Below the pieces are notes generated by a model. It was not told where the DNA came from, ran no database searches, and was given only the letters and a program-made list of their open reading frames with translations. Positions 1 to 64,000 of a stretch of 64,000 nt of DNA are shown piece after piece. Each line of letters begins with the position of its first letter. Positions within the stretch are counted from its first letter, which is position 1. Origin of the DNA: Nocardia australiensis (GTDB lineage: Bacteria > Actinomycetota > Actinomycetes > Mycobacteriales > Mycobacteriaceae); the NCBI RefSeq assembly GCF_020733705.1, contig NZ_JAJFZM010000001.1, forward strand, positions 186,001 to 250,000, written 5' to 3'. The translations under genes and the position numbers were made by a program.

Positions 1-90
1 GGCAGACGCCGCGGCCTGCGCAGCGCGCTGGCCAAGGGCAGGCTCCCCCGTCGCCTCGCCGGATCCCTGGCGAGCCGGCGCCCGAGCTGA
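1..90 (+). CDS. C-terminal end of a gene cut by the window edge
   Basis: Frame 1 is open from the first base to a TGA at 88-90, giving a 29-residue basic, Arg-rich C-terminus that ends in RRPS. It lies on the same strand as bluB and stops about 45 bp before it, so the two may be cotranscribed. There is too little sequence to assign a family, and it could be a chance open frame. Confidence 0.4.
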   Translation, partial: GRRRGLRSALAKGRLPRRLAGSLASRRPS

Positions 91-134
91 CTCCTGGTCG
101 GTTCCCCCCGTGCGGCTACTGGTTGACTGAGCGG

Positions 135-770
135 ATGTGTGCTGCCGAACTGAGTGTTTACGAAGCGATCCGAATGCGGCGCGACGTGCGCGCCGAGTTC
201 ACCGGCGACGCCATCGACGAGGACACGCTGTTACGCATCCTCGAGGCCGCCCATTGCGCGCCGAGCGTTGGTAACTCGCAACCCTGGGATTTCGTCGTCG
301 TCAGGGAGCCCGCCACCCTGCGCACATTCGCCGATCATGTGGCGGCCAAGCGAACCGAATTCCGCGACGGACTGCCGCCGGAGCGGGCCGCGACGTTCGA
401 GCCGATCAAGATCGAGGGCATTACCGAGAGCGGCACCGCGATCGTGGTCACCTACAACCACGACCGTGGTGGTCCGCAGGTTCTCGGCCGTGCCAGCGTG
501 CCCGAAACCGGTATCTACTCAACGGTTCTGGCGATCCAGAACCTCTGGCTCGCCGCGACCGCCGAGCAGGTCGGCGTCGGCTGGGTGTCGTTCTATGAGA
601 CCGACTTCCTCGCCGAGCTGGTCGGGCTCCCTGATGGCATCCGCCCCGTCGCCTGGCTGTGTATCGGACCGGTCGACGAATTCCAGCGGGTTCCCGATCT
701 GGAACGGTTCGGCTGGCGCACCGGGCGACCACTCAGCGATGCCATCCACCACGAGCGATATCAAGCCTGA
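135..770 (+). CDS. bluB: 5,6-dimethylbenzimidazole synthase BluB
   Basis: BluB is a cytosolic flavoenzyme of the nitroreductase fold. It uses O2 to break down reduced FMN into 5,6-dimethylbenzimidazole, the lower ligand of cobalamin. The 211-residue product has the family's N-terminal RRDVR segment, the CAPSVGNSQPWDF FMN-contact motif near residue 43, and the conserved C-terminal WLCIGPV stretch. Length and motifs fit BluB better than a generic nitroreductase. I chose ATG at 135; a TTG at 123 would add four residues, and neither has a strong Shine-Dalgarno sequence. The gene is convergent with hpf, with about 220 bp between them that holds the hpf terminator. No other cobalamin gene is visible in the window. 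Confidence 0.88.
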   Translation: MCAAELSVYEAIRMRRDVRAEFTGDAIDEDTLLRILEAAHCAPSVGNSQPWDFVVVREPATLRTFADHVAAKRTEFRDGLPPERAATFEPIKIEGITESGTAIVVTYNHDRGGPQVLGRASVPETGIYSTVLAIQNLWLAATAEQVGVGWVSFYETDFLAELVGLPDGIRPVAWLCIGPVDEFQRVPDLERFGWRTGRPLSDAIHHERYQA

Positions 771-949
771 CCGCCAACATCAATCACGATGTCCGCATGG
801 CACCTCGGTTCGATCAGACTCGTTCCAGCACCGCCAACGCGCCGATACCGCCCGCAGCGCCAACTTTTCGATACTGGTGCCCCCGCGGACCAGGCCGTCC
901 CGTGTGATCTCCGTGCCCTCGGGTGGCCAGCGCCGAGATTCGACAGAAA

Positions 950-983
950 AACCCGGCCGACGCGATCGGGCACCGGCCGGGTT
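950..983 (-). terminator. Rho-independent terminator of hpf
   Basis: On the minus strand, about 10 nt after the hpf stop, a 9-bp GC-rich stem (AACCCGGCC pairing with GGCCGGGTT, 16-nt loop) is followed by a run of five T residues. This is a standard intrinsic terminator reading in the hpf direction. Confidence 0.8.
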
Positions 984-993
984 AGACATATTC

Positions 994-1746
994 CTACGCG
1001 AGCCGAATCAGGCCGTAATCGAAAGCGTGACGACGGTAGACAACCGACGGCCGGTCGGTCTCCTGATCCTGGAACAGGAAGAAGTCGTGACCGACCAGTT
1101 CCATCTGGTACAGGGCGTCATCAACGGACATCGGGGTCGCGGTGTGCACCTTGGTACGGACAATGTGTCCGGGACCGGCCGCGTAATCCAATGCCTCCGA
1201 CTCGGGAGAACGGCCATTGTCACTGTCGGGATGATCGTGTGCCTCGACCGTGCCGTTGGCCTGAACGAACAGGGAGTCGTCGGTCAAGTCGGCGGTGGCT
1301 TGGGCAACCGATACCGGCGTTTTGTCCCCATAGTGCACCCGGCGCCGATCCTTGGTGCGACGCAGCCGACTCTCCAGCTTCGCGGTCACGGACTCCAACG
1401 CCGCGTAGAAGCTGTCCGCGCATGCCTCGGCCCGGACGATCGGGCCCTTGCCGCGCGCGGTGATCTCCACCCGCTGGCAGCTTTTGCGCTGGCGGCGGTT
1501 GCGTTCGTGGAACAGCTCTACATCGAAGAGGAAGATCGACGGATCGAAGCGTTCGAGTCGGGAGAGTTTCTCCGCGACATAGATTCGGAAGTGATCAGGT
1601 ACCTCGACGTTGCGACCTTTCACAACGACGTCCGCACCGGTGATCCTTGGTTCGTCCGTCGGGGGTTGCTCTGTCGGCTCGAGGGCGCCGGAATCCAGCA
1701 CCAGAGAATCGGCATCTTTCACTGAAGGTCGTGAAGAAGTCGTCAC
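994..1746 (-). CDS. hpf: Ribosome hibernation promoting factor, long form
   Basis: Long HPF binds the 30S subunit and promotes 100S ribosome dimers in stationary phase or hypoxia. The product is 250 residues. The N-terminal half has the S30AE/YfiA fold (DVVVKGRNVEVPDHFRIYV, then basic segments ending in RRTKDRR). The C-terminal domain holds VVRTKVH-type and FFLFQDQETDRPSVVYRR signatures of the long-form dimerisation domain. The start is GTG at 1746, 6 nt after a clear GGAGG. The longest frame would begin at 1827 but lacks support and would add a non-conserved tail. In mycobacteria this gene also lies next to comF. Confidence 0.9.
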   Translation of the reverse strand: MTTSSRPSVKDADSLVLDSGALEPTEQPPTDEPRITGADVVVKGRNVEVPDHFRIYVAEKLSRLERFDPSIFLFDVELFHERNRRQRKSCQRVEITARGKGPIVRAEACADSFYAALESVTAKLESRLRRTKDRRRVHYGDKTPVSVAQATADLTDDSLFVQANGTVEAHDHPDSDNGRSPESEALDYAAGPGHIVRTKVHTATPMSVDDALYQMELVGHDFFLFQDQETDRPSVVYRRHAFDYGLIRLA

Positions 1747-1930
1747 GCGTACCTCCGAGATATGGCCGCACGGACCGATGCGCGTGCGGCGGGATTGAGC
1801 TGTGCCGATCGAACAATCTCTCGGCACACGGTGTCCGAGGCGCCACCTCCAAACTCTCGGTTCGGGTGTGTGACCGCGACGCTAGTACGCCAACCGGTGG
1901 TCCGCCAGTATTCACGCAAATTTCCCGGCG

Positions 1931-2575
1931 TCAAGCCGCACACATCACCAACACGGCACGTATACATACTCCGATTCCTGCCAGCGCGCGGACCGATTCG
2001 CGGGCCGTCGCGCCGGTCGTCAGCACGTCGTCGACCAGGACTACCTCGGCATTTACCGGGATTTCGGCGGCTGTGCCGTGATCGGAGCAGACCATGATCC
2101 GACCACGGAGATTATGCCGCCGCTCACTGGGTGTCAGGCCCACCGAATCCCGCACTCCCCACCACATCCGCACCAACGGCACCGCCTGGCAATCGGGTAG
2201 CCACCTCGCCGCTTCCCGGGTCGCCCTCAGCACCGGGTCACCGCCGCGTCTGCGGGCCGCCGCCGCCCGACTCGGTGCCGGAATCAGAACCAGTGGCCGA
2301 TCCGCCGCTCGCAGCCGTGCCAGCCCACCCGCAAGTGCCAGCCCGAGCGGCTCGGCCAGATCGAGCCGCCCGCGTTCCTTCGCCGCGAGTACCGCGCGCC
2401 TGCCCGGCCCCGCATATGGTCCGAGCGCCCAGCATGGCACGCCGGGATCGGTGCGCGGCCGGACCCGCACCGGGGTCGCCGCCAGCGCCGCAGCACAGTC
2501 CACGCACCAGCGCACCCCCGCCGCGCCACATCCGGCACAGGCGGCGGGCAGAACCAGATCCAGGAGGGTCAGCAT
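1931..2575 (-). CDS. ComF family phosphoribosyltransferase-like protein
   Basis: The 214-residue protein has an N-terminal double-cysteine zinc-knuckle region (CAGC ... CVDC, near residues 13-26) and a type I phosphoribosyltransferase signature VVLVDDVLTTGAT near residue 180. This is the layout of ComF/GntX proteins. ComF acts in DNA uptake in competent bacteria, but the actinobacterial homologues are uncharacterised, so the role here is open. The start MLTLLDL at 2575 matches the family N-terminus; the frame continues upstream to 2743 but that extension is not ComF-like. It follows lpqB by about 30 bp on the same strand, so cotranscription with mtrAB-lpqB is likely. Confidence 0.85.
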   Translation of the reverse strand: MLTLLDLVLPAACAGCGAAGVRWCVDCAAALAATPVRVRPRTDPGVPCWALGPYAGPGRRAVLAAKERGRLDLAEPLGLALAGGLARLRAADRPLVLIPAPSRAAAARRRGGDPVLRATREAARWLPDCQAVPLVRMWWGVRDSVGLTPSERRHNLRGRIMVCSDHGTAAEIPVNAEVVLVDDVLTTGATARESVRALAGIGVCIRAVLVMCAA

Positions 2576-2606
2576 CGAGCAAGTCTGCGCGACCCCACCG
2601 ACAAGG

Positions 2607-4421
2607 TCAGCCGGGCAGCACCGGAACGGCATTCGCACCGAGGCCGGGCACCTCGCGCCAGTACGATTCACCGCCCGCGGGACTGCTGGTGAATTCGAGC
2701 ACCGCGCGCGAATCGGCAACATACTGATGCTCCGGAGACACACTGACCAGCCGAACCGGCGAGGTCAGATTGCGACCGGTCACCGACGACAAACCGGAGC
2801 CGTCGATCTGCACCGTGCGCACCGGATCCACGTTGCCCTGGCAAGCGATCATGATCGTGTCGCCGGTGAACCAGTCCAGCGATATCGCCGGGGTACTCAA
2901 CTCGAGCGCCACCGGAAGCGGCGAGGACAGTGCGTACTTGCCGTTGGGCTGCGGGACGACGACCGCGATATAGACCTTGCCGTCCGCGATCAGCGCGGCC
3001 CGCGCTCCCGTCCGGGAAATTCGCAGTTCGGTGATCGGCAACCGCGGTGCCGAGGCGGACGTCGCGTCGGTCAGCGCCGAAATGTCGACATCCTGCACCG
3101 AGACGGTTCCGGTGCCACGATCATTGACCGCGCGGATCACCCGTTCACCATCGATGACCGCCCACGCTGCGCCACCGTCCGCGGTCCAAGACGGTCTGGT
3201 GATGGTAGCGCCCTCGGCGACCGGGAAGGCGCTGCCACCATAGCTGCCGATCATCAGTGTGCGCGCAGGCTCCGGTCGCGGCCGCCCGGCATCGGCGACG
3301 GCGGCGACGAGTTGACCATCCGGTGACAGCCCGACCGACTGTAGATTGTTGACGGCACCGAAATAGCCCGGCGGTGTAACCATGCCGTCCCCCGTGACCT
3401 GCACCAGGGAACCATTGCGCACTGCGTGTAACCCGACGCGATTCTGGGTGTGCTCCACCAGATTGAGCTGATCGACGTCGGCGACCGACCAGCCGTTCGC
3501 AGCGTAGCGATCATCGAGGGGCTTCCCGTCGGCCAGCAGCATGTACGGACCGAGGATGTCGGCAGCGGCCAGGGTGAGCACCACCTGTCCGGCGAGCAGC
3601 TCGCGGTCTCGCTGAGACAGGCCGCCCGCACCGGCGAAATCGATGCGCACCCCGCCGAGCCCGACACCGACCTCGCCGGAGTCACTGGATGCCTTGGTGA
3701 TCGGGCCACGCACCGCGACGGGCGCGGCGAGTTCATTGCGCACCACCGGTGCCAGCTCGGGCTGACTGCCCTCGGTGAGCAGGCTCAACAAACGTTCGGT
3801 TAGCTGGCTCTTGGCCACCGAGATCCATCGCAGATCCGGGACAGCGGCGGTGCCCGACTGATCGATGAAATACAGCACGTTGCGCTGGTAGGACTTGGCG
3901 AAGGCGGTCTGGTCCATCACCACACCGTCGGGCAGCTGGTCGATGCGCCATTCGTCGTCGACCTTGCTCATCTCGATCTTGTTTTCCAGGGTGCCTTCGG
4001 TGGCCTTGTAGGAGCCGTTCGGTGCCAGCTCGCCTACCTTGCGCGCCCGAATCACATAGGTGGCCTTGTCACCTGAACGGGATTCGCGCAGCGTATCCGC
4101 CTTTTCCACGATCGTGGTGCTCTTCGCGTCATCCCAGCGCGCCGCCTCCGACACTGTCATGTATTGCCTGGCGGCCGCATGCCGATTCGTCGGATCGGCG
4201 GTCGCCTGCAGGAAGTCTCCCAGCAACAGGTCCGGATCGCGGCCTTGGATGGGCGACGGCGGCCCATCGGTGGCGGGTGCGCGGTTGATAGTGCCCAACG
4301 CTTGTGGAGCGGAGGATTCCGGCAGGCTCGCGCACCCGGTGAGTACCAGCAACGTCACGAGAGCGGTCGCGCCAAGCCCGGCCCGCCGCCGCAACCTCCG
4401 GTACGTCGCGCGCATGTTCAT
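2607..4421 (-). CDS. lpqB: Lipoprotein LpqB, partner of the MtrAB two-component system
   Basis: LpqB is an exported lipoprotein that in mycobacteria interacts with the extracytoplasmic part of MtrB and modulates MtrA phosphorylation. The 604-residue product starts with a basic n-region, a hydrophobic stretch and a lipobox LTGC with the lipidated cysteine at residue 30. A GerMN-type domain then a C-terminal beta-propeller-like region follow. The start ATG at 4421 overlaps the mtrB stop by 4 bp (ATGA), which argues for translational coupling; an in-frame ATG two codons later is an alternative. The order mtrA-mtrB-lpqB is the conserved actinobacterial one. Confidence 0.93.
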
Positions 4422-6388
4422 GACTGTACGTCCCCGCCACGGCCGAGCAGGGTGTCGCCTGACTGTCCGGACTTGCCGACGCCGGCGTCGTCCGCGCTGT
4501 CCTCGGCGTGCGGGCCGACACCATTCGTAGCCTCGGTCTTGGTGGGCTCGCCATGGTCGACGGACTCCGCCCGGTCGGCGGAGTCGGCCACCGGCTCGAC
4601 AGCCCGGGGCGTGGACTCGCCGGATCGAGGCACGGACTCGCCGGACTCGGTCACCGCTTCGACGGCATCCGCGCCGGGATCCTCGGTCGCGCCCTCATCC
4701 AGCTCGACACCATCGGCAGCCACCGGCTCTACCAACCGAACCTGCGGATGTTTGCGCGACGCGGGTTCCAGCGCCAGCGGACTCGTGCCGAGTTTCTTGC
4801 CACGCACCAGCGGCAGCGTGAGCCGGAAGCTGGCGCCGACACCGACCTCGCCCCACGCCTCGAGCTTGCCCTCGTGCAGATTCGCGTCCTCGACACTGAT
4901 CGCCAAACCCAGCCCGGTACCGCCGGAACGACGCATCCGCGACGGATCCGAACGCCAGAACCGGTTGAAGACCAGCTTCTCTTCGCCCGGTCGCAGCCCG
5001 ATCCCCTGGTCCCGGACGATTACCGCGACCGCATTCGCGTGGAGGTCACCGCGCATCCGGATCAACACCGGCTTACCCTCGCTGTGGTCGATGGCATTGG
5101 CTAGCAGATTGCGTAGCACCCGCTCCACCCGGCGTGGATCGACCTCGGCGACCAGCGGTTCCTCCGGCAGGTCGATGACCACCTCCACACCCGCCTCCTT
5201 CGCCAGGTGCCGGACAGTGGAGATCGCGGCACGCGCGCACATGCGCACGTCAAGGGATTCGACCTGTAGTTCGGCGACACCCGCGTCGTGGCGGCTGATC
5301 TCGAGCAGGTCATTCAACAGACCTTCGAAGCGGTCGAGCTCGGTGACCAGGAGTTCGGCGCTGCGCGCGAGTGCGGGATCGAGGTCGCCGCTGCTGCCAT
5401 GGATCAGATCGGCTGCCATACGCACCGTGGTCAGCGGGGTACGCAACTCGTGGCTGACGTCCGAGGTGAACCGGCGCTGTAGGTTGCCGAACTCCTCCAG
5501 CTGGGTGATCTGGTTGGACAGACTCTCGGCCATCTCGTTGAAAGCCTGAGCCAGCCGTGCCATGTCGTCTTCGCCGCGTACCAGCATGCGTTCCTTGAGC
5601 CTGCCGTCGGCGAAGCGTCCCGCGATCCGGGCTGCCGAGCGGATCGGCAGCACAACCTGGCGCGTCACCAGCGCGGAGATCGCGGCAAGCAACACCAGCA
5701 GGACGACGCCGCCGATCATCATGGTGCCGCGCATCAGCGACAGGCTGCGTTCCTCGTTGGCCAGCGGGAAGATCAAATAGATCTGCAGTGTGGGGATATC
5801 GGCACTCGGGCTGCCGATGATCAGCACCCGGCCGTGATAGCCCTCCGGGTTCGCTATGGTCGCGAACTGGTAGCTGACCTGGTTGCGCTCGACGAATCGG
5901 CGTAGTTCCTCCGGCACCTCCTGGATCGGACCGGAGTGGATCTGCTGCGGCGGCATGCCGCCGACGACGCTCAGCGCCGAATCGAAACTGCCCGCAGCGC
6001 CAGTGGATTGGCCGGTGCCGCCGCGGCTGGACAGCGCGTTGCGCGCCTCTTCCAGCCGCTGCGGCTGGGCGCCGATATCGTGCACACCAGCCAGCTGGCT
6101 CTCCACCGTGTTACGCGCCCGGTCCATCTCCTCGACCGCGGCGTTGATCTTCGCGTCCAACAGTCGGTCGGTGATCTGGCTGGTCAACACGACACCCAGG
6201 ATCGTGATGACGATCAACGACAGCGTGAGTGTCGAGACGATGACGCGCAATTGCAGCGAACGGCGCCAGACATGGCCGAGCGCGGTGCCGACGTCCTTGA
6301 ACCAGGCCATCGTCGGCGCGAGCGATCGTTCGAGACGTTGGACTACCCCTCCTGGGCCACTCGAACGATCGGCATCGCCTTCGGTCAC
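4418..6388 (-). CDS. mtrB: Sensor histidine kinase MtrB
   Basis: MtrB is the membrane sensor kinase that phosphorylates MtrA, linking cell-wall and septum state to replication and division genes. The 656-residue protein has a first membrane segment near 48-70, an extracytoplasmic domain to about 220, a second membrane segment near 223-243, and a HAMP domain. The dimerisation helix carries the phospho-acceptor His313 in [10 protein letters not shown]. It is followed by N ([12 protein letters not shown]), G1 (DQGIGL) and G2 (GTGLGLAIS) boxes. A long acidic, low-complexity tail of roughly 110 residues follows the ATPase domain. The gene overlaps both mtrA and lpqB by 4 bp, so the three are translated as a coupled unit. 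Confidence 0.95.
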
Positions 6389-7062
6389 GGGGGTCCGGCC
6401 TTGTAACCGACACCGCGGACGGTCAGCACAATCTCCGGATTCTCCGGGTCTTTCTCGACCTTCGCACGTAGTCGCTGGACGTGCACGTTCACCAGGCGGG
6501 TGTCGGCGGCATGCCGGTAGCCCCAGACCTGCTCGAGCAGCACTTCACGGGTGAAAACCTGGCGTGGCTTGCGGGCCAGCGCGACAAGTAGATCGAACTC
6601 CAGCGGCGTCAGCGAGATCTGCGCGCCGCTGCGGGTCACCTTGTGCGCGGGTACATCGATGACGATGTCCGCGATGGACAGCAGTTCGGCCGGTTCCTCT
6701 TCGGTGCGGCGCAGGCGGGCACGTACCCGCGCGACGAGTTCCTTGGGCTTGAACGGCTTGACGATATAATCGTCGGCACCGGACTCCAGCCCGAGCACGA
6801 CGTCGACCGTGTCGGTCTTCGCCGTGAGCATCACGATCGGCACTCCGGAATCGGCCCGCAGCACGCGGCACACATCGATGCCGTTCATGCCGGGCAGCAT
6901 GAGGTCCAGCAACACAAGATCGGGGCGGATCTCACGAACGGCCGCCAGCGCCTGCGTGCCGTCGCCGACCACATGCGGGTCGAACCCTTCCCCGCGCAAG
7001 ACGATCGTGAGCATCTCAGCGAGCGCCATATCGTCGTCGACGACCAGAATCTTCGGCTTCAT
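6385..7062 (-). CDS. mtrA: Response regulator MtrA
   Basis: MtrA is an OmpR/PhoB-type DNA-binding response regulator that is essential in mycobacteria. The 225-residue protein has the acidic pocket VVDDD at the N-terminus, phospho-acceptor Asp53, conserved Lys102 in VKPF, and a C-terminal winged helix ending in VRGVGYKAG. The start ATG at 7062 gives the canonical [12 protein letters not shown]-terminus; the frame runs upstream to 7113, but that extra part is not family-like. The last 4 bp overlap mtrB. About 78 bp separate it from tmk upstream, enough for its own promoter, although I could not pick one with confidence. Confidence 0.95.
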
Positions 7063-7140
7063 AATTACTATGGTGTCATCTCTCCGGTTCGGATCGGGCC
7101 GCCACGCCAACACTCATGGGATCCCGCGGCACATCCAACC

Positions 7141-7788
7141 TTATCGGCCCACGATTTCGGCGAGTCGCGCGGCCAATGCACTCGGATCGTCATCGGATCG
7201 GTATATCCACCACGGGCCGTACCAGTCGCGTTCGGCCAGCTGTCGATACACCGCACCGGTGCGGGCCTGGAGCCCACCATCGCGCTCGTAGGCGTCGAGC
7301 GCGCGAGTGTCGTCGAGTTCGCCTCGCCTGCGCGCCCGGTCGGCCGCCACCTCGGTGGGCACGTCCAGCAACAGCTGCGCATCCGGCACCGGCAGCGCGA
7401 ACCTGCCGAACTCCAATTCGCCGACCCAATCAACGATTTCGCCGTCGGCCGACTGTTGTGCCCTAGCCGCCGAGTAGGCCGCGTTGGAAGCGACGTAGCG
7501 ATCGAGGATCACAAGGTCGTTGGCGTCCAAAAGATTCGACAGTTCGATCCGGGCATCGGCTCGGTCCAACGCGAAAAGCAACGCCATGGCGTTGATCGAG
7601 GCGGCGAGATCGCCATGGGCACCACGTAGCGCCTGCGCCGCGAGATCAGCGTGCACCGATCGACCATAGCGCGGAAACGCGAGCGTACCGGCCCGCACAC
7701 CACTGTCGCGCAATCCGGTGAGCAGCTTCTCGATCAGCGTCCGCTTTCCGGCACCGTCGAGGCCCTCTACCGCGATGAAGACGCCCAT
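7141..7788 (-). CDS. tmk: Thymidylate kinase
   Basis: Tmk phosphorylates dTMP to dTDP for DNA synthesis. The 215-residue product begins MGVFIAVEGLDGAGKRT, in which the P-loop GLDGAGKRT is the actinobacterial variant. It also carries the DRY motif in ILDRYVASNAAYSAAR that contacts the substrate, and a downstream LID region. Length matches the mycobacterial enzyme. The start at 7788 was chosen by family alignment; the frame extends upstream to 7875 without homology. It lies between ahcY and mtrA in the same order as in M. tuberculosis, but here a small divergent secreted-protein gene separates it from ahcY. Confidence 0.93.
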   Translation of the reverse strand: MGVFIAVEGLDGAGKRTLIEKLLTGLRDSGVRAGTLAFPRYGRSVHADLAAQALRGAHGDLAASINAMALLFALDRADARIELSNLLDANDLVILDRYVASNAAYSAARAQQSADGEIVDWVGELEFGRFALPVPDAQLLLDVPTEVAADRARRRGELDDTRALDAYERDGGLQARTGAVYRQLAERDWYGPWWIYRSDDDPSALAARLAEIVGR

Positions 7789-7951
7789 GCGCAGGAGATT
7801 ACAGGCGACCGTGACGCGGCTTCGGGCACCCCTTCGGAATTCCGTTCGAGATGTTACAGCTTCAGTTGCCCGCAAAATTCAGGTCTAACGGAGGAAGGCA
7901 CCTGGCGGGCAAAGTAATTCACGATCCATCACCTATCGCGAAGGACTATCC

Positions 7952-8200
7952 GTGACCTCGACCACCAGCCGTCGCACCCGACGAGTCGCCGTAGCCGTGT
8001 TCACTTTGGCGATCAGCGCCGGCATCGCCTGCGGCACCGCCGCCGCCGCACCGCTGCCGCTGACTCCCGCCGAACCAACGCCGAGCCCGGTGGTCGACAC
8101 CTCGCAGGGAGCCGCGATCGGAGCGACGGGCAGCGCGAGCGGCAACCCGTTGAGCAAGATCGATCCGCTGAGTGCATGCTCGCCCGGCACGGTCTGCTGA
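7952..8200 (+). CDS. Small secreted protein with two C-terminal cysteines
   Basis: This is an 82-residue ORF starting with GTG at 7952, 5 nt after a GAAGGA Shine-Dalgarno-like sequence. An Arg-rich n-region, a hydrophobic core and an AAAA-P cleavage-type site near residue 33 predict Sec export. The mature peptide is about 48 residues, Pro/Ser/Thr/Gly-rich, and ends in CSPGTVC. The two cysteines, six positions apart at the very C-terminus, could form a small disulfide loop. I do not recognise a family. It is the only plus-strand gene between tmk and ahcY and is closed by the bidirectional terminator at 8229-8275. Confidence 0.7.
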   Translation: MTSTTSRRTRRVAVAVFTLAISAGIACGTAAAAPLPLTPAEPTPSPVVDTSQGAAIGATGSASGNPLSKIDPLSACSPGTVC

Positions 8201-8228
8201 TAACGGCCATACCAGCACCGCCAGCCGA

Positions 8229-8275
8229 AAAAGCGCAGGCCCGCTGACCGGAAAGGTCGACGGACCTGCGCTTTT
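8229..8275. terminator. Bidirectional terminator between the small secreted protein and ahcY
   Basis: An 11-bp perfect stem (AAAAGCGCAGG pairing with CCTGCGCTTTT) has A-runs on one side and T-runs on the other, so it terminates transcription from both directions. It sits in the roughly 80-bp gap between two convergent genes. Confidence 0.85.
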
Positions 8276-8282
8276 CTATTGC

Positions 8283-9785
<1,503 letters not shown>

Positions 9786-9854
9786 CAGCCTCTATCTGCC
9801 TCTCCTGGATGTCGGTACTCCAGGCAAGGCTAGTCGCTGAATCGTGCCCGTGGA

Positions 9855-11012
9855 CTACACGGTTGCCCCGAAGTCGGTCAGGATGCGGCGGCGCTTGCGG
9901 GGCTGAATATTTGCGAGGGTGATGTCACCGCCGTAATGCGCGAGCACGCGATGATCCATGACGCGTCTCCACAGCGGTGGAATGACGGCCAGCACGATCA
10001 TGGTGGCGTAACCGGCAGGCAGTTGCGGCGCCTGCGTCGAACTACGCAAGGTCTGGTATCTGCGCCCTGGATTCGCGTGATGGTCGCTGTGGCGCTGAAG
10101 ATGGAAAAGAAAGATATTCGTAACCAGCCGGTCGCTGTTCCAGCTGTCACTCGGTGAGCAACGCGCGTAGGAGCCGCTGGGGCGCCGTGCCCGCAGCAGC
10201 CCGTAGTGCTCGACATAGTTCACCGTCTCCAGCAGCGCGATACCGATCACGGCCTGCAACAACAGATACGGCGATATGCGCAAACCGAATATGGCCAGCA
10301 GGGTGCCGAACAACACCACGCTCATCGACCACGCCTGCAGAATGTTGTTGTGCACGCTCCACCAACGGTGCCCCTTGCGCGTCAGCCTCTCGTGTTCCAA
10401 CGTGAGGGCGGAGCAAAAACCGCCGGAAATGGTGCGTGGCAGGAACTCCCAGAGCGACTCGCCCATTCTCGCGCTGGCCGGATCTTGCGGCGTCGCCACT
10501 CGGACGTGATGGCCGCGATTGTGCTCGACGAAGAAATGCCCGTATCCCGACTGCGCGAGCGCGATCTTGGCCAACCAGCGCTCCATGGGCTCAACCCGGT
10601 GTCCGAGTTCGTGCGCCGCGTTGATACCGATGCCGCTGACAAAACCCAATGTTGCTGCGAGACCGAGCTTGTCGACGATGCTCAGTTCGTCACCGGCCCA
10701 CATGTAGCAGGCGATGCCGAGGCCGATCAGCTGGATCGGCAGGAACAGATATGTGCACCACCGGTAGTACCGATCCTTGGACAGCAGCTCGTAGTCCTCG
10801 TCGCGCGGATTGCTGCCGTCCTCGCCGACCAACCGATCCAGGATCGGAATCACGATCAGCACAATGATCGGGCCGATCCACCACAGGGCGACGGCACCGG
10901 TATGCAGGACCAGCTGGGAGGGCAACAGCGCGCACGATGGGGCGATCAAACCCAAAACCCACAGATGGCGTTTGGGATCAACTGATCCCCTCGGTTTGCC
11001 AACCGATTGCAC
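9855..11012 (-). CDS. alkB: Alkane 1-monooxygenase, second copy without its own rubredoxins
   Basis: This is a membrane di-iron hydroxylase that oxidises medium-chain n-alkanes at the terminal carbon, using electrons from rubredoxin. The 385-residue protein has the histidine boxes HELGH, EHNRGHH and LQRHSDHH, the NYVEHYG motif, and several hydrophobic membrane spans. It is clearly paralogous to the AlkB at 12240-13505 but diverged. GTG at 11012 is the furthest start; its ribosome site is weak. It lies about 180 bp downstream of the TetR gene on the same strand, and no rubredoxin is adjacent, so it probably shares the two rubredoxins upstream. Confidence 0.88.
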   Translation of the reverse strand: MQSVGKPRGSVDPKRHLWVLGLIAPSCALLPSQLVLHTGAVALWWIGPIIVLIVIPILDRLVGEDGSNPRDEDYELLSKDRYYRWCTYLFLPIQLIGLGIACYMWAGDELSIVDKLGLAATLGFVSGIGINAAHELGHRVEPMERWLAKIALAQSGYGHFFVEHNRGHHVRVATPQDPASARMGESLWEFLPRTISGGFCSALTLEHERLTRKGHRWWSVHNNILQAWSMSVVLFGTLLAIFGLRISPYLLLQAVIGIALLETVNYVEHYGLLRARRPSGSYARCSPSDSWNSDRLVTNIFLFHLQRHSDHHANPGRRYQTLRSSTQAPQLPAGYATMIVLAVIPPLWRRVMDHRVLAHYGGDITLANIQPRKRRRILTDFGATV

Positions 11013-11196
11013 GTTTGCCCCACTAAAGAAGAACCCTGACTCCGACGGATTAGGATACCTTCAGGCTTTGGGTGTGTTCCACAGTGGGAAGTGTGCAAAC
11101 TGTGGCCATATCCAGCCAGTTGGTTCACAGACGGGTTCTGTCGTGGCGACCATCGCTGGACGCCGGTCCCAGCCTGCGGCGAAGAACGCCGTGATG

Positions 11197-11817
11197 TCAG
11201 CGTGGTTCGCGTGCCGCCAGGATCGCCTCGACGTATGGACTCAGCAGATTGCTCAGCTCTGCGGGGGCGTTGCGGCCGGGCGCGGGCGGGGTCGGAATGT
11301 AGCTGAGCGCGATACGCACCAACGCCTGCGCGAGCACGTCCGATTCCGCCGCCGTCGCGCCCACCCAGCTGTGCTGGAATACCGCCGCCAGCCGCACAGT
11401 GGCGTGATCGATGAGCGGCTCGGCATCGAGGGTGATCAGTCGCAACAGATCCAGCTTCACCTCGCCCGCCAGCAGCGACTGCACCAGCGGGTCCGCGGCG
11501 GCCTCCAGGAAGAAGCCGCCGAGCCCCTCCCGGAAGGCCGACCGGACATCCTCGACATTGCTATCGATCGCCGAACGAACATGGTCGACCAGGTCATCGG
11601 CCAGGCGCAGCGCATAGGACTGTGCCAGGCCCGCCCGCGACCCGAATTCGTTGTAGAGGGTCTGCCTGCTGACCCCAGCTCTGGTCGCGACATCACCAAG
11701 GGTGATCTTCGACCAGTCCCGTTCGGTCAATAGCTCGCGCATGGCATCAAGGACCGAGGTGCGCAGGAGTTCCCGCGCCGCCTCCTGATAAGGAACCCTC
11801 GGCCCGGTGCGTGGCAT
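11197..11817 (-). CDS. TetR family regulator of the alkane operon (AlkU-like)
   Basis: The 206-residue TetR-type repressor has a helix-turn-helix near residues 40-65 (ITLGDVATRAGVSRQTLYNEF). The ligand-binding domain follows. The start MPRTGPRVPYQEAARELL at 11817 fits the family; the longer frame to 11970 overlaps the rubredoxin gene. Its position directly after alkB-rubA-rubB is the standard actinobacterial arrangement, where the TetR protein regulates alkB in response to fatty acid or acyl-CoA products. The perfect inverted repeat upstream of alkB is its likely operator; this is inference. Confidence 0.88.
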   Translation of the reverse strand: MPRTGPRVPYQEAARELLRTSVLDAMRELLTERDWSKITLGDVATRAGVSRQTLYNEFGSRAGLAQSYALRLADDLVDHVRSAIDSNVEDVRSAFREGLGGFFLEAAADPLVQSLLAGEVKLDLLRLITLDAEPLIDHATVRLAAVFQHSWVGATAAESDVLAQALVRIALSYIPTPPAPGRNAPAELSNLLSPYVEAILAAREPR

Positions 11818-11857
11818 ACCCGCGACCCTGTCACGGCGGTATGCCGCAGTCAAAATC

Positions 11858-12040
11858 TCACGACCGCTCGATCTCGACCATGTAGAAGTCGGCCTTCGCG
11901 GCACCACAGTCCGGGCAGGTCCAATCGTCGGGGATGTCGTCCCAGCGGGTTCCCGGTTCGATCCCGTCATCGGGCCAGCCCTTCGCCTCGTCGTATTCGA
12001 AGCCGCACTGGATACATTGGAACAGCTTGTACTCGGTCAC
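11858..12040 (-). CDS. rubB: Rubredoxin (second of the alk operon)
   Basis: This 60-residue iron protein transfers electrons to AlkB. It has the two knuckles CIQCG and CPDCG that hold one Fe, with the family's YDEAKG and DDIPDDW segments between them. GTG at 12040 overlaps the stop of the upstream rubredoxin by 4 bp (GTGA). The longer frame starting at 12157 is an overlap artefact. Confidence 0.93.
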
Positions 12041-12243
12041 TTCCCGGCTCCTTTGCCTTTTGCGATATCCGCACCCGGTCCGCCGACCGGCTCGAAGTCG
12101 ATTTTTTCCCGCACGCCGCAGTCCGGACAGCACCAGTCCTCCGGAACCACGGCCCACGCGGTGCCCGCCGGGAATCCCTCGTGCGGCGCACCTTTCGCCT
12201 CGTCATAGACGTAATCGCAAACAGGGCATCGAAACGCGCTCAT
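12037..12243 (-). CDS. rubA: Rubredoxin (first of the alk operon)
   Basis: The 68-residue rubredoxin has CPVCD and CPDCG iron knuckles and a lysine/glycine-rich tail ending in KGKGAGK. It follows alkB with a 4-bp ATGA overlap and precedes rubB with a 4-bp overlap, so all three are coupled. The two rubredoxins differ in their knuckle sequences (Asp versus Gly after the first), so they are probably not functionally identical; in related operons only one of the pair supports hydroxylation. Confidence 0.93.
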
Positions 12244-13505
12244 ACCGGGCTCGCCTCCGTACCACCACCGACACCCGTAGCCCCGGCACCGTAGCGCGCG
12301 ATCACCTTGTCCCGCTTGGCCGGATGGATGTTCGCCAGGGTGATGTCACCGCCATAGTGCGCGAGTACCCGCTTGTCCATCACCCGACGCCACAGCGGCG
12401 GGAAGTAGGCCAGCAGGATCATGCTGGCGTAGCCACTCGGCAGGTTCGGCGCACCGTCCCAGCTGCGCAGCGTCTGATAACGCCGGGTCGGATACGCGTG
12501 ATGGTCGCTGTGGCGCTGCAGGTGATACAGGAAGATATTGGTGACGATGTGGTCGCTGTTCCAGCTGTGCACCGGTGCGGGCCGCTCATACCGGCCTGAC
12601 GCGGTCCGCTGTCGAACCAGGCCGTAGTGCTCGAGGTAGTTGACCGACTCGAGCAGGCTGAAACCGATCACCGCCTGCAGGATCAGATACGGCAGCACGG
12701 CGATACCGAACACCGCGATCAGCACCAGGTACAACACCGCCGACATGAGCCAGGCGCTGAGCACCTCGTTCCGGAGGCTCCACGGCTTCTTGCCGAGCCG
12801 CTCCAACCGAGCCCGCTCCAGTCGCCACGAGGAGGTCAGGCTGCCCCAGACGGTGCGCGGCCAGAACGCCCAGAATGACTCGCCCACACGGGAACTCGCG
12901 GGATCCTCCGGCGTCGCGACGCGCACGTGATGACCACGGTTGTGCTCGATGTAGAAGTGCCCGTAGAACGACTGGGCCAGCGCGATCCGCGACAGCCAGC
13001 GCTCCAGGTCGACCTTCTTGTGCCCGAGTTCGTGCGCGGTGTTGATACCGATACCGCCGATCATGCCGACGGTCAACGCCAGGCCGATCTTGTCGACGAT
13101 ATTCAAGCCGCCGTCCATCCCGAGCCAGCTCACATTGTCCGCGGCGATCAGGTAGCACGCCATGATCAGCGTCGCGTACTGGAACGGCAGATACAGGTAG
13201 GTGAGATAGCGGTAGTACTTGTCGTTCTCCAAGTACTCCATCACCTCGTCCGGCGGGTTGTCACCATCCGGGCCGAAGAAGATATCGGCCAGCGGGATCA
13301 GCACATAGACCAGCACCGGCCCCAGCCAGAACGGCACCTCGGCCAGGCGATGCCAGCCCAATTCGTTGAACGCCCAGATCAGCGGCAAGCCGATCGTGAA
13401 AAGGCCGGTTGGGGCGAACAGCCCCCATAGCCACATATAGCGCTTGCGATCACGCCACGCCGACGCCTCGACATGCCGGGCGGACGTATCGGTATCTGTC
13501 GACAT
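12240..13505 (-). CDS. alkB: Alkane 1-monooxygenase AlkB
   Basis: This integral-membrane non-haem di-iron enzyme hydroxylates n-alkanes at the terminal carbon. The 421-residue protein has six or so hydrophobic spans and the conserved histidine clusters HELGH, EHNRGHH and LQRHSDHH plus NYLEHYG. The start is ATG at 13505, preceded by GGAG 6 nt upstream; an ATG four codons earlier overlaps that Shine-Dalgarno. It is first gene of the alkB-rubA-rubB-tetR operon, with 4-bp overlaps at both internal junctions. Upstream lie a candidate promoter and operator. Confidence 0.95.
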   Translation of the reverse strand: MSTDTDTSARHVEASAWRDRKRYMWLWGLFAPTGLFTIGLPLIWAFNELGWHRLAEVPFWLGPVLVYVLIPLADIFFGPDGDNPPDEVMEYLENDKYYRYLTYLYLPFQYATLIMACYLIAADNVSWLGMDGGLNIVDKIGLALTVGMIGGIGINTAHELGHKKVDLERWLSRIALAQSFYGHFYIEHNRGHHVRVATPEDPASSRVGESFWAFWPRTVWGSLTSSWRLERARLERLGKKPWSLRNEVLSAWLMSAVLYLVLIAVFGIAVLPYLILQAVIGFSLLESVNYLEHYGLVRQRTASGRYERPAPVHSWNSDHIVTNIFLYHLQRHSDHHAYPTRRYQTLRSWDGAPNLPSGYASMILLAYFPPLWRRVMDKRVLAHYGGDITLANIHPAKRDKVIARYGAGATGVGGGTEASPV

Positions 13506-13566
13506 GGTTGTCTCCATTCAGAGCGGCACACCATATGTGATGCGCGTTACCACCTGATATTGACAT

Positions 13567-13596
13567 TAGATATCGACTTGTCTCTTGTCTATACAA
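13567..13596 (-). promoter_or_regulatory. Candidate sigma-A promoter of the alkB operon
   Basis: On the minus strand, TTGTAT (13596-13591) and TATCTA (13572-13567) are separated by 18 bp, in an AT-rich stretch that stands out from the surrounding sequence. The -10 box is about 60 nt before the alkB start. The assignment is by eye. Confidence 0.5.
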
Positions 13597-13611
13597 ATCA
13601 ATAGATTTGTA
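13592..13611. promoter_or_regulatory. Perfect inverted repeat, likely TetR operator for alkB
   Basis: TACAAATC, a 4-bp spacer AATA, then GATTTGTA form a perfect 8-bp inverted repeat in the alkB upstream region. One half overlaps the candidate -35 box, so a bound dimer would block RNA polymerase. The TetR gene at the end of the operon is the natural candidate to bind it. Confidence 0.65.
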
Positions 13612-13669
13612 AAGCTGAACAAAACCGCGCCCGCTCACCGAGCTGGAACGGGGTCATTACAACGACCTG

Positions 13670-14188
13670 TCAACGCAACAGCACATCCGCGTCGGCTGGC
13701 AGCGCGTCGATCGGCCACCAGCGCAGGTCGGTGGATTCGGCGCTGCGCACCGGGACCGCGCCGAGCGGCGCGACGATCCGGAACAACAGATCCAGATGCC
13801 GAGTGGGGACACCGAGCGAGCACGTGATCGGATGCGCCTGAGCTCCGTACAGCTCCGGATCCAGACACAGGTCTTCGATGCCCGATTCCTCGGTGGCCTC
13901 GCGCAGTGCCGCGCCCGCGACGGTGTCGTCGGTCTCCTCACAGTGGCCGCCGAGCTGTATCCAGCGACCGACCCGAGGATGCAGCGTCAGCAGCACCTCG
14001 CGTTGATCGTGGGAGAACACGACCGCCGACGCGGTGATGTGGCCGGGGACATGCGCGCGCAGGCAGCCGCGCGGTGCGCAACCAAGGAAGGCCAGCATGG
14101 CCTCACGCAGCGAAGCGTCCGAACCCACTGCGGGAGACCAGGATTCGAGCAACGCCGTGGCCGACCGGTGCAGCGAGCCCGCGCTCAC
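13670..14188 (-). CDS. Nudix hydrolase coupled to fbiB
   Basis: The 172-residue protein has a Nudix-type motif from GGHCEETDD to REATEESGI around residues 77-101. The spacing from the first Gly to the Arg-Glu pair is one residue longer than the textbook box, and Asp replaces the usual first Glu; the REATEE part that binds the metal is intact. GTG at 14188 overlaps the fbiB stop by 4 bp, so it is translated with the F420 genes. The substrate is unknown; a role in clearing a nucleotide-linked intermediate or by-product of F420 synthesis is only a guess from context. Confidence 0.8.
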
Positions 14189-15573
14189 AGTTCGACCAGG
14201 CCGGCACCGGAGCCGGACACCAGACGTGGGGTCAGTTCCTCGAGCGGATGACCGATAGCGATGCCGCCCAGCGGATTCCAGTCCTCGTCGAGACCAAGCA
14301 CGTCACGAGTGATCTCCGGCGCGAAGATGGTGGATCCGATCCAGCAGCTACCGAGCCCCTCGGCGGCCAGGGCGACAAGCAGCCCCTGCACCGCGGCGCC
14401 GACCGCGACGGTGAACATGGTCCGCTCGTTCGCGCGACGCCGCTCGTCCGGGTAGTCGTGCGCACCGTCGGGCACACAGAACGGGATGATCACCTCCGGG
14501 GCGTCGAAAAGGATTCCGCCACGAGCGATTCGGCGCTCAACCCGCTCGGGCGACAAACCGTCGGCGGTGAGGTCGGCGCGCCACTTCTCCGCCATCGCCT
14601 CGAGCAGTTGGTCGCGCAGGCCCCGCTTGCGCAACCAGACGAATCGCACCGGATGAGTGTGATGCGGCGCGGGCGCGGTCAACGCCACCGCGACGGCCGC
14701 GCGAATACGCTCAGGATCAACCGGCGCGGCCGCGAACTCCCGGACCGACCGGCGCAGCAGCACCGCCTCCGAGCGCCCCTTTTCGATCGCCTCCGCGGTG
14801 CCGAGCCAGAACAGGTCTTCGACACCGCCGCGCAGTAGATCGGCCGCCGTCGATCCGTCGTCGCTGACCGGCAGCCCACGCACCACCGCGACCGGAACGC
14901 CACCGAGCTTGCCCTTCACCAGGTCCGCGGCGGCCGCGAGTTCGTCGGCGACCGCGACCTGGGTAACTTGCAGTTCATTCCCCTGCCCGTCGGTCGCCCC
15001 CGCGTAGTCGTGCAGTACCCGCAGCCCGGCGGCGCCGATGGCGGCATCGGTCTGGCCATTGCGCCACGCACGTCCCATCGTGTCGGTGATGACCACCGCG
15101 ACACGAACCCCGAGCCGTTCGGCCAATGCCCCGCGCAGCGCCTTGGCGCTGGCATCCGGATCGGCGGGCAACAACACCAGTTCGCCCTGTTCGACATTGG
15201 AGCCGTCCACCCCCGAGGCGGCCTGAACGATGCCGAGCTTGTTCTCGGTGATGAGGGTGCGGCCCTTACGTGCGAGCACCCGCACAGCTTCCTGGTCGAC
15301 AAGCTTGCGCCGCGCCACGTCGCGTTCTTCGGGGTCCAGCGGGGCGGCGACAATCCGCCCCTCTGCCTTGGCCACGATCTTGCTCGTCACCACGAGGATG
15401 TCCCCGTCCACCAACCACGGCGCGCACGCGGCGATATGCTCGGCGAGGTCGTCGCCGGGCCGGAATTCCGGCAACCCGATGATCGGCAGAATCCGCAGCT
15501 CGGCCGCCGCATGATCGCCGTCGAACCGGTCGAGCCCGGCTTCGCGCTCGGTCACGATCTCCTGTTCGGTCAC
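14185..15573 (-). CDS. fbiB: Bifunctional F420 glutamate ligase / dehydro-F420 reductase FbiB
   Basis: FbiB finishes coenzyme F420. Its N-terminal CofE domain adds glutamates to F420-0 with GTP, and its C-terminal FMN-binding nitroreductase-fold domain reduces dehydro-F420. The 462-residue protein shows both: CofE signatures ([29 protein letters not shown]) in the first 250 residues, then a nitroreductase domain with RRSVREF and the GLGSCWIGS segment. GTG at 15573 overlaps the fbiA stop by 4 bp. The open frame continues far upstream into fbiA out of frame; that part is not coding. Confidence 0.95.
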
Positions 15574-16568
15574 GGCTTCACTCCCGCGAGGTCGAGCGCC
15601 TCCCGCACAATCTCGGCGGTGGTAGGCGGATCGGTCATCAACAGCGGCACACTGCGTACCTCGACGCCGGGCACGTCGGCGGTGTCGGTGCTGTGGATCA
15701 GCCAGCCATCGAGGATTCCGGTGGCCGAGCGCGCACCGTAATAGCGGCCGATCGCCTCGGCCGTGGTATCGACGCCGATCACCGAAAGGCACTCGTCCGC
15801 CATGCCGCGCAGCGGTTTCCCGTCGATTACACCGGACACTCCGATCACCTTGGCCTCGGTGGTGCGCAGCGCGCCGCGAATGCCGGGCACGGCGAGGATC
15901 GAACCGATGCTCACCACCGGGTTCGACGGAGCCAACAAGACGACGTCGGCAGTAGATATGATCTCTATCACATTTGGCGCAGGGGTGGCTCCATCCGCCC
16001 CAATTGTGGCGAATCCATGAGTCTCGATGTCCGCGCGGTAGCGAACCCACCACTCCTGGAAATGGATCGCGCGGCGTTCGCCAGAGTTGTCGCGGTCACT
16101 CACAACGACGTGCGTTTCACAACGATCGTCGGTTGCGGGGATCAGTTTTACGCCGGGCTGCCACCGATTGCATAGCGCCTCCGTTACCGCGGAGAGCGGA
16201 TACCCGGCGCGCAACATTTCACTACGAACCAAGTGCGTCGCGATATCACGGTCCCCCAGCCCGAACCAATCCGGCTGGGCTTGATATTTGGCCAGCTCTT
16301 CCTTGGCATGCCAGGTTTCGCCGACCCTGCCCCAACCGCGGTCGGTATCAATTCCACCACCGAGGGTGTACATGCAGGTATCGAGGTCGGGGCAGATACG
16401 GAGGCCGTGCATCCAGACGTCGTCACCGACGTTGACGATCGCGGAAACATCCGCCTCGGGCAGTAGTTCTCGAACGCCTTGCAAGAATCGCGCGCCACCG
16501 ACTCCGCCCACCAGGACGGCGATCCGAGGCCCATTAGCGGGTGCGGTGCCCGCTTGTTCTGGAGTCAC
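15570..16568 (-). CDS. fbiA: 2-phospho-L-lactate/phosphoenolpyruvate transferase FbiA
   Basis: FbiA (CofD family) joins the activated phospho-lactate or phosphoenolpyruvate unit to the deazaflavin Fo, giving F420-0 or its dehydro form. The 332-residue protein has the nucleotide-binding [14 protein letters not shown] near the N-terminus, plus [17 protein letters not shown] and GDRDIATHL motifs typical of CofD. Length matches the mycobacterial enzyme (about 331). GTG at 16568 was chosen; a GTG two codons upstream is equally possible. It is divergent from whiB2, with about 346 bp between them. Confidence 0.93.
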
Positions 16569-16695
16569 ATCCACACAGCCTATGCGGTGCCGAAGCGGGC
16601 GCGGTTCAGGACATATTTGCTGCTCATTTGCTATTCCATGGTTCAAGATCAACGCGGAATGCGGTTGCGGATAGTAACGGAATAGCGACAGCGGC

Positions 16696-16725
16696 TTGAC
16701 CATCGACACGTCCGGCGTGTCTAAT
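16696..16725 (+). promoter_or_regulatory. Candidate whiB2 promoter in the fbiA-whiB2 divergent gap
   Basis: TTGACC and TCTAAT are separated by 18 bp and point towards whiB2, which would give a long leader of about 180 nt. The rest of the 346-bp gap (16569-16914) shows no ORF I would call; a strong GAGGAGG sits just before the whiB2 start. WhiB genes often have long, complex 5' regions, so more than one promoter may be present. Confidence 0.4.
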
Positions 16726-16914
16726 CACAGTCATGTCATTTTCGGGTTCGCGCGAGAGCCCAAGGCGCGGATAGCATTTCGAACAGATGTTCGCACCGGA
16801 ATGACAAGCTCGGGGATGTCCGCGAGACAACGTCGCGGGGTAGGGCCGTCGGCGTCCGTGTTGGCCCGACGGAAAGAATCATTCTGCGCTAACACACAGT
16901 GAGGAGGCGGAGCG

Positions 16915-17295
16915 ATGGCCAACGACATGGTCTCGCCGACCGATTCCACAGCAGGCGCAGCACGTGGCGTCTGCACAGACATCGGCCGGATCGAGCATGA
17001 GGGGGTTAACGAAGTCTCAGCACCACCCCTGCTCAGCTTGGTCGTCACGGGCTTCGATGAGATGTTCGAATCCATCGAAGAACAGTGGCAGGAGCGGGCC
17101 CTGTGTGCCCAAACAGATCCCGAGGCGTTCTTCCCCGAGAAGGGCGGCTCGACCCGCGAGGCGAAGCGGATCTGCCTGGGCTGCGAGGTACGCGGTGAGT
17201 GCCTGGAATACGCACTCGCACATGATGAACGCTTCGGCATCTGGGGCGGCCTCTCCGAACGTGAGCGGCGCCGTCTCAAGCGCGGTATCGGTTAA
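16915..17295 (+). CDS. whiB2: WhiB-family iron-sulfur regulator, WhiB2/WhmD type
   Basis: This is an actinobacterial [4Fe-4S] transcription factor; the WhiB2/WhmD class controls septation and cell division. The 126-residue product has the four cluster ligands Cys64, Cys87, Cys90 and Cys96 in a C-X22-C-X2-C-X5-C arrangement. The GIWGG turn follows at 108-112, with a basic C-terminal RERRRLKR. Length is close to mycobacterial WhmD. ATG at 16915 follows GAGGAGG by about 6 nt. The gene is divergent from fbiA, as in mycobacteria. Confidence 0.93.
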   Translation: MANDMVSPTDSTAGAARGVCTDIGRIEHEGVNEVSAPPLLSLVVTGFDEMFESIEEQWQERALCAQTDPEAFFPEKGGSTREAKRICLGCEVRGECLEYALAHDERFGIWGGLSERERRRLKRGIG

Positions 17296-17356
17296 AGACG
17301 TGAGCCCGGCTCGCCTCGATGTACACCATCGGGGCGGGCTGGCCTAGATTTCATGC

Positions 17357-17836
17357 ATGGCGCATTTCCGGAACCGACGACCGCCTACCGCACGGTCGGT
17401 TATCCGCAGGGGTCGCGGATTGCGCGGGCCGATGCTGCCACCGACCGTGCCGGCTTGGCGGACCCGCGGTCAGCAGTTCGATCGACTGGTGCTGGAAGCC
17501 TTCGCACCGCTGGACACCCGCTGGCACGATCGGCTCACCAAGTTGGACATCGCGGTCGACGACGTGCCGAAAATCCGTCCGCTGCACCCTGATTCGGTCA
17601 CCTGGCCGGACGAGGTGGTGGCCGACGGGCCGGTACCACTTTCGCGACTCATACCGGCGGGCGTCGATCGGCACGGCGTCGCGACCCGCGCCAGGGTGGT
17701 GCTGTTTCGGAAACCACTCGAACTGCGCGCCGGCGACCCGGACGACCTCATCGATCTACTGCGCGAGGTTCTCGTCCAGCAGATAGCCACCTACCTCGGC
17801 GTCGACCCCGACCTCATCGACCCCGAAGAGGGCTAG
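17357..17836 (+). CDS. Metallopeptidase-family protein lacking the HExxH zinc motif
   Basis: The 159-residue protein resembles the small minimal-zincin family found next to whiB2 in mycobacteria (Rv3259-like). It has an Arg-rich N-terminus, the FDRLVLEAF and VVLFRKPLELR segments, and a C-terminal helix. The usual HExxH helix is replaced by REVLVQQIATYLGVD, so neither the histidines nor the catalytic glutamate remain. It is therefore unlikely to be a zinc protease and may be a structural or binding derivative. It lies 61 bp after whiB2 on the same strand. Confidence 0.75.
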   Translation: MAHFRNRRPPTARSVIRRGRGLRGPMLPPTVPAWRTRGQQFDRLVLEAFAPLDTRWHDRLTKLDIAVDDVPKIRPLHPDSVTWPDEVVADGPVPLSRLIPAGVDRHGVATRARVVLFRKPLELRAGDPDDLIDLLREVLVQQIATYLGVDPDLIDPEEG

Positions 17837-17922
17837 GCACCCAGCGAGATTCGGACAAGTCTCACCTGACACTCGAGCGTGTCTGCCTCCATCCGACCGT
17901 CGACCGGGTTACTCTCGACGTC

Positions 17923-18312
17923 GTGATCCCCATGCGTCGTTGTTGCCGACCAGGTTGCAAGAATCCGGCCGTCGCGACGCTCACCTATGTGTATTCCGAC
18001 TCGACGGCAGTGGTAGGCCCGCTCGCGACGGTCGCGGAACCGCATTCCTGGGATCTCTGCGAAACCCACGGCTCCAGGATCACCGCCCCGAAAGGCTGGG
18101 AGATGGTTCGCCATGAAGGCGGATTCTCCTCCAGCACACCGGATGACGACGATCTGACCGCACTGGCCGAAGCCGTACGCGAGGCCGGCCTGCGCCGTCG
18201 GCCGCCCGAACACGATCAGCGCGGCTACGCTGACTATGCCCCGCCGCCGCCCCGCACCACCCGTACCGGCCGGCGCGGGCATCTGCGAGTACTGCCCGAC
18301 CCCCCTGGCTGA
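17923..18312 (+). CDS. DUF3499 family protein
   Basis: The 129-residue protein belongs to the actinobacterial family represented by Rv3258c. It has an N-terminal RRCCRPGC cysteine cluster, the signature TYVYSDSTAVVGPLA and a WDLCETH motif; together these look like a small zinc-binding fold. The C-terminal third is Arg/Pro-rich and probably disordered. GTG at 17923 gives the same N-terminal length as the mycobacterial protein. Function is unknown; the position between whiB2 and manB is conserved. Confidence 0.85.
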   Translation: MIPMRRCCRPGCKNPAVATLTYVYSDSTAVVGPLATVAEPHSWDLCETHGSRITAPKGWEMVRHEGGFSSSTPDDDDLTALAEAVREAGLRRRPPEHDQRGYADYAPPPPRTTRTGRRGHLRVLPDPPG

Positions 18313-18354
18313 CCAGTGTCGGGAGTGTCCGCGGCAACCACTAGGGTGGTTCCC

Positions 18355-19731
18355 ATGACAGACGCGCGCTCTGCCGAATTCGTGAACGCGGTGATCAAGG
18401 CTTACGACGTTCGCGGGGTAGTCGGCGAACAAGTCGACGGCGAATTCGTCAGGGACGTAGGGGCTTCCTTTGCCAGGCTGATGCGCGCCGAGGGTGCGAA
18501 CCGGGTAGTCATCGGACACGATATGCGTGATTCTTCGCCGAGTCTGGCCACCGCCTTCGCCGACGGCGTACTGGGCCAGGGACTCGATGTCGTGCACATC
18601 GGGCTCGCGTCCACCGATCAGCTGTACTTCGCTTCCGGTCACCTGGATTGCCCCGGCGCCATGTTCACCGCGAGCCACAACCCGGCCCGCTACAACGGCA
18701 TCAAGATGTGCCGCGCGAAGGCACTTCCGGTCGGCCAGGACACCGGCCTTGCCACGATCAAGAACGAGCTCATCGAGGGCGTTCCCGGCTACGACGGATC
18801 GCGTGGCAGCGCAACGAATCTCGACCTGCTCGACGATTACGCGCAGTACCTGCGCGGACTGGTCGAACTCGATGAGATCCGCCCGCTGACGGTCGCGGTG
18901 GACGCGGGCAACGGCATGGGCGGGCACACCGTGCCCGCGGTGCTCGGCGCGCTGACCCAGTTGACTGTTGTACCGCTGTACTTCGAGCTCGACGGCTCGT
19001 TCCCCAACCACGAGGCCAACCCGCTGGACCCGAAGAACCTGGTGGATCTGCAGGACCTGGTGCGCAAGTCCAGCGCCGACATCGGCCTGGCCTTCGACGG
19101 CGACGCCGACCGATGTTTCGTGGTGGACGAGAACGGCGACCCGGTCTCGCCCTCGGCGATCACCGCGCTGGTGGCCGAGCGCGAACTGGCCAAGGAGCCG
19201 GGCGCGGTCATTATCCACAACCTGATCACCTCGCACACGGTGCCCGAGCTGGTGAGTGAGCTCGGCGGCACCCCGGTGCGCACCCGGGTCGGCCATTCGT
19301 TCATCAAGCAGGAGATGGCCGCCACCGGCGCGGTATTCGGCGGTGAGCACTCGGCACACTATTACTTCCGCGATTTCTGGGGCGCGGATTCCGGGATGCT
19401 GGCCGCGCTGCATGTGCTCGCCGCGCTCGGCGAGAAGGATCGGCCGATCTCGGAGCTGATGTCGTCGTACGCGACGTACGCGGCATCCGGCGAGATCAAC
19501 TCGACCGTCGTGGACGCACAGGAACGGACACTAGCCGTGGTCGAGGCGTTCGAAGAGCGGGCGGTATCGATCGACCGGATGGACGGGGTGACGGTACAAC
19601 TCGCCGAGGATGCCTGGTTCAATCTTCGCGCGTCGAACACCGAACCGTTGCTCAGGCTGAACGTCGAGGCCCGATCGCCGGAGGAAGTAGACGCACTCGT
19701 AACCGAGATTCTGAGCATCGTTCGCTCCTGA
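18355..19731 (+). CDS. manB: Phosphomannomutase/phosphoglucomutase
   Basis: This enzyme interconverts mannose-6-phosphate and mannose-1-phosphate, feeding GDP-mannose for lipomannan, phosphatidylinositol mannosides and glycoproteins. The 458-residue protein shows the active-site phosphoserine loop TASHNPARYNG, the Mg2+ loop FDGDADRC, a substrate loop GGEHSAHYYF, and the C-terminal RASNTEPLLRLN phosphate-binding loop. The start MTDARSAEF at 18355 is the family start; the open frame begins earlier. It leads the manB-tobH-manA set. Confidence 0.93.
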   Translation: MTDARSAEFVNAVIKAYDVRGVVGEQVDGEFVRDVGASFARLMRAEGANRVVIGHDMRDSSPSLATAFADGVLGQGLDVVHIGLASTDQLYFASGHLDCPGAMFTASHNPARYNGIKMCRAKALPVGQDTGLATIKNELIEGVPGYDGSRGSATNLDLLDDYAQYLRGLVELDEIRPLTVAVDAGNGMGGHTVPAVLGALTQLTVVPLYFELDGSFPNHEANPLDPKNLVDLQDLVRKSSADIGLAFDGDADRCFVVDENGDPVSPSAITALVAERELAKEPGAVIIHNLITSHTVPELVSELGGTPVRTRVGHSFIKQEMAATGAVFGGEHSAHYYFRDFWGADSGMLAALHVLAALGEKDRPISELMSSYATYAASGEINSTVVDAQERTLAVVEAFEERAVSIDRMDGVTVQLAEDAWFNLRASNTEPLLRLNVEARSPEEVDALVTEILSIVRS

Positions 19732-19819
19732 CTGGAATAGTGGAATCACAGGCCTTGGATTCGCCCGACCTGGGTTCGGTGTGGATGGCACAGCGCGATG
19801 AGGGGAGGTGGGACACCCG

Positions 19820-21043
19820 ATGATCGCTGGAACCCCGGTACTCGACCTCGACGATGCCGCTTCACTGGAGGCTGCCGATAACGGTGGCGCCCTACGTTCT
19901 GCCGCTTCCGGTGGCGCGCAGGTGCGTGCCACCGCGGCGGCCGTCGACGAGGACGTGCTCGCACGCCTCGCCGATATACGCCCACGCAGCGTGGTACTGG
20001 TATCCGGCGCGGGCCGGGCCGCACGCGCCGCACATTTGCTCGTCGCCACGCTCGGCGACCGGGCGAGCCTGCCCATCGTCCCGGTGACCGCATTGCCGCC
20101 ATGGGTCGGACCGCTCGACGTGGTGATCGTCGCGGGCGATGACGCGGGCGATCCGCGATTGATCGACGCGATCGACCGAGCGGTGCGCCGCGGCGCCGAA
20201 GTGGTTGTCGCGGCACCGCACGAAGGGCCGCTCCGCGCGGCGGCGGCGGGCCGTGCGGCGCTGCTCCAGCCACGCGTGCGGGTGCTCGACCACAATCGGC
20301 TGCTGCGGTTCCTGGCCGCCGGAGTAGCGGTGCTGCGCATCGTCGATCCGGCGCGCGCGGGCGCGGCGGTGCCCGATCTGTCCGAGCTCGCCGATGTGCT
20401 CGACGCGGAAGCGTTGCGCGACGGGCCGCACCACGAGGTCTTCCATAATCCGGCCAAGACCCTGGCCTCGCGCATGCACCAGCACGGGATCGTGCTCGCG
20501 GGCGACTCCCCCGCCACGGCGGAGCTGGCCGAGCATGCTGCCGAGGTGCTGTTGCAGTCCGCGGGCCGGGTGGCCACCGCGGTCGATCTCGCCGAGGCCG
20601 TCGCGGCGAATCCCCGAATGGTCGAGGTCTCGGGAAATGCCGCGCCGAATTTCGATCCGCTGTTCCACGATGAGGAACTCGACGGCCCCGTACCGGTGGA
20701 CCGCATTCGGGTATTCGCGCTCAGCACCGATGTCGACAAGTCCGCCGCACGACGCAGGCTCGCCGTGTTCGGTGGCGGATCGGGACCGGTGGACGCCGAC
20801 CTGGTGAGCGCCGACGTCGATCTGCTGCACACCACGCTGACCGATCCTTCGGTGCCGACACCGGCACGGAAAGATGAACCGGGCCTCGGCGAGGGCGGCG
20901 GCGGTACCACCGGGCACGGCACCGAGATCGAACAACTCGCGGTGCTCGCGGTGCGGCTCGAAATGGCCGCTGCCTATCTGCGGCTGCTCGGTTCGCGCGT
21001 CGGCACGACGGAAAATCAAGAACAGTACGGGGGACGTTACTAG
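19820..21043 (+). CDS. SIS-domain sugar-phosphate-isomerase-like protein (TobH family)
   Basis: The 407-residue protein matches the family between manB and manA in mycobacteria (Rv3256c). It has two SIS-like alpha/beta halves and resembles the phosphoglucose/phosphomannose isomerase C-terminal family, seen in segments such as VVLVSGAGRAARAAHLLVA and IVVAGDD-type turns. The biochemical role is not established; a sugar-phosphate binding or regulatory task in mannose metabolism is plausible from context. ATG at 19820 follows GGGAGG. The stop overlaps the manA GTG by one base (TAGTG), so the two are coupled. Confidence 0.8.
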   Translation: MIAGTPVLDLDDAASLEAADNGGALRSAASGGAQVRATAAAVDEDVLARLADIRPRSVVLVSGAGRAARAAHLLVATLGDRASLPIVPVTALPPWVGPLDVVIVAGDDAGDPRLIDAIDRAVRRGAEVVVAAPHEGPLRAAAAGRAALLQPRVRVLDHNRLLRFLAAGVAVLRIVDPARAGAAVPDLSELADVLDAEALRDGPHHEVFHNPAKTLASRMHQHGIVLAGDSPATAELAEHAAEVLLQSAGRVATAVDLAEAVAANPRMVEVSGNAAPNFDPLFHDEELDGPVPVDRIRVFALSTDVDKSAARRRLAVFGGGSGPVDADLVSADVDLLHTTLTDPSVPTPARKDEPGLGEGGGGTTGHGTEIEQLAVLAVRLEMAAAYLRLLGSRVGTTENQEQYGGRY

Positions 21044-22263
21044 TGCACGAACTCGTTGGTGCGCTGCGTTCCTATGCCTGGGGCTCGCGCACCGCGCTCG
21101 CTCAGTTGTGCGGCCGACCGGCACCGTCCGCGCATCCGGAAGCCGAACTATGGTTCGGCGCCCATCCCGCCGACCCCGCGCACGTGCGTATCGGCGGCCG
21201 GACCCGCTCACTGCTGGAGTTGGTCTCCGGCGATCCGGACCGGGAACTAGGTTCCGCCGCACGGGAATTCAATGGACGACTGCCGTTCCTACTGAAGATC
21301 CTCGCGGCCGAGGAACCGTTATCGCTACAGGCGCATCCGAGCTCGGCACAGGCCAAGGCCGGATTCGAACACGAGAACCGGACGCGGGTGCCGTTCGATT
21401 CGCCGATGCGCAATTACCGCGACGAGAACCACAAGCCCGAACTGGTGGTCGCATTGGATCGGTTCGAGGCGCTGGCCGGATTCCGGCCGCCGGAACGCAC
21501 GGTGGAACTACTGCGAGCCCTCGACGTGCCCGGCCTTCATCCGTACGCGGATCTGCTTGCCGCCCAACCTGATTCGGCCGGTTTGCGAACTCTGTTCACC
21601 ACCTGGATCACCCTGCCCCAGACCGCGCTGGCCACGCTGCTGCCGCAGGTACTCGACGGGTGCGTCGAGTACCTGTCCGACAAGGGTTCTCGGGAATTCA
21701 TCCCCGAGGCGCGCACCACACTCGAGCTCGCCGAAGCCTATCCGGGCGACGCAGGTGTACTCGCGGCACTACTGCTCAACCGTCTGACACTCCAGCCAGG
21801 ACAGGGCCTTTTCCTCGCGGCCGGGAATCTGCACGCCTACCTGCGTGGCGTCTGCGTGGAAATCATGGCCAACTCCGACAATGTGCTGCGCGGTGGTCTC
21901 ACGCCCAAGCACGTCGATGTGCCGGAACTGTTGCGGGTACTGGATTTCGAGCCCATCGACCTGCCGGTGGTGCTGCCGGAACCAGTCGGCGACGGATCGG
22001 TCCGCTACCGCACCCCCGCACCCGAATTCGCGCTGCGCCGCTTCGACCTGACCGCCGGTTCCGGACAGGTACCGCTGACCTCGGCGGGCCCAGGAATCGT
22101 ACTGTGCACCTCCGGTACCGTACGGCTACTGCACCAGGACGACCAGCTCGTGCTGGAACGCGGCGCCGCGGCCTGGATCTCCGCCTCGGACACCGACATC
22201 CGCGCCCAGGCGGTCGACGGCAACGCACAGCTCTTCTGCGCCTGTGTCGGCGGTACCACCTGA
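21043..22263 (+). CDS. manA: Mannose-6-phosphate isomerase, class I
   Basis: ManA is a zinc enzyme that converts fructose-6-phosphate to mannose-6-phosphate at the entry of GDP-mannose synthesis. The 406-residue protein carries the zinc-site motifs LQAHPS and DENHKPEL, and the signature GNLHAYLRGVCVEIMANSDN. A C-terminal cupin half ends in FCACVGGTT. GTG at 21043 shares a base with the tobH stop. With manB here and manC at 28.9 kb, the window encodes the route from fructose-6-phosphate to GDP-mannose. Confidence 0.93.
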   Translation: MHELVGALRSYAWGSRTALAQLCGRPAPSAHPEAELWFGAHPADPAHVRIGGRTRSLLELVSGDPDRELGSAAREFNGRLPFLLKILAAEEPLSLQAHPSSAQAKAGFEHENRTRVPFDSPMRNYRDENHKPELVVALDRFEALAGFRPPERTVELLRALDVPGLHPYADLLAAQPDSAGLRTLFTTWITLPQTALATLLPQVLDGCVEYLSDKGSREFIPEARTTLELAEAYPGDAGVLAALLLNRLTLQPGQGLFLAAGNLHAYLRGVCVEIMANSDNVLRGGLTPKHVDVPELLRVLDFEPIDLPVVLPEPVGDGSVRYRTPAPEFALRRFDLTAGSGQVPLTSAGPGIVLCTSGTVRLLHQDDQLVLERGAAAWISASDTDIRAQAVDGNAQLFCACVGGTT

Positions 22264-22310
22264 CCAGCGCAAAACCGCTCGAATGGCCCTCACGCCACCC
22301 CCTCCCCTAA

Positions 22311-22344
22311 GCTGTCTATTCGAAAGAGCTGTCCATTCGAAAGC
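22311..22344. repeat. Two tandem 17-bp direct repeats upstream of the CDF gene
   Basis: GCTGTCTATTCGAAAGA and GCTGTCCATTCGAAAGC lie head to tail and differ at two positions. Each contains the palindromic core TTCGAA. They are about 100 bp before the transporter start, in the gap after manA, and look like a pair of protein-binding sites, possibly for a metal-responsive regulator. Confidence 0.6.
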
Positions 22345-22441
22345 TCTAGGCCCCACGCACCCACAACGGAGCGAGTCTTACGAGCGACCGTTCGCGGCCG
22401 TGAACACGCCGCGCCAGCGGCAAATAAACACAGGAGGCGCG

Positions 22442-23362
22442 GTGTCGGCTGGTGGCGGTAAGAAGGCGATTCTCGCCGCATTATCGGCGAACGCGGGGAT
22501 CGCGGTGGCGAAGTTCGTCGGCGCGGCGATCACCGGTTCGGCGTCGATGCTCGCGGAGGGCGTGCACTCGGTTGCCGACACCGCCAACCAGGGGCTGCTG
22601 CTGCTCGGTCAGCGCCGCGCCGAGCAGGATGCCGACGACCTGCATCCGTTCGGGTACGGGCGCAACCGCTACTTCTACTCGTTCATCGTCGCGCTGGTGC
22701 TGTTCACGCTCGGTTCCGCCTACGCGATTTACGAGGGCATCCACAAGATTCAGCATCCGGAGGAACTGACCTCGCCGATTGTCGCGATCGTCATCCTCGT
22801 TTTCGCGGTGGCGTTGGAGGGATACAGCTTCCGCACCGCGATGCGTGAATCCATGCCACTCAAGGGCGATTCGAGCTGGTGGCGGTTCATCCGTAATTCG
22901 CGCAGTCCGGAACTGCCGGTGGTTTTGCTCGAGGACAGCGGCGCACTGATCGGTCTGGTCTTCGCCCTGGCCGCGGTGGTGCTGACGGTAGTGACCGGCG
23001 AACCGATCTGGGACGGTATCGGCACGCTCGCCATCGGCCTTCTGCTCGGTGTCATCGCGCTGATTCTGATCGTGGAGATGCAGAGCCTGCTCATCGGTGA
23101 GGGCGCGACCCCGGAGGAGGACCACGACATTCGCACCAACCTGGTGGACGGCGCGAACATCGATCGGGTCATCCACCTGAAGACTCAGTACCTCGGTCCG
23201 GAGGAATTGCTCGTCGCCGCCAAGGTCGCGATCGCTCCCGGACTCGGTATCACCGAGATCGCCGCGGCGATCGACGGCGCGGAGGCTCGGGTACGCGCGG
23301 CGGTGCCCGCAGCGCGGATGATCTATCTGGAACCGGATCTCTATCGCACGCAACGTGGCTGA
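22442..23362 (+). CDS. Cation diffusion facilitator (CDF) metal exporter
   Basis: The 306-residue membrane protein of the CDF family exports divalent metals (Zn, Fe, Mn or Co) in exchange for protons. About six hydrophobic spans are visible. Span two carries the family HxxxD-type site in EGVHSVADTANQG; the cytoplasmic loop has DDLHPFGYGRNRYFYSF; a later span has LLEDSGALIGL; and a C-terminal ferredoxin-like domain follows. GTG at 22442 is preceded by GGAGGC. The frame is open to 22244 but that leader overlaps manA and has no family similarity. The metal cannot be decided from the sequence by eye. Confidence 0.88.
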   Translation: MSAGGGKKAILAALSANAGIAVAKFVGAAITGSASMLAEGVHSVADTANQGLLLLGQRRAEQDADDLHPFGYGRNRYFYSFIVALVLFTLGSAYAIYEGIHKIQHPEELTSPIVAIVILVFAVALEGYSFRTAMRESMPLKGDSSWWRFIRNSRSPELPVVLLEDSGALIGLVFALAAVVLTVVTGEPIWDGIGTLAIGLLLGVIALILIVEMQSLLIGEGATPEEDHDIRTNLVDGANIDRVIHLKTQYLGPEELLVAAKVAIAPGLGITEIAAAIDGAEARVRAAVPAARMIYLEPDLYRTQRG

Positions 23363-23371
23363 GCGGCGCGA

Positions 23372-24838
23372 TCAGTCCGCCAGCACCGGCGTCCGCAGCA
23401 GGTCGAGCGGATCGGTGTGGATATCGAAACGCTCGCGCAGGATGTGGCGGGCCGCGTGCAGTCCGTTCATACCGTGCACGCCGGGGCCCGGCGGGGTCGA
23501 TGCGGAGCACAGGTAGACACCCGGCAGCGGTGTGGCGTAGGGATTCCAGCGTGGTGTGGGCCGGAAGACGGTCTGGGACAGCGTCATCGCGCCCGCAGAG
23601 ATATCGCCGCCCACGTAATTGGCGTTATGGGAGGGCATTTCGGCGCCGGTGCGGACATGGGTGGCGAGGATGAGGTCGGCGAAACCGGGAGCGAACCGTT
23701 CGACCTGGGCTATTACGGTGTCGGTCATATCACGGGTGGAGCCGTTCGGGACGTGCGCGTATGTGTAGAAGGTATGGCCGCCCGCCGGGGCGCGCGTCGA
23801 ATCGACCACCCCTGGCTGGATGGCGAGTACATACGGCCGCGGTGCGTGTTGTCCTGCGGCGACGGTCTTTTCGGCGGACATTGCCTGCGCGCGAGTGCCG
23901 ACCAGGTGCAGGGTTCCGGCGAGCTCGCAGCCGTCGGCCTGCCACGGCACCGGCCCCGATAGCGCGAAATCGACCTTGCATGCCGCGCCGCCGTATCGGA
24001 AGCGGCGCAGGCGGGCGGCGAATCGATCGGGTAGCCGCGAGCCTGCGACGCGCAGCAATTCGGCTGGGGCGGTGTCGAATACCACTGCGGCGGTGTCTCC
24101 GAACTCGTCGAGTGAACTCACCCGGTGTCCGGTGATGACGCGACCGCCCAGTCGCCGCAGTTCGGCGATCAGCGCGTCGGGGATGGCCTGACTGCCACCG
24201 CGCGGGAGCACCCAGCCACCCGCATGTGCGAGGGTACTGAGCAGCATCCCCGCGCCGACGGCGGGCAACGCCCGAGGTTGTGTGATCGCGTGCGTCGCGA
24301 CGCCGGTCAGCAACGCGGGCGCGACATCGTCACGAAACCGCAAGTTCCACAACGGAGATCCCTGCTCGAGCATGCGCATACCGAAACGCATGGCGGTCGG
24401 CAGGTTCGCCGGTAGGTGTCGCAGATCCGACGTCGCGAGGTCGACGACATCGCTCCAGTGCCGAACCAATGGGCCGAACAGCGATCGCCAGGCGGCGCCG
24501 TCGCGGCCTAGATCCGCGGCGGTCCGATCCAGATCGTGCCAGGCCAGCCCGGCGGTGCCACCATCGAGCGGGTGCGCGTAGGACACCTGTGGTGTCAGCA
24601 GTTCCACCCCGTGCGCGGGTAGATCGAAGGCGCGGAAGAACGGCGACGCCAATGCCATCGGATGCGCGCCCGCGCACACGTCGTGCCGATAGCCGGGCAG
24701 CGTCAGCTCGGCGGTCTGTGAACCGCCACCGGCGGTCTGCTGCGCCTCATGCACCTCGACATCGAGACCGGCGCGTGCCAGGATCACTGCCGCGGCGAGT
24801 CCATTGGGTCCGGATCCGACAACCACAACATCAGCCAT
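23372..24838 (-). CDS. FAD-dependent oxidoreductase, phytoene desaturase/CrtI-like
   Basis: The 488-residue flavoprotein has an N-terminal dinucleotide fold VVVVGSGPNGLAAAVILARAG and a C-terminal FAD-contact segment GVYLCSASTPPGPGVHGMNG, the pattern of the CrtI/retinol-saturase superfamily. The substrate is unknown; no carotenoid biosynthesis genes are adjacent. ATG at 24838 was chosen over an in-frame GTG three codons upstream. It is convergent with the CDF gene with only 9 bp between. The 24839-25071 gap upstream shows nothing I can identify. Confidence 0.82.
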   Translation of the reverse strand: MADVVVVGSGPNGLAAAVILARAGLDVEVHEAQQTAGGGSQTAELTLPGYRHDVCAGAHPMALASPFFRAFDLPAHGVELLTPQVSYAHPLDGGTAGLAWHDLDRTAADLGRDGAAWRSLFGPLVRHWSDVVDLATSDLRHLPANLPTAMRFGMRMLEQGSPLWNLRFRDDVAPALLTGVATHAITQPRALPAVGAGMLLSTLAHAGGWVLPRGGSQAIPDALIAELRRLGGRVITGHRVSSLDEFGDTAAVVFDTAPAELLRVAGSRLPDRFAARLRRFRYGGAACKVDFALSGPVPWQADGCELAGTLHLVGTRAQAMSAEKTVAAGQHAPRPYVLAIQPGVVDSTRAPAGGHTFYTYAHVPNGSTRDMTDTVIAQVERFAPGFADLILATHVRTGAEMPSHNANYVGGDISAGAMTLSQTVFRPTPRWNPYATPLPGVYLCSASTPPGPGVHGMNGLHAARHILRERFDIHTDPLDLLRTPVLAD

Positions 24839-25071
24839 AGTTACCACTGTGCCCTGCCCGGTGCGCCGACGCTGTCAGGTGAGATGAACAAGTCAACTCC
24901 GCCATCCGGTCCACTGTGCCATCAGCACGACTCAGACCACGTATCCCACTTGCCGATGAATTCGCAAGCGGGAGCACGTCTTATCCTCTGAACACCCCGG
25001 CAGCGGGGTCTACGCGATACAGGAGTGCTCACCATGAGGGGGCGGGCGGGGATCCGGGTTCGACGATCCCG

Positions 25072-26445
25072 TTAGGCCGTGACCAGGTCCTTGGGCTCGG
25101 GCTCGGGCTGCGGCCGGTGCGCATCGTCGACCATGGTCTGCTCGTCGAAGGGCAGTTTGCGATCGAGCACCTCGCGGACGCGATCGATGTCGATCGTCTT
25201 GGTCCAGGTGCCGACCAGCACGGTGGCCACCGCATTACCGGAGAAATTGGTGAGAGCGCGGGCCTCGGACATGAACCGGTCGATGCCGACGATCACCCCG
25301 ACGCCGTCGAGCAGTTCGGGCCGGTGACTTTGCAATCCGCCCGCCAGCGTCGCCAACCCGGCGCCCGTCACTCCGGCCGCGCCCTTCGACGCGACAATCA
25401 TGAACAGCAGCAGGCCGATCTGTTCGCCGATGCTCAGTGGCTTGCCCATCGCCTCGGCAATGAACAACGACGCCATGGTCAGGTAGATGGCGGTGCCGTC
25501 GAGATTGAACGAATATCCCGCCGGTACAACAACACCCACCGTGGTGCGCTCGACGCCGAGATGCTCCATCTTCGCGATCAGCCGTGGCAGCGCCGACTCC
25601 GACGACGAGGTACCGACGATCAGCAGATACTCGCGCGCCAGGTAACGGCAGAGCTTGAGGATCGACACCCGCGAGACCGCCCACATCAGCACGCCGAGGA
25701 CACCGAATACAAACACCAGACAGGTCAGGTAGAACGCGATCATCAGGGTCGCCAGCTTCACAACAGCATCCAGGCCGGTCTTGCCGACCACGTTCGCCAT
25801 CGCGCCGAACGCACCGATCGGAGCCAGCCACAGGATCATCGACAGAATCCGGAACACCAGCTTCTGAAGTGACTGCACGCCGCGCAGGATGGGCTCGCCC
25901 GCGCTGCCCATGGCCTGCACGGCGAATCCGACCAACAGCGCGACGAACAGGGCTTGCAGCACGCTACCCGCCGTAAGGGAGGAAACCAGCGTGGTGGGAA
26001 TGATGCCCTGGATGAAGTCCCAGGTACCACCCGCGCTGTGTGCCGTCTTCGCGTATTCCGCGCCGGCGTTGGCGGTCTTCGCGATATTCAATCCGGTGCC
26101 CGGCTGCAAGAGATTGCCGACGACAAGGCCGATGCCGAGCGCCACGGTCGACATCACCAGGAAGTATCCGATGGCCAGGCCACCGACCTTGCCGACGGTG
26201 GCGGCCGCACGCACCGAGCCGATACCGAGGACAATGGTGCAGAAGATGACCGGCGCGATCATCATCTTGATCAGATTGACGAACATCGTCCCGAGCGGGC
26301 CCATCGACTGACCGACGCCGGGCGCGAGCCAGCCGACCAGAATTCCTGCGATCACCGCGATGATTACGGCGAGATACAGCCAATGGGTGCGGTCGCGCCG
26401 CTGCGGTTTCGTTGGCTCGGCCGTGTTGTTTGTTCGCTCGCTCAT
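25072..26445 (-). CDS. dctA: C4-dicarboxylate transporter DctA (DAACS family)
   Basis: DctA is a membrane symporter that imports succinate, fumarate or malate with H+ or Na+. The 457-residue protein has about eight spans and two hairpins. The motifs are TSSSESALPRLI, the unwound segment VVPAGYSFNLDGTAIYLTMA, and VASKGAAGVTGAG, all diagnostic of the glutamate/dicarboxylate symporter family. The start at 26445 gives the Ser/Arg-rich cytosolic N-terminus; the frame is open to 26505. It is divergent from a CitAB-type two-component system that probably controls it. Confidence 0.93.
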   Translation of the reverse strand: MSERTNNTAEPTKPQRRDRTHWLYLAVIIAVIAGILVGWLAPGVGQSMGPLGTMFVNLIKMMIAPVIFCTIVLGIGSVRAAATVGKVGGLAIGYFLVMSTVALGIGLVVGNLLQPGTGLNIAKTANAGAEYAKTAHSAGGTWDFIQGIIPTTLVSSLTAGSVLQALFVALLVGFAVQAMGSAGEPILRGVQSLQKLVFRILSMILWLAPIGAFGAMANVVGKTGLDAVVKLATLMIAFYLTCLVFVFGVLGVLMWAVSRVSILKLCRYLAREYLLIVGTSSSESALPRLIAKMEHLGVERTTVGVVVPAGYSFNLDGTAIYLTMASLFIAEAMGKPLSIGEQIGLLLFMIVASKGAAGVTGAGLATLAGGLQSHRPELLDGVGVIVGIDRFMSEARALTNFSGNAVATVLVGTWTKTIDIDRVREVLDRKLPFDEQTMVDDAHRPQPEPEPKDLVTA

Positions 26446-26480
26446 GGCGGTTTCTGTCCTCTTCGGTGGTACCGGCATGA

Positions 26481-26533
26481 GGTGGCTCACCACCTCTTGT
26501 GACAATGTTGGCGGCCGGCGTGACCCCGGTCAC
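26481..26533. promoter_or_regulatory. Inverted repeats between dctA and its two-component system
   Basis: The 128-bp divergent gap holds GGTGG-CTCA-CCACC (26481-26494) and GTGAC-CCCG-GTCAC (26520-26533). Both are short perfect inverted repeats positioned where a response regulator could act on both promoters. No -10/-35 pair is obvious by eye. Confidence 0.4.
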
Positions 26534-26573
26534 GCTTTGGTGCATTACGTTCAAACGTTGGTGAGGACAGCTT

Positions 26574-28163
26574 GTGAGACGTGGTCGGCTCTCTCTGGCC
26601 GGGCAGGCCTTTGTGCTGCAACTGGTGGTCCTCGCGCTGATGATCAGCATCGGGGCGGTACTCGCGGTGCTCGATGCCCGCCACGACAGCGACGTGACGA
26701 CCACGCGTGAGGTCACCGCCGTCGCGGTGAGCGTGGCCCAGGTGCCATCGACCCGCGCGGCGGTCGGCACCCCGGACCCCACGCCCTTGCTACAGCCGGT
26801 GACCGAGCGGATCCGCCAGGACACCGGCATGGATTTCATCGTGGTGATGGCGCCGGACCGGACCCGCTACACCCACACCACTCCGAGCCAGATCGGCCAG
26901 CCCTTCAGCGGCAACATTGATCGCGCGCTGGCCGGAGAGACCTTCACCGAAACCTTCACCGGCACCCTCGGGCCATCGATTCGCGCGGTGACGCCGATTT
27001 ACGACGGCGCGACGGTCGTCGCGCTGGTATCGGCCGGAGTCACCCGCGCCCGCATCGGCGACCAGGTCGCCACCCAGCTGCCGCTGATCCTCGGTGTCGC
27101 CGCCGCAGGTCTGGTGGTCGCGGCGGCGGGCTCGTTCCTGCTGAGTCGCCGGATTCGTCGTCAGACACACGGTCTCGCGCCGGACGAACTGCGCGCGATG
27201 TACGAGCAGCACGACGCGGTACTTCATTCGATTCACGAGGGGCTGGTGGTGTTCGGGCGCTCCGACGATTCCGCGGAGGTCGTCAACGACCAGGCCCGCA
27301 AGCTGCTCGATCTGCCCGAAGGTCCGGTACGACGCGGTGATCTGCCGCTATCGATGCAGCGAATGAGCTGGGGTGCGGTGCGCGACGAAATGCACGTGAC
27401 GACCGATCGGATCTTGCTGGTCAATCAGGACGTGGTGACCTGGGAGCGGCACCCGATCGGCACGGTGATGACGGTGCGCGACCACACCGAATTGCGTGCG
27501 GTGATGGGCGAACTCGATTCGATGCGCGGATTCGCGGAATCGTTGCGCGCTCAGGCGCACGAATCGGCGAACCGGCTGCACACCGTGGTCACCATGGTGG
27601 AGCTGGGTCGATACCGAGAGGCGGTAGAATTCGCCACCGCCGAACTCGAACTGTCCCAAGCACTTATCGATCGGTTGCTCACCTCGGTCGGTGATCCCGC
27701 GCTCGCGGCGCTGCTGCTCGGCAAGGTGAACCAGGCCGCCGAACGCAGCATCGAATTGACAATCACCGAGGACACCGCGCTCGACTCGACCGCACCGCTG
27801 TCCGCGCACGAGACGGTGACGTTGGTCGGCAATCTGATCGATAACGCCATCGACGCCGCCGCGGACGGCACCGATGGCTGGGTGGAGGTGACGGTGAGTC
27901 AGTTGGACGCGAAGCCAACCGAAGTTGGTGCGGCACGGGGGGAAACAACCGGCCTCGGTGCCGGTTTCTACGTCCGGGTCGCCGACAGCGGTCCCGGTAT
28001 GTCACCCGAGGCGTTCGCCCGTTCCGCAGAGCGCGGCTACTCGACCAAGGCGGACCATCAGGGCCTCGGTCTAGCGCTGGTGCACCGTTTGGTCGACCGT
28101 CACGGCGGCGATATCCGAACCGAACGTGATCCGGAAAGCGCGGTCTCGGTGACGATTCCATGA
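26574..28163 (+). CDS. Sensor histidine kinase, CitA/DcuS type
   Basis: The 529-residue membrane kinase probably senses a C4-dicarboxylate or citrate outside the cell. It has a first membrane segment near 13-33, a PDC/Cache-like extracytoplasmic sensor to about 165, a second span near 168-190, and a PAS domain. A short SpoOB-like dimerisation region has the phospho-acceptor His329 in AQAHESANRLH. The ATPase domain shows NLIDNAIDAA, DSGPGM and GLGLALV. GTG at 26574 opens the gene. The last 4 bp overlap the response regulator. Divergent dctA supports a role in dicarboxylate uptake control. Confidence 0.9.
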   Translation: MRRGRLSLAGQAFVLQLVVLALMISIGAVLAVLDARHDSDVTTTREVTAVAVSVAQVPSTRAAVGTPDPTPLLQPVTERIRQDTGMDFIVVMAPDRTRYTHTTPSQIGQPFSGNIDRALAGETFTETFTGTLGPSIRAVTPIYDGATVVALVSAGVTRARIGDQVATQLPLILGVAAAGLVVAAAGSFLLSRRIRRQTHGLAPDELRAMYEQHDAVLHSIHEGLVVFGRSDDSAEVVNDQARKLLDLPEGPVRRGDLPLSMQRMSWGAVRDEMHVTTDRILLVNQDVVTWERHPIGTVMTVRDHTELRAVMGELDSMRGFAESLRAQAHESANRLHTVVTMVELGRYREAVEFATAELELSQALIDRLLTSVGDPALAALLLGKVNQAAERSIELTITEDTALDSTAPLSAHETVTLVGNLIDNAIDAAADGTDGWVEVTVSQLDAKPTEVGAARGETTGLGAGFYVRVADSGPGMSPEAFARSAERGYSTKADHQGLGLALVHRLVDRHGGDIRTERDPESAVSVTIP

Positions 28164-28873
28164 AAGGGCAGAGCATGATCCGGGTCCTGATCGTCGAGGA
28201 CGAACCACTGATCGCGGAGGCGCATCGCGCCTATGTCGATCGCATCACCGGTTTCACACCGATAGGTATCGCGCACACCGGGCGTGACGCGATGCGTGCC
28301 GCCGCTGACGCCGCGGCCGAGGGCGAGCCGATCGATCTGGTACTCATGGACATCGGGCTGCCCGATGCGAGCGGACTGGATGTCGCCGCGGCGCTGACCG
28401 GCCTGGCGCCGCGCCCCGATGTCATCGCCATAACCTCGGCCCGTGATCTCGCCATGGTGCGCACCGCCGTCTCTCACGGCGTCATCCTGTATCTGCTGAA
28501 GCCGTTCACCTTCGCGGCATTTCGCGACAAACTCGAGCGCTACCGCGAATTCCGCACGGCGCTGCCGGCGGGCGAGACCGCCATCTCCCAGCAGGACATC
28601 GACCGCGCTCTCGGTGCCCTGCGCACCTCCGACCAACGCGCCGCCGCACCCAAAGGTGTTGCGCCGCAAACACTCGATGAAATTTCTCGCGCGGTCCGGG
28701 CCGCCCCCGATGGCATGACCGCCGCGGATACCGCCACCAGCGTCGGGGTATCCCGCATCACCGCCTGGCGCTACCTGGAGAAACTCGCCGAGGACGGGCT
28801 GGTCACCCGTCGCTCCGACTACGGCCGGGCGGGACGTCCGAAGACCCGCTACCTCTGGCGGGTCAGAAGCTGA
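28160..28873 (+). CDS. Response regulator, CitB/DcuR type
   Basis: The 237-residue regulator has a receiver domain with the acidic pair in VEDEP, phospho-acceptor Asp64 in LMDIGLPD, and Lys in YLLKPF. A C-terminal winged helix (DTATSVGVSRITAWRYLEKL) is typical of the CitB class. ATG at 28160 overlaps the kinase stop by 4 bp (ATGA). The predicted target is the dctA promoter region. Confidence 0.9.
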   Translation: MKGQSMIRVLIVEDEPLIAEAHRAYVDRITGFTPIGIAHTGRDAMRAAADAAAEGEPIDLVLMDIGLPDASGLDVAAALTGLAPRPDVIAITSARDLAMVRTAVSHGVILYLLKPFTFAAFRDKLERYREFRTALPAGETAISQQDIDRALGALRTSDQRAAAPKGVAPQTLDEISRAVRAAPDGMTAADTATSVGVSRITAWRYLEKLAEDGLVTRRSDYGRAGRPKTRYLWRVRS

Positions 28874-28896
28874 TTCGACTGTGCTCGGCCGACGAA

Positions 28897-29976
28897 TCAG
28901 ACATCGGTCGAGAAGCGGATGCCGCCGTCCGGTATGTCGACACCGGGCCAGATCCGGGCACCACGCAGTAGCTCGCAGCGGGCGCCGACATTGGCGCCGT
29001 CGCCGATGACAGCGTCGCGCACCAGGGCGCGGGGGCCGATGCGGGCACCGAAGCCGATGATGGACCGTTCGACGGTGGCACCCGCTTCCACGCGGGCACC
29101 GTCGAATAGGATCGCGCCGTCGAGCCGAGCACCCGCGCCGACCTCGGCACCACGCCCGACGACGGTGCCGCCGATGAGCAGGGCACCGGGCGCCACGCCC
29201 GCACCCTGGTGGACGAGGAATTCGCCGCGCTGCCCCGGCAGTGCCGGCGAGGGGGCGATGCCGCGAACCAGATCCGCGGACCCGCGTACGAAGTCCTCCG
29301 GGGTGCCCATGTCACGCCAGTACGAGGAATCGACATGCCCTTGGACTCGGGCCCCCTCGGCGAGCAGCGCCGGGAACACCTCGCGTTCCACCGAGACCGG
29401 GCGACCCGAGGGGATCTTCTCGATGTATTCGCGACGGAAGACGTAACAGCCCGCGTTGATCTGGTCGGTCGGCGGATCCTGCGTCTTCTCGAGGAACGCG
29501 GTGACCCGGCCGTTCTCGTCGGTGGGCACACAGCCGAAGGCGCGCGGATCGCTGACCCGGACCAGATGCAGCGTCACATCGGCGTGGGTGGACTCGTGAG
29601 TGTCGAGAATCGCGCCGAGGTCGGTCCCGCCGAGCACATCACCGTTGAACACCATGATGTTGTCCGCGCGCAGTTTGGGCAGCACATTGCGGATGCCGCC
29701 ACCGGTGCCGAGTGGTTCGGTCTCGGTGACGTACTCCAGTTCCAGGCCGAGATCGGCGCCGTCGCCGAAATGCTCCTCGAACACCTCGGCCTTGAACGAT
29801 GTGCCGAGCACGACGTGGTTGATCCCAGCGTCGGCGATGCGGGCGAGCAAATGCGTCAGGAACGGCAGTCCAGCCGTCGGCAGCATCGGCTTGGGTGCGG
29901 ACAGGGTCAGTGGTCGCAGCCGCGTGCCCTGACCGCCGACCAGAATCACGGCGTCGGTGCCTGCGTTTCCTGCCAT
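28897..29976 (-). CDS. manC: Mannose-1-phosphate guanylyltransferase (GDP-mannose pyrophosphorylase)
   Basis: This enzyme makes GDP-mannose from GTP and mannose-1-phosphate. The 359-residue protein has the nucleotidyltransferase signature GGQGTRLRPLTLSAPKPM at the N-terminus, then the NGDVLGG Mg2+ motif. A C-terminal left-handed beta-helix of hexapeptide repeats (such as IGPRALVRDAVIGDGANVGA) follows. Length equals the mycobacterial enzyme, which is often called manB in that literature. ATG at 29976 is the conserved start; the frame is open to 30108. It is followed upstream by wbbL and rmlD in the M. tuberculosis order. Confidence 0.93.
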   Translation of the reverse strand: MAGNAGTDAVILVGGQGTRLRPLTLSAPKPMLPTAGLPFLTHLLARIADAGINHVVLGTSFKAEVFEEHFGDGADLGLELEYVTETEPLGTGGGIRNVLPKLRADNIMVFNGDVLGGTDLGAILDTHESTHADVTLHLVRVSDPRAFGCVPTDENGRVTAFLEKTQDPPTDQINAGCYVFRREYIEKIPSGRPVSVEREVFPALLAEGARVQGHVDSSYWRDMGTPEDFVRGSADLVRGIAPSPALPGQRGEFLVHQGAGVAPGALLIGGTVVGRGAEVGAGARLDGAILFDGARVEAGATVERSIIGFGARIGPRALVRDAVIGDGANVGARCELLRGARIWPGVDIPDGGIRFSTDV

Positions 29977-30005
29977 CGAGCTTCCCCTGTTCACAGTGGA
30001 TTGAT

Positions 30006-30932
30006 TCAGTGTGCGTCCCGCGCTTGTTGACGCAGCGCAGATCGAACCGCAATTCGAGACCGGATCGCAAGTCCGGCCCGCAGCGCCAGCCGCAATGGCG
30101 CCTGCCACCAGTGCGGATGCCGATCGGCCTGGAAACGGTAGGCGCTGGCATGGTGTGCGGGCAGCATCACCTCAGGATGACGCCCGGCGGCATGTCCCTT
30201 GGCGTGGGTTACCTCGGCCGACGGCACGAACACGTTGTGCCAGCCCGCCTTGCCCATCCGGTCACCGAAGTCGACGTCCTCCATGTACATGAAGTAGCGA
30301 GAGTCGAAGCCGTCGATGGAATCGAAGGCCGCCCGTCGCACCAGCAGGCACGAACCCGACAGCCAGCCGACTGCCCGCTCGGAGATCTCCTCGTTTTCCT
30401 GCCGGTAACGGCGCGTCCACGGGTTCGACTTCCACACCGTGCCGAGGATCGCGTGTCCGGCGCCGTCGAGCAGGCCGGGCACCGAACGCGCCGACGGGTA
30501 GACGCTGCCATCCGGCTCGAGTACCTTCGGTCCGATCGCGCCCGCGCGCGGCCAGCGCTTCGCCGCGGCGAGTAGCTCGTCGATGGAATCGGTGCCCCAC
30601 CGCACATCAGGATTGGCGATGAGCACGAACTCGATCGCCGGATCGATCTCCGCGACCGCCCTGTTGATCGCGCCGCCGTAGCCGATATTGCCGCCGGTGC
30701 GCAGCAGTCGCACATGCGAATTCGCTTCCGCCGCAAGCTCCGGCACACCGTCGACGGACCCGTTGTCGGCCAGGATTACCTGTGGCTTCTCATCGGTGGC
30801 CTCGGCCAGCGTCGTGATGAAGTGCTCGAGGTGCTCACCCGGCGAATACGTCACGGTCACCACGACCAGCCCTCCGGGGGCGGCGGAATCGGATTCGGCT
30901 GTGTCTTCGGTTCGCTCGGTGCGCTCGCTCAC
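30006..30932 (-). CDS. wbbL: Rhamnosyltransferase WbbL for the arabinogalactan linker
   Basis: WbbL adds L-rhamnose to decaprenyl-diphospho-GlcNAc, building the linker that joins arabinogalactan to peptidoglycan. It is a cytosolic face GT-A (GT2) enzyme. The 308-residue protein has VVVTVTYSPGEHLEHFI at the N-terminus, NIGYGGAINRA, an ANPDVRWG acidic motif, and the MEDVDFGDR acceptor/metal motif. ATG at 30932 is the visible start. The gene lies between manC and rmlD, and rmlD makes the sugar donor. Confidence 0.92.
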   Translation of the reverse strand: MSERTERTEDTAESDSAAPGGLVVVTVTYSPGEHLEHFITTLAEATDEKPQVILADNGSVDGVPELAAEANSHVRLLRTGGNIGYGGAINRAVAEIDPAIEFVLIANPDVRWGTDSIDELLAAAKRWPRAGAIGPKVLEPDGSVYPSARSVPGLLDGAGHAILGTVWKSNPWTRRYRQENEEISERAVGWLSGSCLLVRRAAFDSIDGFDSRYFMYMEDVDFGDRMGKAGWHNVFVPSAEVTHAKGHAAGRHPEVMLPAHHASAYRFQADRHPHWWQAPLRLALRAGLAIRSRIAVRSALRQQARDAH

Positions 30933-31001
30933 GACATGCCAGCCTAGTGGGCACGGCCGGGCATCGCCCGTTCAGCGCCCGCGCGTGGGTGCGGCGGCCG
31001 T

Positions 31002-31871
31002 CTAGCCGGACCGGTTCGACAGCGCGTCACCGAGGGCGACCCGCCAATCCCGCAGCGGTGTGAGCCCGGACACGACCCAGGATTGGTTGGACAACACCGA
31101 ATATGCCGGGCGCCGAGCAGGTCTCGGAAACGCGGTCGAGTCGCACGGATGTACGCGCGCTGGATCGGCTCCGGCTCCGGCGAAGACCGCACGGGCCAAC
31201 TCGAACCAGCTCGCCTGACCCGCATTGGTGGCGTGCAGCAGTCGTGGCGCGTCCGGGCGGCCTACCAGTTCGAGCAGGGCGGCGGCCAAGTCAGCGGCAT
31301 AGGTCGGGGAGCCGAGTTGATCATCGACCACCTCGATGGTGTCGCGTTCGCGTTCCAGCCGCAGCATGGTCGTGACGAAATCACTGCCCGTCGCCGCGTA
31401 CACCCAGGCGGTCCGCACTACATGCGCTTGCGTTGTCAGGCTCAGCACCGCCTGTTCGCCCGCCAGTTTGGACCGGCCGTACACGGTCGCGGGACCGGTC
31501 GGATCGGTGGTGTCATACGGGTGGTCGTGGGTACCCGGGAACACATAGTCGGTCGAGAGATGGATCAGCCGGGCGCCGGCTCGGGCGCACGCCGCCGCGA
31601 GTACGGCCGGTCCGGTCTCGTTGCAGGCGAAGGCGGCTTCCGGATCGGACTCGGCCTGATCGACGGCGGTATAAGCCGCGCAGTTGAGCACGGTGTCACC
31701 GGGTTCGAGTACCGCCCGCACGGCGATCGGGTCGGTGATGTCGAGTTCACGGTGTCCGAAAGCGTGAGCGCCGGGTGCCAGGCGGAGGATCTCTCGCCCG
31801 ACCTGGCCTCGTGCGCCGGTCACGATCAGGCGAGATGGGGCGGTGGCGGCGGGCGGCGGCACAACGGTCAC
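31002..31871 (-). CDS. rmlD: dTDP-4-dehydrorhamnose reductase
   Basis: RmlD carries out the last NAD(P)H-dependent step to dTDP-L-rhamnose. The 289-residue short-chain reductase has the Rossmann motif VTGARGQVGRE and the catalytic Tyr and Lys in VYGRSKLAGE. GTG at 31871 is the likely start. It is divergent from the LCP gene with about 170 bp between, and precedes wbbL by about 70 bp. Confidence 0.93.
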   Translation of the reverse strand: MTVVPPPAATAPSRLIVTGARGQVGREILRLAPGAHAFGHRELDITDPIAVRAVLEPGDTVLNCAAYTAVDQAESDPEAAFACNETGPAVLAAACARAGARLIHLSTDYVFPGTHDHPYDTTDPTGPATVYGRSKLAGEQAVLSLTTQAHVVRTAWVYAATGSDFVTTMLRLERERDTIEVVDDQLGSPTYAADLAAALLELVGRPDAPRLLHATNAGQASWFELARAVFAGAGADPARVHPCDSTAFPRPARRPAYSVLSNQSWVVSGLTPLRDWRVALGDALSNRSG

Positions 31872-32044
31872 GCGGCAAGTCTGGCACGCCGTGACACCTG
31901 CGGTTGAGGTCCAGCGCGGTAACCCTTGGTTAGCCTGGACCCAACGGCGCGGGGGCTACCAGATACGGGGCGGTCTGGCGTGACCGAAAGAACGCTCGAG
32001 TTTGTCGAGAGGATGCAGAATTGCCGCAGCGGAGCAGGACCTCG

Positions 32045-33523
32045 ATGCCATCGCGGCGATCCGGAGGCGATAGCGGCCTCGCCTCCCTGGGACCGATGCG
32101 CGCGTTCGTCGCGGTGGGTGCGGTATTGGTCCTGGCTATCACTGGCTTCGCCTGGCACAGCGTCGATTCCCTCATCTCCAACATCGAACGCATCGGCGGG
32201 CTCGGCCTCGGCGGTGGCCGCGACGGCGCCGTGGACATCCTGCTGGTCGGGGTGGACTCCCGCACCGATGCCCACGGAAACCCACTGAGCCAGGACGAAC
32301 GCGCCATGCTGCACGCGGGCGACGAGGTCGGCACCAATACCGACACCATCGTGCTGATGCGCGTCCCCAACGACGGCCGCTCCGCCACCGCGATCTCCAT
32401 TCCCCGCGACTCCTATGTCGATATCCCCGGCATCGGTATGGGCAAGATCAACTCGGCCTACGGTGCGACCAAGGAGACCCAGCGCCAGAAGCTGATCGAC
32501 CAGGGCGTCTCCGAGGTCGATGCGGACAAGCAGTCCACGCGGGCGGGACGTCAGGCGCTGATCAAGTCGGTGGCCAATATGACCGGCGTCACGGTCGACC
32601 ACTACGCCGAGGTGAGCCTGCTCGGATTCGTGCTGCTCACCGATGCCGTCGGCGGTGTCGATGTGTGCCTGAACAATCCGGTCGACGAATGGATGTCCGG
32701 CGCGGAATTCCCCGCGGGTCCGCAGCGATTGAACGGCCCCGAGGCGCTGAGCTTCGTGCGGCAGCGTCATGACCTGCCGCGCGGTGACCTGGACCGGATC
32801 GTTCGCCAGCAGGTCTTCATGGCACAGCTGGTCGGGCAGGTACTCAACGCGAAAACGCTCGCGAATCCTGGAAAGCTGCAACAGCTGAGCGACGCGGTCG
32901 GACGCACCGTCGTATTGGACGAGGATTGGGACGTGCTGGCGTTTCTGCAACAGCTGCAAGACCTTACGGGTGGCCAGGTGAAATTCGAGACGGTCCCGGT
33001 CACCGATCTCAACGGCACCACGGCCGACGGCGAGTCGGTGGTCCGGATCGATCCCAAGGCAGTCAAGGCGTATGTGTCCGCGTTGGTCGGCGGCGATGAC
33101 AGCGACGAACCCGCGGAGCCCGCGGTGGATCCGGACACGGTTACCGTCAGCGTCTTCAACGCCAGCGGGGTCGGCGGTCTGGCCGGACAGGTGGCGCAGG
33201 CCCTGACATCGAAGGGCTTCCATGAGGGTCTGGTCGGCAACTACTCCGGCTCCAGCGTCACCAGCAGCCGGGTGCTGGCCACGAAGACATCGGATCCGAA
33301 GGCCAAGGCGGTGGCCACCGCGCTCGGCGGGCTGACGGTCGTCGCCGATCCGTCGTTGTCCCCAGAATCGATCAGCGTCGTCGTGGCGAGCGACTATTCT
33401 GGTCCGGGTTCGGCCGCGAGCAGCATGTTCGATATCTCCGGGACATCGTCGGCCACCGCAACCCCCGTTCCGCCCGCCCCACCGATCGACGCTGGCCAGA
33501 CAGGACCGAAATGCGTGAACTGA
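32045..33523 (+). CDS. LytR-CpsA-Psr family cell-wall ligase
   Basis: LCP proteins transfer lipid-linked glycopolymers to peptidoglycan; in mycolic-acid bacteria Lcp1 attaches arabinogalactan. The 492-residue protein has one membrane span near 20-40 and an extracytoplasmic LCP domain with DILLVGVDSR, NTDTIVLMRV, SIPRDSYVDIPG and FVRQRHDLPRGDLDR. A C-terminal LytR_C domain contains VSVFNASGVGGLAGQV. ATG at 32045 follows GGAGCAGGA; a TTG eight codons earlier is possible. Its position beside rmlD-wbbL fits a role in arabinogalactan attachment. Confidence 0.9.
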   Translation: MPSRRSGGDSGLASLGPMRAFVAVGAVLVLAITGFAWHSVDSLISNIERIGGLGLGGGRDGAVDILLVGVDSRTDAHGNPLSQDERAMLHAGDEVGTNTDTIVLMRVPNDGRSATAISIPRDSYVDIPGIGMGKINSAYGATKETQRQKLIDQGVSEVDADKQSTRAGRQALIKSVANMTGVTVDHYAEVSLLGFVLLTDAVGGVDVCLNNPVDEWMSGAEFPAGPQRLNGPEALSFVRQRHDLPRGDLDRIVRQQVFMAQLVGQVLNAKTLANPGKLQQLSDAVGRTVVLDEDWDVLAFLQQLQDLTGGQVKFETVPVTDLNGTTADGESVVRIDPKAVKAYVSALVGGDDSDEPAEPAVDPDTVTVSVFNASGVGGLAGQVAQALTSKGFHEGLVGNYSGSSVTSSRVLATKTSDPKAKAVATALGGLTVVADPSLSPESISVVVASDYSGPGSAASSMFDISGTSSATATPVPPAPPIDAGQTGPKCVN

Positions 33524-33526
33524 ACG

Positions 33527-34246
33527 ATGCGTGACAAAGCCAAGGCACTCACTCTGACCGAGTTGGTGCTCGATCCGATCCTCGAACGCGAACCCGCGGG
33601 TCCGCGGGTCACCTACTACGACGATGCCACCGGAGCCAGGATCGAACTATCCGGGCTGACGCTGGCGAACTGGGCGGCCAAGACCGCCAACCTGATTCGC
33701 GACGAATTCGGGCTGAGCCCAGGCGCCAGAGTCGCGGTGCTGTTGCCCGCGCACTGGCAGACCGCCGCCGTCCTACTCGGTTGCTGGTGGGCGGGCACCG
33801 AAGTGGTGCTCGGGCCCGATCCCGATGCCGATCTCGCGCTCGCCATCGCCGAACGGCTCGACGAAACCGAGGGCGTCGCCGAGGTTGCCGCGTTATCGCT
33901 GGACGCGTTCGGCATGCCGGTGCGTGATCTTCCGGTAGGCATCACCGATTTCGCTACCTCGGTACGCGTGCACGGCGACCAATTCCTGCCGCGCGGCGCC
34001 GGTGTCGCACTCGACGGTATGCCGGTGACCGAGGTGCTTTCGGAGGCCAGGAAATCGGCCATGCGGCAAGGGTTCTCCGAGGGCGACCGGGTGTTGTCGA
34101 GCACGCCGTGGGATGTCCCGGCGGAATTGATAGATGGGCTGGTCTCGGTGCTGGCTGTCGGCGCCTCGCTGGTGCAGGTCGTCAACCCCGACCCGGCCCA
34201 GTACGAGCGGCGGATGGCCTCCGAGCGGGTCACCGCGCGGCGTTGA
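33527..34246 (+). CDS. TIGR03089 family protein (short AMP-binding-like)
   Basis: The 239-residue protein matches the actinobacterial TIGR03089 family (Rv3268-like). It looks like the N-terminal part of an adenylate-forming enzyme: ANWAAKTANLIRDEFGLSPG and VAVLLPAHWQTAAVLLGCWWAG resemble the first subdomain of acyl-CoA synthetases. The adenylate-forming core and the C-terminal lysine domain are absent, so activity as a ligase is unlikely. It starts 3 bp after the LCP stop, so the pair is an operon. Function is unknown. Confidence 0.82.
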   Translation: MRDKAKALTLTELVLDPILEREPAGPRVTYYDDATGARIELSGLTLANWAAKTANLIRDEFGLSPGARVAVLLPAHWQTAAVLLGCWWAGTEVVLGPDPDADLALAIAERLDETEGVAEVAALSLDAFGMPVRDLPVGITDFATSVRVHGDQFLPRGAGVALDGMPVTEVLSEARKSAMRQGFSEGDRVLSSTPWDVPAELIDGLVSVLAVGASLVQVVNPDPAQYERRMASERVTARR

Positions 34247-34360
34247 GGCGGGTGCCGCGGCCTAACTCGGTATAGATCGGGGTCCGACCACAGGACGTTC
34301 CACAACCGCACACGGCTTCCGTACGGTGGAGTTATCGCACAACGATGGGGTTGGTGAGAA

Positions 34361-35689
34361 ATGAAGCCGCAATATTGGTTCCGTTGGCTATCGGTGCAGG
34401 GCGCCCCTCGTTTGGTGCTGCGCACCCAGGCTCGACGTGGTGATAACTTCGCCCAGCTGATGGGCGGTCCGAGCGGACAGACCGATCCATATCCACTCAT
34501 CGAGCAGCTACGCGGCGAGGTCGGGCGCGGGCCCGGCAGGTTGCTGCGCACACCCATCGCCTGGGCCGCCTTCGATCATGAAATGTGCCGAGCCATCCTG
34601 CGGGATAATAGGTTCGGGGTGCGCACCACCGAAAGCTTCAACGTTCCCAAACCGATGCAGAAGCTGGCCGAGCGCTTTCCACTCCCGCCGAGTCCGGTCG
34701 AGCCGCCATCCATGCTGGTGATCAATCCACCCGAACACACCGCGATGCGGCGCCCCGTTTCGTCGGCCTTCACACCGCGCGCCATCGGCAGGCTGCGTGA
34801 GCGCATCGAAACCGTCACCGAGGAATTGCTCGATGCGCTGCCATCGGGCGGGTCAGCCGACCTGATCGAATCATTCGCCGCGCAGGTGCCGATCGCGATC
34901 ATTTCAGAGATGCTCGGCTTCCCCGAACGCGACCGGCAGCTGTTCCTCGACTGGGGCGACGCGGCGACGCCGCTGCTCGATGTGGGAATCTCGTGGAAGT
35001 CCTATCGTCGCGCGGTCGGCGCGATGGAGGTGATGAACGACTACCTCGACGGGCATATCGCACGTCTACGCCGCGAACCGGGCGACGATATCCTCAGCAA
35101 CCTGGTCAGCGCGGGTGAACTGGATACCTTCGCGCTCGAGGCCACCGCGAGCCTGCTGATGGGCGCGGGCTTCGAAACCACGGTCAATCTCATCGGGAAC
35201 GGTGTGGCGCAACTGGTCGCCCACCCCGAGCAGCTCGATCGCCTGCGCGCCGAGCCGGAGTTGTGGGGCAATGCCACCGAAGAGGTGCTGCGCGTCGACG
35301 CGCCGGTGCAGACGACGGCGCGCATCGCGTTGACCGACGTGGAACTCGACGGTATCTCGTTGCGCAAGGGCAGTACCGTCGTACTGTCGCTGGCCGGCGC
35401 CAACCGTGATCCCGAGGTATTCCCTGATCCGGGCACCTTCGATGTCGGGCGCGCGAACGCCAAGGAACACTTGACCTTCAGCAGCGGCATCCACGTCTGC
35501 CTTGGCGCCAGTCTGGCCCGGATGGAAGCCACCTATGCCCTGCGATCACTCTTCGAGCGCTTCCCCGACCTGCGACTGGACGGCCCACCGCAACGCCGAA
35601 ACCTGTTCACCCTGCACGGATACGAACGCATGCCGGTCCGTTTGGGTCGCCGTGCGAGTAGTCCCGCGCCGGAACCCACCGCCGTATAG
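34361..35689 (+). CDS. Cytochrome P450, CYP140-like
   Basis: The 442-residue haem monooxygenase has the I-helix oxygen-activation motif GAGFETT, the K-helix ExxR in EEVLRVDAP, and the cysteine-ligand loop FSSGIHVCLGASLARME. The N-terminus (WFRWLSVQGAPRLVLRTQARRGDN) and the I-helix to K-helix stretch resemble mycobacterial CYP140. No ferredoxin or reductase lies next to it, so electrons come from elsewhere. The substrate is unknown. The gene ends at the hairpin shared with the carboxylesterase. Confidence 0.9.
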   Translation: MKPQYWFRWLSVQGAPRLVLRTQARRGDNFAQLMGGPSGQTDPYPLIEQLRGEVGRGPGRLLRTPIAWAAFDHEMCRAILRDNRFGVRTTESFNVPKPMQKLAERFPLPPSPVEPPSMLVINPPEHTAMRRPVSSAFTPRAIGRLRERIETVTEELLDALPSGGSADLIESFAAQVPIAIISEMLGFPERDRQLFLDWGDAATPLLDVGISWKSYRRAVGAMEVMNDYLDGHIARLRREPGDDILSNLVSAGELDTFALEATASLLMGAGFETTVNLIGNGVAQLVAHPEQLDRLRAEPELWGNATEEVLRVDAPVQTTARIALTDVELDGISLRKGSTVVLSLAGANRDPEVFPDPGTFDVGRANAKEHLTFSSGIHVCLGASLARMEATYALRSLFERFPDLRLDGPPQRRNLFTLHGYERMPVRLGRRASSPAPEPTAV

Positions 35690-35701
35690 CCGCGTCCGGA
35701 C

Positions 35702-35731
35702 CACAACCCCGGGAGGTGTCCCGGGGTTGTG
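35702..35731. terminator. Hairpin between convergent P450 and carboxylesterase genes
   Basis: A 13-bp perfect stem (CACAACCCCGGGA pairing with TCCCGGGGTTGTG, 4-nt loop) lies between the two stops. It has no T-run, so it may act as a weak or Rho-assisted bidirectional terminator. Confidence 0.65.
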
Positions 35732-35747
35732 CGAGAAGCCAACCGCC

Positions 35748-37325
35748 TCAGCTGAATCCGACAGCCTGTTCACCCCACGCGGTGTGCTGTTCCCGGTCCG
35801 GGTTGTCCACCACGCGGTCGATGGCGTCGATCAGCAGGGTGGTGCGGGTCGCCGGGTGGTAGGGCGGCCAGTGCTTGGAACCGTCGATGGCCGCCGGGAC
35901 ACCGTGGGTGGCGAAAGCCAGCCAGCGGCGCATCATGCGGCCGGAGACTTCGGTGGCGACCTTGCGACCACCGAGCCAGAAGGTGGGGTCGTGATTGAAG
36001 GTGCCGAAGTTACCGAATACGTACGGCAATTCGGTGGCGTGGCCCGCGCCGACCCGGGCGGCCTTCAGCATGGGGGTGGCCTGGTCGAAGCGGTACATCC
36101 AGGTCGGCGAGTGAGTGGCGTGCGCATCTGAGACCCAGTGCGCGGGCATACGGAACGCCGCGTCGGTCGACATGGCCAGCGCACCACGGGTTTTGTCGAG
36201 ATCCGGGTAGGCGGAGGTGATTTCGGCGATGCGCTCGTGGGATAGTTCGGGATGGTTGGCCGCCACGTCGCGCAGCATGACGTTGACCGCGTCCGGCGTT
36301 ACCGGCATGATCGGCGACCGGAATACTCGAAACAGTGACGCCTCATCCTTATTGGTGCCGATGATCAGCGGCACCCGGTGCGAGCGGCCGCGCTGGAACT
36401 GATCGATCGGATAGCTCGGGATCAGGTCACCATCCACCACTGGCGCGGCGGCCAGCCTGCCCGGTTCCTTCAAGGGGACCTCGTCGAGCAGCACACCCGC
36501 CGCGCTCACGATGCGATCGAGCGGACACTCGAGCAGCTCGATCGCGCGTGCGGCGGGCAGTTCCAGCAACTCCAGGAACCGTTGTGCGACACCGGCCGCG
36601 CGTTCCTGGCCGAATACCGTTGTGGCGGGAGGGCTTTCCGCGATCGCCCGGTGGAACAACCCCGCCGAGCGCGGCGAGGTGAGCAGCGCGGTCACGCATC
36701 CGGCACCGGAGGACTCGCCGAATACCGTCACATTGCCGGGGTCGCCGCCGAACGCGGCGATATTGTCGCGCACCCATTCCAGTGCGGCGATCTGATCGAG
36801 CAAGCCCAGGTTAGGCGTGAAGTCATCCGACAGCGAGGACAGATCGAGAAAGCCGAGCGCGCCGAGCCGGTAGTTGACCCCGACGATCACCACGTCACCC
36901 GCTTCGACCAGCTTGCGGCCGTCATAGATGCCCTGGGCCGCGGTACCGAGGCAGTATGCGCCACCGTGCAGCCACACCATGACCGGCCTGGGTTCGCGCG
37001 TCTCGATGGCGCGGCGCGGCGCCCAGACGTTCAACCACAGACAGTCCTCGCCCATGCGCAGGTCCGAGTCGACCGGAACCATATTGCCCATGGTCTGTGG
37101 GGCGATATCCCCGAAGGTCACGCAGTCTCGGATTCCCTCCCACGACTGTGGCGAGCGGGGCGGGCGGAAGCGATTCGGCCCGGCCGGCGCGGCCGCGTAC
37201 GGAATGCTGCGCCACGTGGCGACCTGGCCATTCCATCGGCCCCGAACCCGCCCATGCGCTGTTTGTGCGACAGGCTCGGCGCCGTCCACATCCGAGCTCG
37301 GTTCGGTCTCGAACTGAGTGCTCAT
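35748..37325 (-). CDS. Type B carboxylesterase
   Basis: The 525-residue alpha/beta hydrolase of the carboxylesterase/cholinesterase family hydrolyses carboxylic esters. The oxyanion hole HGGAY is present, with the nucleophile in FGESSGAG. The acid residue is in NKDEASLF and the histidine in GAGHATELPYVFG. The start is ATG at 37325, 8 nt after AGGAGG; a GTG three codons upstream overlaps that Shine-Dalgarno. No signal peptide is seen. The natural substrate is unknown. Confidence 0.92.
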   Translation of the reverse strand: MSTQFETEPSSDVDGAEPVAQTAHGRVRGRWNGQVATWRSIPYAAAPAGPNRFRPPRSPQSWEGIRDCVTFGDIAPQTMGNMVPVDSDLRMGEDCLWLNVWAPRRAIETREPRPVMVWLHGGAYCLGTAAQGIYDGRKLVEAGDVVIVGVNYRLGALGFLDLSSLSDDFTPNLGLLDQIAALEWVRDNIAAFGGDPGNVTVFGESSGAGCVTALLTSPRSAGLFHRAIAESPPATTVFGQERAAGVAQRFLELLELPAARAIELLECPLDRIVSAAGVLLDEVPLKEPGRLAAAPVVDGDLIPSYPIDQFQRGRSHRVPLIIGTNKDEASLFRVFRSPIMPVTPDAVNVMLRDVAANHPELSHERIAEITSAYPDLDKTRGALAMSTDAAFRMPAHWVSDAHATHSPTWMYRFDQATPMLKAARVGAGHATELPYVFGNFGTFNHDPTFWLGGRKVATEVSGRMMRRWLAFATHGVPAAIDGSKHWPPYHPATRTTLLIDAIDRVVDNPDREQHTAWGEQAVGFS

Positions 37326-37483
37326 CTTCCGCACCTCCTGCCCACGACCACAGGCGGATGCTAGAAATTTGCTCCGCTCGGGTCAGACGCCTCGTAATCT
37401 CTTCTCCGAGGGTACGTCGACACCGCAAGCGGGACTGGTTGGACGCTCTTACCGATTGCGGGCCGATACGCTGACACGCTGGA

Positions 37484-37780
37484 TCAATCGTGTTTATCGG
37501 CGTGGCCGAGATCACGGTCCGGCGCGACCCGGTCGCGCACCCGCTGCTTGAGCACCGCGATATCGGGGAACCCACCGTCGGCCTTGCGTTCCCACACCTG
37601 CTGGTCGTCCACGGTGATCCGGAAAACGCCACCCGACCCGGGGATCAGTGCGACCTCACCGAGGTCGGTCTCGAAGGTGCTGAGCAGTTCCTGCGCCATC
37701 CAGCCTGCCCGCAGCAGCCAGCGGCACTGTGTGCAGTATTCGATCGCGACACGTGGCATGGGTGGCACGCTACCGGTCAC
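37484..37780 (-). CDS. SelT/SelW/SelH (Rdx) family thioredoxin-like protein
   Basis: The 98-residue small redox-fold protein has an N-terminal CTQC motif (in VAIEYCTQCRWLLRAGWMA) where animal homologues have Cys-x-x-Sec. It also has the conserved GSGGVFRI and KADGGFPD segments. Substrates are unknown. GTG at 37780 overlaps the upstream YchJ-like stop by 4 bp; an internal ATG at 37759 is an alternative start. The pair is probably one transcript. Confidence 0.82.
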   Translation of the reverse strand: MTGSVPPMPRVAIEYCTQCRWLLRAGWMAQELLSTFETDLGEVALIPGSGGVFRITVDDQQVWERKADGGFPDIAVLKQRVRDRVAPDRDLGHADKHD

Positions 37781-38166
37781 GGCTCGATGACACCGTCGAG
37801 GTAGACCCAGGCGCCGTCCTCACGGACGAACCTGCTGACCTCGTGCAGCGAACCGCGCTCGCCATCGGCGCGATAGTGCGCGATGAATTCGACGGTGCCG
37901 ATGTCGTCGAACGGACCGCCGCGTTCGGTACGCACGACCTCCAGCAGTAGCCACCGCTGCGCGGGATCGAGTTCGAGGCGCGCGGGCCTGGTCCGGGAAT
38001 GCCAGGACCGGCGCAGATAGTCGGTGTCCCCGACGGCGAACGCGGTGTATCGCGACCGCATCAGCGCCTCGGCCGTCGCCGCGCCCCGCTCCCCCACCAG
38101 CAGCGGCCCGCAGCACACCGCGAGCGGCTCCCCGCGCCGACACGGACATACCTCGACTGCACCCAT
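37777..38166 (-). CDS. YchJ family SEC-C zinc protein (UPF0225)
   Basis: The 129-residue protein has an N-terminal zinc motif CPCRRGEPLAVCCGPLL of the SEC-C type, then the YchJ domain with LMRSRYTAFAVGDTDYLRRSW and VEFIAHYR. Function is unknown. The start MGAVEVCPC at 38166 puts the zinc motif at the usual place; the frame is open to 38235, which would overlap the upstream gene. It is coupled to the Rdx protein downstream. Confidence 0.85.
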   Translation of the reverse strand: MGAVEVCPCRRGEPLAVCCGPLLVGERGAATAEALMRSRYTAFAVGDTDYLRRSWHSRTRPARLELDPAQRWLLLEVVRTERGGPFDDIGTVEFIAHYRADGERGSLHEVSRFVREDGAWVYLDGVIEP

Positions 38167-38224
38167 CCTTACATCGTGCAAGCTCGGCGTGGCACACCGC
38201 ACGGCGGGCCGGCGAACGCGGCGT

Positions 38225-38683
38225 TCAACGAACATCTGTGGTCGCCAGCACCGTCGCGATCATCGCCGTCTGCTCGCGCCAGCGGCGCAGGTCGGTGACG
38301 CTCGGCGCGAGTTCGTAGTCGTAATGGTGGGCGGCGCGCGAGAGCGCGGACCATACCGTCGCCACCTGCGCGGCGGTCTCAGGTCCGGCGAAGACCCGTA
38401 ATGCCATGAGCTGTGCGCGCATCGGACAGCGCGTCAATTCCGGGGCCACCCTCGCCCACAGTTCATCGACGCACTGTTCGAGAGCCAGTCGCAGAATCCA
38501 CACGGTCGCGCGCGACCACAGACCGTCGGCGTCGGTGACAGTTCCGTCGAGCAGCCGGTCCACGGCATCGAATCGATCGGCCACCGTGGGTCTCGGCCTG
38601 CGCGCCACCGCGCCCCGGCCCGCAGCGCCGCGGCGCGGGCCACCCTTACCGGAGCCGCGACGCGACCCCTGCCGCGCGCTCAC
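38225..38683 (-). CDS. Small all-helical partner of the SMC-like ATPase, HEPN-like by appearance
   Basis: This is a 152-residue protein I cannot place in a named family. The first 35 residues are Arg/Gly/Ala-rich and probably disordered. The rest reads as four or five helices (TVWILRLALEQCVDELWARV ... AQVATVWSALSRAAHHYDYELAP ... REQTAMIATVLA). The SRAAHHYDYELAP segment is rich in potential catalytic or binding residues. It recalls the Arg/His region of HEPN domains, but the spacing does not match the standard R-x4-6-H motif, so that is only a hint. GTG at 38683 overlaps the ATPase stop by 4 bp, so the proteins are made together and probably interact. Confidence 0.7.
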   Translation of the reverse strand: MSARQGSRRGSGKGGPRRGAAGRGAVARRPRPTVADRFDAVDRLLDGTVTDADGLWSRATVWILRLALEQCVDELWARVAPELTRCPMRAQLMALRVFAGPETAAQVATVWSALSRAAHHYDYELAPSVTDLRRWREQTAMIATVLATTDVR

Positions 38684-41124
38684 GCGCGCAACCAGGCGAC
38701 GAACCTGTCGGTATCCGCGATCAGTTCGCGCATGCCGCGCCCGATCGGCACGTGCGCGCCCGCCGTCGCGTCACGCAGCGCGTCCACCACCCATTTACCC
38801 TCTCTCGCAAGGTGTTTGTTGAGATCGTCGACCCGCCCGGAGACCCCCATCACCGCGAGCGCGACCATCGCGCGGGTGGTGTGCGCGCCCTCGATGTGCC
38901 GCTCCACCTCCCGATGGTCCATGCCCTCGGCCAGCAGATTGCGCCTGGCCCTGGCCAGGCTGGCCGCCTCGACGGCCGACCGGCAGCAGGTGGCGACCAA
39001 TTCATCAGCGATCGCGGGCGGCAGCTGCGGGGTCCGGGCCAGCGAACGCGCGTCGTCGAGATAGCGGCGCACCGGATCACTCGACACCCGCACCTCGACC
39101 ACCGAACGCTCGCGCCGTTGCACCTCGAGTACGGAGGCGTCCAGTTGCAGTCGGCGCACCGCCTCGGCCAGCCGCTCGTCATGGGTGAATACGACCACCT
39201 GCCGCGTCCACGCGACATAGGCGAGTACCCGGGCCAGACCGTCCACTTTCGCCGGATCCATGGCCTGCACCGGGTCGTCGATCATGACAAAACGAAATGG
39301 ACTCTGCTCCACGGTGGCACGCGGCAGAAACAGCGAAAGGCCCAGCGCGTGCAATTCGCCCTGGCTCATGACTCCGAGCGCCGCACCGTCGACCTCGTCG
39401 ACGGTGACGTCGAGCAATACCCGGCGCGCGGTTCCGGCGTTGCCCTGCAAGCGAATTGCGCCCAGCTCGACATTGCTCTGCTGACGCAGGGTGTGCCAGA
39501 CCCAGCGCGCCGTCGTCTCCAGCGGAGCCATTCGTTCGCCGCGTAATCCCGCGGTAGCCGACTTGAGCCAGTCCTCGGCCCGTTTCACCGTGCGCAGGGT
39601 GCCGACCTGGGTGGCCACCCGCCGGGCACCGTCGAGCCAGGCGATGATCCTGGGCACCAGGGGCAACCAGACTTCGTCGAGGCGATTGAGCTCTTTGCGC
39701 GTGCCCTGCTGCAGCAGGGCGAGTTCATCGACGAGTCGCGTGTGCGCGCCGCGCAATCGGTCCGCAAGGTCCGTGGTGTAGTCGGCCGAGGCCAGCGCGG
39801 CCCATTCGGCCCACGCCCGGCGAACCGCGGTGGTGTCGACGGTGGGCGGGTAGCGCGGGTCGAAATCCAGTTCCGCCGGAACATGTTCCGGTAATGCGCG
39901 TGCCGCGCGAACGGCTCCGCGCAATTCGGCGCGCGCGGTCGCGAGCGCGTCGACTCGCGCCGTCAACGCGGCGATCGAGGCATCCGCTTCCGCCGCCCAG
40001 GCATCGTCCAAGTCCCCACGTCCGCAGACCGGGCAAACGCAGATACCGCTCGCGACGACATGCTCGCGCGCGCGCCGCAGTAACTCCAGCAACCGAAGGT
40101 CGGCCTCGGCGTCGGCAGTGGTGTCGCGGGCCAGAACTTCGCCGCACTCTTCCAGCCGCGCCGCCACCGTCTCGACCTCGGCTCCGGTGGGTACCGCAAG
40201 GCGCACGATCGCCCGCAGACCCGCAGGTCCGGACGGGTCGTCGGCAGTGCCGAATACCTCCCGGCCGACGGCTGGCAAATCGGGTTGAGACGGTCGCAAC
40301 AGTCCGGCCACCCGGGCGGCGCGATCATCAGCCACCTGTTGCAGCGCGGTTATCAGCTCGAGGCGTTCCTGCCGTGAATCGCGTCCCGCACGTTCGAGTT
40401 CCAGGCGGCGCGCGCGAATCCGCTCCTGCGCCAGGGTCAGTTCGTCTAGACCGAGCAGTTGGTGCAGGGCGTCGAACAGATCGCTCGGCTTGCCGTCGAC
40501 CAAGGCGCCGAGCTCACTGTAGGAAAGGAACGGGCGATACAAATCCAGTAGCCCCGACCAGCGTTCGGCATCGAAATCCGTTGGGGCGGCATGCGGTCGC
40601 CGTTCGGTCCAGCGCGCCTCGGTGAGGGCGGCCTCGGGCGACCACTCCTTGGTGATGGTCAGCTCGGAATCGCGTCCGGCGGTGAGCAATTCCAGCTCGA
40701 TTCGCGCGTCACCGGCGTGCAGGTTGCGCCAGCCCTCCCGCCAGGCCGCCGAGCGTCCTTCCCAACGGCGGTTTCCGCCGGTGAGCGCCAATTCGGCGGC
40801 CTCGGCGAAACTGGACTTGCCGCTGCCGTTGCGCCCGACCACCAGAGTCAGGCCGGGGCCGGGCGGCAACTCGAGCGACACCTCGGGGCCGATGCCGCGA
40901 AAGCCGCGTACCCGGATGGCGCGCAGGAATATTCCGGAACCATCGAATTCTGTTGTCCGGTCGCCGGATTCGGTGCCGAGAGCTTGCAGGACCGCATGCG
41001 AGACATCGGCGGTCACGGCAGGATCCTCCGCGAGCCGACGAGCTACCACCTCGGTGAGCCGTGGTACGGCCTCGGTAGCCGGTTCGGACTCGGTAGCCGG
41101 TACGGCCTCGAGATCGGTGCGCAT
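38680..41124 (-). CDS. RecF/SMC-like ATPase with zinc knuckle and helical C-terminal domain
   Basis: The 814-residue ABC-type (SMC/RecF/SbcC class) ATPase has the N-terminal core IRVRGFRGIGPEVSLELPPG with Walker A GRNGSGKSS at 97-105. A Q-loop region (FLSYSELGALVD) precedes coiled-coil-prone sequence, with a central zinc knuckle CVCPVCGRG at 362-370. A second coiled-coil stretch, signature-like MSQGE at 586-590, Walker B RFVMIDDP at 611-618 and H-loop His648 follow. Residues about 684-814 form an extra helical module not found in RecF or SbcC. ATG at 41124 follows GGAGGGGG. There is no SbcD-type nuclease partner. It is coupled to the 152-residue protein and divergent from the SWIM-MoxR operon. 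Confidence 0.82.
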   Translation of the reverse strand: MRTDLEAVPATESEPATEAVPRLTEVVARRLAEDPAVTADVSHAVLQALGTESGDRTTEFDGSGIFLRAIRVRGFRGIGPEVSLELPPGPGLTLVVGRNGSGKSSFAEAAELALTGGNRRWEGRSAAWREGWRNLHAGDARIELELLTAGRDSELTITKEWSPEAALTEARWTERRPHAAPTDFDAERWSGLLDLYRPFLSYSELGALVDGKPSDLFDALHQLLGLDELTLAQERIRARRLELERAGRDSRQERLELITALQQVADDRAARVAGLLRPSQPDLPAVGREVFGTADDPSGPAGLRAIVRLAVPTGAEVETVAARLEECGEVLARDTTADAEADLRLLELLRRAREHVVASGICVCPVCGRGDLDDAWAAEADASIAALTARVDALATARAELRGAVRAARALPEHVPAELDFDPRYPPTVDTTAVRRAWAEWAALASADYTTDLADRLRGAHTRLVDELALLQQGTRKELNRLDEVWLPLVPRIIAWLDGARRVATQVGTLRTVKRAEDWLKSATAGLRGERMAPLETTARWVWHTLRQQSNVELGAIRLQGNAGTARRVLLDVTVDEVDGAALGVMSQGELHALGLSLFLPRATVEQSPFRFVMIDDPVQAMDPAKVDGLARVLAYVAWTRQVVVFTHDERLAEAVRRLQLDASVLEVQRRERSVVEVRVSSDPVRRYLDDARSLARTPQLPPAIADELVATCCRSAVEAASLARARRNLLAEGMDHREVERHIEGAHTTRAMVALAVMGVSGRVDDLNKHLAREGKWVVDALRDATAGAHVPIGRGMRELIADTDRFVAWLRA

Positions 41125-41652
41125 GCGAAACCCCCTCCACCACCGAATTGCGTCCTGGCGGTCCCAATGCCCGGTGCCACTGCCGAAAAGCTGTGCGCGA
41201 CGCTACCCGATCGCGCCGAATTCGCGCACCGTATGTCTTGAATGTGCTCGCGAATGGGTGCGAACCTGCCCGCGGGGATGGTATGGCCATCGAACGGCAG
41301 GGGGCCGCGCTCGATGTCCACCCCTCGCCAGCCCCGGCGGGCAGCTCGATGGTGTCTCACCCGGTGTGGGCGGCTCGGTCGAGCCGAACAGAACAGAATG
41401 CCAGAGATAAACCTCCATGCGCAAGACCAACGGCGTGGCGGCACGATATCGAATCTCATGTCCGCACAGCGATTTCCATTGAAACGCGTGCGTAGAGCCG
41501 TGCTTGTCGCCGAGCGGGTCGCCGAGCCCAGATGTGGACATGGTTCACCCGCCGCCACCTGGCATGTACGACGTGTCGGTGGGGTGTGCCATCGTGGTGG
41601 CCATGACCGAAACGGGGGAAGAGATGAGCCGTCATCGAACGGGGACCGCTCG
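41125..41652. other. Divergent intergenic region between two putative multi-gene systems
   Basis: The 528-bp gap separates the SMC-like ATPase (minus) from the SWIM operon (plus). I see no gene of ordinary length that I trust; the longest frames here lack ribosome sites and family features. One 17-codon ORF (41603-41656) overlaps the SWIM start by ATGA and could be a leader peptide. Promoters for both operons must lie here, but no consensus pair is clear. Confidence 0.5.
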
Positions 41653-44550
41653 ATGACCGCACCGTGGACCGAGGAGCAGGTCACCGCGCTCGCACCGGAC
41701 GCGGGCTCACTGTCCGCCGCACGGAAACTCGCCGGACGCTGGCACGGCATCGGGTATCGCGATACCGCGCTGTGGGGTCTGTGCAAAGGCAGTGGCGCCA
41801 AGCCTTATCAGACGATCGTCGATCTGACGGGTCCGGCGTACAAGTGCTCGTGCCCGAGTCGTAAATTCCCGTGCAAGCACGCGTTGTCGCTGCTGTTCGC
41901 CTGGTCGGCCGGGATGGTCGACGAGGCGGCGCAGGTAGCCGATTTCGCGGCCGAGTGGATCGCGAGCCGCGCCGCGCGAGCGACCGCGCCCGCGAGTGAA
42001 ACCGCCACGCGTACAGCGAATCCGGCGACCGCCGAACAACGCCGGGTGCGAGTGACCGCGGGGTTGGAGGAACTCGACGTCTGGCTCGGCGATCAGGTTC
42101 GCACCGGCCTCGCGCAGAGCGATCGGTCGTTCGGGGCATTCGAGGCGATCGCCGCGCGAATGGTCGACGCGCAAGCGCCCGGTATCGCATCCGCATTGCG
42201 ACAGTTGCCCATTGCGGTAGCGGCAAGCACGGACTGGCCCGCGCTGGTTCTGGGTGAATACGCCCGGTTGCATCTGCTCGTCGCCGCGCACCGCCGACTC
42301 GACGACATGACACCCGCGCTCGCGGCAAGTGTCCGCGCCCACATCGGCTACCCCGCACCGGCCGAGTCGGTGCGGACCGAGCCAGCCGTGCGCGACCGCT
42401 GGATGGTGCTCGGCATGCGGACCAGCGAGGAAGACCGGCTGTATACGAGGCGAACCTGGTTGCACGGGCGCGAAAGCAGGCGCTGGGCCATGCTGGTCGA
42501 GCATTCGTTCGGTTCACCGAGCTTCTCCGGCGAGGTGCCCGCGCCCGGCATGATGGCCGACGCGCAACTGCACTACTACCCAGGCGCGGCGCCGCTGCGG
42601 GCGCTGTGGGGTGAGCGGCACGGCGCACCGGAGCCGTTCACCACGTTGCCGGTCGCCGATGGAACCATCGCAGCCGCGATCGATGCACACGCGCATGCCG
42701 TCGGCGCCGACCCGTGGCTGCGCTCGTGGCCGGTGCTGCTAGCCGATGCAACGCCGGTATTGACCAAAAAGGGTTGGTACATAGCTGAATCCGACGGATC
42801 GGCACTACCGCTTGCCCGGGTAGAAGAGCCATGGCGGTTACTCGGCGTCTCCGGCGGGCATTCGGTGACGCTGGCCGCCGAGTGGACGGCAGGTGGCCTG
42901 GTGCCGATCTCGGCGTTCGTAGCGGGCGAGGTGGTCGACGTCAGCAATAACTGGCCCGCTGTCGGACGAATACTGAATTCTGTTGCCGCATCGGCAACTG
43001 ACGCCGCCGACCTCGCCTCGGTCGCACTGCTCGGCACCGCGCGGCGCGCGGCGGACCCCGCCCGCCTCGATGCGCCGGTCGCGGCCGCCGCCACCAGACT
43101 TCGCACGGACCCGGCGCTGCTACTCCTCGAGTCGGCGGCGCTGCGTGACGCTTTCGCACGCGGCGGTGTGGTCACCGATACCGCGACTATATCGGCACCG
43201 GCCGAGGACGATCCCCGGCCAGAGCTGCCACGCGCCGCCGCGGCCAAGCTGGCAAGGATGCTGCAGGACCGATCGGCCTTCCTACCCGAATGGTTCGCGG
43301 CGGCACAACCACACGGCTACCGCGCGCCGGACGGATTGTGCGGACTGTTACTCGAACAGGCCCGGACGAATTCCGAACTGCGCGAGCCGCTGTTGCGGCT
43401 GGCCGGCACGCGGGGACGCTGGCTGGCCACCCTGCATCCGGCGTGGCGAAAACTCGTGCGGCACGGCAGCGAAACGCCTGCCGCGCAGGTCTGGCAGTTC
43501 GGCAAGCCGCCCGAACGCCGGGAGTGGCTCACCGAACTGCGCGGCCGGGATGCCACCGCGGCCCGCGAGGCGCTGTCGGCGACGTGGCCGAAGGAATCGG
43601 GTCCGCTCAAAGCGGAACTGCTCGCCGTGCTGTCGGCCGGGATTTCCCCGGCCGACGAGCCGCTACTGGAAACCGCACTCGACGATCGACGTGCCGATGT
43701 CCGGCGGACCGCAGCCGGATTGCTCACCCTGCTACCGGATTCGGCGTTCACCGATCGGATGCGGCGGCGTGCCACCCAGTGGATCACGACCGCATGGGAT
43801 TGCGCCGATCCGAACGAGCCGCGTGCGCAGCTCTACGTCGAAATACCCGAATCCCTCGAAGCAACAGACCGCAGGGACGGAATTTCGGATCGCACCGCCG
43901 AATTCAGCTATCGCTGGGGTGGCGCACCCGACGCGACCGCAGGCAGGCTGCGGCAATTGGTAGCCGCGACACCGCTGGCCCACTGGACAACCGCGCTGGG
44001 TACCCCCGGTGAACCGAGTACCCCGCAGCAGGCGGCCAAGGCTGCCATCGACGATCGGTTCCGGCAGCCACTGTTCGACGGGTGGGTGGATGCCGCACTC
44101 GCACAACGGAATCCGGTATGGGCGCGAGCACTCTTCGATGCCGGCGTGCCGTCCGACCTCGCCATGCTGCGGCGGCGCGAACTGTTCGCCCTACTGCCGC
44201 TGGCCGATCGGACCGAGCACCTGGTACACCTGGACGGCTCCTGGCTCTCGGAGATCGAGGCGCTGCTGCCCGCGATGGGGCATCCGTGGCCGCAATCGCT
44301 GGCGGCGCACCTGATTCTGCTGTTGTTCGAACGTGCGCGCGCCGCGCAACAGCGTCCTGGGGCGCACGGCGCCACACCGAGCGCGCATCGTTCCCTGCTG
44401 GCAGCGGCGTCCGCACATCTCCCGCTCAGCGCTGCCGATGCGGTCGACGCCGTGATCCTCCGCTGTACGGAACCCAGCTGGGAGCAGGCATTCAATCGAC
44501 TCGCCCATGACCTCAACCACCGCTCGATAATGCTTCAGGAGCTGCAGTGA
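41653..44550 (+). CDS. SWIM zinc-finger protein fused to a DUF5691-like region
   Basis: This 965-residue protein has two parts. Residues 1-450 contain the SWIM zinc finger CSCPSRKFPCKH (Cys65, Cys67, Cys74, His76), a metal-binding module for nucleic acid or protein contacts, followed by helical sequence. Residues about 454-965 start with LASVALLGTARRA and include ADEPLLETALDDRRADVRR and LLTLLPDSA. They read as the helical-repeat region called DUF5691, which I recall as a separate gene in related operons. ATG at 41653 was chosen; the frame is open to 41242 without support. The stop overlaps the MoxR start by 4 bp. It is first gene of the operon. Confidence 0.85.
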   Translation: MTAPWTEEQVTALAPDAGSLSAARKLAGRWHGIGYRDTALWGLCKGSGAKPYQTIVDLTGPAYKCSCPSRKFPCKHALSLLFAWSAGMVDEAAQVADFAAEWIASRAARATAPASETATRTANPATAEQRRVRVTAGLEELDVWLGDQVRTGLAQSDRSFGAFEAIAARMVDAQAPGIASALRQLPIAVAASTDWPALVLGEYARLHLLVAAHRRLDDMTPALAASVRAHIGYPAPAESVRTEPAVRDRWMVLGMRTSEEDRLYTRRTWLHGRESRRWAMLVEHSFGSPSFSGEVPAPGMMADAQLHYYPGAAPLRALWGERHGAPEPFTTLPVADGTIAAAIDAHAHAVGADPWLRSWPVLLADATPVLTKKGWYIAESDGSALPLARVEEPWRLLGVSGGHSVTLAAEWTAGGLVPISAFVAGEVVDVSNNWPAVGRILNSVAASATDAADLASVALLGTARRAADPARLDAPVAAAATRLRTDPALLLLESAALRDAFARGGVVTDTATISAPAEDDPRPELPRAAAAKLARMLQDRSAFLPEWFAAAQPHGYRAPDGLCGLLLEQARTNSELREPLLRLAGTRGRWLATLHPAWRKLVRHGSETPAAQVWQFGKPPERREWLTELRGRDATAAREALSATWPKESGPLKAELLAVLSAGISPADEPLLETALDDRRADVRRTAAGLLTLLPDSAFTDRMRRRATQWITTAWDCADPNEPRAQLYVEIPESLEATDRRDGISDRTAEFSYRWGGAPDATAGRLRQLVAATPLAHWTTALGTPGEPSTPQQAAKAAIDDRFRQPLFDGWVDAALAQRNPVWARALFDAGVPSDLAMLRRRELFALLPLADRTEHLVHLDGSWLSEIEALLPAMGHPWPQSLAAHLILLLFERARAAQQRPGAHGATPSAHRSLLAAASAHLPLSAADAVDAVILRCTEPSWEQAFNRLAHDLNHRSIMLQELQ

Positions 44551-45656
44551 CCACAGTGACCACCGAAGAAACGACGCCGGAGCTGTTGCGGCCGCATGCC
44601 GAACAGGCATACGCGGACGAACTGCGGGCACTTGCCGCGATCGACGACCGGCCTCGCCCGCCCTCCTGGCAGCTGTCGCCGTGGGCGGTGGTGACGTATC
44701 TGCTCGGTGGCGCGCTGGCGGACGGCACCGTGATCACGCCGAAGTATGTCGGGCCGCGCCGGCTCATGGAAGTGGCGGTGGCAACGCTGGCCACGGATCG
44801 GGCGCTGCTGCTGCTAGGCGTCCCGGGAACCGCGAAAACCTGGGTGTCCGAACATCTTTCGGCTGCGATCTGCGGCGGGTCGACGCTGCTCGTACAGGGC
44901 ACCTCCGGCACGGCCGAAGAGGCGATCCGCTACGGCTGGAATTACGCGCGACTACTCGCCGAGGGCCCGAGTGAGGGCGCGCTGGTGGCTTCGCCGGTGA
45001 TGACCGCGATGCGCCGCGGTGCGATCGCCCGCATCGAGGAACTCACCCGCATTCCGTCGGACGTGCAGGACGCGCTGATCACCGTGCTGTCCGAAAAGAC
45101 CCTGCCGGTACCGGAACTCGGCATGGAGGTACAGGCCACCAAGGGCTTCAATGTGATCGCGACGGCCAACGATCGCGATCGCGGCGTGAACGACCTGTCC
45201 TCGGCGCTGCGCCGCCGCTTCAACACCGTGGTGCTGCCGCTGCCCGCCAGCGAGGACGACGAGGTCGCCATCGTCACGCGCCGGGTGGAACAGCTCGGCT
45301 CGGCGCTCGAACTGCCGACCGTTCCCGCCGCCGCCGAAGAGGTACGTCGCGTGGTCCGGATCTTCCGCGAACTGCGCACCGGTATCACCGCCGACGGGCG
45401 CACCAAACTCAAGTCGCCGTCGGGAACCCTGTCCACCGCCGAAGCGATCTCGGTGATCACCAATGGCATCGCACTCTCCGCCCACTTCGGCGATGGTGTC
45501 CTACGCGCCTCCGATATCGCGGGCGCGGTGCTCGGCTCGGTCATCAAGGACCCGGTCGCCGACGCCGTCATCTGGACCGAGTATCTGGAAGCCGTTGTCC
45601 GCGAACGCACCGATTGGTCGGACTTCTACCGTGCGTGTCGTGAGGTGAGCGGGTGA
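44547..45656 (+). CDS. MoxR-type AAA+ ATPase
   Basis: The 369-residue AAA+ ATPase of the MoxR branch has Walker A GVPGTAKT at 91-98, a Walker B region IARIEELTRIPSDVQDALI, sensor-1 FNVIATANDRDRG and the arginine-finger region SSALRRRF. MoxR proteins act with VWA-domain partners as chaperone-like machines that insert metals or remodel complexes. Here the VWA partner is two genes downstream. GTG at 44547 overlaps the SWIM stop by 4 bp, and the stop overlaps the DUF5682 start by 4 bp, so expression in fixed ratio is likely. Confidence 0.92.
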   Translation: MTTVTTEETTPELLRPHAEQAYADELRALAAIDDRPRPPSWQLSPWAVVTYLLGGALADGTVITPKYVGPRRLMEVAVATLATDRALLLLGVPGTAKTWVSEHLSAAICGGSTLLVQGTSGTAEEAIRYGWNYARLLAEGPSEGALVASPVMTAMRRGAIARIEELTRIPSDVQDALITVLSEKTLPVPELGMEVQATKGFNVIATANDRDRGVNDLSSALRRRFNTVVLPLPASEDDEVAIVTRRVEQLGSALELPTVPAAAEEVRRVVRIFRELRTGITADGRTKLKSPSGTLSTAEAISVITNGIALSAHFGDGVLRASDIAGAVLGSVIKDPVADAVIWTEYLEAVVRERTDWSDFYRACREVSG

Positions 45657-47986
45657 GCGCGAGCGCTGCGGCGACAGAGCGAGCCACCGGGATGACAGGG
45701 GCTGAACCGGCGACGCGAGTATTCGGCATTCGCCATCACGGCCCGGGTTCCGCCAGATCGCTGCGTTCGGCGCTGGAGGCGTTTCGACCGGACGCGATCC
45801 TGATCGAGGGACCGGCGGATGCCGATCCGCTGGTCGGGTATGTCGCTGCCGAGGGGATGGCGCCGCCCGTCGCGCTGCTGGCCTACGTACCGGACGCACC
45901 GGCGAAGGCGGCATTCTGGCCGTATGCGGTGTTCTCACCGGAGTGGCAGGCGCTGCGCTATGCGACTGAACACGATGTGCCCGTTCGATTTTGCGATCTC
46001 CCTGCCACCACGGTGCTCGCCGCCGCCGATGAGCCGGGCGATCGTATCGATCCGCTCGGCGAGCTCGCCGCCGCCGCCGGCTATGACGACGCGGAGCGCT
46101 GGTGGGACGCCGTGGTCGAATCCGCTGCGGACGCAGACGCTTTCGACGCCATCACCGAAGCCATGGGGGCGCTGCGCGAGGCCGCCGAACGTGGCGAGTT
46201 CGGTATCGCGATCACCGAGTCCGAATCCGAAAATGAGGTAGCCGAGGCTGATTCGGCTGACGCGCGGATTCTTCGCCGCACGCCGACGGGGATCGACGCA
46301 CACACCCTGCGTCGCGAGGCATACATGCGCCAAACCATGCGCAAGGCACTCAAGGAGGGTGCGCAACGGCTCGCGGTGGTGTGTGGGGCGTGGCACGCGC
46401 CCGCCTTGACCGGCAAGCTCGGGCCCGCGGCCGCCGACACCAGGTTGCTGAAGGGGCTGCCGAGGGTGAAGGCGACGGTGACGTGGGTGCCGTGGACACA
46501 TTCCCGGCTGGCATCGGCATCCGGTTACGGCGCGGGGATCGCCTCGCCGGGCTGGTATCACCATCTGTTCACCGAGACCGAGCAGCCCATCGCCCGGTGG
46601 CTCACCCGCGTGGCCGGTGTCCTGCGGGCGAATGATCTGCCGGTGTCGAGCGCCCACATCATCGAGGCCGTGCGGCTTGCCGACACGCTCGCGGTATTGC
46701 GCGAGCGTCCGCTGGCCGGGCTATCGGAGGTTACCGAGGCGGTGCGTTCGGTGATGTGCGCGGGCGACGAGACCATGGTCGGCTTGATCGCCAACGAGCT
46801 CGTGGTCGGCGAGGCGCTGGGCGCGGTGCCCGAGGGGACGCCAACCGTACCGCTCGATGCCGATCTACGAGCGCGGATCCGGACCTTGCGTATGAAGCAG
46901 GACGCGCTTTCGCGCACGCTCGATCTGGATCTGCGCAAGGAACGTGAGGTCGAACGGTCCCGGCTGCTGCACCGACTGCGACTGCTCGGCATCGACTGGG
47001 GCACGCGCACTGTCGGCGAGGTCCGCAGCACCGGCACCTTCCGCGAAACCTGGACGCTGGAATGGCGACCGGAATTCGCGGTCTCGATTATCGAGGCGTC
47101 GCGCTGGGGCACCACCATCCGCACCGCCGCCGAGGCGAAAATTCTCGATACCGCGAATCGCGAAGGCAGCACGGTCGGTGATCTCACCACCGCATTGGAG
47201 ACAGCGTTACTCGCCGACCTCGGCGACGCCACCGATGGACTGATCGCGCGACTGGAATCGGTTGCTGCCCTTGATCACGACGTGAGTCACCTGCTCGCCG
47301 CACTGCCCGGGCTGGTCCGCTCGCTGCGTTACGGCGATGTTCGCGGCACCGACACCGGGGCGCTCGCGCACGTGGCCGACGGCTTGATCGTTCGCATCTG
47401 CGCCGGCCTGCCCAGCGCGGTCACCGGCTTGGATGCCGACGCCGCTGGACAACTCCGCGATCTGATCGACAACGCCCACACCGCCATCCACACCAGGGAT
47501 GACGAGTGGGCGACCAAGGAATGGCTGACCGCGCTCGGCCGGATCGCCGACCGCGACGACGTGCACGGCAGCATCGTCGGCCGCGCGGTCCGGCTGCTCT
47601 GCGATGCGGGCATCATCGACGAAACCGATTCCGCACGCAGGCTTTCCGCCGCGCTGTCGATCGGCAATACCGCTGCGGCCAAAGCCGCGTGGATCGACGG
47701 GTTCGTCGGCGAACGCGGTCTGCTGCTCGTACACGATCGAGAGTTGTTGCGCCTCATCGACGATTGGCTCCGCTCGCTACACGATGACCAGTTCGTGGAG
47801 ATCCTCCCGCTGCTGCGCCGCACCTTCGGCGCCTTCGAATCGGGCGAACGCCGCGCCATCGGCCAGGCGGTCCGCGACGGCGGTGTCGCCCCTCGCGGCG
47901 ACACGGCAGGCGGCACCGCCATCGACGTGGAGCTCGGCCTGACCGCGATGCGCGCTGTCGTCGAAATCCTGTGTGTAACAGGATGA
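45653..47986 (+). CDS. DUF5682 family protein
   Basis: The 777-residue protein begins, after a 20-residue leader, with VFGIRHHGPGSARSLRSAL (His28, His29) and ILIEGPADADPLVGY (Glu52). It later has LRREAYMRQTMRKAL and VVCGAWHAPAL (His248). These conserved His/Glu/Arg positions resemble the ChaN/EreA/TraB-TIKI superfamily, some members of which are metal-dependent hydrolases, so residues 20-260 may be an enzyme domain. The remaining 500 residues are helical with no motif I recognise. GTG at 45653 overlaps the MoxR stop by 4 bp. Function is unknown. Confidence 0.85.
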   Translation: MSASAAATERATGMTGAEPATRVFGIRHHGPGSARSLRSALEAFRPDAILIEGPADADPLVGYVAAEGMAPPVALLAYVPDAPAKAAFWPYAVFSPEWQALRYATEHDVPVRFCDLPATTVLAAADEPGDRIDPLGELAAAAGYDDAERWWDAVVESAADADAFDAITEAMGALREAAERGEFGIAITESESENEVAEADSADARILRRTPTGIDAHTLRREAYMRQTMRKALKEGAQRLAVVCGAWHAPALTGKLGPAAADTRLLKGLPRVKATVTWVPWTHSRLASASGYGAGIASPGWYHHLFTETEQPIARWLTRVAGVLRANDLPVSSAHIIEAVRLADTLAVLRERPLAGLSEVTEAVRSVMCAGDETMVGLIANELVVGEALGAVPEGTPTVPLDADLRARIRTLRMKQDALSRTLDLDLRKEREVERSRLLHRLRLLGIDWGTRTVGEVRSTGTFRETWTLEWRPEFAVSIIEASRWGTTIRTAAEAKILDTANREGSTVGDLTTALETALLADLGDATDGLIARLESVAALDHDVSHLLAALPGLVRSLRYGDVRGTDTGALAHVADGLIVRICAGLPSAVTGLDADAAGQLRDLIDNAHTAIHTRDDEWATKEWLTALGRIADRDDVHGSIVGRAVRLLCDAGIIDETDSARRLSAALSIGNTAAAKAAWIDGFVGERGLLLVHDRELLRLIDDWLRSLHDDQFVEILPLLRRTFGAFESGERRAIGQAVRDGGVAPRGDTAGGTAIDVELGLTAMRAVVEILCVTG

Positions 47987-48043
47987 TGCCGCCACTTCGC
48001 GGCACACGATATCTCCGTCCATCGACTACTCGGGAGCAGCGCA

Positions 48044-49207
48044 ATGACCGCCACCGATGAGACCCATTCCAGACGTTGGCGGTTGGTGCTCGGTACCGCC
48101 GCCGAGCCGAGTCTCGGCGGGCTCGGTACCGCGGACGACCAGGCCATGGACGCGGCACTGTCGGCCCTGTACAACACCGAGGAGAACACGGCGTCGGGTA
48201 AACGCGCGGGCGGCCTCGGCGCTTCAGCGCCCAAGATGGCGCGCTGGCTCGGCGACATCCGCAACTACTTCCCGTCGACCGTCGTCGAGGTGATGCAGCG
48301 CGACGCGGTCGACCGGCTGAACCTGACACAGTTGCTGCTGGAGCCGGAATTACTCGAGGCGGTGGAACCCGACGTGCACCTGGTCGGCACCCTGCTGAGC
48401 CTCAACGGGGTGATGCCGGAAACCACCAAGGCGACCGCGCGCATGGTCGTGGAAAAGGTGGTGCGAGAGATCGAACAGCGCATCGCCGCACAGACTCTCG
48501 CGGCCGTTACCGGTGCCTTGAACCGCGCCACCCGGGTCAACCGGCCCCGCCTGCGCGACATCGACTGGGACCGCACCATCCGCAAGAATCTCGCCAACTA
48601 TCTGCCCGAGCATCGCACCGTGGTACCGGAACGCCTGGTCGGCTACGGCCGCAAAGCCCAGGCGGTCCGCAGAGACGTCGTACTCGCCATCGACCAGTCC
48701 GGCTCGATGGCGTCGAGTGTGGTCTATGCGTCGGTGTTCGGTGCCGTCCTCGCCTCGATGCGCGCTCTGAAAACGTCCCTGGTCGTCTTCGACACCGAGG
48801 TAGTCGACCTCACCGAGCACCTCACCGACCCCGTCGAGGTCCTCTTCGGCACCCAACTCGGCGGCGGCACCGACATCAATCGCGCCATCGCCTACTCGCA
48901 ATCACTCGTCACCCGGCCCGCCGACACCCTTTTCGTCCTTATCTCCGACCTCTACGAGGGCGGGATCAGGGCAGAAATGCTGCGCCGCGTCAACGCCATG
49001 AAGGAGTCCGGCGTCCAGGTGGTGGTCCTGCTGGCCCTATCCGACGACGGCGCCCCCGCCTTCGACCACGAAAACGCCGCCGCACTCGCCGCACTCGGCG
49101 TCCCAGCCTTCGCGTGCACCCCCGACAAATTCCCCGACCTGCTCGCCCTGGCCCTCGACCGCGGCGACATCCAGACCTGGGCCAACAACAACGCCGGGAA
49201 ACCGTGA
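48044..49207 (+). CDS. VWA-domain protein with intact MIDAS
   Basis: The 387-residue cytosolic von Willebrand A protein has a helical N-terminal half of about 200 residues and a VWA domain from about 210. The metal-ion-dependent adhesion site is complete: DQSGS (Asp217, Ser219, Ser221), Thr276 in LGGGTDINR and Asp302 in LISDLYEGG. No signal peptide or membrane span is seen. The start is ATG at 48044, 57 bp after the DUF5682 stop. It is the expected mechanical partner of the MoxR ATPase and closes the operon. Confidence 0.9.
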   Translation: MTATDETHSRRWRLVLGTAAEPSLGGLGTADDQAMDAALSALYNTEENTASGKRAGGLGASAPKMARWLGDIRNYFPSTVVEVMQRDAVDRLNLTQLLLEPELLEAVEPDVHLVGTLLSLNGVMPETTKATARMVVEKVVREIEQRIAAQTLAAVTGALNRATRVNRPRLRDIDWDRTIRKNLANYLPEHRTVVPERLVGYGRKAQAVRRDVVLAIDQSGSMASSVVYASVFGAVLASMRALKTSLVVFDTEVVDLTEHLTDPVEVLFGTQLGGGTDINRAIAYSQSLVTRPADTLFVLISDLYEGGIRAEMLRRVNAMKESGVQVVVLLALSDDGAPAFDHENAAALAALGVPAFACTPDKFPDLLALALDRGDIQTWANNNAGKP

Positions 49208-49283
49208 CCCGAACCCGCCGTCGACGTATCCGCATGGCCCACAGCAGCATTACCCGCACCGGCACCAACGATTCCCCGGCTAT

Positions 49284-50243
49284 TCATTTCCGCTGACGAT
49301 CCAGATCCAGCCGCGCCACCAGCGCGCGGTGATCCGCGCCCGTTAGGCCGACAGTGTCCGCCGCGCGGGCGTGCCCTCCGGCGATGAGTATGTGGTCGAT
49401 GCCGACGAGCGGCGGCCAAGGCTTGTCGGTCGGATAGGTGACCAGGTGTCCGGCACCCGCCTGTTCGACAGCGTCGCCGAAACGCCCCGACAGCATCGTA
49501 CGGAACTGCGCATGGTCGTAGGTCGCGTTGAAGTCGCCGCCGACGATCGCCGGTCGGCTCGCGGGCGACCGCTCGAGAATCTCACGCAGACGGGACAATT
49601 CGTCGGCCCAAACCCGCGTGCCATATACCGGCGGCACCGGATGGAAGGCATACACCGTGACCGGTCCGATATCCGGGATGGTTGCCGTCGCCGAAAGCTG
49701 GTTCAGCACGAACCCGTCGTACTCGACGGTTTCCGACAGTGGGTAACTGCTCCAGATTCCCGTTCCGGTCGCGGTCCTGCCTGGTGACAGATGCCGGTAC
49801 GGCAATACCTGGTCCAGACCCGCCCGGCGGAGCCCCTCGACCGCGACAGGTGTGAGTTCATTGACGGTGAGCACCGCGACCTTCCGCACGCGAACCTCAT
49901 CGACCAGCACCTGGGGATCGGCCCCGTCGAACAGCAGATTGGCCTGCATCACCATCACCTCGTGGCCGCCGTCGTCGCCCGAGCGACCGACATACAGCGG
50001 AGCCTGCGCCCACACTGCGGCGGCAACGACAACGATCGCCACTCCCGCCCCGATCCAGCGCCGCATGGCGGCAAACGCCACCGCCCCAACGAGCGCACAG
50101 CACATCAGGTACGGCGCACCCGAAGCCGCCAATACCAACACCCGAGCCGACGACCGACTGAAATACAATGCCACCCCAGCCGCTCCCACCAGCGTCGCAG
50201 CCCACGCGAGCACATTGACACCGGCCCGAACCGACTTCCGCAT
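49284..50243 (-). CDS. Membrane-anchored endonuclease/exonuclease/phosphatase-fold protein
   Basis: The 319-residue protein has three hydrophobic N-terminal spans (about residues 8-28, 34-58 and 63-82), then an extracytoplasmic EEP domain. The EEP motifs are MVMQANLLF, VLTVNELTP, IVGGDFNATYDH and the terminal LTGADHRALVARL. EEP proteins cleave phosphodiesters in nucleic acids or lipids; the substrate is unknown here. The start is uncertain: the frame is open to 50420 and could add another span; none of the starts has a clear Shine-Dalgarno. It lies after the terminator of the ABC exporter, so it probably has its own promoter. Confidence 0.75.
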   Translation of the reverse strand: MRKSVRAGVNVLAWAATLVGAAGVALYFSRSSARVLVLAASGAPYLMCCALVGAVAFAAMRRWIGAGVAIVVVAAAVWAQAPLYVGRSGDDGGHEVMVMQANLLFDGADPQVLVDEVRVRKVAVLTVNELTPVAVEGLRRAGLDQVLPYRHLSPGRTATGTGIWSSYPLSETVEYDGFVLNQLSATATIPDIGPVTVYAFHPVPPVYGTRVWADELSRLREILERSPASRPAIVGGDFNATYDHAQFRTMLSGRFGDAVEQAGAGHLVTYPTDKPWPPLVGIDHILIAGGHARAADTVGLTGADHRALVARLDLDRQRK

Positions 50244-50434
50244 CACACCGGACAGCAAAGCACGAACTGCGAGGTGCGCCCAGCCCGCGGTGCGACGATC
50301 CCGAACTGTCGCGCTAACCGCATGACGTCGGCCCGATGACCGAGCGACACCTCGGATCATGGTGTGGAGCAGCCCGCCTAGCACAGCGATCAACGCAAAC
50401 GCACAGCCACAGCAGCACATAACCCGGCCACCCC

Positions 50435-50466
50435 AGGCCGGTGCCTCTTACAAATGGCACCGGCCT
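50435..50466 (-). terminator. Terminator hairpin after the ABC exporter operon
   Basis: An 11-bp perfect inverted repeat (AGGCCGGTGCC pairing with GGCACCGGCCT, 10-nt loop) lies just past the permease stop. A second small repeat, CCTCG-AAA-CGAGG, sits at 50464-50476. There is no long T-run. Confidence 0.65.
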
Positions 50467-50479
50467 CGAAACGAGGAAC

Positions 50480-53020
50480 CTACAGATCCGCGATGGCCGC
50501 CAACGGTGGCGTCCGCGCGGCGCGAATACCTGGCCACAATGCCGCGAGAACACCGACGATCGCCGAGGACACCAGCATCAGCACCAACTGATTCCACGGC
50601 ACCGTGATCTGCTCCAACCCCAGGTCACGCAGGGTTCGCAGGAAGCCGACGCCGAGGCCGAGGCCCAATGCCATGCCGACGATCGCACCGAACACCGCGA
50701 TCAACATCGACTCCAGATAGATGGTCCGCCGGACCTGTGGGCGTTGCATGCCGACCGCGCGCAGCATGCCGATCTCACGTCGGCGCTCCACCACCGACAG
50801 GGCCAGGGTATTGACTATGCCGAGTATCGCGATCACCACGGCGAGCGCGAGCAGACCGTACAGGATCGCCAGCAGGGTATTGATCTGCTTGCCCTGTGCG
50901 CCCTTGAATTCCTCCCGGTCCTGTATCTGGACCACCGCGAAGTCCTTATCGTCGGTGATCTGTTCCAGATTCGCGCGCATCTCGGTGAGATCGGCACCGG
51001 ACTGGGCCTTGATCAGCATCAGGTAGTTGGTGCGGAACTTGACGGGAGTGACCTCGTCGTACATCTTCGGCGACACTACGATCGAGCCCAGCATTGGTGT
51101 CTTCTTGTAGATGCCCGTTATGGTGACCGGAATCTTCTTGAAATCCACGCTGGTCACGGTGGTCGACTGGCCGACCTTCCAGCCGTGCTTGTCTGCCTCC
51201 TCGTCGGAGACGAGCACTTCATGGTCGCCGATTGTGCTGCTGCCGCTGCGGAGGTCGTAGTTCAGTACGGCGTCGAGCGACCCGTCCGGCGAAATGCCGC
51301 CAATATCGGTGCCATCGACCTTGAAGGCGACAGGTCGGATACCGACCGCATCCGATACCTGCGGCACCGTCTTGCGCACCGCGTCACCGGCACCGAGCGG
51401 GACCCCGATCATCGGCGGCCCAGCGAGCACATAGTCCGCCTTCACCCCCTTGTCGACGAAGACACCCACGCTCGCCTTCGCCGACGCACCGAGCATGGCG
51501 ATCGCGGTCACCAGCATCAAACCGAGGGTTAACGCGAAAGCCGTTGCGGCAGTGCGGCGCGGGTTGCGTCCGGCATTGTTGCGCGCCATCCGACCGATCG
51601 GGCCGAACGGCCGAATCAGCACGCCCAGTGCCGCCACCACCGGCCGCGATACCGCTGGGGCGGCCAGCAGGACGGCCAAGATCAGCGCCAGCGCACCGAT
51701 CCCCACCGTCAGGGCCGCATTGCCGCCGGTGGACTGCGCACCGATCACCACGAGCAGCACGCCGATCACGGCGAGTACCGCACCGACCACAGTACGTAGG
51801 CGCAATGACTCACCGGCAGAAGCGAATTCCTCGCGCATCGCCTCAACAGGCGGAATCTTCGCGGCTCGCCGGGCGGGCGCGTATGCGCTGACCATGGTGA
51901 CAAGCAGACCGACGAGCAGACCGACCGCCACCGTGCGCGGCAGCACCGTCATCGTGCCGGTGGGCAGCCCGAGATCGAATGCGTTGAGCACCGCGGAGAG
52001 CCCGAACGCGAGTCCGACGCCGCCCGCCAATCCCAGTGCGCTGCCGATCAATCCGATGATGAACGCCTCCGCCACCACCGACCGCCCCACCTGTTGTCTG
52101 CTGGCGCCGACGGCGCGCAGCAGCGCCAATTCGCGCAAGCGCTGGGCGACGATCATCGAGAAGGTGTTGTAGATGATGAACGTGCCGACGATCAACGCGA
52201 TCGCGCCGAAGGCGAGCAGGAAGTAGTTGATGAAGTTCAGCGCGTTGGAGACTTCCTTCTTCAGATCGGCACGAACCTGATCGCCGTTCTGAACCTTGTA
52301 GTCCTTCAACGTCTCCGACAACTCGTCACGCAGTTGATCGCCGGGGATACCTGCGGTGGCGATATCGACGTAGGCGACGTGAGCGTCGTCGGTGAACAGC
52401 TGACGGGCCTGGGTGTCGTCGAAGACCAGTCCGATGAATCCACCGGTATCGGAAGGCGCCTGATAGATGCCGGTAACCGTGACGTCGATCGGTGGGCCGT
52501 GCTGTGACGGGATGAGTACCTTGGTCTTATCGCCGACCTTCAACCCGGCCCGCTCGGCGCCACTGGTATTGATGGCCATCTCACCCTCATGCGCGGGTGG
52601 GGCGCCTTGCACGAACTTGTCCGGTTCGGCGACCGACTTGTCCGGCGGCAGATACGACTGGCCGAAGGTGGGTGCGCCCCCGGTCTGCACGGCCTTCTTG
52701 CCATCCGGATACAGCAGCACCACCGGGCCGTTGACGCTCGGCGCGACGGTACGGACCCCATCCATCTTCGAGATCTGATCCACCACACTGAGCGGGACGC
52801 CGAGCGACTGCTGCGACTTGGGGCTCACCCTTACATCGACACCCTTGGCCTGATTGCCGAAAATGCCGTCGAAGGTGCGCTGCAGGGTATCGGTGAACAC
52901 GAACGAGCCCGCGATGAACGCAGTGCCGAGGACGACCGACAGCAGCGTCAGCGCGAGGCGCACCTTGTGCGCGGCGAGGTTGCGCAAGGCCACCTTGCGC
53001 ATGGGATTGCCGCTCATCAT
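50480..53020 (-). CDS. ABC exporter permease, MacB/FtsX type
   Basis: The 846-residue permease has the duplicated FtsX layout. The first membrane span near residue 20 is followed by a large extracytoplasmic domain and three spans around 260-385. After a linker with spans near 410-455 comes a second extracytoplasmic domain, with three final spans near 720-840. Such proteins work by mechanotransmission, moving lipoproteins, peptides or antibiotics out of the membrane rather than through a channel. ATG at 53020 overlaps the ATPase stop by 4 bp. Substrate unknown. Confidence 0.9.
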   Translation of the reverse strand: MMSGNPMRKVALRNLAAHKVRLALTLLSVVLGTAFIAGSFVFTDTLQRTFDGIFGNQAKGVDVRVSPKSQQSLGVPLSVVDQISKMDGVRTVAPSVNGPVVLLYPDGKKAVQTGGAPTFGQSYLPPDKSVAEPDKFVQGAPPAHEGEMAINTSGAERAGLKVGDKTKVLIPSQHGPPIDVTVTGIYQAPSDTGGFIGLVFDDTQARQLFTDDAHVAYVDIATAGIPGDQLRDELSETLKDYKVQNGDQVRADLKKEVSNALNFINYFLLAFGAIALIVGTFIIYNTFSMIVAQRLRELALLRAVGASRQQVGRSVVAEAFIIGLIGSALGLAGGVGLAFGLSAVLNAFDLGLPTGTMTVLPRTVAVGLLVGLLVTMVSAYAPARRAAKIPPVEAMREEFASAGESLRLRTVVGAVLAVIGVLLVVIGAQSTGGNAALTVGIGALALILAVLLAAPAVSRPVVAALGVLIRPFGPIGRMARNNAGRNPRRTAATAFALTLGLMLVTAIAMLGASAKASVGVFVDKGVKADYVLAGPPMIGVPLGAGDAVRKTVPQVSDAVGIRPVAFKVDGTDIGGISPDGSLDAVLNYDLRSGSSTIGDHEVLVSDEEADKHGWKVGQSTTVTSVDFKKIPVTITGIYKKTPMLGSIVVSPKMYDEVTPVKFRTNYLMLIKAQSGADLTEMRANLEQITDDKDFAVVQIQDREEFKGAQGKQINTLLAILYGLLALAVVIAILGIVNTLALSVVERRREIGMLRAVGMQRPQVRRTIYLESMLIAVFGAIVGMALGLGLGVGFLRTLRDLGLEQITVPWNQLVLMLVSSAIVGVLAALWPGIRAARTPPLAAIADL

Positions 53021-53793
53021 GCCTGCTCCAGTGCCTTCATCCGGTCGAGCACCGATTCTGAGGTGGGGTCGCGCAGTTCGTTCACAATGCGGCCGTCGGC
53101 GAGGAAAATCACCCGGTCGGCATATCCGGCGGCGTGCGGCTCATGCGTGACGATCACAACCGTCTGACCGAATTCGTCCACTGCGGCGCGCAGAATATTC
53201 AGCACCTCCTCGGAGGCACGCGAATCGAGATTGCCGGTCGGCTCGTCACCGAAGATGATTTCCGGCTTGCCCGCCAGCGCCCGCGCGCACGCCACTCGCT
53301 GCTGCTGACCGCCGGAAAGTTCACTCGGCCGGTGGGTGAGCCGATCGGTCAGGCCGAGTCGCTTCAGCACGGTGTCGAGCCAGTCCTGGTCGGGTTTGCG
53401 TCCGGCGATGTCCAGCGGCAGCGTGATGTTTTCCAGTGCCGTCAGCGTCGGTACCAGGTTGAACGCCTGGAATACGAACCCGATCCGGTCGCGCCGCAGT
53501 CGCGTCATCTGCTTATCCGAGAGCGCCGACAAATCGGTCTCCCCGATCCGCACACTTCCCGAACTGGCGCTGTCGAGTCCGGCTAGGCAATGCATCAGCG
53601 TCGATTTACCCGAACCCGACGGCCCCATGATCGCTGTGAACTCGCCCTTGGCGAACTCGACAGACACCCCATCTAGCGCCTTGACCTGCGTATCCCCCGA
53701 CCCATAGACCTTCGTTAGGTCGATAGCACGGGCCGCGACATCGGTCGGAGCCGTCGATTCGGCGGTGTCGGTATCCAAAGCGTGCGATGTCAT
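53017..53793 (-). CDS. ABC exporter ATPase, MacB/LolD type
   Basis: The 258-residue ATPase has Walker A GPSGSGKS, Q-loop VFQAFNLVP, signature LSGGQQQR, Walker B IIFGDEPT and H-loop VTHEP. An extended N-terminus precedes ARAIDLTKVYG. The start MTSHALD at 53793 is preferred; the frame extends to 53817. It is coupled by a 4-bp overlap to the FtsX-type permease. Confidence 0.93.
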   Translation of the reverse strand: MTSHALDTDTAESTAPTDVAARAIDLTKVYGSGDTQVKALDGVSVEFAKGEFTAIMGPSGSGKSTLMHCLAGLDSASSGSVRIGETDLSALSDKQMTRLRRDRIGFVFQAFNLVPTLTALENITLPLDIAGRKPDQDWLDTVLKRLGLTDRLTHRPSELSGGQQQRVACARALAGKPEIIFGDEPTGNLDSRASEEVLNILRAAVDEFGQTVVIVTHEPHAAGYADRVIFLADGRIVNELRDPTSESVLDRMKALEQA

Positions 53794-53957
53794 GCGTACC
53801 AGTCTGTATGTCATCACACCCCGGCGCCATCCGGGGTTCCCCCGATGCCCTGGGTATCGATACAGGTCATCCGCGAGGCTGGTCCCGGGTAGGCCGGCTC
53901 ATACAGTTCGGGTCGCCTCCAGGATGATGGACTCACCTTCGGACATGTGTCTAGAAG

Positions 53958-55424
53958 CTACTTCGCTGCCGCGAGACCGGCGCGACGGCCATAGAAGCTG
54001 CCGTCGCCGAGCGATGCGCCACTGACATAACCGCCCGCGCACAGCCCTGAGGTGCATCGCCCCGCCGCGAACAGGCCGGGGATCGGCTCCCCCGACACGT
54101 GCAGTACCCGGGAGTCGAGGTCGGTGCGCAGGCCACCGAGGGTGAATCCCGCGGTGAAACCACGCATATCGAACGCGGCGAGCGGCGTCCCGATCGGCTT
54201 GACCCACTCGGGTTTCTTGCCGAGCAGCGGATCCACGCCGTCGGCGGCGTGCAGGTTGTACGCGTCCACCGTGCCCTGTAGCGCCAGTGTCGGCAGACCC
54301 ATATCCGCTTCCAGTTCGGCAACCGTTTCGGCCACCCAGGTCGGCGGTTGTCGGAAGAACGGAGTGGAGGTCTCGGTGGCCAGCGCGACCTCCAGGGACG
54401 CTTCATCGATGATCAGATAAGCCTGATTCTCCTGCTGAATCAGCGTCGCCTGGCCGATGCGCCCCGGATAGGTGTCCTCGGGTATGTACCGCTGCCCACG
54501 ACCGTTGACGAGGATGCCACGCGACATCATCTGCGGATCACCGAAGAACGCGACCTCGGTGGCGTCCATATGCGCGAGCTCGGCCCCGAGTGCCTGTGCG
54601 ACCAGGATGCCGATGCCGTCGTGCTCCTCGATCGCGGCGGCGGGGCGGCCGATCAATCGCGGCGCGTAGCCTTCGATCATCTTCTGGTGGTAGGCGAAAC
54701 TGCCCGTGGCCAATATGACCCCGCGTTCGGCGCGGATCGCGACCGGCTTACCGAATTGGGTGGCGAGCACGCCGACAACGCGGTCGGTCTCATCGACGAT
54801 GAGACGCCGAATCCTGGTGTCGAATTCGACGCCGACACCGAGACTTTCGGCGGTTTCCGCGAGTGGCTTCATGAGCATGTAGCCGCCGCTGCGCTGACCG
54901 GTCCGCTTATCGGCCATCTGCGGAACATGGCCGCGCGGAGCGGGTTTCGCGATCGCGTTGAACGGTGCGGCATTCTCGCCGCCGGAATACATCAGTCCCT
55001 CGTCGTGCGGCGGCTCCCATCCGGGCTGACCCCAGAATGTCTCCCGGAACTGAACGCCACACGAGACGAGCCAGTTGTAGTGCTCGACGCTGCCCTGGCA
55101 GTAATCGGTGATCTTCGCCTTGTCGACACCCGGACCGAGCGCGGCCAGCAGAAACGTCTCCATATTCTCCGGCGTGTCCTCGAAACCGAGTGCCTGCTGA
55201 AGCGGCGTGCCACCACCGAGATAGATGAACCCGCCCGCCATCGCGGCCGCGCCACCCCAACCACCGGTGCGCTCCAGGATCAGCACCTGTGCGCCTGCCC
55301 GTGCGGACTCGATGGCGGCACATACTCCCGCGATGCCGTAACCGGCGACGACGACGTCGGCCTCCTTATCCCACGCCGAGATTTCGCTGGCGCGCAGCGG
55401 CCGAATTGTCGCGGCTTCAGTCAT
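53958..55424 (-). CDS. FAD-dependent oxidoreductase, fumarate reductase/KstD-like
   Basis: The 488-residue flavoprotein of the succinate dehydrogenase/fumarate reductase/3-ketosteroid dehydrogenase family has a FAD fold VVVAGYGIAGVCAAIESARAG, a GWGGAAAMAGGF loop, GVILATGSFAYH, and the C-terminal GLFAAGRCTSGLCAGGYVSG FAD clamp. ATG at 55424 follows AAGGA. Nocardiae carry many such enzymes, often for steroid or cholesterol rings, but no steroid gene is adjacent, so the substrate is open. Confidence 0.87.
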   Translation of the reverse strand: MTEAATIRPLRASEISAWDKEADVVVAGYGIAGVCAAIESARAGAQVLILERTGGWGGAAAMAGGFIYLGGGTPLQQALGFEDTPENMETFLLAALGPGVDKAKITDYCQGSVEHYNWLVSCGVQFRETFWGQPGWEPPHDEGLMYSGGENAAPFNAIAKPAPRGHVPQMADKRTGQRSGGYMLMKPLAETAESLGVGVEFDTRIRRLIVDETDRVVGVLATQFGKPVAIRAERGVILATGSFAYHQKMIEGYAPRLIGRPAAAIEEHDGIGILVAQALGAELAHMDATEVAFFGDPQMMSRGILVNGRGQRYIPEDTYPGRIGQATLIQQENQAYLIIDEASLEVALATETSTPFFRQPPTWVAETVAELEADMGLPTLALQGTVDAYNLHAADGVDPLLGKKPEWVKPIGTPLAAFDMRGFTAGFTLGGLRTDLDSRVLHVSGEPIPGLFAAGRCTSGLCAGGYVSGASLGDGSFYGRRAGLAAAK

Positions 55425-55662
55425 GTTTCGTATTCCTTACTGCTCTGCTGGATCGGACTGTTGCCAGTTTTCCGGCTGCGCCGCGATTATCGCTGCGCTT
55501 TCGAGCTAATGGTCCGGTGTCGGCGAACCTGGCACGGCTCGAGATCGACCTGATGCTCAACGCCATCGCCGATCCGACGGGCGAACATCAGCGAGGTGTC
55601 AGATCCGGTACGGTTGCCTTCCGGTCGATCAATGGATTCAAGAACTGGCAGGTGCGATACGA

Positions 55663-56148
55663 ATGAACATTCGCGACATTCCCCTCCGTACTCTTTCCGG
55701 TGACGCGGCCACCCTGGGTGAGCTCGTCGGCGACAAAGCGGTACTGCTGGTCAATGTGGCCTCGAAATGCGGTCTGACCCCGCAGTACACCGGGCTGGTC
55801 GAACTGCAGAAGAGTTTCGGGCCACGCGGTTTCACTGTGGTCGGGGTGCCGTGTAACCAGTTCATGGGCCAGGAACCCGGGACGGCCGAAGAGATCCAGG
55901 AGTTCTGCTCCACCACCTACGGGGTGGACTTTCCGCTGTTGGAGAAGACCGATGTCAACGGCGAGGACCGACACCCGCTTTACGGCGCGCTGGTCGAGAC
56001 ACCGGATGCCGAGGGTGCCGCCGACGACATCCAGTGGAACTTCGAGAAGTTCCTGATCGCGCGCGACGGCGCCGTAGTCGGCCGGTTCCGTCCGAGGACC
56101 GCCCCCGACGACGCGGCAGTCGTCGCCGCCATCGAATCCGTTCTGTAA
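55663..56148 (+). CDS. Glutathione-peroxidase-family thiol peroxidase
   Basis: The 161-residue cytosolic peroxidase has the catalytic Cys36 in NVASKCGLTPQY, the second motif GVPCNQFMGQEPGT, and WNFEKFLIARDG with the Trp of the catalytic tetrad. As actinobacteria use mycothiol and thioredoxin, the reductant is probably thioredoxin rather than glutathione. It is convergent with terD and closed by a hairpin. The 238-bp gap upstream (55425-55662) shows no gene. Confidence 0.92.
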   Translation: MNIRDIPLRTLSGDAATLGELVGDKAVLLVNVASKCGLTPQYTGLVELQKSFGPRGFTVVGVPCNQFMGQEPGTAEEIQEFCSTTYGVDFPLLEKTDVNGEDRHPLYGALVETPDAEGAADDIQWNFEKFLIARDGAVVGRFRPRTAPDDAAVVAAIESVL

Positions 56149-56155
56149 CAACAAC

Positions 56156-56187
56156 AGTCTCCCGCCAAGACACGATGGCGGGAGACT
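56156..56187. terminator. Hairpin between convergent peroxidase and terD genes
   Basis: A 12-bp perfect stem (AGTCTCCCGCCA pairing with TGGCGGGAGACT, 8-nt loop) lies between the two stops and can serve both directions. Confidence 0.75.
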
Positions 56188-56205
56188 CTGCGGTTCGATA
56201 CGTCC

Positions 56206-56787
56206 TTACCCGATGGCGAAATGCAGCAGCGCCTGCTTGTCACCCTGCTTGATCTTGCCCTTCCGGTTGATGACCTCGAGCTGCCAGTTCGGGCCGGTGC
56301 GGAAGGTCCTCGCGACGGCGACGGCGTTGTCCGCACCGAGCAGCGACGGCCAGATATCGGCGACCTGCTCGGAGGTGCCGCCAGTAGCGTCATAGACCTT
56401 GAACGAGACGTTATTGGCCTTGTCGAACGAACTGCCCTTCTTGAAGGCAGTCGCCACGAACACAATGGCGTCGATACCATCGGGCACATTGGCGAAGGTG
56501 ACGTGCACCGACTCGTCATCGCCGGTGGCGGCGCCGGTCTGCTCATCACCGGTGTGCTGAACCGAGCCGTTACCCAGCGGGTCGAGCGAGTCGAGTCCGG
56601 CGAAACGAACCGGCTCCGGGCCTTGCATGAGAATGGCGATCAAATCCAAATCCACACCGCGCTTGCGGCGCGCCCACCCGAGTGCACCGCCGCTGGTGCC
56701 CGACGACGGGTCCCAGCTGACCCCGACGGTCAGTTTGGTGATGCCGTTGAGATCCGCGGCGCCATCTTCCTTTTTGAGCGTGATCAT
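56206..56787 (-). CDS. TerD family stress protein
   Basis: The 193-residue TerD-domain protein binds Ca2+ through acidic loops such as GDDESVHVTFANVPDG. The family is linked to tellurite, phage and oxidative-stress resistance and often travels with other ter genes, but here it is alone. The N-terminus ITLKKEDGAADLNGITKLTVG is shorter and more divergent than in classical TerD, and the mid-section includes GALGWARRKRGVDLDLIAIL. ATG at 56787. Confidence 0.87.
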   Translation of the reverse strand: MITLKKEDGAADLNGITKLTVGVSWDPSSGTSGGALGWARRKRGVDLDLIAILMQGPEPVRFAGLDSLDPLGNGSVQHTGDEQTGAATGDDESVHVTFANVPDGIDAIVFVATAFKKGSSFDKANNVSFKVYDATGGTSEQVADIWPSLLGADNAVAVARTFRTGPNWQLEVINRKGKIKQGDKQALLHFAIG

Positions 56788-56921
56788 GCCATCGACAGTA
56801 CAAGCGATTCGGGATCACTGTGCGATGCAAGTGTCTCTACTCACGCCTGCCGAACAGATATTTGTTCACTGGGCATTTCGCCGCCTGCGGTAGTGCACCG
56901 TGCACGGCCGCGGTAGTAGCG

Positions 56922-57842
56922 TCAGATGACCCATTCGAAGGCGTTCGCCTTCGAACGGGCACCTTCGACGGTGCGGGAACGGTTCGGTTCGCCGAGATCG
57001 ATCAGGAGTTCTTCGGACAGCTCCACCATGGCCGCCAAGACCGCCGGGGTGAACCATGCGGCGCGGGTAGCGAAAAGGATGTCCTCGGTGGAGGTGTTGC
57101 CGCTGGCGCCGGGGGCGAAGGGGCAGCCACCGAGGCCACCGAGGGAGCCGTCGATCATGGTCGCACCCGCCTCGATCGCGGCCAGCGTGTTGGCAACCCC
57201 CATGCCCCACGTGTCGTGACCATGAAAAACGATGCGGCGGTGCGGGGTTCGGTCACGCACGGCCGAGATGAGACCGGCCACCTGAGCGGGGTCGGCTTGA
57301 CCGAGGGTATCGGCGATGACGATATCGCTCGCGCCCGCCGTGCGCGGATCGTTGGCGATATCGAGCACCCGCCGCGGGTCCACCGGACCGTCGAAGGGAC
57401 AGGTGAAGCTGGTGGCCAGACACAACTGGATCTCGCCGTCCGCCTCGCGCGCCAGACGCACGGCCTCGGGCATGGCGGCGACACTGGCCTCGGTGCTGCG
57501 CCCGATATTGGCCTGATTGTGGGCGTCCGAGACGGAGAAGCAGTACTGGAAGTTGCGCACACCGGCCGCGGCGGCCTTCTCGATATGCCGTGGTGTGGCG
57601 ACCCACACCCAACAGCGTTGCAGCTCTTCGGAACTCAACTCCGCGATGAGCTCCATGGTGTTGGCCATCGGCGGCACCAAGTCGGGACGGGCCATGGAGC
57701 CGATCTCCAGCGCGGGCACACCGAGGGCGAGCAGGCGGCGAACGATATCCACCTTGCGCTGCACCGGGAGGACCTTCCCGCTCAGCTGGAGTCCGTCGCG
57801 CAGGGTCACATCGCGTAACACCGACTCGGTCAGCACGGTCAT
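56922..57842 (-). CDS. Hydroxymethylglutaryl-CoA lyase-like aldolase
   Basis: The 306-residue TIM-barrel enzyme is of the HMG-CoA lyase/homocitrate synthase superfamily. It has RDVTLRDGLQLSGK at the N-terminus (metal-binding RDxxxRDG), the HGHDTWGMGVAN metal histidines, and a GGLGGCPFAPGASGN loop with the catalytic cysteine. HMG-CoA lyase ends leucine catabolism, but the adjacent CaiB CoA-transferase also fits a citramalyl-CoA or related 3-hydroxyacyl-CoA lyase. ATG at 57842 overlaps by 4 bp the stop of a 55-codon ORF. Confidence 0.87.
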   Translation of the reverse strand: MTVLTESVLRDVTLRDGLQLSGKVLPVQRKVDIVRRLLALGVPALEIGSMARPDLVPPMANTMELIAELSSEELQRCWVWVATPRHIEKAAAAGVRNFQYCFSVSDAHNQANIGRSTEASVAAMPEAVRLAREADGEIQLCLATSFTCPFDGPVDPRRVLDIANDPRTAGASDIVIADTLGQADPAQVAGLISAVRDRTPHRRIVFHGHDTWGMGVANTLAAIEAGATMIDGSLGGLGGCPFAPGASGNTSTEDILFATRAAWFTPAVLAAMVELSEELLIDLGEPNRSRTVEGARSKANAFEWVI

Positions 57843-58006
57843 TTCTTGTCCCGCGCCTCTTGCGGCACGCACATCACACCGCCGTACGGCTTCCCGTTGC
57901 CGACAGCCGGATTGGGGTGCAGCGTAGGTCGGCGCGGACTCGGCGACCGGAGTTCATAGGCACTCCGCCCCGGTGGTCGCCTGCGGCCATAAACTCGCCG
58001 AGTCAT
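57839..58006 (-). CDS. Small 55-residue protein coupled to the HMG-CoA-lyase-like gene
   Basis: A short ORF has ATG at 58006, a GGAGG Shine-Dalgarno 5 nt upstream, and a stop that overlaps the next gene by ATGA. The peptide is basic and Pro-rich in its first half and ends in NPAVGNGKPYGGVMCVPQEA-type sequence with one cysteine. I recognise no family. The strong ribosome site and overlap make it likely to be translated; it could be a real small protein or a leader that loads ribosomes on the lyase gene. Confidence 0.6.
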   Translation of the reverse strand: MTRRVYGRRRPPGRSAYELRSPSPRRPTLHPNPAVGNGKPYGGVMCVPQEARDKK

Positions 58007-58020
58007 AAAACCTCCAGCAT

Positions 58021-58140
58021 TTCGCGGGAGTTCCCGCACCCCATCGGCGACATGAACGGTCTCATGGCGCCCAGTAATTCGCGGGAATTCCCGCACCCCA
58101 CCGGCGACATGAACGCTGCGCGATTGTGTCTCATGGCGCC
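58021..58140. repeat. Tandem imperfect direct repeat with internal palindromes
   Basis: Two 38-bp copies (58021-58058 and 58078-58115) differ at only two positions, and each is followed by the 13-bp GTCTCATGGCGCC (58059-58071 and 58128-58140). The second copy contains the perfect palindrome GCGGGAATTCCCGC; the first has one mismatch in it. The last 10 bp of the array are the end of the CoA-transferase gene, so the unit seems to have duplicated from that gene's 3' end or to have arisen beside it. Confidence 0.75.
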
Positions 58141-59342
58141 TCCAGGGCATCAATATCTTTGTCGCTCATCCCGAGTAGCCCCGACAGCACCTCGTGTGTG
58201 TGCTCCCCCAGATCGGGACCGATGTTGCGGATGGGCAGCGACCGGTCGCCGATCACCGGGACAATGCCAGGAAAACCGACCGTCTTCGGTTGCGGCTCAC
58301 CGACATCCACCGGGAACGGCTGGATCATATTGCGCGCCTTGTACTGTTCGTCGTCGACGATGTCTGCGGCAGTATAGATCGGACCGCACGGGATGGCGGC
58401 GCGCTCGAGAATCTTCAATGCCTCGTCGCGGGAGTATTGGATCGTCCACTCACCGATCGCCGCGTCGAGACGCTCACGATTGCGCCAGCGACCCGCATTG
58501 TCCCGCAGCTCGGGGTCGGCGGCCAGGTCTTGGCGACCGATCACCTCCATATAGCGCTGGAAAATGGCGTCGCCATTGCCACCGATGATGATGCTGGCGC
58601 CATCGCCGCACGGGTAGGCGTTGCTCGGTGCTATGCCCTCCATCCGGCCGCCGACGCGTTCGCGGTTGATGCCGTAGGCGAGGTAGTCCGGTACCAGTGA
58701 TTCCATGACCGACAGGATCGCCTCGTTGAGCGCGACATCGATGATCCGCTCCCCCAAGGGAATCGACTCGGTCTGCTGTGTCCGCTGGAACAGCGCCATC
58801 ACAGTGCCGAATGCGGCGTAGATACCCGCGATGGAGTCCCCGATCGACACCCCGACTCGCACCGGCGGCCGATCCGGATCGCCGACGAGCGCACGCAATC
58901 CGCCGACCGCCTCCGCGACCGCGGCGAACCCGGGCCGCGATGCCAGCGGCCCCGTCTGCCCGTATGCGGAAATACGGGTGATGACCAGCTGCGGATTGAC
59001 CCCGTTCAATACCTCGGGGCCCAGGCCCCACTTCTCCAGCATGCCGGGCCGGAAGTTCTCCAACAGCACGTCACACCGCCGGATCAGGTCGAGCACGATG
59101 CCCCGACCCGCTTCCGTGCGCAAATCCAGGGTGATCGACTTCTTATTGCGATTGACGGTGCGATATAGCATCGAGGTGTCGCCGCCGTAGAGCCGCCAAT
59201 TGCGCAGCTCATCACCTGCTTTGGGACGCTCCACCTTGATCACCTCGGCGCCGAAATCACCGAGAATACGTCCTGCGGTCGGTGCGGCGATGTAATTGCC
59301 GAGTTCCAGGACGCGCACCCCGTCCAGCGGCCTAATACTCAT
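58131..59342 (-). CDS. CaiB/BaiF family CoA-transferase
   Basis: The 403-residue family III CoA-transferase moves CoA between carboxylic acids. It has VRVLELGNYIAAPTAGRILG, GAEVIKVERP and NRNKKSITLDLRTEAGR, then DVLLENFRPG with the family pattern, and the PVRVGVSIGDSIAGIYAAFG segment. ATG at 59342 is preferred to a GTG two codons upstream. It probably activates the acid that the downstream lyase then cleaves, as a small catabolic operon with the repeat and small ORF between them. The 59343-59611 gap upstream shows no gene. Confidence 0.9.
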   Translation of the reverse strand: MSIRPLDGVRVLELGNYIAAPTAGRILGDFGAEVIKVERPKAGDELRNWRLYGGDTSMLYRTVNRNKKSITLDLRTEAGRGIVLDLIRRCDVLLENFRPGMLEKWGLGPEVLNGVNPQLVITRISAYGQTGPLASRPGFAAVAEAVGGLRALVGDPDRPPVRVGVSIGDSIAGIYAAFGTVMALFQRTQQTESIPLGERIIDVALNEAILSVMESLVPDYLAYGINRERVGGRMEGIAPSNAYPCGDGASIIIGGNGDAIFQRYMEVIGRQDLAADPELRDNAGRWRNRERLDAAIGEWTIQYSRDEALKILERAAIPCGPIYTAADIVDDEQYKARNMIQPFPVDVGEPQPKTVGFPGIVPVIGDRSLPIRNIGPDLGEHTHEVLSGLLGMSDKDIDALEAP

Positions 59343-59611
59343 AGCCACCAGTGTGGACTATGCCCATCGCTCCCGGCCCACGCACCCGGTGCGGTCCGCG
59401 TGCCGCCCGCGCGACACCGGGCCGGTGCGAGCGTCGAGTGACCCCCTGTATAGCTGTGCCGCTCGACGCTGCGCCATAGACCTTGGAGGCGAGGCGAACC
59501 GGCTCGTCGAGGACTGAGTAGTGCTCGGCGTTCAGCACATCACCCGCACTGCCCGGTCAACCAGTGTTCCCCTCGCTGTGATCACCACCGCGATCGCCAC
59601 GCGAAGCGGTT

Positions 59612-60382
59612 TCAGCCCACGTGTTCGCGCAGGTACACGAGGTCCTCGGCCACGCCATCGGCGGGGGTTTCGAGAATCACCGGAGCGTCCGCGGTACGGC
59701 ATACCTCCGCGAGCAGCTGGGGATCGATGGTGCCGTCGGCGAAGTTGGCATGCCGATCGGCGCCCGAATCGAACTCGTCGCGTGAGGAATTCAGATGCAC
59801 CAGATCGATTCGACCCGTGATCGCCTTGATTCGTTCGACAACACCGACGAGCTCCTCGCCGCCCGCCCAGGCATGACAGGTGTCGAGGCAGAAACCCGCG
59901 CCGTAGTCGCCGACCGCATCCCACAGCCGCGCGATCGAATCGAAATGCCGTGCCATGGCATGGTTTCCGCCTGCGGTGTTCTCGATCAGGACAGGCACCG
60001 CGAAACCGCCTTTGTCCTGCTGGCGTTCGAACAGCTTGCGCCAGTTATCGATTCCGGTGTCGATCTCCGCGTCGGATCGCACGTGCCCGCCGTGTACAAC
60101 AAGACCGAACGCACCGAGATCGGCGGCGGCCTTCGCCTGCTGTGCCACCGCATTGCGCGAGGGCATGCGCAGCCGGTTGTTCAGGCTGGCCACATTGATC
60201 TGATACGACGAGTGCACCACCACATCGATCGGACTGGCGAGTATCTCCTCGGTCCGTGGATGCGGCGCCGGTTTGTCCCAGCTCTGCGGGTCGACGACGA
60301 ATAGCTGGATGACATCGGCGCCGAGGTTCTCACCGAATCCGATGGGATCGCTGTCGAGCCGGACGTGTGCTCCAATGCGCAT
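59612..60382 (-). CDS. Endonuclease IV-like deoxyribonuclease
   Basis: The 256-residue TIM-barrel protein is of the AP endonuclease 2 (Nfo) family. The motifs are MRIGAHVRLD, VVVHSSYQINVAS, GLVVHGGHV, VLIENTAGG, DTCHAWAGGEEL, LVHLNSSRDEFDSGADRHAN and VILETPADG, carrying the trinuclear zinc ligands (His, Glu, Asp). It is expected to cut abasic sites in DNA repair. ATG at 60382 gives the family start; another ATG lies three codons upstream. It is divergent from the first kinase, with about 120 bp between. Confidence 0.87.
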   Translation of the reverse strand: MRIGAHVRLDSDPIGFGENLGADVIQLFVVDPQSWDKPAPHPRTEEILASPIDVVVHSSYQINVASLNNRLRMPSRNAVAQQAKAAADLGAFGLVVHGGHVRSDAEIDTGIDNWRKLFERQQDKGGFAVPVLIENTAGGNHAMARHFDSIARLWDAVGDYGAGFCLDTCHAWAGGEELVGVVERIKAITGRIDLVHLNSSRDEFDSGADRHANFADGTIDPQLLAEVCRTADAPVILETPADGVAEDLVYLREHVG

Positions 60383-60500
60383 GGGTCTCATGCTAGTGGG
60401 GGCCACCGACAGGCTACGAGTCTGTTGCATCCGAGAGGCCGGTTGAGATACATCGGTAGGATCCAGGTGCTCGACCCGATGTGAGGGGGGTGAATTCACC

Positions 60501-61934
60501 ATGCTGAAAAAAGGCGATGTCTTCGCGGGCTATGCCATCCAACGGGTTCTCGGCCACGGCGGTATGGGCACCGTCTACCTGGCCAGGCATCCGCGCCTGC
60601 CACGGCTGACCGCGCTGAAACTGCTCAACCCGCAGCTGTACTCCGATGACGAGATCCGGGGCCGCTTCGAACGCGAGGCCGATCTGGTCGCCCAGCTCGA
60701 CCATCCCAATATCGTCACCGTGTACGACCGTGGCACCGAGGACCAACAGCTGTGGATCTCCATGCAATTCGTCCCGGGCGCTGATGCCTCCAGCGCGGAT
60801 GTCAATGTGCTCGCGCCGGGACGCGCCGTGCAGATCATCGGCGAAACCGCGGCGGCACTGGATTTCGCGCACGCCAACAGCGTGCTGCACCGTGACGTGA
60901 AACCGGCGAACATCCTGCTGGCCAAGGCACCGATCGGACAGCCGGAACGGGTGCTGCTCACCGATTTCGGCATCGCCGGCGTACGCGACAGCGACACCAC
61001 GCTCGGCTCGGCGGGCTCGATCACCGCGACCCTCGCCTACGCGGCACCTGAACAACTGCTCGGCCTGACACTGGATGACCGCGCCGACCAGTATTCGCTG
61101 GCGTGCACGCTGTTCTGGATGCTCACCGGAATGAGTCCCTACCCTGGCACCAACCCGATGGCTGTCATCAATGGCCACCTGCACAGACAGGTGCCCGCAC
61201 TGAGCCGGACCCACCCCGGCCTGCCGCCCGCGTTGGACGGGGTACTCGCCCGCGCGATGGCCAAGCGGCCCACGGACCGATTCGATAGCTGCGCGGCATT
61301 CGCGGCCGCGGCACGCCGGGCACTGACGATGAGCGGGCCACCGCGCACCGATCACCCGAACACACCGACGCGATTCGGCCACCTCGCTCCCGGCCGGCCG
61401 GCCGCGACGCCGACCGGCAACGTTCCTACCTACAACGGCACGGCGTACAACGGACCCGCGCGCAACATGCCGCCGACGAACTGGTCGCCGCAGGCGGCGC
61501 CACCGAGCAGACCGCCGTACTCACCACCCGCGCGACCGGCACGCTTCACGCCCAACGAGGACCTGCCGACACACGCGGGTCCGCCGCCGCACCCCGCCCC
61601 TCCTGACACCGGCATACCGCATCGGCCATCGCCCGAAACCAGAGTGGCACACGGCAATTTGTCGCCCACCGAGGCTTCGAGACCGTCAGGAAGACCGGTG
61701 CCACCGGCACCGCCGCGTCGTGGTCTCACCCCGCCCGAGACATCGATGCGACCCGAGACGCGCGATGCGGGAAACCCCAGCAGGCCCGCCGGAACACCCG
61801 AGAACGACACCACCCCCCGCCCGCCAACGCCGCCGCGCCGGACGCCTCGACGTGGCACCATCGCATTGCCCGATATGCCGGTGCGACGCCCGCGCCCAGC
61901 TGTGCCGAACCCCGAACAACGCCCACCGCCCTAG
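60501..61934 (+). CDS. Ser/Thr protein kinase without a membrane segment
   Basis: The 477-residue kinase has a complete kinase domain in residues 10-275: glycine loop GHGGMG, catalytic Lys40, HRDVKPAN with Asp131, DFG with Asp154, and APEQ. The C-terminal 200 residues are Pro/Arg/Thr-rich and disordered with no transmembrane span, so the kinase is cytosolic or bound through the tail. It is a paralogue of the next gene. The start is ATG at 60501, with GAGGGGGG upstream. Confidence 0.92.
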   Translation: MLKKGDVFAGYAIQRVLGHGGMGTVYLARHPRLPRLTALKLLNPQLYSDDEIRGRFEREADLVAQLDHPNIVTVYDRGTEDQQLWISMQFVPGADASSADVNVLAPGRAVQIIGETAAALDFAHANSVLHRDVKPANILLAKAPIGQPERVLLTDFGIAGVRDSDTTLGSAGSITATLAYAAPEQLLGLTLDDRADQYSLACTLFWMLTGMSPYPGTNPMAVINGHLHRQVPALSRTHPGLPPALDGVLARAMAKRPTDRFDSCAAFAAAARRALTMSGPPRTDHPNTPTRFGHLAPGRPAATPTGNVPTYNGTAYNGPARNMPPTNWSPQAAPPSRPPYSPPARPARFTPNEDLPTHAGPPPHPAPPDTGIPHRPSPETRVAHGNLSPTEASRPSGRPVPPAPPRRGLTPPETSMRPETRDAGNPSRPAGTPENDTTPRPPTPPRRTPRRGTIALPDMPVRRPRPAVPNPEQRPPP

Positions 61935-62053
61935 CCCCCTGATGCTGCTAAGGTTCGATGATTTCCGCGCGCGGGTTGGGCTGGATCGCGCATTCTTATG
62001 CTGTACGTCTGTTCGCCGGTGGGTCCCGGTGAGCGACGGGAAGTGGAGCAGAC

Positions 62054-63826
62054 ATGCTGGCCAGCGGTGACGTTTTCGCCGGTTATGTCATCGATCGACA
62101 ATTGGGTCGCGGTGGCATGGGTTCGGTCTACCTGGCGAAACATCCTCGGCTGCCGCGGATGACGGCGCTCAAGTTGTTGAACAGAGAGATGTTCTTCGAT
62201 AAGGAGGTGCGGGCGCGATTCGAACGGGAGGCGGATCTGGTCGCCCAGCTCGATCACCCCAGTATCGTCACGGTGTACGACCGCGGCCTCGACGACGAGC
62301 AGCTGTGGATATCGATGCAGTACATCGACGGCGTGGACGCCGCGTCGGTCGATCCCGAGTCGCTGCCGCCGGAGCGGGCAGTGCAGATCATCAAGGAAAC
62401 CGCGGACGCACTCGATTACGCGCACGGAATGGGTGTATTGCACCGCGATGTCAAACCGGCGAATATCCTGCTGGCCCGGTCCGGCAGCGGCCGGGGCGAA
62501 CGGGTCTACCTGACCGATTTCGGCATCGCCCGGCTGCGTGACGACACCGGCCATCTCACCCAGACCGGCACCTTCACCGCGACACTCGCGTATGCCTCGC
62601 CGGAACAGCTCACCGGCGCGACGCTCGATAATCGGTCGGACCAATATTCGCTGGCATGTTCACTGTTCTGGCTGTTCACCGGCACCGGGCCGTTCGCGGC
62701 GACCAACCCGGCTGCGGTCATCCAGAGCCACCTACAGTCGGCGCCGCCCGCGCTCAGCTCCGCGCGACCGGGCATGCCCTACATCCTCGACGGCGTGCTC
62801 GCCCGCGCGATGGCGAAGCGACCCGAAGACAGGTACCCCACCTGTTCGGATTTCGCCGCCGCCGCGCGCCAGGCGCTGCTCAATCCGAGTACGCCATCCA
62901 TGCCGGTGGTCGGCGTGCCGCGCCCACAGACCGGACCACCGATCCCGGTGACCGGCTCGCCCTATTGGGTGGCCAATCGGCCCGCACCGCAGACGAGCGG
63001 GGCAGCGCCGCTTACCGGGCCGCCGATGACGAACCCGCCCTCGCTCACCTCGATGCCGCAGCAGCCGGTGCAGCAACCGCAGAGGCAGACCGGCCCGCCC
63101 CAGCAACAGCAGCCGATCGCGAATCATCCGTACAACCCACAGCAGGGATACGGATTCAACGCACCGCCACCACATCTCGGTGGTGGTCAGCGGCCGGGGC
63201 AACCGCCACGCCCCAAGTCGAACACCGGACTCATCATCGGTATCTGTGTCGGTGCGGTGGTGCTGATCCTGGTGGTGCTCTTGGTAATCGGCATCGTCGC
63301 GGGCAGCGATTCGACATCGAACAGCGGCGCGGCCAGCACCTCGACCTCCGGCAGCGCCGGATCGATCACCCCCAACGGCGATGCCATCAGCGCCGCCTTC
63401 CCGCGCATGGTGCCCGCCTCCGAGTCCGCCGACACCGGCTACAACGGCTCACACTGCATCGCGGCCGATTCGACCTCCCCGTCGCCGCCGACCACCGGCT
63501 CACCGGATTTCGGCAAGTGGGTGTTCGAATGGGATTGCTACGGCGGCGGGGAATCCTCGAAGCCGGACCCGTTCTACACGATCTTCGTGTTCGACTCGGC
63601 CGCGGACATCCAGGCGGTGATCAACGCCCTGCCGACCAATACCAAGTCGACAGACACCAATGGCGGAAAGACGTATACGAACTACAAATACGACAATGAC
63701 GGTCCCAAGATCCTCACGGTCTTCACCGGCGACCCGAGCCGCGCCCAGTTCCTGATGTACACCGACGGGCTCGCGGGCAGTATCGACAAGGCCATGCGCT
63801 GGTGGCGCAGCGCGCCGTTGAACTGA
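62054..63826 (+). CDS. Transmembrane Ser/Thr protein kinase with an extracellular sensor
   Basis: The 590-residue kinase has a kinase domain in residues 10-275 (Lys40, Asp132 in HRDVKPAN, Asp155 in DFG). A Pro/Gln-rich linker at 276-390 and one membrane span at 391-416 follow. The extracellular part is about 170 residues, Ser/Thr/Gly-rich then folded, with two cysteines (one in SHCIAAD, one in EWDCYGG) that may form a disulfide. The outer domain is in the position of the PknH-type sensor, but I cannot confirm that family. It sits 119 bp after its paralogue. Confidence 0.92.
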   Translation: MLASGDVFAGYVIDRQLGRGGMGSVYLAKHPRLPRMTALKLLNREMFFDKEVRARFEREADLVAQLDHPSIVTVYDRGLDDEQLWISMQYIDGVDAASVDPESLPPERAVQIIKETADALDYAHGMGVLHRDVKPANILLARSGSGRGERVYLTDFGIARLRDDTGHLTQTGTFTATLAYASPEQLTGATLDNRSDQYSLACSLFWLFTGTGPFAATNPAAVIQSHLQSAPPALSSARPGMPYILDGVLARAMAKRPEDRYPTCSDFAAAARQALLNPSTPSMPVVGVPRPQTGPPIPVTGSPYWVANRPAPQTSGAAPLTGPPMTNPPSLTSMPQQPVQQPQRQTGPPQQQQPIANHPYNPQQGYGFNAPPPHLGGGQRPGQPPRPKSNTGLIIGICVGAVVLILVVLLVIGIVAGSDSTSNSGAASTSTSGSAGSITPNGDAISAAFPRMVPASESADTGYNGSHCIAADSTSPSPPTTGSPDFGKWVFEWDCYGGGESSKPDPFYTIFVFDSAADIQAVINALPTNTKSTDTNGGKTYTNYKYDNDGPKILTVFTGDPSRAQFLMYTDGLAGSIDKAMRWWRSAPLN

Positions 63827-63899
63827 CCTCCTCCGCACGCCTCGCTCGGCCGTACGCGCCCATCGACAAACCGGGTCACACCAACTTCGACGTCGCCCG

Positions 63900-64000
63900 T
63901 CACCCGAATTCGTAATGCACGAATTCGCGGACAGCCTCGAAGCCGATGGCACGGTAGATCTTATTCGACGTGGGGTTGGCGGTTTCGGCGAACAGGCACG
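63900..64000 (-). CDS. C-terminal end of a GNAT-family acetyltransferase
   Basis: On the minus strand, the last 32 codons of a gene run in from the window edge to a TGA at 63902-63900. The peptide has LFAETANPTSNKIYRAIGFE followed by a Val/Tyr-rich end, the usual closing motif of GNAT N-acetyltransferases (Asn for the CoA pantetheine, Tyr as acid). Substrate unknown. Confidence 0.75.
   Translation of the reverse strand, partial: CLFAETANPTSNKIYRAIGFEAVREFVHYEFG

What the first reader, a model, noticed from the sequence alone, without database searches (positions are those of the whole stretch)
41653..49207. Four-gene SWIM/DUF5691-MoxR-DUF5682-VWA operon, a candidate undescribed molecular machine
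Seen directly: four co-directional genes, three of them joined by 4-bp GTGA overlaps, encode a zinc finger with helical repeats, an AAA+ ATPase with intact Walker A, a DUF5682 protein with conserved His/Glu, and a VWA protein with a complete MIDAS. Known: MoxR ATPases work with VWA partners, and ternary MoxR-VWA systems have been proposed as conflict or chaperone systems from comparative genomics. Inference: SWIM recognises a target, MoxR-VWA remodels it or gates an effector, and DUF5682 is the enzyme. I know of no experimentally assigned function for this set. None of the proteins has a signal peptide, so it acts inside the cell.
Basis: partly seen in the sequence, partly recalled or inferred. 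Interest (0 to 1): 0.88.

Follow-up and report, generated by a model that had tools for sequence, protein, structure and literature searches.

The report
MoxR-VWA machine with Tiki-like enzyme
Four neighbouring genes that travel together in many bacteria, with a counterpart (yehLMPQ) in most E. coli genomes, encode a likely ATP-driven machine whose unstudied core protein carries the signature of the TraB/Tiki enzymes and is predicted to be its cutting or hydrolysing part.

Summary
The operon is real and strongly conserved: SWIM-DUF5691, MoxR, DUF5682 and VWA_CoxE genes at 41653-49207 of a Nocardia-like genome. The block recurs in Actinomycetota, Cyanobacteria, Planctomycetota and Pseudomonadota; 70 of 80 named loci found through DUF5682 hold all five domains. 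It is not undescribed as a kind: E. coli yehL-yehM-yehP-yehQ is the same set (39/29/38% identity for MoxR/DUF5682/VWA; SWIM shared), and YehL is a named MoxR subfamily. My searches of the held papers found no function. New here: the N-terminal domain of DUF5682 is a distant relative of TraB/PrgY/GumN (Tiki superfamily) with the full G-x2-H / E / R / G-x2-H signature (profile E about 1e-4 for one comparison; 0 of 200 and 0 of 150 column shuffles as good; H, E, R, H invariant in 108 of 108 aligned sequences and in 4 of 4 diverged paralogs). The core comes with DUF5691, with DUF4132, or with DUF5682 fused to VWA. Presence in 77 of 78 genomes of the genus and 5301 of 5426 E. coli genomes, and constant Nocardia flanks, argue against a mobile phage-defence cassette. 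Best reading: a likely ATP-driven, target-directed hydrolase or remodelling machine; substrate and activity untested.

The parts
41653..44550 (+). Gene 1, 965 aa: N-terminal SWIM zinc finger (residues 65-76), beta-rich middle (about 246-430), C-terminal DUF5691 helical (HEAT-like) repeats
44547..45656 (+). Gene 2, 369 aa: MoxR AAA+ ATPase of the YehL type
   Evidence: PF07728 AAA_5; 39% identical to E. coli YehL over 363 columns; GxPGxAK[ST] Walker A; 4-bp overlap with gene 1
45653..47986 (+). Gene 3, 777 aa: DUF5682 protein; N-terminal TraB/Tiki-like domain (about residues 16-260; G25-x2-H28, E52, R221, G245-x2-H248), C-terminal helical repeats
   Evidence: PF18934 862 bits; 29% identical to E. 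coli YehM over 585 columns; profile match to TraB; residues invariant; model pLDDT 82, pTM 0.75
48044..49207 (+). Gene 4, 387 aa: VWA_CoxE protein with MIDAS motif
   Evidence: PF05762; 38% identical to E. coli YehP over 363 columns; motif; 57-bp gap after gene 3

Best explanation
The four genes encode one conserved set, the actinobacterial counterpart of E. coli yehLMPQ, which likely forms an ATP-driven machine: DUF5682 carries the TraB/Tiki signature and is predicted to be the hydrolase, the MoxR ring and its VWA partner would power or gate it, and the SWIM/HEAT-repeat protein would likely choose the target. Shown here: the set is co-inherited and mostly co-directional; MoxR, DUF5682 and VWA are the constant core in nearly all loci read; DUF5682's N-terminal domain is profile-related to TraB/PrgY/GumN with the whole G-x2-H, E, R, G-x2-H signature; in one subtype DUF5682 and VWA are a single protein, which suggests that they work in physical contact; an ORF with a SWIM finger or SWIM-like motif accompanies most core loci, together with DUF5691 (type I, this window) or DUF4132 (type II, E. 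coli). Inferred from what is proposed for known MoxR-VWA pairs: the VWA MIDAS grips a peptide or loop of a client and the MoxR ring pulls or remodels it in an ATP-dependent way. Predicted and untested: the TraB-like domain hydrolyses a peptide or ester bond in the client (limited proteolysis or deacylation rather than complete degradation), inside the cytoplasm, in a chromosomal, stably kept role rather than as a mobile defence cassette.
Confidence: 0.5

Rival explanations
1. DUF5682 is the dedicated client: MoxR-VWA matures or reactivates it (for example by metal insertion or removal of an inhibitor), as CoxD-CoxE, NorQ-NorD or CbbQ-CbbO do for their enzymes, and then leaves; the SWIM/DUF5691 protein is an assembly factor.
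For: MoxR proteins with known roles mature or activate particular partner enzymes, NorQ and CoxD among them (PMC3893208 passages; CbbQ-CbbO recalled); the VWA is of the CoxE family; Tiki is described as metal dependent (PMC6254334 passages, which also call the protease studied there metal independent); DUF5682 is the constant partner of the pair.
Against: DUF5682 and VWA are one protein in type III (6 of 6 loci), which fits a permanent machine part better than a client that is released; among the named loci only L070 and L084 show a readable flank with neither MoxR nor VWA, and L164 shows MoxR but no VWA.
Confidence: 0.27
2. A conflict or defence system: SWIM senses an invader, MoxR-VWA sets a threshold and DUF5682 attacks a host or phage target.
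For: MoxR-vWA ternary systems have been proposed as conflict systems (PMC7159879 passages); distribution across phyla is patchy (21 of 296 genomes of the window's phylum; 10 of 200 of Thiofilum's); 36 of 72,556 plasmid records hold a relative, though some of these records are of chromosome size.
Against: 77 of 78 genomes of the genus and 5301 of 5426 E. coli genomes carry it; Nocardia flanks are constant (permease and ABC ATPase 21 of 21); no PADLOC family for the four proteins; the flanking genes scanned are of metabolic, cell-wall or transport types, with PADLOC similarity only of the generic ATPase, ABC or weak kind; no relative found in IMG/VR by pattern scan, one unannotated record among 50,697 phage records; none of the third components of that paper's four subsystems (VMAP, iSTAND, FtsH, beta-propeller) was found beside the pair.
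Confidence: 0.13
3. DUF5682 has kept the TraB-like fold but acts as a structural scaffold; the set is a non-hydrolytic chaperone that assembles or repairs a nucleoprotein or respiratory complex, with SWIM/WGR domains contacting it.
For: RavA-ViaA and midasin-type pairs act on complexes (PMC3893208, PMC7159879 passages); a TraB-family subunit sits in ciliate complex IV as an accessory part (PMC10060162 legend); SWIM and WGR are nucleic-acid or protein binding modules (recalled).
Against: The His, Glu, Arg and His of the signature are invariant in 108 of 108 sequences and in 4 of 4 diverged paralogs, unusual for a mere scaffold.
Confidence: 0.1

Closest known systems
E. coli K-12 yehL-yehM-yehP-yehQ (YehL subfamily of MoxR ATPases)
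   Same: Same four families side by side and co-directional: MoxR 39%, DUF5682 29%, VWA 38% identity; SWIM protein in both; weak colinear profile similarity between gene 1 and the YehQ group beyond the finger (Prob 5.6, E 0.007, 0 of 150 shuffles)
   Different: E. coli has the order MoxR-DUF5682-VWA-SWIM, two SWIM stretches in YehQ, no DUF5691 match, and WGR/DUF4132 genes upstream; the window has SWIM-DUF5691 fused and first, and no DUF4132 in the 18 window ORFs that I scanned, the operon included
TraB/PrgY/GumN (PF01963) and the wider TIKI superfamily (Tiki, Ere, ChaN)
   Same: G-x2-H, Glu, Arg, G-x2-H at matching spacing; profile E about 1e-4; a chain of a complex that contains a TraB-family subunit is the first structural row for the N-domain
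   Different: Not detected by Pfam's own TraB model; long C-terminal helical repeats; operon with MoxR-VWA; no Ere-type Glu two places before the first His (position 26 is Ile)
MoxR-vWA ternary conflict systems (PMC7159879)
   Same: MoxR-vWA pair plus a further conserved component
   Different: Third component is DUF5682, not VMAP, iSTAND, FtsH or beta-propeller; carried by 77 of 78 genomes of the genus and most E. coli; the words SWIM, Yeh, TraB and Tiki do not occur in the main text held
CoxD-CoxE, NorQ-NorD, RavA-ViaA
   Same: MoxR AAA+ with an adjacent VWA partner; the VWA here is of the CoxE family
   Different: No CO dehydrogenase or NO reductase gene among the flanking ORFs scanned; the fixed companions are DUF5682 and SWIM

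Membership tests
YehLMPQ-type MoxR-VWA system | YehL-like MoxR with GxPGxAK[ST] Walker A | tested here: met
   39% identity to YehL; motif
YehLMPQ-type MoxR-VWA system | Adjacent DUF5682 (YehM) protein | tested here: met
   862 bits; 29% to YehM
YehLMPQ-type MoxR-VWA system | Adjacent VWA_CoxE (YehP) protein with MIDAS | tested here: met
   38% to YehP; DxSxS
YehLMPQ-type MoxR-VWA system | Adjacent SWIM protein (YehQ) | tested here: met
   PF04434 in both; no meaningful BLASTP similarity, weak profile similarity
TIKI/TraB superfamily | G-x2-H, Glu, Arg, G-x2-H signature at matching spacing | tested here: met
TIKI/TraB superfamily | Shared fold (parallel beta core with helices) | tested here: inconclusive
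TIKI/TraB superfamily | Hydrolase or protease activity | not testable with these tools
   no assay
Pfam PF01963 (TraB_PrgY_gumN) proper | Match to the Pfam model over its cut-off | tested here: not met
   No PF01963 row at E up to 10 for six N-domains; so a distant relative, not a member of PF01963
MoxR-vWA ternary conflict systems (PMC7159879) | VMAP, iSTAND, FtsH or beta-propeller third component | tested here: not met
   Pfam found SWIM, DUF5691 and DUF5682 beside the pair; bpMoxR 20.6 bits against cut-off 27
Known anti-phage defence systems (PADLOC-DB 2.0) | Match to a PADLOC protein model | tested here: not met
   0 families for the four proteins
CoxDE-type maturation pair | VWA of the CoxE family | tested here: met
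   PF05762 176 bits
CoxDE-type maturation pair | CO dehydrogenase client genes next to the pair | tested here: not met
   None among the 14 flanking ORFs scanned

The most novel reading that the evidence does not exclude
DUF5682-MoxR-VWA is an unrecognised class of ATP-dependent proteolytic machine: a MoxR ring with a Tiki-type peptidase as its cutting subunit and exchangeable targeting subunits (SWIM-DUF5691, or DUF4132 with SWIM), a line of AAA+-coupled proteolysis separate from Clp, Lon, FtsH, HslUV and the proteasome, and present in nearly every E. coli.
Probability: 0.2. Interest if true: 0.92.

Novelty: new variant of a known kind. Interest (0 to 1): 0.62.

Why it matters
E. coli's yehLMPQ belongs to the conserved genes without a known function; the TraB/Tiki assignment names likely catalytic residues and turns an open 'y-gene' question into a direct test in a laboratory strain. 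If the machine hydrolyses its client, it would be a new way to couple a AAA+ motor to a hydrolase, with targeting parts that differ between subtypes.

Tried and rejected
Defence reading: PADLOC on the four proteins gave nothing. On flanks it gave 31 families for the SMC-like ATPase (best E 7e-17), 9 for the ABC ATPase (best 3e-33, 'mad3'), 1 for the permease and one weak hit for an FAD enzyme; I take these as generic similarity. IMG/VR scan: 31 pattern stretches, none a relative; phage records: 1 of 50,697. Rejected as the main reading. Sequence search for solved relatives of DUF5682 (none at E up to 1) and of TraB did not identify 7w5z_E. Pfam hmmscan at E up to 10 did not show the TraB relation. 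PF01963 in the window's class: 0 of 60 genomes, so TraB sequences were taken from elsewhere. DUF5691 against DUF4132 by profile: no relation (Prob 0.4), SWIM against DUF4132: none. ZSWIM8 (9rwz_N) spans gene 1 end to end in the structural list but with rmsd 30: a lead, not evidence. I first held, from a pattern search, that the type IV paralogs lack the motif; an alignment showed that they keep it except G25, so that statement was dropped. Literature: one search was swamped by the author name Yehl; two searches gave lists, from which I opened passages: yehM among genes mutated in copper-evolved E. coli (PMC12409786), yehQ in a strain table (PMC6442406), yehP in a CRP target list (PMC3105977), the DUF4132 region disrupted in a clinical sublineage (PMC9334617); PMC8940909 'YEHP' is a medium name; PMC2447237 gave no passage. 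None of these passages assigns a function. The claim of no function in print rests (open-licence library, lists capped at 20-40 rows).

Counts told in full: of the 80 named loci 10 are incomplete: L063, L074, L078, L085, L099, L105 lie at contig ends on the missing side; L065 (no DUF5691 found) and L109 (no SWIM or DUF5691) have the relevant flank; L070 and L084 show DUF5682 alone, each cut on one side. SWIM CxC..CxH pattern in 84 of 91 loci; full MIDAS pattern 101 of 107, GxPGxAK[ST] 103 of 107. Loci were chosen by DUF5682 similarity, the best 80 of 578 confirmed, so they cannot show how often partners occur without it. DUF4132 in L159-L164 was called by my own profile, not by Pfam.
Full report
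WHAT IS THERE. Four co-directional genes occupy 41653-49207. Gene 1 (965 aa) has a SWIM finger (CxC-x6-CxH) and C-terminal DUF5691; gene 2 (369 aa) is a MoxR AAA+ ATPase; gene 3 (777 aa) is DUF5682; gene 4 (387 aa) is VWA_CoxE with a MIDAS motif. Genes 1-2 and 2-3 share GTGA; a 57-bp gap precedes gene 4. The named proteins among the best 120 hits of each search are from Nocardia (best 84% identity for DUF5682; best 79%, and 77% for a named one, for gene 1 apart from the window's own protein), so the window is Nocardia-like.

IT IS A CONSERVED UNIT. In 296 genomes drawn evenly from the phylum, DUF5682 occurs in 21 and DUF5691 (over cut-off) in 18, all 18 inside the 21 and on the same contig with starts within about 6 kb (Fisher 5e-26, ignoring relatedness; three further DUF5691 hits below the cut-off were not counted). 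Of 80 named loci found through DUF5682, 70 hold SWIM-gene, DUF5691, MoxR, DUF5682 and VWA similarity, among them Leptolyngbya, a Synechococcales MAG, an Isosphaeraceae MAG and Thiofilum. SWIM and DUF5691 parts are one ORF in 24 of the 80 (21 Nocardia, plus Phytohabitans, Isosphaeraceae, Actinoplanes); in 9 loci, all Streptomyces or close kin by title, the SWIM gene is divergent from MoxR. MoxR-DUF5682 and DUF5682-VWA are co-directional in 76 of 76 and 75 of 75 loci that show both. The largest neighbour cluster that is not part of the block is in 20 of 81 loci, and the window's flanking genes recur in Nocardia loci but otherwise only in L048 (permease), so the block itself is what is kept.

IT IS THE E. 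COLI yehLMPQ KIND. MG1655 carries yehL (MoxR), yehM (DUF5682), yehP (VWA) and yehQ (SWIM), with 39, 29 and 38% identity to window genes 2, 3 and 4. YehQ and gene 1 show no meaningful BLASTP similarity but a weak, colinear profile match beyond the finger (Prob 5.6, E 0.007, 0 of 150 shuffles). YehL is one of seven named MoxR subfamilies (PMC3893208, passages). DNA of yehLMPQ is found in 5301 of 5426 complete E. coli genomes, 5162 with at least 80% coverage.

SUBTYPES. Type I (window): SWIM + DUF5691. Type II (E. coli, L020, L028, L159, L160, L161, L163): DUF4132 with a SWIM or SWIM-motif ORF (WGR also found by Pfam in L028 and in yehF of E. coli; DUF4132 by Pfam in YehI, L020, L028 and by my own profile in the others). 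Type III (L022-L027): DUF5682 and VWA in one ORF, with MoxR and a SWIM-motif ORF. The SWIM motif of L022 and L028 is a pattern hit without a Pfam match. Type IV (L029-L032): MoxR with a textbook Walker A (three read), VWA and a strongly diverged DUF5682 (60-74 bits to my profile) that still keeps the signature residues apart from G25; no sense-strand SWIM motif was found there. In the ten Pseudomonadota loci read, DUF5691 and DUF4132 never occur together (4 and 5 loci, 1 cut). So MoxR-DUF5682-VWA is the constant core and the rest looks exchangeable (inference).

DEFENCE? Unlikely as a mobile cassette: 77 of 78 genomes of the genus, the window's own included, hold the high-scoring DUF5682 (the exception, G300, has only a 106-bit relative); the permease and ABC genes downstream are kept in 21 of 21 named Nocardia loci and the SMC-like gene in 18; no PADLOC family for the four proteins; no IMG/VR relative found. 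It was not found in the 6 listed same-family genomes of other genera, though named loci show it in some Rhodococcus, Williamsia and Gordonia, so its presence is stable in some lineages and patchy between them.

NOVELTY. The kind (MoxR-VWA, YehL type) is known; the type I architecture, the subtype scheme and the TraB/Tiki assignment of DUF5682 were not found in the held literature: DUF5682 0 papers, DUF5691 0, no functional account of YehM/P/Q among the rows listed.

Noticed in passing
window 49284-50420: Endonuclease/exonuclease/phosphatase-fold gene (- strand) directly after the VWA gene; a homolog (over 45% identity) lies beside the operon in 0 of 21 named Nocardia loci, so it looks like a local insertion.
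   Followed up: partly
window 38680-41124: 814-aa SMC/RecF-like ATPase (- strand) next to gene 1, kept beside the operon in 18 of 21 named Nocardia loci; many generic PADLOC ATPase similarities.
   Followed up: partly
L022-L027: DUF5682 and VWA_CoxE fused in one protein next to MoxR and a SWIM-motif ORF: a distinct subtype.
   Followed up: partly
L029-L032; further roughly 100-bit matches in many genomes: Strongly diverged DUF5682 paralogs beside a MoxR of textbook Walker A and a VWA protein; they keep H, E, R, H of the TraB signature but have Pro for the first Gly.
   Followed up: partly
L012, L041, L043, L045, L046, L088, L092: Gene 1 lacks the SWIM finger (no CxC..CxH in any frame from 2.5 kb upstream to the gene's end) while its other parts and the rest of the block are present.
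   Followed up: yes
L070, L084: Cyanobacterial DUF5682 genes with no MoxR, VWA or SWIM detected on the side of the contig that is present.
   Followed up: no
L164: MoxR and DUF5682 with two DUF4132-like genes downstream but no VWA or SWIM detected.
   Followed up: no
MT835988.1:10638-12755: A 14-kb unannotated 'Bacteriophage sp.' record from faeces encodes a DUF5682 relative over 92% of the query (28% identity); may be a bacterial contig.
   Followed up: no
window 41653-44550: The gene 1 model aligns end to end, though at rmsd 30, with a chain of the ZSWIM8-CUL3 complex (9rwz_N); ZSWIM8 is another SWIM protein (recalled).
   Followed up: no
window 56206-56787: TerD-domain gene about 7 kb downstream of the operon.
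   Followed up: no
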